Assembly: GCA_902760755.1 (NCBI GenBank)
Contig: CACWHK010000024.1
Location: 1-33,477, forward strand
Reading direction: 5' to 3'
Source: an uncultured Lachnospiraceae bacterium
GTDB taxonomy: Bacteria; Bacillota; Clostridia; Lachnospirales; Lachnospiraceae
DNA length: 33,477 nt
A program made the translations under genes and the position numbers. The notes under the pieces are model-generated. The model was not told where the DNA came from. It did no database searches and saw only the letters and a program-made list of their open reading frames with translations. Of the stretch, positions 1-33,477 are shown in pieces (positions within the stretch are counted from its first letter, which is position 1; every line of letters starts with the position of its first letter).

Positions 1-2
1 TG

Positions 3-365
3 TCGGCCGAAGATATCCGGCTAGCAGTGATGCCGGAGACGGAGGATCTGCCGAATCTGCGTGGCTTGACGCCGGATGAGGTGTTGAGGCAGCTGGAGGA
101 GCAGGAACGGCTTGAGGCTGAGGCCGAGATGCGCCAGGCCCGTGCAGAGGCGAAACAGCGGCTGGCGGCAGCCAAAGCCAGCCGCGGCGTGCCTGTGCGT
201 CCGTCCCGTGGGGAGTCGGCAGCGGCGGCACCAAAGCAGGCGGCACAGCAGTATCGCGAGCAGGTAACGGCCATGCCGCCTGAGGTAAAGGCAAAGCCGA
301 AGAAGATCGTGCGCAAGCCACCGTCCAGCCCCGATGAGAAGGAGCATTTTGAGATAAGTGTCTGA
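3..365 (+). CDS. C-terminal end of an unrecognised Ala/Glu-rich protein (partial)
   Basis: The frame is open from the left edge to a TGA at 363-365, so this is probably the tail of a gene that begins outside the window. A GTG at 27 and an ATG at 30 could start it, but neither has a purine-rich ribosome site upstream. The visible ~120 residues are charged and low in complexity: a Glu/Arg/Ala stretch likely to be helical or coiled-coil, then an Ala/Lys/Pro-rich basic region, ending in a short acidic tail. No domain is recognisable and there is no membrane segment. The stop lies just before the promoter of the next gene, so it is transcribed separately from the helicase or only reads through into it. 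Function unknown. Confidence 0.6.
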   Translation, partial: SAEDIRLAVMPETEDLPNLRGLTPDEVLRQLEEQERLEAEAEMRQARAEAKQRLAAAKASRGVPVRPSRGESAAAAPKQAAQQYREQVTAMPPEVKAKPKKIVRKPPSSPDEKEHFEISV

Positions 366-368
366 ATA

Positions 369-397
369 TTGACCGAGATTCTTTTAGACGATATAAT
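369..397 (+). promoter_or_regulatory. Sigma-A-type promoter for the SNF2 helicase gene
   Basis: TTGACC at 369-374 (5/6 to consensus) and TATAAT at 392-397 (6/6) are separated by exactly 17 bases. It begins four bases after the upstream stop codon and leaves an untranslated leader of about 60 bases before the helicase start. This is one of the strongest vegetative promoters in the window. Confidence 0.8.
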
Positions 398-464
398 AGA
401 GAAATGGAATGACAGGAAATGATATGATCTGTTCGATTGTATTGAGATATGGAGAGTGAGTATT

Positions 465-2519
465 TTGTTAGACATGAAGTTTGTCCGTGAACATCTCGAC
501 GAAGTCCGTCAGATGCTCAAGAATCGCTGTAATCCGCTGAACCTTGATGACTTTGAAGGCATCGAGAAACGCCGCCGTGAGCTGCTGCAGGAGACGGAGA
601 CGCTGATGCACCGTGCGGCGGAGCTATCTTCCACGGTGCCTCCGAATATGAAGGATCGCCTTACGGAAATGGAACGCCTCACGTCCCCCATGTCCTGGAA
701 GTCCATCTTCGATCTGCATAAGAAGCAGAGTCTTGCGGCCTATGAACAGCTGGATGCCTGGAACCGTACGGGCGTGCCGGATGAGGTGCGGAAGATCTAT
801 GCGGACTTTGCGGAGCGGGAGAGGAATCTTACGGCGGATGTATGCTGGGAACGCTTTCAGCAAAACACTGCTCCGATCTATGCCATGCTGGAGAAGCTGG
901 TGGGTGCTTCCGGCCCCGTCAGTCAGGGACTTCCCGAGGAGATCGTGAAGGAGATTCAGGAGTTTCCGCTGGATACGTCTCTGATGGTCGCAACCCTCCG
1001 TAATTATCAGGAGTTCGGCACCAAGTATATCCTGCACCAGAAGCGGACCCTTCTCGGTGATGAGATGGGTCTCGGCAAGACCATGCAGGCCCTGGCGGCC
1101 ATGGCCCATCTGGTGACGGAGAAGAAGACACATTTCCTTGTGGTCTGTCCCGTGAGCGTGCTGGTCAACTGGATCCGGGAGATCGAAAAGCATACGAAGC
1201 TTTCGGCTTCCGAGATCTACGGAAATGACCGGGAGGATGAGTTCCGCAAATGGATCCGCGACGGCGGAGTGGCGGTCACGACCTACGAAACCGTGACGAA
1301 GCTGGTACCCCCGGAGGGACTTCTTCTGGATCTGCTGGTGGTGGATGAAGCCCATTACGTGAAGAATCCCGAGGCGGAACGGACGAAGGGACTCATGCGC
1401 TACGCGGCAGTGGCGGACCGGGTTCTCTTCATGACGGGAACCCCGCTGGAGAACCGGGTGGAGGAAATGATCTTCCTGATCAGCATGCTGAACACCGAGA
1501 AGGCTGCGGAGATCCGCGGAATGAAGGAGCTGTCCATGGCACCGGAATTCCGGGAGAAGATCGCACCGGTCTACCTCCGAAGGACCCGAGAGGATGTTTT
1601 AAAGGAACTTCCCGAGAAGGTGGAGAAGGAGGAGTGGTGTCGGCTCGGCGAGAAGGAGCTGGCAATCTACAAGGCCTCCCTTATCGAAGGAAACTTCGCA
1701 AAGGTGCGGAGGGTATCCTGGAACGTACAGCAGCTGACGGACTCCGTGAAGGCGCAGCGCCTTCTGGAGATCTCGGAGCAGGCAAAGGAAGAGGGACGGA
1801 AGGTGCTTGTGTTCTCCTTCTTCCTGGACACCATCGCACGGGTGCAGGAGCTGCTCGGGGACCGGGTCTTCGGCCCCATCAGCGGAAGCATTCCCGCAGA
1901 GAAGCGACAGGATGTGGTGGATCAGTTTGCGGCAGGCCCCGAGGGTAGCGTTCTGCTCTGCCAGATCGTGGCCGGTGGTGTGGGCCTCAACATCCAGGCA
2001 GCCAGTGTCGTCGTGATCTGCGAACCCCAGTGGAAGCCTTCCATCGAAACCCAGGCCATCTCCAGAGTGTACCGGATGGGTCAGGCCCGTTCCGTGGAGG
2101 TGTTCCGTCTTCTGGCGGAGAATACCGTGGACGAGCATGTGCTGAAGATCCTGAAGGGGAAGTCGGAGATCTTCGAGGGCTTTGCGGATGAATCCTCCGT
2201 GGGAGATGCCAGCATGGAGCTTCTGGCTGAGGAGGAGAAGAACGTGATGGCGAAGATCCTCGAGGAGGAGCGGAAGAAGTACGGAGTGGCAGGTGAGGCT
2301 CCGGAGGAGACAGCACCCGCAGACGGCGCAGAGGCTCCGGAGGAGGCGGCACCCGCAGACGGCGCAGGGGCTCCGGACGAGACAGTACCCGCAGACGGCG
2401 CAGAGGCTTCGGATGAGGCGGCACCCGCAGACGAAGCAGACGAAACATCGCCTGCAGACGCAGCGGAAGAAACGGATGGGACGAAAGCCCCGGAGGAAAC
2501 AAAAGAGAACAACGAATAA
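465..2519 (+). CDS. SNF2-family DEAD/DEAH helicase with a SerRS-arm-like N-terminus
   Basis: This is a superfamily 2 SNF2/Rad54-type ATPase expected to translocate on double-stranded DNA. Motif I DEMGLGKT is at residues 199-206, the DEAH box at 294-297, motif III is MTGTPLENR, and motif VI QAISRVYRMGQ is at 530-540. Residues 1-60 look like the seryl-tRNA synthetase N-terminal arm (MLDMKFVRE, DEVRQMLKNR, RRRELLQE). I chose the TTG at 465 because GGAG at 451-454 sits about ten bases upstream and because it gives the typical SerRS start MLD. A GTG at 456 would overlap that site, and an ATG at 474 would cut into the arm. The C-terminus is a 12-residue acidic Pro/Ala repeat (about 611-658) with a Glu-rich end. 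DUF1846 follows after 39 bases, probably in the same transcript. The helicase call is certain; its role is not known. Confidence 0.93.
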   Translation: MLDMKFVREHLDEVRQMLKNRCNPLNLDDFEGIEKRRRELLQETETLMHRAAELSSTVPPNMKDRLTEMERLTSPMSWKSIFDLHKKQSLAAYEQLDAWNRTGVPDEVRKIYADFAERERNLTADVCWERFQQNTAPIYAMLEKLVGASGPVSQGLPEEIVKEIQEFPLDTSLMVATLRNYQEFGTKYILHQKRTLLGDEMGLGKTMQALAAMAHLVTEKKTHFLVVCPVSVLVNWIREIEKHTKLSASEIYGNDREDEFRKWIRDGGVAVTTYETVTKLVPPEGLLLDLLVVDEAHYVKNPEAERTKGLMRYAAVADRVLFMTGTPLENRVEEMIFLISMLNTEKAAEIRGMKELSMAPEFREKIAPVYLRRTREDVLKELPEKVEKEEWCRLGEKELAIYKASLIEGNFAKVRRVSWNVQQLTDSVKAQRLLEISEQAKEEGRKVLVFSFFLDTIARVQELLGDRVFGPISGSIPAEKRQDVVDQFAAGPEGSVLLCQIVAGGVGLNIQAASVVVICEPQWKPSIETQAISRVYRMGQARSVEVFRLLAENTVDEHVLKILKGKSEIFEGFADESSVGDASMELLAEEEKNVMAKILEEERKKYGVAGEAPEETAPADGAEAPEEAAPADGAGAPDETVPADGAEASDEAAPADEADETSPADAAEETDGTKAPEETKENNE
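2295..2438 (+). repeat. Four tandem 36-bp repeats inside the helicase gene
   Basis: Four in-frame 36-bp units (2295-2330, 2331-2366, 2367-2402, 2403-2438) encode variants of the 12-residue unit EAPEETAPADGA. Units 1 and 2 differ at only a few bases; units 3 and 4 are more diverged, and a degenerate partial unit follows. Being in frame and a multiple of three, the array can change length without breaking the protein. Confidence 0.9.
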
Positions 2520-2558
2520 AAACCTGTAAGACAATAAGGATATGGAGTAAGAAGGATT

Positions 2559-4043
2559 ATGAACAAGATCGGATTTGACAACGAAAAATATTCCGACATG
2601 CAGTCCAAGCACATCATGGAGCGGATCGGCAAGTTCGGAGGAAAGCTATATCTGGAGTTCGGAGGAAAGCTCTTCGATGACTATCACGCATCCCGCGTGC
2701 TTCCGGGATTTCTTCCGGATTCGAAGATCACCATGCTGAAGCAGCTGAAGGACCAGACGGAGATCGTGATCGCCATCAAAGCCGGCGATATCGAGAAGAA
2801 CAAGGTGCGCGGAGATATAGGCATCACCTATGACATGGATCTCCTCCGACTGATCGACGCCTTCACCAACAACGGCCTCTATGTGGGAAGTGTGGTTATG
2901 ACCCAGTTCAAGGAGCAGCCGTCGGCCATCGCCTATGAGAAGAAGCTGAAGGCCCTGGGCCTGAAGGTGTACCGGCACTACCCGATCCCGGGCTATCCCT
3001 CGGACATTCCGCTCATCGTAAGTGATGAGGGCTTCGGAAAGAATGACTATATCGAGACCACCCGTCCGCTGGTGGTCGTGACCGCACCCGGTCCCGGCAG
3101 CGGAAAGATGGCCACCTGTCTCTCCCAGCTCTATCATGAGCAGAAGCGCGGCGTAAATGCGGGATATGCGAAGTTCGAGACATTTCCGATCTGGAACCTG
3201 CCTCTCAACCATCCGGTGAACCTGGCTTACGAGGCAGCAACCGCAGACTTAAATGACGTGAATATGATCGATCCCTTCCACTGGGATGCCTACGGGGAAA
3301 CCGTGGTGAACTACAACCGCGACGTAGAGGTGTTCCCGGTGCTGAAGGCCATGTTCGAGAAGATCTCCGGTACCAGTCCCTATCAGTCCCCGACGGACAT
3401 GGGCGTAAATATGGCAGGCTACTGCATCACGGATGATGAGGCAACACAGGCAGCGGCAAACCAGGAGATCATCCGCAGATATTATCAGGCACTCTGCGAC
3501 CGGAGAAAGGGAGATGCCAGCGACGTGATCATCCAGAAGCTGGAGCTTCTGATGAAGAAGGCGAAGCTGTCACCGGCAGACCGTCCGGTGGTTGCGGCAG
3601 CCAATATCCGTGCAGAGGAGACCGGAGGACCGGCAGCAGCCGTAGAGCTTCCGGACGGAACCATCGTGACCGGCAAGACCTCTCCGCTGCTGGGTGCATC
3701 CTCGGCCATGATCCTGAATGCACTGAAGGTGATGGCAGGCATCGACGACGCTGCAAAGCTGATCTCTCCGCAGGTTATCGAGCCGATCATGGAGCTGAAG
3801 GTGAAGTTCCTTAGGAACCATAACCCGCTCCTGCACATCGACGAGATCCTGATCGCCCTTTCCATCGCGGCTGTTTCGGATGAGACTGCGGCACGGGCGT
3901 ACGCAGAGCTTCCGAAGCTGAAGGGCCTGGAGGTGCACAGCTCCGTGATCCTGTCCCAGGTGGATGTGGGTGTCTTCAAGAAGCTGGGCATGAACCTGAC
4001 CTGTGAACCGAAGTACCAGAGTAAAAAACTTTACCACAATTAA
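2559..4043 (+). CDS. DUF1846 / UPF0371 family protein
   Basis: At 494 residues the protein matches the length of the DUF1846 (UPF0371, COG4868) family and has its characteristic opening (IGFDNEKY, then GGKLYLEFGGKL and DDYHASRVLPGF). It also has the central APGPGSGKMATCLSQLYHE segment, which resembles a nucleotide-binding loop, and the ETFPIWNLPLNHPVNLAYEA block. No signal peptide or membrane helix is seen, so it is cytosolic. The family has solved structures but, to my knowledge, no established biochemical function. The ATG follows a weak purine run (AGAAGG). It lies 39 bases after the helicase stop in the same direction with no terminator between, so the two are probably cotranscribed. Confidence 0.9.
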   Translation: MNKIGFDNEKYSDMQSKHIMERIGKFGGKLYLEFGGKLFDDYHASRVLPGFLPDSKITMLKQLKDQTEIVIAIKAGDIEKNKVRGDIGITYDMDLLRLIDAFTNNGLYVGSVVMTQFKEQPSAIAYEKKLKALGLKVYRHYPIPGYPSDIPLIVSDEGFGKNDYIETTRPLVVVTAPGPGSGKMATCLSQLYHEQKRGVNAGYAKFETFPIWNLPLNHPVNLAYEAATADLNDVNMIDPFHWDAYGETVVNYNRDVEVFPVLKAMFEKISGTSPYQSPTDMGVNMAGYCITDDEATQAAANQEIIRRYYQALCDRRKGDASDVIIQKLELLMKKAKLSPADRPVVAAANIRAEETGGPAAAVELPDGTIVTGKTSPLLGASSAMILNALKVMAGIDDAAKLISPQVIEPIMELKVKFLRNHNPLLHIDEILIALSIAAVSDETAARAYAELPKLKGLEVHSSVILSQVDVGVFKKLGMNLTCEPKYQSKKLYHN

Positions 4044-4045
4044 CT

Positions 4046-4060
4046 GCGCACGAAGTGCGC
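4046..4060 (+). other. Short hairpin between DUF1846 and the lipid kinase
   Basis: GCGCAC at 4046-4051 and GTGCGC at 4055-4060 form a perfect 6-bp stem around the triloop GAA, three bases after the DUF1846 stop. No run of T follows, so it is not a standard intrinsic terminator. It may protect an RNA end or have no function. Confidence 0.4.
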
Positions 4061-4106
4061 GTGCTGCGGTTTCATCAGTTTGGCGTATCTACGAATGGGG
4101 GTTACT

Positions 4107-5111
4107 ATGTATTACTTTATCGTGAATTACCGCGGGGGGAACGGTCGCGGACAGAGGGTATGGAAGGACGTCAAGGCCATTCTGGAAGCGGAAAGTGTAC
4201 CATATCATGCATGGCGGACCAGAGGCCGCGGACATGCGGCCCGGCTGGCGACGGGGATCATCCGGCGCTACAGCTCGAAGGACGTGCATGTGAATCTGAT
4301 CGTGCTCGGCGGAGACGGCACCGTAAATGAAGTGATCAACGGCATTTCCGACTTTGACCGGGTCTGGCTGGGAGTGATCCCCACAGGCTCCGGAAATGAT
4401 TTCGCCCGGGGGCTTGGGCTTCCGACGAAGCCGGTTCCGGCACTGATGCAGATCCTTAACTGCGAGATGCCCACCAGGGTGGACCTCGGCTGGGTGAAGG
4501 GAGACAATCAGGCAGCCCGGATGTTCGGGATCAGCGCAGGCATCGGTCTGGATGCGGAGGTCTGCAAGAAGGCTCTGAAATCCAAGCAGAAGCGGTTCCT
4601 GAACAAGCTGGGAGCAGGGAAGCTGACCTACCTTCTCCTTACCCTGGAGTCTCTGTTCAAAATGAAGACCCGAGACGGAAGAGTGATCTATGACGGTAAC
4701 CTGGAGGATGTGCTCCGGGTGCGGAACATGATCTTCCTTGCAGCCATGAACCTGCCCTGGGAGGGCGGTGGAGTTCCCATGGCTCCGGATGCGGATCCGA
4801 CGGACGGGAAGATCTCTACCTGCGTGGCGGAGAATATCCCGAAGTGGAAGACCTTCTTCGAGCTTCCGGTCCTGGTACGGGGAAAGCAGAAGAAGCTGAA
4901 GGGCTTTACCCTCCGGGACGGCGCGACGCTGGATATCGAGATGGAAGAACCCGTGGTCCTGCATGTGGACGGAGAGTACGGCGGGGATGTCCGCCGCATC
5001 CATATGGAGGTGCTTCCCGGACGCCTGCAGATGCTGATGGGTGCGCCCTGTTGTACCTGCGGTAACCCCGGGTCCTGGGATGGCCCCGGTTGCTCCTGTG
5101 GCTGCAGATAA
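4107..5111 (+). CDS. Diacylglycerol kinase-family lipid kinase with a Cys-rich C-terminal tail
   Basis: This belongs to the DagK/YegS-like lipid kinase family, which phosphorylates diacylglycerol or a related lipid with ATP at the membrane face. The ATP-binding GGDGT is at residues 68-72 and PTGSGNDFAR at 92-101; the second domain has the expected strands ending in LHVDGE. I chose the ATG at 4107, which has GGGGG five bases upstream and gives the family start MYYFIVN. In-frame alternatives at 4080 (TTG) and 4095 (ATG) only add non-conserved residues. The last ~22 residues hold six cysteines (C315, C316, C318, C329, C331, C333) separated by a Gly/Pro/Trp spacer, an extension I do not know from this family. 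Substrate specificity cannot be read from sequence. Confidence 0.88.
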   Translation: MYYFIVNYRGGNGRGQRVWKDVKAILEAESVPYHAWRTRGRGHAARLATGIIRRYSSKDVHVNLIVLGGDGTVNEVINGISDFDRVWLGVIPTGSGNDFARGLGLPTKPVPALMQILNCEMPTRVDLGWVKGDNQAARMFGISAGIGLDAEVCKKALKSKQKRFLNKLGAGKLTYLLLTLESLFKMKTRDGRVIYDGNLEDVLRVRNMIFLAAMNLPWEGGGVPMAPDADPTDGKISTCVAENIPKWKTFFELPVLVRGKQKKLKGFTLRDGATLDIEMEEPVVLHVDGEYGGDVRRIHMEVLPGRLQMLMGAPCCTCGNPGSWDGPGCSCGCR

Positions 5112-5176
5112 GGATGGACGTTGAACCGTGGTCCCCTGCTTAAGCGGGACGACGGAAGACAGGAAAGGATAGGACA

Positions 5177-6160
5177 GTGGAAGATAAAAGATATGCAGTA
5201 TTGATCGACTCCGACAACATTTCCTCCAAATATATCGGAAGTATTCTGGATGAGATGACGAAGTACGGAGTTGTAACCTATAAGAGAATCTACGGAGACT
5301 GGACCTCCACCCAGGCCGGAAAGTGGAAGAAAGAGCTGATGGAGAATTCCATCACCCCGATCCAGCAGTTCCGGAACACGGTGGGGAAGAATGCAACAGA
5401 CTCCACTTTGATCATTGATGCCATGGACATCCTCTATACCGAGAGTGTGGACGGCTTCTGTATCGTATCCAGCGACGGGGACTTTACCCGTCTGGCCAGC
5501 AGGCTTCGCGAGTCCGGCATGGATGTTATAGGCATGGGGGAGAGCAAGACGCCCCGGTCCTTCCGTGCGGCATGCTCCGTCTTTACGGACCTGGAGCTGC
5601 TGCTGGATCAGTCTGTGGAGGAGTCCGGCAAGAACCTGCTGAAGAGCAAGAAGAAGAAAAAGTCCGAAAATGTTCTGGAGCAGAGCGTGGTGGAGAATGC
5701 CATCATCGAGATCATTACCGAGAACGACAACAAGGGACGGGAGACCGGGCTTGGAGAGATCGGAAGTCGTCTGCAGAAGAAGTACTCCGATTTCGACGTC
5801 CGGAACTACGGCTACAGCTCTCTTTCCACATTTATCGAAGAGATCCGCGGCTTCACCCTGAAGAAGACCAACAGTACCGTGACCGTAGTCCTGAAGGAAG
5901 ATAAGGACATGAAGAAGCGTCTCATGCAGTACGTGGAGGACGAGGTGCGGAAGGAAGGCGAGGACGGGATCGAGCTCGGCCTTCTGGGGCAGCGGCTTTA
6001 CGCCGAGTATCCGCAGTTCAACGCGAAGGAGTTCGGTTATGCCACCTTCGCAAAGTTTGTTCTGGGGATCAAGTCCCTCAGCATCGAAACATCAGAGAAC
6101 AACCGCGTGAAGGTTTATGCAAAGGACCAAAGCAGCGGAAAGAAGGAGAAGAAGCACTGA
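5177..6160 (+). CDS. NYN (PIN-like) nuclease domain protein with two OST-HTH/LOTUS domains
   Basis: Residues 1-145 are a NYN domain of the LabA/DUF88 type, a PIN-like fold often acting as a metal-dependent RNase. Acidic residues expected at the active site are present: D11 and D13 (LIDSDN), D75 and D81 (TDSTLIIDAMD), D100 and D102 (SSDGDF). A Lys-rich linker (about 152-163) leads to two winged-helix OST-HTH/LOTUS domains at about 168-238 and 246-318. Both contain the pattern of a Phe/Asn-Tyr-Gly-Tyr turn followed by a conserved helix and a final beta strand. LOTUS domains bind RNA. The start is GTG at 5177, with AGG just upstream. A phosphoesterase gene begins two bases after the stop, indicating tight cotranscription. 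Confidence 0.88.
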   Translation: MEDKRYAVLIDSDNISSKYIGSILDEMTKYGVVTYKRIYGDWTSTQAGKWKKELMENSITPIQQFRNTVGKNATDSTLIIDAMDILYTESVDGFCIVSSDGDFTRLASRLRESGMDVIGMGESKTPRSFRAACSVFTDLELLLDQSVEESGKNLLKSKKKKKSENVLEQSVVENAIIEIITENDNKGRETGLGEIGSRLQKKYSDFDVRNYGYSSLSTFIEEIRGFTLKKTNSTVTVVLKEDKDMKKRLMQYVEDEVRKEGEDGIELGLLGQRLYAEYPQFNAKEFGYATFAKFVLGIKSLSIETSENNRVKVYAKDQSSGKKEKKH

Positions 6161-6161
6161 C

Positions 6162-6893
6162 ATGCGTTACTATATCGCGGACCTGCATTTTTATCATGGG
6201 GTCCTGAACACCCGGATGGATCATAGAGGCTTTGAATCCGGGGAGGCCATGAATGAGGCAATGATCGGGCGCTGGAACGCCAAGGTCCGGAAGAATGACG
6301 AGGTGGTGATCCTGGGGGATTTCTCCTTCGGGACGGCGGACCAGACGAATCAGCTGCTGGAGCGGCTGAACGGGAAGCTCTATCTGATCTACGGGAATCA
6401 TGACCGGTACGTTAATTCCCGCGGCTTTAACCAGTTCCGGTTCAAATGGATCAAGCCCTACGCGGAGCTGTCCGACGAGAACCGGAAGGTGGTACTCAGC
6501 CACTACCCGGTATTCTGCTATAACGGGCAGTACCGCCTGGATGCATCGGGGAATCCCAAGGCCTATATGCTGTACGGGCATGTACATAACAGCTACGACG
6601 AGGTGCTGATCAACCGCTTTATCCGGATGACCAGAGAGTCCAGGAGGCAGGTCTTCGGAAGGGAGGGACTCAGTCCGATTCCCTGCAACATGATCAACTG
6701 CTTCTGTATGTTCTCGGACTATACGCCCCTTTCCCTGGATGAGTGGATCGAGGTGGACAGAAAGCGCCGGGAGGCACTGACGGAAGCGGACGCAGAGGGA
6801 CTATTGGAGGAGCTGCCCGGAATCGTGGAGGAGCCCGGAGAAAACGGGAGCCCGGAGGAGACAGAAACTACCGAAACCAGTGAAGAATCATAA
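6162..6893 (+). CDS. Calcineurin-like metallophosphoesterase
   Basis: This is a 243-residue cytosolic protein with the complete two-metal phosphoesterase motif set: D7 and H9 (ADLHFYH), D53 (LGDFS), N79 and H80 (YGNHD), H114 (LSHYP), H140 and H142 (YGHVH). The compact layout matches small phosphoesterases that act on phosphodiesters or nucleotides; the substrate is not evident. I start at the ATG at 6162, two bases after the NYN gene's stop, because it begins the conserved RYYIADLHF strand. The longer frame from 6117 would only add Arg-rich residues overlapping the upstream gene. AAGGAG lies 13 bases upstream, a little far. The last ~30 residues are an acidic Glu/Thr/Ser tail. The position suggests coupled translation with the NYN/LOTUS protein. 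Confidence 0.88.
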   Translation: MRYYIADLHFYHGVLNTRMDHRGFESGEAMNEAMIGRWNAKVRKNDEVVILGDFSFGTADQTNQLLERLNGKLYLIYGNHDRYVNSRGFNQFRFKWIKPYAELSDENRKVVLSHYPVFCYNGQYRLDASGNPKAYMLYGHVHNSYDEVLINRFIRMTRESRRQVFGREGLSPIPCNMINCFCMFSDYTPLSLDEWIEVDRKRREALTEADAEGLLEELPGIVEEPGENGSPEETETTETSEES

Positions 6894-6904
6894 GGAGACA
6901 TAGC

Positions 6905-7969
6905 ATGCATAACAGTTTTCGTTTACCATACCATCTGATCGTGGAAGAGGGGATCTTCGACCGCATCCCGGACGTTATGAAGGACGTCATTCCGAATCTG
7001 GCGGATCAGAAAATGATCCTTGTTACGGAGGAGAACCTGAAGGGAATCTTTGAGAATCAGCTAAGGCGGATCGAAGAGGATTTTAAACACCCGGAGCTGT
7101 ATCTGATCCGGTCTGCCACCTATGACGCAGCCGTGGCTCTGGCCAAGTATATCACCATGAACAACATCCGGATCGTTATCGGCTTCGGTGGCGGAACCGT
7201 GCTGGATCTGGCGAAGTTCGCGGCATTTGTATCGAAGAGCACCCTGATCTCCCTTCCCACAACGCTTTCCAATGACTCCCTGGCTTCACCGGTTGCGGTT
7301 CTCGGAACGGAAGGAAAGGCAAGAAAGACATTTAAATGTACGATCCCCCATGCGATCCTCGTGGACGTGAATACCATCGTGTCCGCGCCGGAGCGCCAGC
7401 TGCTGTCCGGCGTCGGAGACTCCGTCAGCAAGTATACCGCCCTGGTGGACTGGAAGAAGGCCTACGACAAGGGGCTGGAGCATGTGGATGATTTCGCATA
7501 TATGATCTCGAAGATGGCATTTAACTCCATCGCCTATAACGACATGAAGGAGCTGAAATCCAAGGACTTCATCAAGCGTCTTACCCAGGCTCTGGTCATG
7601 GGTGGTCTGGCCATGGAGATCGCAGGTTCCTCCCGCCCCAGCAGCGGCTCGGAGCACCTCTTCTGTCATGCACTGGATGAGCTTTACAGTGAGCAGGTGT
7701 CGGTTCCCCACGGGATTGCCGTTGCCATGGGAAGCTACGGTGCCTGCAAGTTCCAGAACCGGAATGTTCCGAAGATCACAAGGATCATCAAGGAGTACGG
7801 AATCCCCGTATGTCCCTCCGCATGGAAGATCACACCCGAGATCTTCGTGGGCGCATGGCAGCAGGCTCCCGGTACCCGTCCGGACCGTTATACCGTACTG
7901 AACGAGACGGATCTTTCCACGGAGATGCTGACGAAGCTCTACTATGAGATGGAAGAGATCTTCGCGTAA
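6905..7969 (+). CDS. sn-glycerol-1-phosphate dehydrogenase-like protein (iron-ADH fold)
   Basis: At 354 residues it matches the glycerol-1-phosphate dehydrogenase branch (EgsA/AraM) of the iron-containing alcohol dehydrogenase superfamily. The NAD(P)-binding loop GFGGGTVLDLAKF, the LPTTLSNDSLASPVAV segment and the metal ligands D172 (GVGDSVSKY), H251 (SGSEHLFCH) and H269 (VPHG) are in order. The expected reaction is NAD(P)H-dependent reduction of dihydroxyacetone phosphate to sn-glycerol-1-phosphate. The ATG at 6905 has AAGGAG seven bases upstream and follows the phosphoesterase gene by 11 bases. A lipid kinase gene in the same run makes a lipid role plausible. A related dehydrogenase with another substrate cannot be excluded. 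Confidence 0.8.
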   Translation: MHNSFRLPYHLIVEEGIFDRIPDVMKDVIPNLADQKMILVTEENLKGIFENQLRRIEEDFKHPELYLIRSATYDAAVALAKYITMNNIRIVIGFGGGTVLDLAKFAAFVSKSTLISLPTTLSNDSLASPVAVLGTEGKARKTFKCTIPHAILVDVNTIVSAPERQLLSGVGDSVSKYTALVDWKKAYDKGLEHVDDFAYMISKMAFNSIAYNDMKELKSKDFIKRLTQALVMGGLAMEIAGSSRPSSGSEHLFCHALDELYSEQVSVPHGIAVAMGSYGACKFQNRNVPKITRIIKEYGIPVCPSAWKITPEIFVGAWQQAPGTRPDRYTVLNETDLSTEMLTKLYYEMEEIFA

Positions 7970-7986
7970 CGATCATAAAATGGGTT

Positions 7987-8015
7987 TTGAAGATATTTTG
8001 AAAAAGTTCCATAAA
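7987..8015 (+). promoter_or_regulatory. Possible promoter for the ECF sigma operon
   Basis: TTGAAG at 7987-7992 and CATAAA at 8010-8015 are 17 bases apart (4/6 matches each). Downstream, CGTAAG occurs twice (8018-8023 and 8031-8036). ECF factors often recognise CGT-containing -10 boxes, so autoregulation is conceivable, but I cannot fit a convincing ECF -35 to either copy. Confidence 0.35.
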
Positions 8016-8057
8016 ACCGTAAGCGGAATACGTAAGTAAAGATAGGAGGGGTGCCGG

Positions 8058-8648
8058 TTGGAGGAAAAAGCATTTGAGGAGTGCATGCGACGCATGGCCT
8101 CCGGAGACCGGGATGCCTTGCGCGTGGTCTATGAAGCATACCTGAAGCTCATATTTTCCGTTTGCATGAACCAGTTGAAACACCGGGAGGCAGCGGAAGA
8201 CGTTGCCTCCGAGTTTTTTATCCGACTCTTCCGGGTGGCGGGCAGCTTCAAGGGAGACGGACACCACAAGGCCTGGCTGGTTACCATTGCAAAGAATATG
8301 TGCGTGGACTATATGAGAAAGAACGGACGGGAGATCGCCGTTCTGGATGAGCCGGCAGGCGAGGATGATGACATGCAGCGGGAGGTCAGCGCGGACGAAG
8401 CGGGAGCCTCACCCATGTTCCACCGGTCCAACGGCCCGGACATGGCGGAAAGCACCACAAACCGACTGACACTGGAAGCGGCCATGCGACTGCTCAGCGA
8501 TAAGGAAAAGGAAGTAATCGACCTGAAGCTGACGGCGGGCTTTACATTTAAGGAAATCGCGGAGATGCTGGGGATGCCCCAGGGAACCGTGTCGTGGCAC
8601 TATAACGAAGCAATCAAAAAGCTAAGGAGGTATATGCAGGATGGCTAA
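8058..8648 (+). CDS. ECF-type RNA polymerase sigma factor
   Basis: This 196-residue sigma-70 family protein has region 2 at about 24-92 (AEDVASEFFIRLFRVAGSF, then KAWLVTIAKNMCVDYMRK) and region 4 at about 139-192 (LSDKEKEVIDLKL, then FKEIAEMLGMPQGTVSWH, the DNA-binding helix-turn-helix for the -35 element). Regions 1 and 3 are absent, as in extracytoplasmic-function factors. The linker (about 95-137) is unusually long and acidic. The start is TTG at 8058, with AGGAGGGG ending seven bases upstream. Its end overlaps the next gene by eight bases, the classic sigma/anti-sigma arrangement, so activity is probably held by that membrane protein until an envelope signal arrives. Confidence 0.92.
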   Translation: MEEKAFEECMRRMASGDRDALRVVYEAYLKLIFSVCMNQLKHREAAEDVASEFFIRLFRVAGSFKGDGHHKAWLVTIAKNMCVDYMRKNGREIAVLDEPAGEDDDMQREVSADEAGASPMFHRSNGPDMAESTTNRLTLEAAMRLLSDKEKEVIDLKLTAGFTFKEIAEMLGMPQGTVSWHYNEAIKKLRRYMQDG

Positions 8649-9531
8649 AAAAATGAATATCCCTGAAGAAGAAGCATACCTCCGGATGCTGGATCAGGAG
8701 GTGCCGGACCTCTGGGGACGGATCGAAGCCGGCCTCGGACCGGAGAAGAAGGAGTCCCGGGAAGACAGGTTCCTTGCTTCGCAGTATGCAGAAAATGTAG
8801 TACCGTTCGATCAGGGAGCGGTTAAGAATAAGAGCAACAAAAAGCGTGTTTGGGTGATCGCAGGTATCGCGGCCGCAGCAGCGATCCTGATCGCATCCCT
8901 GGCGATCTTCGGCTTCGGAAAGCGGAGCACGAAGGATAACGCTTCTGATAATAACAGTTCGGATAACACCCTGAATTCCTACACGGCCGGAAATGATGGG
9001 ACCGACGCGGCTTCCATGAAGGAGGAGGCGAATGCCGAATCGGCAGAGATGCGGGATGACCTCGACATCTCCGGTACGAAGGGGGATAGAAACGCATCCT
9101 ACTCCCTGAACCCGAATTATGACAAGAAGAAGCTTGAAGAGTACGGAAAGACCGTAGAGCAGGCTGAGTTTTCTCAGGGTGTAACCGCAGGCGACGGAGC
9201 GACTCCGAGAGAGGAGTCCGACGAGATGCAGCCCGTGGTAACCTATATCCAGGCTGTACGGGGTGAGAGCTATACGGCGAAGGCCCTTGCCGAGAGAACA
9301 AGGACGGATCTGGGCGTACAGCTTTACATGATGAAGGACGGAGCACCGGTGCTTTACCGGATCGCCCGCATAACCTACGAGGGTGACGTGGAGATCATTC
9401 CGGTGGATACGGACAGCATCATCCTCACGAATGAAGAGTATCAGGCCGTGAAGGAAACCATAGCCGGAGACCGGACCGTGGAAGCCCGCGATGACATCAT
9501 CGACGGAGAGGTTGTATACTTCATTCCATGA
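8641..9531 (+). CDS. Putative membrane-anchored anti-sigma factor
   Basis: The protein has 296 residues: an N-terminal cytoplasmic segment of about 67, one membrane helix (about 70-92, Ala/Ile-rich) and a ~200-residue outside domain. The outside part starts with an Asn/Ser/Asp-rich low-complexity linker and ends with a small alpha/beta-looking domain. I see no Zn-binding HxxxCxxC motif, so it is not a typical ZAS-type anti-sigma. The role is inferred from the 8-base overlap with the sigma gene and the single-pass layout. The start (ATG at 8641) has AAGGAGG at 8623-8629 inside the sigma gene. A terminator closes the pair at 9541. Confidence 0.7.
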   Translation: MAKKMNIPEEEAYLRMLDQEVPDLWGRIEAGLGPEKKESREDRFLASQYAENVVPFDQGAVKNKSNKKRVWVIAGIAAAAAILIASLAIFGFGKRSTKDNASDNNSSDNTLNSYTAGNDGTDAASMKEEANAESAEMRDDLDISGTKGDRNASYSLNPNYDKKKLEEYGKTVEQAEFSQGVTAGDGATPREESDEMQPVVTYIQAVRGESYTAKALAERTRTDLGVQLYMMKDGAPVLYRIARITYEGDVEIIPVDTDSIILTNEEYQAVKETIAGDRTVEARDDIIDGEVVYFIP

Positions 9532-9540
9532 TATAGAACG

Positions 9541-9577
9541 AAAGCAGGAAGGCACTTCTACGGCCTTCCTGCTTTTT
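9541..9577 (+). terminator. Intrinsic terminator of the sigma/anti-sigma operon
   Basis: A perfect 13-bp stem (9541-9553 with 9563-9575) around a 9-base loop ends in a run of five T. It lies ten bases after the anti-sigma stop codon. Confidence 0.93.
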
Positions 9578-9600
9578 GTCAGGCACTTCTACACTTCTAC
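9553..9600 (+). repeat. Three copies of CACTTCTAC
   Basis: The 9-mer CACTTCTAC occurs at 9553-9561 (in the terminator loop), 9584-9592 and 9592-9600, the last two sharing one base. They lie between the anti-sigma terminator and the hflX promoter. They may be a remnant of local duplication or a protein-binding site. Confidence 0.5.
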
Positions 9601-9616
9601 GCGTACGAAAAGAAAC

Positions 9617-9645
9617 TTGCGGGATTCCGGGACACGTGTTAGAGT
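9617..9645 (+). promoter_or_regulatory. Probable hflX promoter with extended -10
   Basis: TTGCGG at 9617-9622, a 17-base spacer and TAGAGT at 9640-9645 preceded by TGT at 9637-9639 (an extended -10). It lies 65 bases before the hflX start and downstream of the preceding terminator. The hexamers themselves are only moderate matches. Confidence 0.45.
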
Positions 9646-9710
9646 TAGCGGGTGAGGGGAATCCTGAAAACAGTTTTTTATTGACGAGCAAAAGGATTAT
9701 GAGGTCGTAA

Positions 9711-10961
9711 ATGGACGGACAGGAAATAAAGAACGAGAAAAAAGAACGCGTCCTTCTGGTTGCGGTTCAGCTGCCGGGGGCTCCGGAGGTGGAACCGCTG
9801 CTTCGGGAGCTGGGGGAGCTGGCAGAAACCGCCGGCGGTGAGGTGGTCGGCACCCTGGTGCAGCCGAAGGACCGGATCGATCCCGGGACCTATCTGGGAA
9901 GCGGGAAGATCGAGGAGCTGCGGGAACTGGTTCTGGAGACGGGGTCGGATACCGTGATCACGGATGACGAGCTCTCCCCGGCGCAGCAGAAGAATCTGGA
10001 ACGGGCACTGGACGTAAAGGTTCTGGACAGGACCGGCGTGATCCTGGATATCTTTGCGGATCATGCAAGGACCAGCGAAGGAAAGCTGCAGGTGGAGCTG
10101 GCGCAGCTACGGTACAACCTGTCCCGGCTGTCCGGACAGGGAACGGCACTGTCCCGTCTGGGTGGCGGAATCGGAACCAGAGGCCCCGGTGAGAAGAAGC
10201 TGGAGCAGGACCGCCGGGCAGTCAGAAACCGGATCGGTCAGCTGCGGCGGGAGCTGGAGGACGTGGTAACCCACCGTGAACTGAACCGGAAGGAGCGAAC
10301 GAAGAAGGGTGTTCCGGTTGCAGCCATCGTGGGCTACACAAATGCCGGGAAATCCACACTGCTGAACTTCCTCACGGACGCCGGGATCCTGGCAGAGGAT
10401 AAGCTCTTCGCAACCCTGGACACCACAACCCGTGCCCTGGAGCTGCCGGGAAAGCAGCAGATCCTGCTGACGGATACCGTCGGCTTTATCCGGAAGCTTC
10501 CCACGGAGCTGATCCGTGCCTTCCGAAGCACCCTGGAGGAAGCGGCCTACGCGGATTATCTGATCCATGTGGTGGATGCCTCTGATCCGGAGTGGGAGAC
10601 CTATATGAAAACCGTCTATGAGACGCTGGATCTTCTGGAAATCCGGGAGAAGCCTGTGCTTACGGTCTTCAATAAGATGGATCTGGTAGAGGGGGAGACA
10701 CATTTCCTGGATGACCGTGCGGAGAAGATCGTAAAGATCTCGGCGAAGCACGGACAGGGAATGGACTCGCTGCAGGAAGCCCTTGCGGAGCTGCTCCGGG
10801 GCGGAAAGAAGAAGCTGGCCATGACCCTCTCCTTTGATCAGATGTCCCTTCTGTCGGAGATCCGGAAGAAGGGAGAGCTGCAGGTGGAGGACTACCGCGC
10901 CGAAGGCGTCTACGTGGAGGCCTATGTGCCGGCAGAGCTGTATAATCGGATCATGCGATGA
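9711..10961 (+). CDS. hflX: GTPase HflX (ribosome-associated)
   Basis: The 416-residue protein has the HflX N-terminal nucleotide-binding domain (TYLGSGKIEEL, then DVKVLDRTGVILDIF), the Gly-rich linker SRLGGGIGTRGPGEKKLE, and a TRAFAC GTPase domain. The GTPase motifs are G1 GYTNAGKST at 208-216, DTVGF for G3 and NKMD for G4, with TLDTTTR in switch I. HflX binds the 50S subunit and splits or rescues stalled 70S ribosomes, notably under heat stress. Length is normal. The ATG at 9711 has GAGGT six bases upstream. It appears to be a single-gene transcript with its own promoter; no clear terminator follows before the next promoter. Confidence 0.96.
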   Translation: MDGQEIKNEKKERVLLVAVQLPGAPEVEPLLRELGELAETAGGEVVGTLVQPKDRIDPGTYLGSGKIEELRELVLETGSDTVITDDELSPAQQKNLERALDVKVLDRTGVILDIFADHARTSEGKLQVELAQLRYNLSRLSGQGTALSRLGGGIGTRGPGEKKLEQDRRAVRNRIGQLRRELEDVVTHRELNRKERTKKGVPVAAIVGYTNAGKSTLLNFLTDAGILAEDKLFATLDTTTRALELPGKQQILLTDTVGFIRKLPTELIRAFRSTLEEAAYADYLIHVVDASDPEWETYMKTVYETLDLLEIREKPVLTVFNKMDLVEGETHFLDDRAEKIVKISAKHGQGMDSLQEALAELLRGGKKKLAMTLSFDQMSLLSEIRKKGELQVEDYRAEGVYVEAYVPAELYNRIMR

Positions 10962-11018
10962 ACAAAGTGCAACAATCCGGCGCTCGCATTTATGCAAAAA
11001 CGAAAAAAATAAACGAAC

Positions 11019-11037
11019 TTCACATTTCCTCTGTGAA
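11019..11037 (+). promoter_or_regulatory. Inverted repeat upstream of the aminotransferase promoter
   Basis: TTCACA at 11019-11024 and TGTGAA at 11032-11037 form a dyad with a 7-base spacer, positioned over the -35 region of the aminotransferase promoter. Its placement fits a regulator's operator, though a chance dyad in AT-rich sequence is possible. Confidence 0.35.
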
Positions 11038-11051
11038 AATGAATGTAGATA

Positions 11052-11060
11052 TGGTAGAAT
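11052..11060 (+). promoter_or_regulatory. Extended -10 promoter of the class Ic aminotransferase gene
   Basis: TGG followed by TAGAAT (hexamer at 11055-11060) is an extended -10 element. No good -35 is present at 17 bases, as is usual for extended -10 promoters. The surrounding sequence is AT-rich, and the start codon is 40 bases downstream. Confidence 0.55.
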
Positions 11061-11100
11061 TATTCACTAATTAAGGAGCTGCACTGAAAGGAGCTTTGAG

Positions 11101-12390
11101 ATGAAACCATATGCTGAAATGACGAAGGATGAACTGGAGATGGAGCTGGCGGAGCTTCGCTCGAGATATCACAAGTTCCAGGAGAAGGATCTGGCGCTGG
11201 ATATGAGCCGCGGCAAGCCGTGCCGTGAGCAGCTGGATATCTCCATGGGAATGATGGATGCGCTGAATTCCGGCGTGGATCTTTCCTGCGAGGATGGAAC
11301 CGACTGCCGTAATTACGGTGTGCTGACCGGTATCCACGAGGCAAAGGTTCTGATCGGGGATATGATGGAGAACAACCCGGATAATATCATCATTTACGGC
11401 AATTCATCGCTGAACGTGATGTATGATACGGTTTCGAGAGCCATGACACACGGTATCCTGGGCAACACCCCGTGGTGCAAGCTGGACAAGGTGAAGTTCC
11501 TCTGTCCGGTACCGGGATATGATCGTCATTTTGCAATTACGGAATATTTCGGGATCGAGATGATCCCGGTTCCCATGTCCCCCACGGGACCGGACATGGA
11601 TCTGGTAGAGAAGCTGGTATCCGAAGATGATGCCATCAAGGGAATCTGGTGCGTACCGAAGTACTCCAATCCCCAGGGCTATTCCTACTCGGACGAGACG
11701 GTACGTCGGTTTGCACGGCTGAATCCGGCTGCAAAGGACTTCCGGATCTTCTGGGATAATGCCTACGGCATCCACCACCTGTATGATGATGACCAGGATT
11801 ATCTGATCGAGATCCTGGCAGAGTGCAAGCGTGCCGGCAATCCGGACCTTGTATATAAGTTCGCTTCCACCTCGAAGATCACCTTCCCGGGCAGCGGTAT
11901 CGCAGCACTGGCTACGTCACCCAACAACCTGGAGGACATCATGTCCCAGATGAAGAACCAGACCATCGGACATGATAAGGTGAACCAGCTGCGTCACGTA
12001 CGTTTCTTCGGAGACATTCATATGATGACGGAGCATATGCGGAAGCATGCAGATATCATCCGCCCGAAGTTCGAGGCGGTTCTGGAGATCTTCGATCGTG
12101 AGCTTTCCGGCCTGGGCGTCGGTGAGTGGACGAAGCCGAAGGGAGGGTACTTCATCAGCTTTGATGCCCTTCCGGGATGCGCGAAGGAGATCGTTTCCAA
12201 GGCAAAGAAGGCAGGCGTTACCATGACCGGTGCAGGCGCAACCTGGCCGTATGGTAAGGATCCGCAGGATTCCAACATCCGCGTGGCACCCACCTACCCG
12301 ACCCTGGAGGACCTGAAGACGGCTGCTGAGCTCTTTACGCTCTGCGTAAGACTTGTCAGCGCAAAGAAGATCCTGGATGAGATGCAGTAA
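11101..12390 (+). CDS. Aspartate aminotransferase, class Ic (PLP-dependent)
   Basis: This 429-residue fold-type I aminotransferase belongs to the distinctive Ic subgroup of aspartate aminotransferases. Family marks are LALDMSRGKPCREQLD near the N-terminus, NYGVLTGIHEAK, the IYGNSSLNVMYD loop, and NPQGYSYSDETVRR. The PLP lysine is K259 within FASTSKITFPGSG. The expected reaction is aspartate plus 2-oxoglutarate to oxaloacetate plus glutamate in the cytosol. The ATG at 11101 has AAAGGAG seven bases upstream. A pseudouridine synthase gene begins two bases after the stop, so the two are cotranscribed. Confidence 0.9.
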   Translation: MKPYAEMTKDELEMELAELRSRYHKFQEKDLALDMSRGKPCREQLDISMGMMDALNSGVDLSCEDGTDCRNYGVLTGIHEAKVLIGDMMENNPDNIIIYGNSSLNVMYDTVSRAMTHGILGNTPWCKLDKVKFLCPVPGYDRHFAITEYFGIEMIPVPMSPTGPDMDLVEKLVSEDDAIKGIWCVPKYSNPQGYSYSDETVRRFARLNPAAKDFRIFWDNAYGIHHLYDDDQDYLIEILAECKRAGNPDLVYKFASTSKITFPGSGIAALATSPNNLEDIMSQMKNQTIGHDKVNQLRHVRFFGDIHMMTEHMRKHADIIRPKFEAVLEIFDRELSGLGVGEWTKPKGGYFISFDALPGCAKEIVSKAKKAGVTMTGAGATWPYGKDPQDSNIRVAPTYPTLEDLKTAAELFTLCVRLVSAKKILDEMQ

Positions 12391-12392
12391 GT

Positions 12393-13166
12393 ATGAAACC
12401 GGATATCGTATACGAAGATAATTACATGATCGCAGTGGTGAAGCCCTTCGGGGTTCCGTCCCAGTCCGATCACTCCAACCGGGAGGACATGGTAAGTGCG
12501 GTAAAGAACTTCATGTTCGACCGCGGGGATACGGACGAGGAGCCGTATCTTGCAGTGATCAACCGGCTGGACCGGCCGGTGGCAGGCATCCTGCTTCTGG
12601 CCAAGACACCGGAAGCAGCTGCGAAGCTGACGGATATGGTGCAGGACCGGAAAATCGAGAAATGCTATCAGGCGGTGGTCCGCGGTGAGATCCCGGAGGA
12701 CGAAGGAACCTGGACGGACTGGCTGGTTGCGGATAAGAAGGAAAATGCATCCCGGGTGGTTCCGGAGGGAACCGCCGGCGCGAAGAAGGCAGTGCTTTCC
12801 TACGAGGTTCTGGATGTGATCGAGACCGATGAGGGTGTTTACACCTACCTCCTGGTACATCTGGAAACCGGACGGCATCATCAGATCCGCTGTCAGATGG
12901 CAGCCCACGGCTTCCCCATCTGGGGTGACGTGAAGTACGGACCGACTCCCGGCAAAAAGCCGCAGGAGAGCAGTAAAAATGCCGGAAAACAAAGGGGAAA
13001 GAACCGGCCCGGCAGGGGAGCAGGAAAATCCGCAGCGCCGGAGATCGGACTTTACAGCACCCTGATCCGGTTTTCACATCCCTACACGGGAGAAGAGGTC
13101 TTCCTGCACCGGGAACCGGAGGGAAGAGCCTTTGATCTGATGGATGCAGAAGAGGAAGACTGGTAA
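12393..13166 (+). CDS. RluA-family pseudouridine synthase
   Basis: The protein has 257 residues and belongs to the RluA/RluD family, which isomerises uridine to pseudouridine in rRNA or tRNA. The catalytic Asp is D60 in [17 protein letters not shown]. The later KCYQAVVRG strand and the [20 protein letters not shown] motif are conserved. There is no S4 RNA-binding domain at the N-terminus. A basic insert of about 30 residues (around 190-220, rich in Lys, Gly and Arg) interrupts the C-terminal part and may supply RNA contacts. It starts two bases after the aminotransferase stop, and proS begins 28 bases later. The target site cannot be read from sequence. Confidence 0.9.
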
Positions 13167-13194
13167 GAGAATCACAAAGAAAAGGAAGAATATC

Positions 13195-14631
13195 ATGGCA
13201 AACGATAAGAAGAAGGTAGAAGCCATCACATCGATGGATGAAGATTTCGCACAGTGGTATACGGATGTGGTCCTGAAGGCGGACCTCACCGGTTACACCA
13301 GCGTTAAGGGCTTTATGGTCCTGAAGCCGGCAGGCTATGCCATCTGGGAGCTGATCCAGAAGCAGCTGGATGCACGGTTCAAGGAAACCGGCGTAGAGAA
13401 TGTTTATCTCCCGCTGATGATCCCGGAGAGTCTGCTGGAGAAGGAGAAGGATCATGTGGAGGGCTTTGCTCCGGAGGTTGCATGGGTAACCCACGGCGGA
13501 ACCGCAAAGCTGCAGGAGCGGATGTGCGTACGTCCTACCTCCGAGACTCTGTTCTGCGACTTCTATCAGAAGGACATCACCTCCTATCGTGATCTTCCGA
13601 AGGTATACAACCAGTGGTGCTCCGTAGTCCGCTGGGAGAAGGAGACCCGCCCGTTCCTCCGCTCCAGAGAATTCCTGTGGCAGGAGGGCCATACGGCACA
13701 TGCAACTGCGGAAGAGGCCCAGGAGAGAACCGAGCAGATGCTGAATGTCTATGCGGATTTCTGTGAGGATGTGCTGGCGATCCCGGTGGTTCGCGGCCAG
13801 AAGACCGAGAAGGAGAAGTTCGCAGGTGCGGTAGCAACCTACACCATCGAAGCACTTATGCATGACGGCAAGGCTCTGCAGTCCGGAACCAGCCACAACT
13901 TCGGTGACGGCTTCGCACAGGCCTTCGGCGTGCAGTATACAGATAAAGACAATACCCTGAAATATGTACATCAGACCAGCTGGGGCGTGACCACACGTCT
14001 GATCGGAGCCGTGATCATGGTGCACGGTGATAACGACGGACTGGTACTTCCTCCGCGGATCGCACCGACACAGGTGATGATCATTCCGATCCAGCAGAAG
14101 AAGGAAGGTGTCCTGGAAGCAGTGGATGCCCTGCAGGAGAAGCTGGCGAAGGTAGCCCGCGTGAAGACCGACAAGACGGACAAGTCCCCCGGATTCAAGT
14201 TCGCAGAGCAGGAAATGCGTGGGATTCCGCTTCGGATCGAGGTTGGTCCCCGTGACCTGGAGAACGGTGAGGCAGTGGTTGTCCGGAGAGACACCGGTGA
14301 CAAGCAGACCGTGAAACTGGAAGAGCTGGAGACACTGATCCCGACCCTTCTTGACACCATCCAGAAGGAAATGCTGGAGCGCGCAAGGGCACACCGTGAT
14401 GCACATACCTACACGGCAGAGAACTGGGAGCAGTTCAGGGAGACCATCGAGACCAGGCCCGGCTTCATCAAGGCTATGTGGTGCGGTGATCAGGCCTGTG
14501 AGGATGCCATCAAGGAGGAGACCGGTGCAACCACCCGTTGCATGCCATTCGAGCAGGAGCATATCTCCGATACCTGCGTTTACTGCGGTAAGGCAGCAAA
14601 GAAGATGGTATACTTCGGACGCGCTTACTAA
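13195..14631 (+). CDS. proS: Prolyl-tRNA synthetase, archaeal/eukaryal type (ProS type 3)
   Basis: The 478-residue class II synthetase charges tRNA-Pro with proline. Motif 2, [18 protein letters not shown], and the short form without the bacterial editing insertion (INS) identify the archaeal/eukaryal-like type found in many Clostridia. The C-terminal extension ends with [20 protein letters not shown], the zinc-binding-like end typical of this type. I chose the ATG at 13195 (AAGGAAG six bases upstream, product begins [11 protein letters not shown]); upstream in-frame sequence overlaps the previous gene and is only Lys/Arg-rich. No T-box leader is present: the gap to the preceding gene is 28 bases. 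A strong terminator follows at 14643. Confidence 0.96.
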
Positions 14632-14642
14632 GAAGAATCTTT

Positions 14643-14669
14643 CAGGGACAGCCCGGCTGTCCCTGTTTT
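14643..14669 (+). terminator. Intrinsic terminator after proS
   Basis: A perfect 10-bp stem (14643-14652 with 14656-14665) around a 3-base loop is followed by TTTT. It sits 12 bases past the proS stop and ends the aminotransferase–pseudouridine synthase–proS transcript. Confidence 0.92.
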
Positions 14670-14713
14670 CTGTCTCTCGCAAAGTTCCGTAAGACTATAG
14701 ATCGGAGAAGCCT

Positions 14714-16063
14714 ATGAAGATTTTTATCCCCCAGGATGTTCTGTGGATCCTTCGAAAACTGAATGAGAACGGGTTCGAGGCCTACGTGGTGGGCGGATGT
14801 GTCCGCGACAGTATCCTCGGACGCAAGCCCAGTGACTGGGACATCACCACGGATGCGGAGCCCATGCAGGTGAAGGGAATCTTCCGCAGGACCATCGACA
14901 CCGGCCTGCAGCACGGAACCGTGACGGTCATGAACCACGGTGTGGGATATGAGGTGACGACCTACCGCCTGGACGGAGATTACAGCGACCACAGACGCCC
15001 GGAGTCCGTTACATTTTCGCGGGATCTGGCAGACGATCTGATGCGCCGGGACTTTACGGTCAATGCCATGGCCTACCACCCGGAGAAGGGCCTTGTGGAC
15101 CTTTACGACGGTCTGGCAGACATGAAGGCACGGGTGATCCGGGCCGTGGGAGACCCGGATGAGCGCTTCGATGAGGATGCCCTCCGGATCCTGCGTGCCG
15201 TACGCTTTGCGGCACAGCTGGGCTTCACCATAGAACCGGCAACGAAAGCAGCCATCCGGAACCATGTGGAGGATCTGTCCCACGTCAGCGTGGAACGGAT
15301 CGAGACGGAGCTGACCAAGCTGATCTGCTCCCCGCATCCCGAGGAAATGGAGGAGCTATACGAGCTGGGGATCACGGCGAAGATCCTTCCGGAATTCGAC
15401 CGCATGATGGAGACACCCCAGAATACCCCCTACCACTACACGGATGTGGGCCATCACACCATTGCGGTGATGCAGCATGTATCTCCGACGAAGGCCATGC
15501 GCTACGCGGCACTGCTGCATGATATCGGAAAGCCTGCGTGCAGGACCACGGACGAGGCGGGCGTGGATCACTTCAAGAAGCATCCCATCGTGGGTGAACC
15601 CATGGCGGAACAGGTGCTCCGGAGGCTGAAGCTGGACAACAAAACCATCGACAGCGTCTGCCGGCTGGTGCTCTGGCATGATTTCGGGATCAACGATGAT
15701 CTGACGGATGCCGGCTTCCGGCGCGGCATGTCGAAGATGGGGATCGAGCATTTTCCGGAATATCTGGAGATCCGAAGGGCGGATACGGCAGGACAGAGTG
15801 ATTACCGGAAGGAAGAGAAGCAGGAAACCATCAACCGCCTGATCCGTATGTACGAGAAGACCGTAGAGGCTGAGGCGGCACTGACCGTCCGGGACCTTGC
15901 CATCGGCGGAAAGGAGCTGAAGGAAGCAGGCGTTCCCGCAGGGCCGAGGATGGGAGAGATCCTGGGGCATCTTCTGGATTATGTGCTGGAGGATCCGGCA
16001 CGGAACACAAGAGAGGAGCTCCTTTCGGAAACAGAACGGTTTTTGCGCATAATTTTGGCATAA
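14714..16063 (+). CDS. cca: CCA-adding tRNA nucleotidyltransferase with HD domain
   Basis: The 449-residue protein adds or repairs the 3' CCA end of tRNAs. The class II nucleotidyltransferase head shows VGGCVRDSILG (about 26-36), the metal-binding DWD at 41-43, RRDFTVNAMAY, and DEDALRILRAVRFAAQLGF before the neck. An HD domain follows, with H269-D270 in ALLHDIGKP and an HHTIAVMQH element. This matches the longer bacterial forms in which the HD part has phosphohydrolase activity. The ATG at 14714 has a GGAG-containing purine stretch eight bases upstream. It follows the proS terminator, so it is a separate transcript. Confidence 0.94.
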   Translation: MKIFIPQDVLWILRKLNENGFEAYVVGGCVRDSILGRKPSDWDITTDAEPMQVKGIFRRTIDTGLQHGTVTVMNHGVGYEVTTYRLDGDYSDHRRPESVTFSRDLADDLMRRDFTVNAMAYHPEKGLVDLYDGLADMKARVIRAVGDPDERFDEDALRILRAVRFAAQLGFTIEPATKAAIRNHVEDLSHVSVERIETELTKLICSPHPEEMEELYELGITAKILPEFDRMMETPQNTPYHYTDVGHHTIAVMQHVSPTKAMRYAALLHDIGKPACRTTDEAGVDHFKKHPIVGEPMAEQVLRRLKLDNKTIDSVCRLVLWHDFGINDDLTDAGFRRGMSKMGIEHFPEYLEIRRADTAGQSDYRKEEKQETINRLIRMYEKTVEAEAALTVRDLAIGGKELKEAGVPAGPRMGEILGHLLDYVLEDPARNTREELLSETERFLRIILA

Positions 16064-16066
16064 ATC

Positions 16067-16088
16067 AAAGGAATTTGACTTCCCTTTT
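16067..16088 (+). terminator. Weak terminator after cca
   Basis: AAAGGAA at 16067-16073 pairs with the TTCC and TTT of 16080-16087 if one C bulges out, leaving a 6-base loop and a short T run. The stem is weak, so read-through into the next gene is possible. Confidence 0.35.
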
Positions 16089-16099
16089 ATACGAAAAAA

Positions 16100-16108
16100 T
16101 GGTACAAT
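16100..16108 (+). promoter_or_regulatory. Extended -10 promoter of the phosphoglucomutase gene
   Basis: TGG followed by TACAAT (hexamer at 16103-16108). A TTGACT at 16075-16080 lies 22 bases upstream, too far for a normal -35, so this probably works as an extended -10 promoter. The start codon is 41 bases downstream. Confidence 0.5.
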
Positions 16109-16149
16109 ACCACTAATTATGCAAGCATGAATATACTAGGAGGCACATC

Positions 16150-17889
16150 ATGGCTGACTATATGAAAACCTATGAGCAGTGGGTGAACAGCTCTTTCTTT
16201 GACGAGGAAACAACGAAGGAACTGAAGTCCATCGAGGGAAATGAAGCGGAGATCCGTGAGCGGTTCTTCGATGATCTTGAGTTCGGAACCGCAGGACTTC
16301 GCGGCATAATCGGTGCAGGAACCAACCGCATGAACACCTACGTGGTGGCACGTGCGACACAGGGTCTTGCCAACTATATCATTTCCAGACATGCGGAAAA
16401 CCGCGGGGTTGCCATCGCATTTGACTGCCGCAGATTCTCTCCGGAGTTCGCGGATGTTGCAGCCTGTGTTCTGGCGGCAAACGGAATTAAGGCATTTCGC
16501 TTCGAGTCGCTTCGTCCGACACCGGAGCTTTCCTTCGCAGTCCGTTATCTCGGATGTATCGCCGGCATCAATATCACTGCCAGCCACAATCCGCCGGAGT
16601 ATAACGGCTACAAGGTTTACTGGGAGGATGGCGCGCAGATCACGCCTCCGAACGATATCGGGATCATGCTGGAGGTAAAGAAGCTCTCCATCGAGGATTC
16701 CAAAATGATCACCGTGGAGGAGGCTAAAGCCAAGGGCCTGTATCAGGTGATCGGCAAGGAAGTGGATGATGCCTACATGGCAGAGTTAAAGAAGCTTGTC
16801 ATCCATCAGGATACCATCGATCAGTATGCTAAGGATATCAAGGTGGTTTACTCCCCGCTTCACGGCACGGGCAACATCCCGGCACGCCGGATCCTGGCAG
16901 AGATCGGTTTTGAAAATGTATACGTCGTACCGGAGCAGGAGCTTCCGGACGGTGATTTCCCGACGGTTTCCTATCCGAACCCGGAGGCTAAGGAAGCCTT
17001 CGAGCTGGCCCTTAAGCTTGCAAAGGAGAAGGATGCGGATCTGGTGCTTGCAACCGATCCGGATGCAGACCGTCTCGGTGTCTATGTAAAGGATTCCAAG
17101 ACCGGCGAGTACATGTGCCTCACCGGAAATATGTCCGGTTCCCTTCTGGCAGAGTATGAGATCTCCCAGATCCAGGCAACCCGCGGACTTCCGGAGGACG
17201 GACGGCTCATCAAGTCCATCGTTACCACCAATCTGGCAGACTGTATCGCAGAGGCCTACGGGGTAAAGCTGGAGGAGTGTCTGACCGGCTTTAAGTTCAT
17301 CGGACAGAAGATGCTTTCCTATGAGCACAGCGGACACGGAACCTATCTGTTCGGCTTCGAAGAGAGCTACGGCTGCCTGATCGGAACCCATGCAAGAGAT
17401 AAGGATGCCATCGTTGCCACCATGGCACTTTGCGAGGCGGCAACCTACTATAAGTCCATCGGCAAGACCCTCTGGGATGCCATGATCGACATGTACGAGA
17501 AGTACGGCTACTGGACGGACAGCATCTCCACCATCACCATGAAGGGTGTGGATGGCGTGGAGAAGATCAAGTCCATCATGAAGCTGCTTCGGAAGGATAT
17601 TCCCACAAATATCGCAGGCTACGACGTGATCGCGGTACGCGACTACGATACGGACGTTGTCCGGAACCTGCACACCGGTGCAGAGACACCCACCTTCCTG
17701 CCGAAGTCCAACGTTCTTTACTTCGAGCTTTCCGATGACGCATGGCTGTGCGTACGGCCCTCCGGAACCGAGCCGAAGATCAAGTTCTACTTCGGTCTGA
17801 AGGGAACCTCTCTGGAGAATGCAAAGGAGCTTTCCAAGGACTTTGAGTATAAGCTTCAGGGCCTGATCAACAGCCTGGTGAATGCATAA
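16150..17889 (+). CDS. pgcA: Phosphoglucomutase / phosphomannomutase (alpha-D-phosphohexomutase)
   Basis: The 579-residue alpha-D-phosphohexomutase interconverts glucose-1- and glucose-6-phosphate (or the mannose forms). The phosphoserine is S145 in ITASHNPPEYNG, the metal loop DPDADR starts at D303, the sugar-specificity loop is GFEESYGCLIG, and the phosphate-binding loop is RPSGTEPKIKFYF. The N-terminal segment FGTAGLRGIIGAGTNRMN is typical. Length fits the PgcA-type enzymes of Bacillota (about 570-585), which feed UDP-glucose for envelope polymers. The ATG at 16150 has AGGAGG seven bases upstream. It has its own promoter and terminator. Confidence 0.92.
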   Translation: MADYMKTYEQWVNSSFFDEETTKELKSIEGNEAEIRERFFDDLEFGTAGLRGIIGAGTNRMNTYVVARATQGLANYIISRHAENRGVAIAFDCRRFSPEFADVAACVLAANGIKAFRFESLRPTPELSFAVRYLGCIAGINITASHNPPEYNGYKVYWEDGAQITPPNDIGIMLEVKKLSIEDSKMITVEEAKAKGLYQVIGKEVDDAYMAELKKLVIHQDTIDQYAKDIKVVYSPLHGTGNIPARRILAEIGFENVYVVPEQELPDGDFPTVSYPNPEAKEAFELALKLAKEKDADLVLATDPDADRLGVYVKDSKTGEYMCLTGNMSGSLLAEYEISQIQATRGLPEDGRLIKSIVTTNLADCIAEAYGVKLEECLTGFKFIGQKMLSYEHSGHGTYLFGFEESYGCLIGTHARDKDAIVATMALCEAATYYKSIGKTLWDAMIDMYEKYGYWTDSISTITMKGVDGVEKIKSIMKLLRKDIPTNIAGYDVIAVRDYDTDVVRNLHTGAETPTFLPKSNVLYFELSDDAWLCVRPSGTEPKIKFYFGLKGTSLENAKELSKDFEYKLQGLINSLVNA

Positions 17890-17908
17890 ATAAACGAAGA
17901 CAAGACCA

Positions 17909-17950
17909 CTGCAACCTCTCAGGGAAACCGCGAGAGGTTACAGTTTTGTT
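17909..17950 (+). terminator. Intrinsic terminator after phosphoglucomutase
   Basis: CTG plus AACCTCTC (17909-17920, one mismatch) pairs with GAGAGGTT plus CAG (17932-17943), loop 11 bases, followed by TTTTGTT. Confidence 0.85.
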
Positions 17951-17992
17951 AAGAAGTCAGTTGCTCTGTTCACGAATGAAAGGTGGCATGTA

Positions 17993-18961
17993 ATGACAGG
18001 AAGAGTCAGAAAGAAACTGTTTACGGCCCTGCTGCTCCTCGGGGGTGTATTCACCGGGAGTCAGATGGCTGTAAATGCCAATCCGCCGGATGTTTCCTAC
18101 AGCGGGATCGAGAAGGAGGCGTACTATGATACCCTTCGGGAAGCCTTCTACATGGGGGATTATGATGAGGTCGGAGCCTGCAACGGATGGGTGCAGCGCG
18201 TGATCAACAAGTCCGGCCTGATCGGAGAGCTGGTTGTGGACGGAACCACGGTGGAAGAGCTGAATGACGCGCTGGATAAGAGCCCGTATGCAACCCTGGT
18301 TGCAAGCCGGACCGGAGATCAGAATGATTATCAGGATACCAGCGACGACATGATCCGCGACGTCAATGAGGGGAAGATCAAGGCCGGAGACATCCTCATT
18401 TTCACCAAGAACATGAATGATTATTACAACACTCCGAGTCCCCACTGGCTGCATGCAGCCATCGCCATGGAGGAGAACTATCATGGCAAGGTGGAGAACT
18501 ATCAGAACTACGGTCTGACTCGCTGGAGAGATACCTATATCGGTTATCCCTCCATGGCACACGCCCTGGCACCGATCTTCGGTGTGGAGTACTACACGCC
18601 CATGACCTCCGTGCATTCCTATGATGCAGGTGCTGACGACGGATCCACCGGATACTACGTATACCGTCTGGAGCCGGAGAAGTATCAGGAGGACCTGAAG
18701 AAGGCGGAAGAAGAGAAGAAGAAGTCCGAAGAGGCTGCAAAGAACACAACGGAAGCTGCGAAGCCCCAGACCACGGAAAGCCCCTCCGGCAACGGCGGAG
18801 CCGTAAGTACCGAAGCGGAGCAGACGGAAACCGGCGTGCAGGAAATGAATACAAGCAGTGTAAACTCCGGCGGCGGGATGGAGAAGGTCGGAAACATCCT
18901 CGGGGTGCTGATCACGCTTCTCTCACTGGCGCTGATCCTGTTCCTGGTACTGCTGATATAG
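17993..18961 (+). CDS. Secreted, C-terminally anchored NlpC/P60-like protein
   Basis: The protein has 322 residues: a signal peptide (1-29, cleavage near VNA-NPP), a ~200-residue extracellular domain, a Lys/Glu then Thr/Ser-rich stalk (about 228-290), and a final membrane helix (about 299-321). The domain has the order of papain-like NlpC/P60 or CHAP peptidases: C63 at a helix start (GACNGWVQRVI), then AGDILIF at 131-137, then H151/H154 (PHWLHAAIAM). This suggests a wall peptidase or amidase held on the outer face of the membrane. The match is weak enough that I call it like rather than a member. The start at 17993 has AAAGGTGG six bases upstream. Confidence 0.7.
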   Translation: MTGRVRKKLFTALLLLGGVFTGSQMAVNANPPDVSYSGIEKEAYYDTLREAFYMGDYDEVGACNGWVQRVINKSGLIGELVVDGTTVEELNDALDKSPYATLVASRTGDQNDYQDTSDDMIRDVNEGKIKAGDILIFTKNMNDYYNTPSPHWLHAAIAMEENYHGKVENYQNYGLTRWRDTYIGYPSMAHALAPIFGVEYYTPMTSVHSYDAGADDGSTGYYVYRLEPEKYQEDLKKAEEEKKKSEEAAKNTTEAAKPQTTESPSGNGGAVSTEAEQTETGVQEMNTSSVNSGGGMEKVGNILGVLITLLSLALILFLVLLI

Positions 18962-18993
18962 CAAGCGGAAAACGTTAGTGATAGATTGAGGAA

Positions 18994-19057
18994 GGTGCGC
19001 TCATGACAAAGTCATGACATGGGAATCGCACCGACCGACGCGCCGCCGAACTTGCGT
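18994..19057 (+). other. Hairpin-rich leader before the membrane protein gene
   Basis: GGTGCG (18994-18999) can pair with CGCACC (19027-19032), enclosing a 7-bp hairpin TCATGAC/GTCATGA (19001-19007 with 19011-19017, loop AAA). A further possible ACGC/GCGT stem (19038-19041 with 19054-19057) follows. The region is the 132-base gap before the ATG at 19094. I cannot match it to a known riboswitch class. Confidence 0.45.
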
Positions 19058-19093
19058 GAGGGGGCAATACATATGATTCGGGGAGGAGTTACG

Positions 19094-20209
19094 ATGAACA
19101 GAAAATCTCAGTTTCGCGTATCGGCAGTGGTGATCGTTATTGCCGTGATCTTTATCGCGATCATGACCATCAGCCGTGCAGGAAAGCAGAGTGTGGACCT
19201 TTCCGCAGCCGTAACCGTAAAGGGCGGCCTGATCACGGAGGGACAGAGCCAGACCAGCTACCTGCCTGCGCCGGGCAAGAAATGTACCTTTGAAGTGACG
19301 GTAAGCGGTCAGAAGGAGATCACTTCCGCAGCTCAGCTTTACAAGGATGCGGCCATGAAGGAGTCTCTTGCAACTCTGGATCTTACCGGTGGTTCCGCAA
19401 AGACCGAGAGCCTGGAGGTGGACGGTGACGGTGTCTACCTGCTGCTGGCAAGAAGCATCGCTGCAGATGCAGGTGCAGCCCTGGCAGACGGAACCTACAA
19501 GGTGACCTACGCGGTTAAGGTTGTGGGTGAAGGCGGATCGGGAACCCTGATCCTGATGCTGCTCCTGATCGCGGTTGTAACCGTTGCATTTCTCTGGATG
19601 CTTTCCTACGAGACAGGAAAGGAAGCAACCTACAGCAAGAAGAGGATCCGCATGCGGGGCAAGGCCTTCATGCATGCCTTCTTTGTACTGACCATGATGA
19701 TCCTTACCTTTGCACTTCTGGACGGCGTATCGGATCAGTTCCCCTTTACAACGTATCAGGCAGGCTTGATCTCCGTGATCGTTGCGGCAACCGTATTTGT
19801 GATCCTGGCGGACCGTCTGGATGCGTATCTCGGCTTCTCCGAGCGCCGCGGACAGATCATCGCCATGCTCAGTGCCGTTGTACTTGTAAATATGATCGTT
19901 GTGCTGATCCAGGCCTTCTCCAATAAGAGCTCCGGCTCCAAGCTGGGCAACTGGATCGTGAATCTGGTAACAGCCGTAGCATTTTTCGTGATGGTGATCG
20001 CACTGCTCACAAAGAAGAAGACCGCTTCCTCCGGACGGAGAAGAAGCAGTACACGGAGCAGCGCTCCGAAGAGAAAGGCTGCGCCGGTTTCCGATGATGT
20101 GGAGCTTTATGATGCACCGACGAATTACGATCCCTATGATGACAGCGGATATGGCAGCTACAGCGGAGCGGGCAGCATCGAAGAGAACATCGACGACATA
20201 GATTTCTAA
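19094..20209 (+). CDS. Unrecognised multi-pass membrane protein
   Basis: The protein has 371 residues and I recognise no family. A helix at about 9-27 leads to an exported, beta-rich domain (about 30-150, with repeated Thr/Val strands and a conserved-looking DGVYLLLARS). Five or six hydrophobic helices follow (near 155-175, 195-215, 225-245, 260-280 and 300-320). The C-terminus is cytoplasmic: an Arg/Ser-rich basic stretch, then an acidic Tyr/Asp/Ser tail. I start at the ATG at 19094 (GGGAGG seven bases upstream); the in-frame ATG at 19019 lies inside the hairpin leader. It may be cotranscribed with the NlpC/P60-like gene upstream. Confidence 0.75.
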   Translation: MNRKSQFRVSAVVIVIAVIFIAIMTISRAGKQSVDLSAAVTVKGGLITEGQSQTSYLPAPGKKCTFEVTVSGQKEITSAAQLYKDAAMKESLATLDLTGGSAKTESLEVDGDGVYLLLARSIAADAGAALADGTYKVTYAVKVVGEGGSGTLILMLLLIAVVTVAFLWMLSYETGKEATYSKKRIRMRGKAFMHAFFVLTMMILTFALLDGVSDQFPFTTYQAGLISVIVAATVFVILADRLDAYLGFSERRGQIIAMLSAVVLVNMIVVLIQAFSNKSSGSKLGNWIVNLVTAVAFFVMVIALLTKKKTASSGRRRSSTRSSAPKRKAAPVSDDVELYDAPTNYDPYDDSGYGSYSGAGSIEENIDDIDF

Positions 20210-20225
20210 GGGTTAATTCATATAC

Positions 20226-20280
20226 AAAAAGAGGCCGGGACGTAGAGCATTTGAAATGTTCTACGTCCCGGCCTCCTTTT
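20226..20280. terminator. Bidirectional terminator between convergent genes
   Basis: A 21-bp stem (20231-20251 with 20255-20275), perfect except for one G-U pair, with a 3-base loop. It has T-rich sequence downstream on the plus strand (CCTTTTG) and an A run upstream that serves as the T run for the minus strand. It separates the plus-strand membrane protein from the minus-strand AAA+ ATPase and should stop both. Confidence 0.95.
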
Positions 20281-20315
20281 GTTATTCCGGAATTGTTCCG
20301 GAGAATCTCTTTCGA

Positions 20316-21818
20316 TTATGCCGGATATCCTTCTTCCTCGCAATCCGCGATGGTAAGGGTCCGAAGCTGTGCGTCGCTGACTTCCTTCTCTGCAACGATC
20401 CGGGTAGCCTGCCGTTCGATACACCGCTCGATGAAGTTCCGTACCTCACGGGCATTTGCGAAGTTCTCCTCATGGGCCTTCGCACGGGTATCCAGGTACT
20501 TCCGGATATAGGCGGCTGCCTGCTCGTCCGGTGTATATTCCTGCTTCTTGCACATGGATTCGAAGATCTTATAGAGCTCGTCTCCGGTGTAATCCTTGAA
20601 GAAGATATTCTTGTTGAATCTGGACTTAAGTCCCGGGTTGGAGTTTACGAACTCCTCCATCAGCTCGGTGTAGCCTGCCACGATCACGATCAGGTTATCC
20701 CGGTTATCCTCCATCCGCTTCAGGAGCGTATCCAGCGCTTCCTTTCCGAAGTCCTTCTCGTCCTTTCCCGCGGTCAGGGTATAGGCCTCATCGATAAAGA
20801 GGATACCGCCGATGGCACTGTCGATCACCTCGGCTGTCTTGGCTGCGGTCTGACCGATATAGCCAACCACCAGATCGGAACGATCCACCTCCACCAGCTG
20901 TCCGCCGGTCACAACGCCGAGAGCCTTGTAGATCTTGGCCAGAAGTCGCGCCACGGTGGTCTTGCCGGTTCCCGGATTTCCGGAGAACACAAGGTGCAGG
21001 GTGATGTCCGGCTGCTTCATGCCGCGTTCCTCCCGCATCTTCCGTACCTTGATCAGGTTGATCAGATTCGTCAGATCCTGCTTTACGGCATCCAGCCCCA
21101 CCAGGGAATCCAGCTCCTCCATCAGCTCCTCCAGAGTCTTCGGCTTTTCCTCCGCAACCTTCGGAGCCACGGTCTGGGGTGGAGTCTGGTTATTCGTCTG
21201 CCCCTTATTTACGGCAGGGTTGGCGTTGTGTGTCACGCTCTTCGGATTCCGGAAGGAACCCTTCAGCCGTGCCGCATTTATGGAATCCGCAGAGATCAGC
21301 TCTCCCGGATTTCCCACGTTGTAAAGACCGAAATCCTTCAGGAAGTTGTTCAGCATGATCACATAGTTGGAAAGATTACTGATCTCCGTGACCGTGCTTC
21401 CGTTGCCGTTTCCTATGGTGAACTCGGTTCCGAGGTCGTTAAATGTATCAACGACCACGCGGGAGAACGCGCGTCCCAGCTGATCGCGGCGGGCACCGCC
21501 GGAGAGATCATACTTCGCAAAGTAGGTGAGAGCGCGCGGAACGGTGTTGATGAATTCCGGCTTCAGGCTCCGGTCATAGCGGAGCGTAAGGAACTGCCTG
21601 ATATCCACATACATGGTCAGGTATTCCATGATGAAGGTTCTCTCATAATTCGTGTCGGAACCGTCCGGCTCGTACAGGAATCCGAGAAAGAGGAGATAGT
21701 CGAACTTCAGCATCTCCCGAAGCGTCATGGTTCCCGGCGGCATGACACCGCTGGCATTTACCTGATCCGCCAGCTGCAGTGACAGCTGGACCTTCTTGTA
21801 TAATTCGTAGTTTGTCAT
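20316..21818 (-). CDS. CbxX/CfxQ/SpoVK-type AAA+ ATPase
   Basis: The protein has 500 residues. The C-terminal AAA+ module (about 235-490) has Walker A GNPGTGKTT at 280-288, Walker B ILFIDEA at 339-345, the family-typical pore-side YIGQTAAKT at 320-328, and GLKSRF as sensor/arginine-finger region. This is the CbxX/CfxQ type that includes SpoVK and the EccA chaperones of type VII secretion. Residues 1-185 form a helical domain I do not recognise, and 190-225 is an Asn/Pro/Gln-rich linker. It has no membrane helix and is likely a hexameric remodelling ATPase. No type VII genes are nearby, so the partner is unknown. The ATG has GAAGGAG-type purines upstream. Confidence 0.9.
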   Translation of the reverse strand: MTNYELYKKVQLSLQLADQVNASGVMPPGTMTLREMLKFDYLLFLGFLYEPDGSDTNYERTFIMEYLTMYVDIRQFLTLRYDRSLKPEFINTVPRALTYFAKYDLSGGARRDQLGRAFSRVVVDTFNDLGTEFTIGNGNGSTVTEISNLSNYVIMLNNFLKDFGLYNVGNPGELISADSINAARLKGSFRNPKSVTHNANPAVNKGQTNNQTPPQTVAPKVAEEKPKTLEELMEELDSLVGLDAVKQDLTNLINLIKVRKMREERGMKQPDITLHLVFSGNPGTGKTTVARLLAKIYKALGVVTGGQLVEVDRSDLVVGYIGQTAAKTAEVIDSAIGGILFIDEAYTLTAGKDEKDFGKEALDTLLKRMEDNRDNLIVIVAGYTELMEEFVNSNPGLKSRFNKNIFFKDYTGDELYKIFESMCKKQEYTPDEQAAAYIRKYLDTRAKAHEENFANAREVRNFIERCIERQATRIVAEKEVSDAQLRTLTIADCEEEGYPA

Positions 21819-21860
21819 TTTGATCCTTCTCCTTCCCCAAAAGGGAGTTTACATTAAAAC

Positions 21861-21889
21861 AGTATAGCATATTCTTTGGAGGGTGGAAA
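21861..21889 (-). promoter_or_regulatory. Promoter of the AAA+ ATPase gene (minus strand)
   Basis: On the minus strand, TATACT (plus coordinates 21861-21866) preceded by TGC forms an extended -10, with TTTCCA (21884-21889) 17 bases upstream as a 4/6 -35. It lies 42 bases before the ATPase start and back-to-back with the hisA promoter. Confidence 0.65.
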
Positions 21890-21958
21890 TTAAATTTTGA
21901 TGAAGATCTCCGTAAGATCAGATGAAAGATGAAGGGGATTTCCCATGCTTCCCCTGTC

Positions 21959-21987
21959 TTGTCACACCCGTGACGGTATGCTATAAT
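21959..21987 (+). promoter_or_regulatory. Strong hisA promoter
   Basis: TTGTCA at 21959-21964 (5/6) and TATAAT at 21982-21987 (6/6) with a 17-base spacer; TGC at 21979-21981 also makes it an extended -10. This is among the strongest promoters in the window. Confidence 0.85.
21961..21974 (+). promoter_or_regulatory. Possible operator dyad within the hisA promoter
   Basis: GTCAC (21961-21965) and GTGAC (21970-21974) form an inverted repeat with a 4-base spacer, overlapping the -35 hexamer and lying in the spacer. A protein bound here would block RNA polymerase. Short dyads also occur by chance. Confidence 0.35.
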
Positions 21988-22041
21988 ACCACATGTGTTT
22001 TTACGTCCGGTTACGGACTGCAGGAGAAAAGAGGAGGAATC

Positions 22042-22842
22042 ATGCGTCTTCGGCCATGCATCGATATACATAACGGTGAGGTGAAGCAGATCGTGGGCGG
22101 GAGCCTTTCGGATCTTTCGCTTCCGGAGACCAACTTCGTAGCCTCCGAGGGCGGAGCCTTCTACGGGCGTCTCTACCGGGAGCTTGGGCTGCCGGGCGGA
22201 CATATCATCCTGCTTAATCCGGCAGGAACACCGGAGTATGAAGCGGATATCGAAACAGCCCGTGAGGCGCTGGCGGAGTATCCCGGAGGACTGATGATCG
22301 GTGGAGGAGTTACGGCCGAAAATGCGGCACATTTCCTTGATCTTGGAGCCTCCCATGTGATCGTTACCTCCTATGTGTTCCGGAACGGGCGTGTGGACTG
22401 GAAGCGGCTGGAGCGTCTTACCCGTGAGGTGGGACGGGAACGGCTGGTGCTGGACCTTAGCTGCAGGCGGACGGACCGGGGGTACTGTATCGCAACGGAC
22501 CGCTGGCAGAAACTGACAGAGGTTTACATAACAACGGAAACCCTGGAGCTTCTGATGGAATCCTGTTCGGAATATCTGATCCACGCAGTGGATGCGGAAG
22601 GAAAGCGAAACGGGATCGAGGAACCCCTGGCAAGACAGCTGGGAGACTGGGGAAAGCTCCCCATTACCTACGCCGGAGGCGTGGGAAGCTTCGAGGATCT
22701 GGAGACCTTACGTGAGGCCGGAAGTGACCGGCTGGATGTCACCATCGGAAGTGCGCTCTCCATCTTCGGGGGAGATATGGATCTGGCTGAGGTTATCCGT
22801 TTCCTGAAGGACAGCGGGAAGCATCCGGAATCCGAGTGCTGA
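22042..22842 (+). CDS. hisA: HisA, eukaryotic-type ProFAR isomerase
   Basis: The 266-residue (beta/alpha)8 enzyme of histidine biosynthesis isomerises the aminoaldose ProFAR to the aminoketose PRFAR. The opening RPCIDIHNGEVKQIVGG, with NFVASEGGAFYGRLYRELGL and GGHIILL, resembles fungal/plant HisA (yeast His6) rather than the common bacterial form. Other barrel motifs include MIGGGVTAENA, VLDLSCR, YLIHAVDAEGKRNGIEE and TYAGGVGSFEDL; Asp in CIDIHNG and VLDLSCR are the likely catalytic residues. The ATG at 22042 has GAGGAGG four bases upstream; the open frame upstream of it is non-coding leader holding the promoter. No other his genes are adjacent, so it is a stand-alone copy. Confidence 0.88.
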   Translation: MRLRPCIDIHNGEVKQIVGGSLSDLSLPETNFVASEGGAFYGRLYRELGLPGGHIILLNPAGTPEYEADIETAREALAEYPGGLMIGGGVTAENAAHFLDLGASHVIVTSYVFRNGRVDWKRLERLTREVGRERLVLDLSCRRTDRGYCIATDRWQKLTEVYITTETLELLMESCSEYLIHAVDAEGKRNGIEEPLARQLGDWGKLPITYAGGVGSFEDLETLREAGSDRLDVTIGSALSIFGGDMDLAEVIRFLKDSGKHPESEC

Positions 22843-22892
22843 TTATCGTAAAAAATGACCGATCCGTAACAGAAACGGAAGGGGAAACGGTC

Positions 22893-22898
22893 TATACT
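22893..22898 (+). promoter_or_regulatory. Possible -10 of the GH9 cellulase gene
   Basis: TATACT at 22893-22898 lies 56 bases before the cellulase start in an AT-rich patch. No recognisable -35 sits 16-18 bases upstream. A small hairpin (GTCTC at 22922-22926 with GAGAC at 22932-22936, loop GAAAA) lies between it and the ribosome site GGAGGG. Confidence 0.35.
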
Positions 22899-22954
22899 AT
22901 AGGATAGAGAGAACGTGAACTGTCTCGAAAAGAGACCTGTATGGAGGGATTGCA

Positions 22955-25246
22955 ATGAGTAAGAAAGGGATGAAGCGCTTCCTTGCGCTGGCGCTGGCCG
23001 GCTCCATGGCTGTCGGCATGATCGGCTGCGGCAAGTCGGAGGAGGGCACCACGGGAAGCACAGCTTCGACAACTGCCACCACCGCAACTACGGCGGAGAC
23101 GGAAGCATCAACGGAGCCTGTGACCGAGGAGGTAACCGAGGAGAAGAAGGACCTCAACGTGAAGCCGGGAGACGTGATCGTTGATATGGACTTTGAGGAC
23201 GGGAAGACCGGCAACTTCAACGTTTACACCAAGGGCGGCAAGTTCGAGATGGAGAATGTGAACGGTCAGCTGGTGCTTCACATCGAGACCTGCGGAAGCG
23301 TGGACTACGCAAACCAGATCTTCTATGACGGATATCAGCTGCTGCAGGGCGCGGAGTACACCTTCAGCTTTGATGTATCCAGCACCATTCCGCGTACCAT
23401 CGAGTATCGGAGCGGTCAGATCAACGGCGCGGACTATCACGCATACCAGGGCGAGTATATCCAGATCGGACCGGAGGTGCAAACCATTACTGCGGACTTC
23501 TTCATGGAGGAGGAGTCGGATCCGGCACCGCGTATGGTATTTAACATGGGAAAGCAGACGGATATGACCGAGGATCCGGGCCCGCATGACATCATCATCG
23601 ACAACATCAAGCTGGTGGTGAAGGATGTTACAAATGCCCAGGTTCTGGAAGGCCTTCCGGACTATCCGAACGTAAATATCGATCAGATCGGTTATCTTCC
23701 GAATGATCTGAAGACCGTTGTGGTTAAGGGCAAGGAATGCACCACATTTAAGGTGGTGGATGCTGCGTCCGGTGCAACCGCATACGAAGGAACCTTAAGC
23801 GATTATGCATTCCACGCTGCTTACGATACCCTGGTACGTCAGGGCGACTTCTCGGAGCTTACCACTCCGGGCACCTACAAGGTAGTGACGGACGTGGGAG
23901 AGAGCTATCCCTTTGTGATCGGTGACGGCGTCTATGATGAGGTCTATGCAGCGGTTGTCCGTATGCTGTACCTGCAGCGCTGCGGAATCGAGCTTTCGGA
24001 GGCAGATGCACATGCATTTGCACACCCGGCCTGCCACACCACAGAGGCGATCGTGTATGACGATCCCGGTAAGAAGTACGATGTATCCGGCGGATGGCAT
24101 GATGCCGGTGACTACGGACGTTACGTGGTTGCAGGTGCCAAGACCGTACAGGATCTGATGCTGGCCTTTGAGGATTACGGCATCGAAGCGGATGACATGA
24201 ACATCCCGGAGAGCGGAAATGGTGTTCCGGATATCCTGGATGAGGCACGCTATGAGCTGGACTGGATGCTGAAAATGCAGGAGAAGTCCAATGGCGGTGT
24301 ATACCACAAGGTATCCTGCCTGAACTTCCCGGAGACGGTTATGCCTGAGGAGGAGACCGCAGATCTTTATCTTGCCTCCATCTCCGTTGCGGCAACCGGT
24401 GACTTCGCAGCCGTTATGGCGAAGGCGTCCCAGGTCTATGCACCGTTTGATAAGGACTTTGCGGATACCTGCTTTGCAGCCGCAAAGGAAGCATGGAAGT
24501 ATATCGAGGCACAGGGCGGCATCTACTACGGCTACACGAATCCCGAGGATTTCGTAACCGGAGAGTACAAGGATGCAGTCGTAAAGGATGAGGTGTTCTG
24601 GGCAGCCGCAGAGCTGTATCTGGCAGGGTACACCGAGATCGGGGACAGCCTGGAGGCAATCCTGGCAGAGGTTCAGATCGGTAGTGAGCTGGGCTGGGCA
24701 GACATCACAGGCTATGCATACTATGACCTGCTCCGCCAGAGTCCGGAGGGCATCGATGCCGTCATGGACTCCGTAAAGGAGCGCTTCTACAGCCGCTTAG
24801 AGCAGCTGGCAGAGCGTGCCGACACCTATGGCATGATGCTGCAGGCAAACTTCCCCTGGGGAAGTAATATGACCATCGCCAACAACGGTGAGCTGATGCG
24901 GATGGCATACAACCTCACCGGAGATGAAGGCTATAAGAAGCTGGCAAAGCGTCAGCTGGATTACCTGCTGGGTGAGAATCCCATGGGCTACTGCTTCGTT
25001 ACAGGCTATGGCCAGATGACACCGAAGTCACCGCATCACAGACCTTCCCAGGTAAAGGGAGAGGCTATGCCGGGCATGCTGGTCGGCGGAGCGGACGGGG
25101 CTCTGGAGGATAGCTACGCGAAGGCCGTGCTTTACGGACAGCCGCCGGCACTCTGCTATGCGGATAATGCGCAGACTTATTCGACAAATGAGGTTACGAT
25201 CTACTGGAATTCTCCGCTGATCTACCTCCTTGCAGCCTGCAAGTAA
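22955..25246 (+). CDS. GH9 cellulase lipoprotein with N-terminal CBM-like and Ig-like domains
   Basis: The 763-residue protein is exported and lipid-anchored. The signal peptide ends in lipobox GMIGC with C25, followed by a Thr/Ser/Glu-rich stalk (about 28-66). Residues ~72-225 form a beta-sandwich resembling CBM4/9. Residues ~234-320 are the Ig-like CelD_N domain (NVNIDQIGYLPND), and 325-763 are the glycoside hydrolase family 9 (alpha/alpha)6 barrel. Catalytic features are D383 and D386 in GGWHDAGDYGRYV, the substrate-binding HHR at 694-696 (PKSPHHRPSQ), and acid E746 in TNEVTIYWN. It should cleave beta-1,4-glucans such as cellulose at the cell surface. No dockerin is present. The ATG has GGAGGG seven bases upstream. 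Confidence 0.93.
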   Translation: MSKKGMKRFLALALAGSMAVGMIGCGKSEEGTTGSTASTTATTATTAETEASTEPVTEEVTEEKKDLNVKPGDVIVDMDFEDGKTGNFNVYTKGGKFEMENVNGQLVLHIETCGSVDYANQIFYDGYQLLQGAEYTFSFDVSSTIPRTIEYRSGQINGADYHAYQGEYIQIGPEVQTITADFFMEEESDPAPRMVFNMGKQTDMTEDPGPHDIIIDNIKLVVKDVTNAQVLEGLPDYPNVNIDQIGYLPNDLKTVVVKGKECTTFKVVDAASGATAYEGTLSDYAFHAAYDTLVRQGDFSELTTPGTYKVVTDVGESYPFVIGDGVYDEVYAAVVRMLYLQRCGIELSEADAHAFAHPACHTTEAIVYDDPGKKYDVSGGWHDAGDYGRYVVAGAKTVQDLMLAFEDYGIEADDMNIPESGNGVPDILDEARYELDWMLKMQEKSNGGVYHKVSCLNFPETVMPEEETADLYLASISVAATGDFAAVMAKASQVYAPFDKDFADTCFAAAKEAWKYIEAQGGIYYGYTNPEDFVTGEYKDAVVKDEVFWAAAELYLAGYTEIGDSLEAILAEVQIGSELGWADITGYAYYDLLRQSPEGIDAVMDSVKERFYSRLEQLAERADTYGMMLQANFPWGSNMTIANNGELMRMAYNLTGDEGYKKLAKRQLDYLLGENPMGYCFVTGYGQMTPKSPHHRPSQVKGEAMPGMLVGGADGALEDSYAKAVLYGQPPALCYADNAQTYSTNEVTIYWNSPLIYLLAACK

Positions 25247-25262
25247 ATCTAATAAAAATCAA

Positions 25263-25320
25263 CGGGCGTGTCCCGTCCGGACAGGGTTCCCCTGCCCGGA
25301 CGGGACACTGCCCGTAGTTT
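25263..25320 (+). terminator. Terminator-like hairpin after the GH9 cellulase
   Basis: CGGGC plus a 13-base arm (25263-25280) pairs with 25296-25314, with one bulged T at 25309. The 15-base loop can itself form a small CAGGG/CCCTG stem. The following TAGTTTA is a poor T run, so termination may be partial and some read-through to the yfhO-type gene is likely. Confidence 0.65.
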
Positions 25321-25354
25321 ATGCCGTACGAAAAAACAGTGAAGGAGCCAAACG

Positions 25355-28066
25355 ATGCCCCAGGAAGAGATCATCGAAGATACCGGAATTGAATCAATGA
25401 ATAAGAAAAAGGGCTTCGGGTCCCGGCTATGGGCCTTTGCGGAAAGAAACTGGTCCTGGCTTCTGGCGGTGGCGATCGTCTTCATCTTCATGGTGACGGT
25501 TTCCGCCATCATGTCGGTGGCACCCCTCGGAAGGAACTCCTTCTCCTGTATCGACAGTATGCACCAGTACGTGCCCTTCTTCTCGGATTATCAGAGAAAG
25601 GTGAGGGGTCTTGAGAGCCTTTATTACACCTGGAATATCGGTATGGGACAGAACTATCTGTCACTGCTGCTTTACTATATCGCCAGTCCCCTGAACCTGA
25701 TCCTTCTTGTGGTTCCCCGTTCGGGGATCTTCGGCGCATTTACCTTCCTTGTGATCTTCAAGCTCTGCTTTTCGGCAGGGGCTTTCGGTTACTGGCTCTC
25801 CAGAAGAAGGGGAGTGGTCTCAAACTCGCCCCTCATCACGGGCTTCTCCCTGGGGTATGCTCTGAGCAGCTATATGATCGGCTATCACTGGAATGTCATG
25901 TGGCTGGACTGCATCATGATGCTTCCTCTGGCAATCCTGGGACTGGAACGGATCTTCCGGAAGAAAAGCCCGAAGCTTTATGTCCTTTCCCTGTTCTATA
26001 TCCTGTTCTGTAACTACTATATCGCATTTATTATCTGTATCTTCCTGGTGCTCTGGTTTTTTGCGCATAAGCAGGGAAGCTTTAAGGATTTTCTCCGGAA
26101 CGGTCTGGTCTTTGCCGGCTGCTCGCTGCTTTCGGCACTGATGGCGGCCGCGGCATTGCTCACGGCCTTCCTTGGGATCATGCAGACATCCTCCGCGGAG
26201 TCCATGGGACTTCCGAAGGAGAAGCTGTACGGAAGCTTCTTCGCACAGTTAAAGCAGCATTTCTTCCTGACCACACCCATCGACATGCAGAATGATGACA
26301 GCGGTCTCAACGTCTACTGCGGCGTACTGATCGTGCTGCTGTTCTTCCTGTTCCTGCTGTCGGACCGGATCTCCCTTCGGGAGCGGATCCGAAAGGGCCT
26401 TCTTGTGGCATTCCTGATCTACAGCTTCAACTCCACACTTTTTAACTTTATCTGGCACGGCTTCCACAACCAGTACGGAATCCCGAACCGGTTTTCCTTC
26501 GTGTACATCTTTACCCTGCTTACCGTAGGGTACGAGGCCCTTGTCCGGCTGCGTCAGACGGGAGTTTTCCGGATCGCGCTGGCAGGCTCCCTTACCATCA
26601 TATTCTTCTTCCTCTGCTTCTGGTTCGGTGACCCGAAGGGGGCAGTGCCCGGAGGCTGGATCTTTGCGATCACCCTGGCACTGGTGGTGGTTTACATGGT
26701 ATTCCTCTTCCTTCGGAAGTTAAACGGGATCCCGCTCCTGGCGGGAAGTATCGTGCTGGCCTCCATGCTTGCTGCAGAGCTGATCACCAACGGAGCCCTG
26801 GGCTTTGCGAAAAATGACGTGGCGAACGGAGATTTCTACGCGGAATACACGGATGCCATGATCACGGCCAAGCAGAATGTGGACCGCCTGGCGGAACTAA
26901 AGAGCGAAAAGTTCTGGCGGGAGGATATGGTATCCACCCGCATGATCGATGAGGCAACCTACCACGGACTCCGGAGCGTCGGAACATTTTGCTCCACCGT
27001 CAAGGGGAAGCTTGTGGATGTCATGGGAAGACTGGGCTGCTACACAGCAGTGAATGAGTTCCTGTTCTACGGCGGAAATCCGGTGCTGAACATGCTGACG
27101 GGGGTACGCTATATCTACACAAGAGATACCGACTATTCGGGAATCATGACCCGGGAGACACCGGTCTATGAGGATAAGGACCTGAAGGTGTACGAGAATC
27201 CCTATGTCCTGCCCATCGCCTACGGTGTTCCCATGTCCATGGAGAACTGGGAGTCCGCCGCCGGAGACCGGATCGGAGAGGTGAACCGTCTGGCCAGGGA
27301 AATGACGGGCATCGGAAAGGTCTATGAGACCGCAACGATTGAGCGCACGGCGGAAGGAGAAGGGTGCAAGACCTGGGTAACTTCCCCGACCTCCAAGTTG
27401 ATCAACTATTCGAAGGATCAGGACGCCACGGGAAATATCAAGATCACGACAGAACTGACCATCACGGAGGACGGAAGCTACGTCTTTGATACAAGAGTCA
27501 ACCATGTGAAGAGATTACAGATCCACATCAATGATGAGCAGAAGGCCCGGGACAGATTCACATCGCAGATCTTTGATCTCGGGAAGCTGAAGGTGGGAGA
27601 CCGGGTGAAGCTGGTCTTTGAATTTGATTCGGATGCTTCCGAAAGCGGAACCGTCAGGCTGGAATTATGTAGGATAAATGAAGAGAAGCTGCAGCAGATC
27701 TACGACAAGCTGGCGGATGAGGGTATGGAAGTTACCTACGTGAAGGACGGCAAGCTGGACGGCGTTGTTACCATGAAGGAGGACGGCCTGCTCTTTACCA
27801 CCATCCCTTATGATGAAGGATGGACCGTGAAGGTGGACGGAGAGAAGGTTGAAACCATGGCAGTGGGAGAGGCGTTCCTGGCCCTTCCCCTTTCCGCGGG
27901 GCAGCATACCGTTACCTTCCGTTACACGGCACCGGGTTTCCTTCGGGGACTGCTCCTCAGTCTTTGCGGCTGGGTCCTCTATTTCGTGATTTTTCACATA
28001 AGAAGGCAAAAAAAGCGGAAAAAAACCGTGACTATTCCTTTACATAAAGAGGAAAAAGATATATAA
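25355..28066 (+). CDS. YfhO-family multi-pass membrane protein
   Basis: The 903-residue protein is of the YfhO family (GT-C-like polytopic membrane proteins linked in Bacillota to glycosylation of teichoic or lipoteichoic acids). A membrane helix near 33-53 is followed by the conserved loop with SMHQYVPFFSDY. About twelve further hydrophobic segments extend to residue ~485. A large extracytoplasmic beta-rich domain (about 490-860) follows, then one last helix and a Lys/Arg-rich cytoplasmic end. The loop GYHWNVMWLDCIMMLP is typical of the family. The ATG at 25355 has GAAGGAG eight bases upstream. The final codons contain the promoter of the following histidine kinase. Confidence 0.9.
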   Translation: MPQEEIIEDTGIESMNKKKGFGSRLWAFAERNWSWLLAVAIVFIFMVTVSAIMSVAPLGRNSFSCIDSMHQYVPFFSDYQRKVRGLESLYYTWNIGMGQNYLSLLLYYIASPLNLILLVVPRSGIFGAFTFLVIFKLCFSAGAFGYWLSRRRGVVSNSPLITGFSLGYALSSYMIGYHWNVMWLDCIMMLPLAILGLERIFRKKSPKLYVLSLFYILFCNYYIAFIICIFLVLWFFAHKQGSFKDFLRNGLVFAGCSLLSALMAAAALLTAFLGIMQTSSAESMGLPKEKLYGSFFAQLKQHFFLTTPIDMQNDDSGLNVYCGVLIVLLFFLFLLSDRISLRERIRKGLLVAFLIYSFNSTLFNFIWHGFHNQYGIPNRFSFVYIFTLLTVGYEALVRLRQTGVFRIALAGSLTIIFFFLCFWFGDPKGAVPGGWIFAITLALVVVYMVFLFLRKLNGIPLLAGSIVLASMLAAELITNGALGFAKNDVANGDFYAEYTDAMITAKQNVDRLAELKSEKFWREDMVSTRMIDEATYHGLRSVGTFCSTVKGKLVDVMGRLGCYTAVNEFLFYGGNPVLNMLTGVRYIYTRDTDYSGIMTRETPVYEDKDLKVYENPYVLPIAYGVPMSMENWESAAGDRIGEVNRLAREMTGIGKVYETATIERTAEGEGCKTWVTSPTSKLINYSKDQDATGNIKITTELTITEDGSYVFDTRVNHVKRLQIHINDEQKARDRFTSQIFDLGKLKVGDRVKLVFEFDSDASESGTVRLELCRINEEKLQQIYDKLADEGMEVTYVKDGKLDGVVTMKEDGLLFTTIPYDEGWTVKVDGEKVETMAVGEAFLALPLSAGQHTVTFRYTAPGFLRGLLLSLCGWVLYFVIFHIRRQKKRKKTVTIPLHKEEKDI

Positions 28067-28067
28067 T
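28039..28067 (+). promoter_or_regulatory. Near-consensus promoter of the hybrid histidine kinase, inside the end of the YfhO gene
   Basis: TTTACA at 28039-28044 (5/6) and TATAAT at 28062-28067 (6/6) are 17 bases apart. The -10 overlaps the stop codon of the YfhO gene. Transcription would begin near 28074, producing a leader of about 125 bases. Confidence 0.82.
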
Positions 28068-28078
28068 ATTTCCATGTA

Positions 28079-28178
28079 TGTTCTCATGGCGCGAATCTCC
28101 AGGGATCGTGGACCGTCCACGATTTCCGATACGGCGCGGTATCGGGGGAGAGGTTGTCCGCATGGCGGACGGAGAACA
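28079..28178 (+). ncRNA. Candidate structured 5' leader RNA (five nested stems) of the histidine kinase
   Basis: Closing stem P1 is 28079-28085 with 28172-28178 (7 bp). Inside it, P2 is TCTCC 28096-28100 with GGAGA 28147-28151. P2 encloses P3 (28105-28112 with 28116-28123, 8 bp, triloop) and P4 (CCGATAC 28126-28132 with GTATCGG 28139-28145, 6-base loop). P5 is GTCCGC 28156-28161 with GCGGAC 28165-28170. All pairs are Watson-Crick. The element fills the space between the promoter start and the ribosome site. No terminator T run follows, so control of translation is more likely. I do not recognise it as a known riboswitch or ribozyme class. Confidence 0.6.
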
Positions 28179-28199
28179 ATGGATTTAAAGGGGTGCATT

Positions 28200-29951
28200 A
28201 TGGAAAAATTGAAAGAAATGGATGCGAAGACACTGGCGATCGCAGCGGCAGTGGTAATCGGCGTGCTCGGACTGATCGGCGTTCTGGTAGGGAACACGGT
28301 GGTCGGTATTATCATGCTGATCCTTCAGATTGCGGTTGCATTTATCCTGATCAGCCAGGTGTCCGGTGGGGGCTCTGACACGAAGAACGACAAGTATCGG
28401 AAGCTCTTCATGAACCTTCCCATCGGCTTTGCTCAGGCAAAGATCATCCAGGATCCGTCCGGTCAGGTGACCGGTTACCAGATGGTAGACGCAAATGAGA
28501 CCTTCGGCGTTTACTTCAATCTGGATCGTATGGACTATCAGGACCGTATTATCGGCGAGTCCAATATCGAAGTACTTCAGGATATTAACGCATGGTTCCG
28601 TGCGTACAATACCTCCGGCACAAAGCAGGGTGACCTTATGGATGTTGAGATCACCATGGAGAAGCTGGGCAAGGTATTTAATACCGTTATGTACAAGTCC
28701 GAGGCAGATCACATCAACATGGTAGTTATTGATGTGACCGAGCAGAAGGAGACGGAGGCGAAGCTGTCCCATGCCATCGAGGACGCAAATGCCGCATATA
28801 AGACGCAGGCAGAGTTCCTTGCGAACATGAGCCATGAGATCCGTACACCGATCAACGGCATCCTGGGCATGATCCAGCTGACGCTGATGGCAGACGATCT
28901 GCAGGCAGATTACAGAGACAATCTGATCACCGCAAAGAACTGTGCAGATAACCTGCTGCGCCTCATCAACGATATCCTGGATATCAGTAAGCTTGAGGCT
29001 GGCAAGTACAAGATCAAGGAAGAGATCACGGACATCCGCACCTCCATCGAGGAGACGGTTGCGGCACATGCTCCGGCAGCTGAGAATAAGAACATTTCTC
29101 TGGATCTGAACTTCGGAAATAACATTCCGAAGCTGGTTCGTGCGGACGGACAGCGGATCCAGCAGGTACTTAATTGTCTTCTTTCGAATGCCATCAAGTT
29201 CACCTCCGAGGGTGGTGTGCGCGTAAAGGTTGCAGCGATCGATGACACCGCAGAGAAGTTTACACTTCGAATTGCCGTTGCGGATACCGGTATCGGTATC
29301 TCCGAGGCAAACATGAGCAAGCTCTTCATCCGGTTCTCTCAGGTAGACGGATCGGATACAAGAAGATACGGCGGTTCCGGACTCGGCCTGGTTATCTCCA
29401 AGCAGATCACGGAGCTTATGGGTGGTACGATCTCCGTACAGAGTAAGGAAGGGATCGGTTCTACCTTTATTGCCGAGATTCCGCTTCGTATCGTAAAGGC
29501 AGCGGAAGCTGAGGCAAAGAAGATGGAGGAGAAGCAGGATCCTGCAGCTTACTCTATCAGTATGGCAAACGGAAAACACGCGAGAATCCTTGTGGCTGAG
29601 GATGAGCCGGTGAACCAGCAGGTAATCGGTAAGCTCCTCGGTATGGCAGGCTTCTCTTATGATATTGCGGAAAATGGTGAGAAGGCGGTAGAGCTCTTCA
29701 AGAAGAAGCACTACGACGCGGCCCTCTTTGACGTGCAGATGCCCGTCATGGATGGAATAGCCGCGACGCAGGAGATCCGAAAGATCGAGCACTCCGAACG
29801 TCGAAACCGTCTTCCGATCATTGCCGTGACTGCACGGGCCATGTTCGGAGATAAAGAGCGTATCATAGAGAACCAGCTGGATGATTATATCGCGAAGCCA
29901 TATAATCTGAATACGGTAGTGGATACACTGAATAAGTATATCCAAAAGTAG
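28200..29951 (+). CDS. Hybrid sensor histidine kinase with receiver domain
   Basis: The 583-residue membrane protein has two closely spaced helices (about 11-30 and 33-53) with almost no outside loop, so sensing is probably cytoplasmic or within the membrane. A PAS-like domain (about 65-182) is followed by HisKA with H212 in FLANMSHEIRTPING, HATPase_c (ADTGIGI, GGSGLGLVIS) and a C-terminal receiver with D511 in LFDVQMPVMDG. No output domain is present, so the receiver either passes phosphate on or sequesters it. I start at the ATG at 28200 (AAAGGGG six bases upstream). An in-frame ATG at 28179, with GGAG in stem P1, is an alternative; the open frame back to 28074 lies in the leader RNA. Confidence 0.92.
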   Translation: MEKLKEMDAKTLAIAAAVVIGVLGLIGVLVGNTVVGIIMLILQIAVAFILISQVSGGGSDTKNDKYRKLFMNLPIGFAQAKIIQDPSGQVTGYQMVDANETFGVYFNLDRMDYQDRIIGESNIEVLQDINAWFRAYNTSGTKQGDLMDVEITMEKLGKVFNTVMYKSEADHINMVVIDVTEQKETEAKLSHAIEDANAAYKTQAEFLANMSHEIRTPINGILGMIQLTLMADDLQADYRDNLITAKNCADNLLRLINDILDISKLEAGKYKIKEEITDIRTSIEETVAAHAPAAENKNISLDLNFGNNIPKLVRADGQRIQQVLNCLLSNAIKFTSEGGVRVKVAAIDDTAEKFTLRIAVADTGIGISEANMSKLFIRFSQVDGSDTRRYGGSGLGLVISKQITELMGGTISVQSKEGIGSTFIAEIPLRIVKAAEAEAKKMEEKQDPAAYSISMANGKHARILVAEDEPVNQQVIGKLLGMAGFSYDIAENGEKAVELFKKKHYDAALFDVQMPVMDGIAATQEIRKIEHSERRNRLPIIAVTARAMFGDKERIIENQLDDYIAKPYNLNTVVDTLNKYIQK

Positions 29952-30019
29952 TGAACTGTTACAGACAGCCTGGTCTCCGGTCCCTGTCGATGGCAGTTCC
30001 GGGATCAAGCTGGACGAGG

Positions 30020-30050
30020 AAAAGGACGGCATGATTGCTGTCCTTTTCTT
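30020..30050 (+). terminator. Intrinsic terminator after the histidine kinase
   Basis: An 11-bp stem (30020-30030 with 30037-30047, one G-U pair) around a 6-base loop ends in TTTT. It lies about 70 bases past the kinase stop and just before the ribosome site of the next gene. Confidence 0.85.
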
Positions 30051-30070
30051 CGCCAAAAAGGAGTTTTTCT

Positions 30071-32506
30071 ATGAGAAAAAGACGGATGAAGGTGGTGAGT
30101 CTTGCCCTTATTCTGGGACTTACCATGGGGCACCTGCCGGGAACGGGTGCTGCCGCCTACGCAGCAGAGGATACGGGATCCGATGGTGCGGCGCTGGTGC
30201 AGGAGATTTCTGAGGAGGATTCTTCCTCTGATACGGAAACAGAGGGGGGGATAACCCCGGAGGATACTGTGGCAGAGGATGCTGCGCCGGAAGAAACCCA
30301 TACGGAGGAAGAAGGCGAAGCAGATGCTTCTGAAGCAGATGCGTCGGAAGAAACCGGTTCCGGGGAGGAAACCTCTGAGGAGACGGTTTCGGAAGAACCC
30401 TCTTCCGGGGATACTGTAGCCGAGGAGCCTGAAACAGAAGCGTCCGAGGAGCAGGAAGAAGCTGCAACAGAGCAGGAAGGCTCTGCTCTTTCGGGTACCA
30501 TGATGGAGATCCGCTCGGCAGCAGCTGCGGAAGCATCCGTTGCAGCGGTAACGGATGAAACAAAGAACGGCTGGGTTCAGAGCGGTGATAGCTGGTACTA
30601 TTATGTGGACGGCGGGTATGTTACCGGCTGGCAGAAGATCAAGTCCAAGTATTACTTCTTCAACAACGCCGGCGTGATGGTGACCGGCTTCCGGACACTG
30701 GATGGTGCGACCTATTACTTCAGGGAGACCGGCAGTGCCATGGGCGAGATGGCCGTTGGCTGGCTGAAGATCGATGGCTACTGGTACTTCTTTAAGTCCG
30801 GTAAGATGCTGACCGGATGGCAGACCATTTCCGGGGAAACCTATTATTTTAATTCCGGCGGGCGGATGCTTACAAGCCAGTGGATCGGGGATCTCTGGCT
30901 TCGGGATGACGGAACTGCTACGGATGAGGTGTTCTCCAGAGAGTACATGTCCTCCAAGTATTATACACAGCTTCAGGAAACCCTGAAGGAAGTGAAGGAT
31001 GAACCGGATATCATGAAGCGCGTCTTAAAGATCGCGCAGTCCCAGGAGGGATATAACAACTACGCAACCGCAGGCATCGATATCGAGGAAGCCAGAAAGA
31101 ACGGGTACCTTTGGACCGGTGCCGTAAAGCGCTGCAACGGCAGCGGAACCGGGAATTCGGAGTACACCCGCTGGGCACAGCGGTATGTCTGCAGAAGAGA
31201 TGTGGACACCCAGTACAATGATATGCACTGGTGCGCCATCTTCTCCAGCTGGTGTCTGTATCATGCAGGTCTTTACTACGGGCAGGATAAGAAGAGCTGG
31301 TATTATTCCTACTGCGCGGATCCGCGTGTGGAGAGAAGTGCCATTATCACATCCTTTAACTGTGATCAGGCACAGGTTTGGTACACGCCGCTTGCAACTG
31401 AAAAGATCGCAAAGTACGCAGGCTGGAACACGTATGTGCATACGGAGGTCGAGCCCTATGATATCCCCTATCGTCCGGGCGGACTGATCTTCTTCTGCTG
31501 GGACGGAGACGGTGTGTATTTCGACCATGTGGGTATCGTGGTAAGCTATGATGAGGAGCGTCATGTGCTGCGTTACATCAGCGGCAACTGCTCCGGTCAG
31601 GTAAAGACCTATGATGTTTACTATGATAAGAGTGCCGGAAGCGGATACAACTATGATCAGACCATCATGGCCTACGCCGAGTACTATGAGGGACGTGAGG
31701 CATGGAAGGCAGAGGACGGAAGGATCCGTTACTATCGGAACGGCAAGTATCTGACAGGCTGGCAGGAGATTGACGGAAGAACCTATTACTTCCTGGAGGA
31801 TGGCGAGCGCGCTATCGGATTTGTAAAGGTCGGTGACAAATGGTATTACATGAACACGGCAGGTGTTCTTGTGACCGGCTGGAAGGAAGTGGACGGCAAG
31901 CTGTATTACATGGACGAGAATGGCGTCATGGCCACCGGAAAGCAGGAGATCAACGGACGGACGTACTACTTCGCATCCAGCGGCTTCCTGTATAAGGACG
32001 GCTGGTGGGGCGGCTATCAGTATGACGCAAATGCGAATCTGGTCAGCAACACCAAGGCCACCTGGCATAAGGCGAAAATGGGCTGGTGGTACGGTAACTC
32101 CTCCTGGTACGCTAAGGATGAGACCCTGATGATCGACGGAGAGAAGTACTCCTTCGACCGGAGCGGCTACTGGATCGATCCGAGCCGGAAGATTGGCTGG
32201 TCCGAGGAGAACGGAGAATCCGTATACTACGTGGAGCAGGATAAGAAGGCCACGGGCTGGAAGAAGATCGACGGAGACTGGTACTACTTCGCCAAGGACG
32301 GCTACATGCGAAAGAACGGATGGTGGCAGGGCTACCATATCAATGAGAGTGGAATCTGTACCTCCGAGGAAAAGGCTTCCTGGAGGAAGGCAAAGCTTGG
32401 CTGGTGGTTCGGTGATTCCACCGGATGGTACGCTGCAGATAATGTGTACCGCATCAATGATGCACTGTATGAATTCGATAAGAAGGGTTACCTGATCGAA
32501 GACTGA
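30071..32506 (+). CDS. Secreted CHAP-type wall hydrolase flanked by cell-wall-binding repeats
   Basis: The protein has 811 residues. A signal peptide (1-31, AYA-AED) is followed by an acidic Glu/Ser/Thr/Ala stretch (about 32-160). Choline/glucan-binding-like repeats (about 166-285, pattern GW-x-YYF) come next. The central domain resembles CHAP/NlpC amidase: C388 (HWCAIFSSWC), H486 (YFDHVGIVV) and N506 (YISGNCSG), in catalytic order. More binding repeats (about 545-640) lead to two ~60-residue modules (645-702 and 751-809) rich in Trp/Tyr. It probably cleaves peptidoglycan peptides while held to the wall non-covalently. The ATG at 30071 has AAAGGAG seven bases upstream; an earlier TTG at 30035 lies in the terminator. 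Confidence 0.88.
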   Translation: MRKRRMKVVSLALILGLTMGHLPGTGAAAYAAEDTGSDGAALVQEISEEDSSSDTETEGGITPEDTVAEDAAPEETHTEEEGEADASEADASEETGSGEETSEETVSEEPSSGDTVAEEPETEASEEQEEAATEQEGSALSGTMMEIRSAAAAEASVAAVTDETKNGWVQSGDSWYYYVDGGYVTGWQKIKSKYYFFNNAGVMVTGFRTLDGATYYFRETGSAMGEMAVGWLKIDGYWYFFKSGKMLTGWQTISGETYYFNSGGRMLTSQWIGDLWLRDDGTATDEVFSREYMSSKYYTQLQETLKEVKDEPDIMKRVLKIAQSQEGYNNYATAGIDIEEARKNGYLWTGAVKRCNGSGTGNSEYTRWAQRYVCRRDVDTQYNDMHWCAIFSSWCLYHAGLYYGQDKKSWYYSYCADPRVERSAIITSFNCDQAQVWYTPLATEKIAKYAGWNTYVHTEVEPYDIPYRPGGLIFFCWDGDGVYFDHVGIVVSYDEERHVLRYISGNCSGQVKTYDVYYDKSAGSGYNYDQTIMAYAEYYEGREAWKAEDGRIRYYRNGKYLTGWQEIDGRTYYFLEDGERAIGFVKVGDKWYYMNTAGVLVTGWKEVDGKLYYMDENGVMATGKQEINGRTYYFASSGFLYKDGWWGGYQYDANANLVSNTKATWHKAKMGWWYGNSSWYAKDETLMIDGEKYSFDRSGYWIDPSRKIGWSEENGESVYYVEQDKKATGWKKIDGDWYYFAKDGYMRKNGWWQGYHINESGICTSEEKASWRKAKLGWWFGDSTGWYAADNVYRINDALYEFDKKGYLIED

Positions 32507-32514
32507 GTGATAAA

Positions 32515-32530
32515 TCCGGGTCCGCCCGGA
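32515..32530 (+). other. Short hairpin before guaA
   Basis: TCCGGG (32515-32520) pairs with CCCGGA (32525-32530), loop TCCG, eight bases after the preceding stop. No T run follows, so it is at best a weak terminator; guaA may be reached by read-through, since no promoter is evident in the 47-base gap. Confidence 0.4.
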
Positions 32531-32553
32531 GCATATAAGGAGGAGAAACAGGG

Positions 32554-33477
32554 ATGGAGCTGATCAGACGTCCGGATGATATGGTCCGGATCACAACCCC
32601 GGAGCTGGCAAAGAGCTTTATTGAGGAGCAGGTTGCAGCGATCCGGGAGCAGGTAGGAGATAAGAAGGTGCTTCTGGCACTGTCCGGAGGTGTAGACTCC
32701 TCCGTAGTAGCAGCACTTCTGATCAAGGCAATCGGTCAGAATCTGGTTTGCGTACACGTAAATCACGGCCTGCTGCGTAAGGGTGAGCCTGAACAGGTGA
32801 TTCAGGTGTTCAAGAATGAAATGAATGCGAATCTGATCTACGTGGATGCAGTGGACCGCTTCCTGGACAAGCTGGCCGGTGTAACGGATCCGGAGCAGAA
32901 GCGCATGATCATCGGCGGAGAGTTCATCGAGGTCTTCGCAGAGGAAGCAAGAAAGCTGGACGGCATCGAGTTCCTGGCACAGGGAACCATCTGGCCGGAC
33001 ATCCTGGAGAGCGAGGCAGGCATCAAGGCGCATCACAATGCCGGCGGCCTTCCGGAGGATCTCTCCTTCGAGCTGGTTGAACCGGTACGGACCCTGTTCA
33101 AGGATGAGGTTCGTGTGGTAGGCAAGGAGCTTGGTCTTCCCGATAACATGGTTTACCGTCAGCCCTTCCCGGGACCGGGCCTCGGCGTACGCTGCCCGGG
33201 AGCCATTACCCGCGACCGTCTGGAAGCAGTACGTGAGTCTGATGCGATCCTCCGCGAGGAATTCGCAAAGAACGGCCTGGAAGGCAAGGTATGGCAGTAC
33301 TTCACCGTTGTTCCCGACTTCAAGTCCACCGGCGTAAAGAACGGCAAGAGAACCTTCGACTGGCCCTGCATCATCCGTGCCATCAACACCACGGACGTTA
33401 TGGAAGTAACCGTCGAGCACCTCTCGAACGACCTGATCGACCACCTGGTACAGCGCATCATCACCGAAGTCCCCGGC
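32554..33477 (+). CDS. guaA: GMP synthase, ATP-pyrophosphatase/dimerisation part only (partial at right edge)
   Basis: The frame is open from the ATG at 32554 to the right edge (308 codons, no stop), so the end is missing. It aligns with the synthetase half of GMP synthase, which aminates XMP to GMP. The PP-loop is SGGVDSS at 44-50, followed by HVNHGLLRKGE, EFIEVFAEEA, AQGTIWPDILES, and the dimerisation part RQPFPGPGLGVR. The usual N-terminal class I glutaminase domain (about 190 residues) is absent: an in-frame TAA at 32536-32538 precedes the start, and AAGGAGG at 32537-32543 is the ribosome site. It is therefore a stand-alone synthetase subunit, using ammonia or a separate glutaminase. Confidence 0.92.
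   Translation, partial: MELIRRPDDMVRITTPELAKSFIEEQVAAIREQVGDKKVLLALSGGVDSSVVAALLIKAIGQNLVCVHVNHGLLRKGEPEQVIQVFKNEMNANLIYVDAVDRFLDKLAGVTDPEQKRMIIGGEFIEVFAEEARKLDGIEFLAQGTIWPDILESEAGIKAHHNAGGLPEDLSFELVEPVRTLFKDEVRVVGKELGLPDNMVYRQPFPGPGLGVRCPGAITRDRLEAVRESDAILREEFAKNGLEGKVWQYFTVVPDFKSTGVKNGKRTFDWPCIIRAINTTDVMEVTVEHLSNDLIDHLVQRIITEVPG

Follow-up and report, generated by a model that had tools for sequence, protein, structure and literature searches.

A probable lineage-specific structured leader RNA upstream of a hybrid histidine kinase gene in Lachnospiraceae

From the comparison of related genomes, it is very likely that a hybrid histidine kinase gene of an uncultured Lachnospiraceae bacterium is preceded by a genuine, lineage-specific RNA element. 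The window, that is, the whole stretch of 33,477 nucleotides analysed here, comes from an assembly of 2.58 Mb in 78 contigs that is 88% complete. The leader belongs to the broad kind of structured leader RNAs and is not a new kind. We consider it somewhat probable that it is a clade-specific, cis-acting structured 5′ leader that tunes the translation or the stability of the kinase mRNA. Its interest lies in being a covariation-supported RNA element that is unmatched in Rfam 15 and sits on a conserved, single-gene signalling locus of the Lachnospiraceae, where the leader arose or was replaced inside one genus while the kinase gene stayed.

Results

Locus, promoter and predicted start

The features of the locus are collected in Table 1. 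When the kinase is compared with NCBIfam, 139 kinase-type models match, and all 25 among the matches listed are below their own cut-offs. The upstream neighbour is a YfhO-family gene ending at 28066 (stop codon 28064–28066). The near-consensus promoter proposed by the first-pass annotation lies over this gene end and matches the consensus at 11 of 12 positions, and TTTACA-N17-TATAAT was found again in all ten genomes that carry the leader (see below). This promoter places the predicted transcription start at A28074, six bases after TATAAT, giving a kinase leader of 126 nt (28074–28199).

Table 1. Features of the kinase locus, in window coordinates
Feature	Position	Strand	Remarks
Promoter TTTACA-N17-TATAAT	28039..28067	+	overlies the last YfhO codons
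Conserved 5′ block ATGTATGTTCTCATGGCG	28074..28091	+	18 nt; first base is the predicted start
P1 closing stem, 5′ strand	28079..28085	+	7 bp with 28172–28178; MFE
Joining strand AUGGCG	28086..28091	+	unpaired in the MFE here; UUGGCG in G019
P2, enclosing hairpins Pa and Pb	28096..28151	+	5 bp, 28096–28100/28147–28151
Hairpin Pa	28104..28124	+	28104–28112/28116–28124; 8 Watson-Crick pairs and one G-U
Hairpin Pb	28125..28146	+	28125–28132/28139–28146; 7 Watson-Crick pairs and one G-U; hexaloop GGCGCG 28133–28138
Hairpin P3	28155..28171	+	28155–28161/28165–28171; GTCCGC/GCGGAC, 6 Watson-Crick pairs and one G-U
P1 closing stem, 3′ strand GAGAACA	28172..28178	+	MFE, alignment
Shine-Dalgarno AAGGGG of the kinase	28188..28193	+	outside and 3′ of P1; start codon ATG 28200
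Hybrid histidine kinase gene	28200..29951	+	583 aa; HisKA, HATPase_c and Response_reg (receiver) domains
Terminator-like hairpin 3′ of the kinase	30020–30051	+	8-pair core GGACGGCA/TGCTGTCC, then TTTTCTTC, 30024–30051

The block starting at this position carries a single substitution across the ten genomes (A13 to T in G019); at position 19, directly after it, nine of them have C or T and G010 has A. Only one of the six bases that separate TATAAT from the block is invariant. Since the block nevertheless begins exactly six bases after TATAAT in 10/10 genomes, the pattern points to a constraint acting on the RNA, and the leader RNA probably starts at A28074 or adjoining it.

Fold of the leader

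The unconstrained minimum free energy (MFE) fold of 28074–28199 (−48.1 kcal/mol) contains every stem of the five-stem branched structure that had been proposed for this leader, with P1 setting in at nucleotide 6 of the predicted RNA. The further claim, that the fold exceeds chance, stands for the plan shared with relatives, but stability alone is only moderately unusual: the segment 28070–28200 (131 nt) has a z of −2.23 against dinucleotide shuffles, 3 of 200 of which are as stable. This z being weak by itself, chance is better excluded by comparison among species, where the unconstrained MFEs of G017 and G036 show the identical five-stem plan; the mean folding z of the ten leaders is only −1.85.

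When only the leaders are folded, imposing P1 together with the inner two Pb pairs costs 0.6 kcal/mol in G010, 1.4 kcal/mol in G079 and nothing in the other eight genomes. With 30 nt of coding sequence added, the probability of P1 is 0.01 in G010, 0.09 in G079, 0.27–0.49 in G025, G002 and G011, 0.77 in G017 and at least 0.86 in the other four.

Distribution within the genus

A kinase ortholog is present in 57 of 61 genus genomes (protein search, E ≤ 1e-100), and upstream DNA was compared for 55 of these loci, G026 and G027 being excluded (match without a start or at a contig end). Four loci with a misplaced or absent start (L057, L058, L060, L062) were excluded from folding, and the start of L035 was set 18 nt inside the protein. 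TATAAT-N6-ATGTATGTTCTC lies upstream of the kinase in ten genomes (G000, G017, G019, G036, G025, G079, G002, G010, G011 and G081), which are also the ten best matches to the kinase. In a tree of 30 kinases these ten fall on one side of a branch with a support of 80/73. The other 45 loci lack the motif and, all searched with a covariance model, gave no convincing match (best E 0.38). Thus, with the leader not found in 47 of 57 kinase-bearing genomes, the gene as such can do without it. Wherever the element was found (10/61 genus genomes) it stands upstream of the kinase, and the searches described below revealed neither a second copy nor another gene preceded by it. The ten leaders have a GC content of 0.52 and are 102–244 nt long, as against a mean GC of 0.33 and a median length of 74 for 41 other folded leaders, whose −10 sites were picked by script and are partly doubtful.

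Three individual leaders deserve mention. On the kinase tree G010 stands beside G002 (support 84/70), yet its leader (L018, 3253–3375) has the large plan with P2, Pa and P3, and is 71% identical to that of G017, 69% to that of G000 and 49% to that of G002; judged from the sequences, either an exchange by recombination or the retention of an ancestral form may account for it. The 244-nt leader of G019 (L013, 3250–3493) contains extra inserted hairpins and a second GGCGCG. The kinase leader of G009 (L040) is unrelated to the ten and forms a long hairpin of its own (z −5.5), as if structured leaders before this kinase had arisen more than once.

Conservation and covariation

Common to all ten genomes are the GGCGCG hexaloop of Pb and the P1 closing stem; neither the hairpin loop CGGCGCGG nor the 3′ end AGGGGTGCATTATG varies. 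The interior between the 5′ block and the P1 3′ strand has pairwise identities of 25–87% (45 pairs). P1 and Pb were aligned in nine rows (alignment A1), G019 being excluded for its long insertion. In A1, 98.0% of the cells are paired versus 92.5% in shuffles, and the 7 cells with two-sided changes and the covariation score of 0.259 were each reached by 0 of 500 shuffles, a kind of shuffle that related rows can beat without any structure. If the partners are shifted by 1 to 3 columns, no two-sided change is left. Further pair types are not above shuffles (369/500 reach the number). P1 is paired in 9/9 rows with one-sided (wobble) changes only, while three Pb pairs are changed on both sides, a number reached by 57/500 shuffles; in G079, Pb retains only 2/4 pairs.

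We have also compared the pairing of arms within and between species, leaving swaps of identical arm pairs out of the count. The arms fully pair in 4/4 own versus 0/12 swapped combinations for Pa, 5/5 versus 3/20 for P2, 4/4 versus 0/6 for P3 and 9/10 versus 18/82 for Pb, although the arms were chosen by hand from the folds, so that own-species pairing is partly by construction. Pa and P3 were counted in four of the five genomes with P2 (G019 carries another hairpin there); in four of these five, Pa has a CCG triloop, and its stem letters vary while pairing is kept. Po, the outer stem of the small leaders, swaps well (own 4/4, swapped 6/12, counted in four of the five small leaders because G002 has a 4-bp version only). 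The better support is the swap contrast together with the independent MFEs of G000, G017 and G036. Homologous leaders with covarying pairs, which the first-pass annotation had proposed to look for, are thus found, with two-sided changes in Pb and with Pa, P2 and P3 arms that fit their own species.

Searches for known families and further copies

The annotation had been unable to assign the leader to a known class, and indeed no Rfam 15 family reaches its gathering threshold there. Across the window Rfam 15 yields only a GA-cis RNA elsewhere, and across the loci of the other nine leader genomes nothing; the best sub-threshold match at the leader is P36, in antisense, with 19.2 versus 36 bits. 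In the literature searched, as far as the available text of the sources goes (PMC11109978, PMC8040213 and PMC6429828 included), there is no description of this leader.

A covariance model built from A1 (R1) was run against 61 genomes of the genus and 392 of the order (among them the window's own), with stricter filters that could miss diverged members in sets of this size. In the genus it recovers the nine leaders used for training and, weakly, G019, whose E is 0.019 when whole genomes are searched and 5.5e-9 when its locus alone is. Six further matches in the genus and four weak ones in the order, all aligned, provided no convincing copy outside the ten leaders: L124, L126, L127, L128, L131, L133 and L134 match mainly at the ribosome-site end or at short ends, and L129, L130 and L132, though similar to the 5′ block, fall inside open coding frames. 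The R1 searches do not reveal the spread over several genes or lineages that is usual, if not strictly required, for riboswitches.

With up to 2 mismatches allowed, the 5′ block occurs in the ten genomes as one exact copy each and as 37 inexact matches, as common as the 34 chance matches obtained with the pattern read backwards. An open reading frame runs through each of the nine inexact matches examined, L112 being the least clear. Among 84,980 named species the exact block pattern gives 20 stretches. In nine of them the block is preceded by TATAAT-N6 and followed by GGCGCG, and the GGGGTGCATTATG start is present; in the model they score the same as the nine leaders from genomes other than the window's, meaning that these are the same genomes and no new species. 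The nine named records that carry this leader are assigned to Lachnospiraceae or Eubacterium; they include Lachnospiraceae bacterium AC2029 and one record from goat omasum, and RUG isolates are rumen genomes. The other 11 stretches are chance matches that lack TATAAT-N6, G[A/G]GAAC and the GGGGTGCATTATG start alike; only one of them reaches the model's list (E 0.44).

Ribosome site and terminators

An in-frame ATG at 28179 with a possible ribosome site had been put forward as an alternative start, but it is private to the window's genome among the ten. The ribosome site of the kinase, lying outside P1, is not directly hidden by the fold. The proposed cis-regulation of translation therefore survives in part: a cis-acting leader is likely from the covariation and the predicted start, but its link to ATG 28179 is unshared and the kinase ribosome site is outside P1. 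RNA thermometers hold the ribosome site in structure, whereas here the predicted pairing of AAGGGG varies among species. A scan for consensus terminators found no terminator-like site inside the leader, making a transcription attenuator unlikely; nor does the leader have the conserved short reading frame of a leader-peptide attenuator.

The terminator-like hairpin after the kinase, the first four T of which could also pair with AAAA at 30020–30023, is absent from the list of the consensus terminator scan. It suggests that the leader probably serves one gene. The downstream neighbour (30071–32503, + strand) codes for a protein of 811 aa that carries choline-binding (cell-wall-binding) repeats.

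Discussion

How might such a leader act? For the mechanism that we favour, the comparison supports an RNA that probably begins at or next to A28074 and a domain, closed by P1, that presents the conserved AUGGCG joining strand and the invariant GGCGCG hexaloop on a variable scaffold. These two conserved pieces are likely a contact site, mutual or with a protein: they may meet through three to four GCG/CGC pairs, or a protein may grip both. The GCG of the joining strand could indeed pair with the CGC in the Pb loop (28089–28091/28135–28137), and both sides of this candidate pseudoknot are invariant in the ten sequences. Either kind of contact would set the stability of the folded 5′ end, which in turn would set the mRNA lifetime and ribosome loading at AAGGGG just 3′ of P1, and thereby the dose of the kinase. 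Perhaps the leader acts on the kinase through a protein bound to the conserved loops. The two short sites, AUGGCG and GGCGCG, are named here as targets for mutation.

A fold that only shields the mRNA from 5′-end-dependent decay, or frees the ribosome site, with no specific partner, would also explain a P1 that sets in at nucleotide 6 and leaves the ribosome site outside, and unrelated hairpins in other leaders of the genus (z −5.5 in G009, −3.9 in G077) suggest that any structure may serve. Such a passive stabiliser has no need, however, of an invariant GGCGCG loop, together with a conserved AUGGCG strand and AUGUAU end, across ten species whose interiors are 25–87% identical, and we regard it as unlikely, though worth keeping in mind. 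Quite unlikely, in our estimate, is a new class of sensing RNA in which the AUGGCG strand and the GGCGCG hexaloop would together bind either a metabolite or a dedicated protein at one site; if true, a kinase dose set by an RNA sensor would make the system a two-tier sensor. A conserved core on a variable scaffold is likewise what a ligand-binding riboswitch on translation initiation might look like, for example one in which the invariant 5′ AUGUAU pairs with GUGCAU just before the start codon, a pairing present in the leader-only MFE of five of ten genomes (G025, G079, G002, G010, G011). With 30 nt of coding sequence included, however, its probability is at most 0.03 in 10/10, and GGGGTGCATTATG also occurs elsewhere without the leader (for example L127 and L131, candidate gene starts), so that pairing need not be the reason for its conservation. 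Metabolite riboswitches usually precede several genes of a pathway, whereas this element was found upstream of a single orthologous gene in a single clade of ten species. We judge such a riboswitch to be very unlikely.

A repressor-bound DNA operator over the start site, with the hairpins incidental, would fit the constant distance between the promoter and the 18-nt block, and the conservation of the promoter flanks as well; the block does not read as a palindrome, however, and the compensatory changes in Pb, Pa and P2 call for pairing, which makes an operator highly improbable. A leader peptide (MYVLMA...) whose leaderless translation would begin with the AUG at +1 and be coupled to the kinase is scarcely credible: the block amounts to exactly six codons from that AUG, and a stop follows after 6 or 7 codons in three species, but overall the reading lengths range from 6 to 625 codons, five of ten are out of the kinase frame, the sole change in the block alters an amino acid, with none synonymous, and a terminator-like site is missing from the leader.

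The favoured reading, a structured leader tuning kinase expression, has relatives among known systems. Comparative genomics of bacterial structured 5′ leaders has, for example, given 508 candidates within 25 bp upstream of genes (PMC8040213, Genome Biol. 2021), and the kinase leader resembles them in being a covarying, structured RNA of putative function that immediately precedes one gene family; the words 'kinase', 'Lachnospir' and 'rumen' do not appear in the main text of that source. Like translational riboswitches, it is a 5′ leader that has conserved loops on a variable scaffold and no terminator, but it was found before one gene in one clade, and its ribosome site is outside the conserved fold.

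Stabilising 5′ stem-loops of the ompA type combine a stable fold close to the 5′ end with a ribosome site left free. The kinase leader is likewise stably folded near its 5′ end with a free ribosome site, but unlike them it has an invariant loop and a conserved joining sequence.

The GA-cis RNA (RF02987) of the same genome (18986–19075, + strand, 62.4 bits) is also a structured RNA upstream of a gene, but differs in sequence and structure, and the kinase leader does not match the GA-cis model. A complementarity of the GGCGCG loop to a stretch of the window's GA-cis was dropped because the GA-cis consensus does not keep that stretch. The gene downstream of GA-cis (19094–20209) encodes a 371-aa protein that has no NCBIfam match at E 0.001 and contains membrane-like segments.
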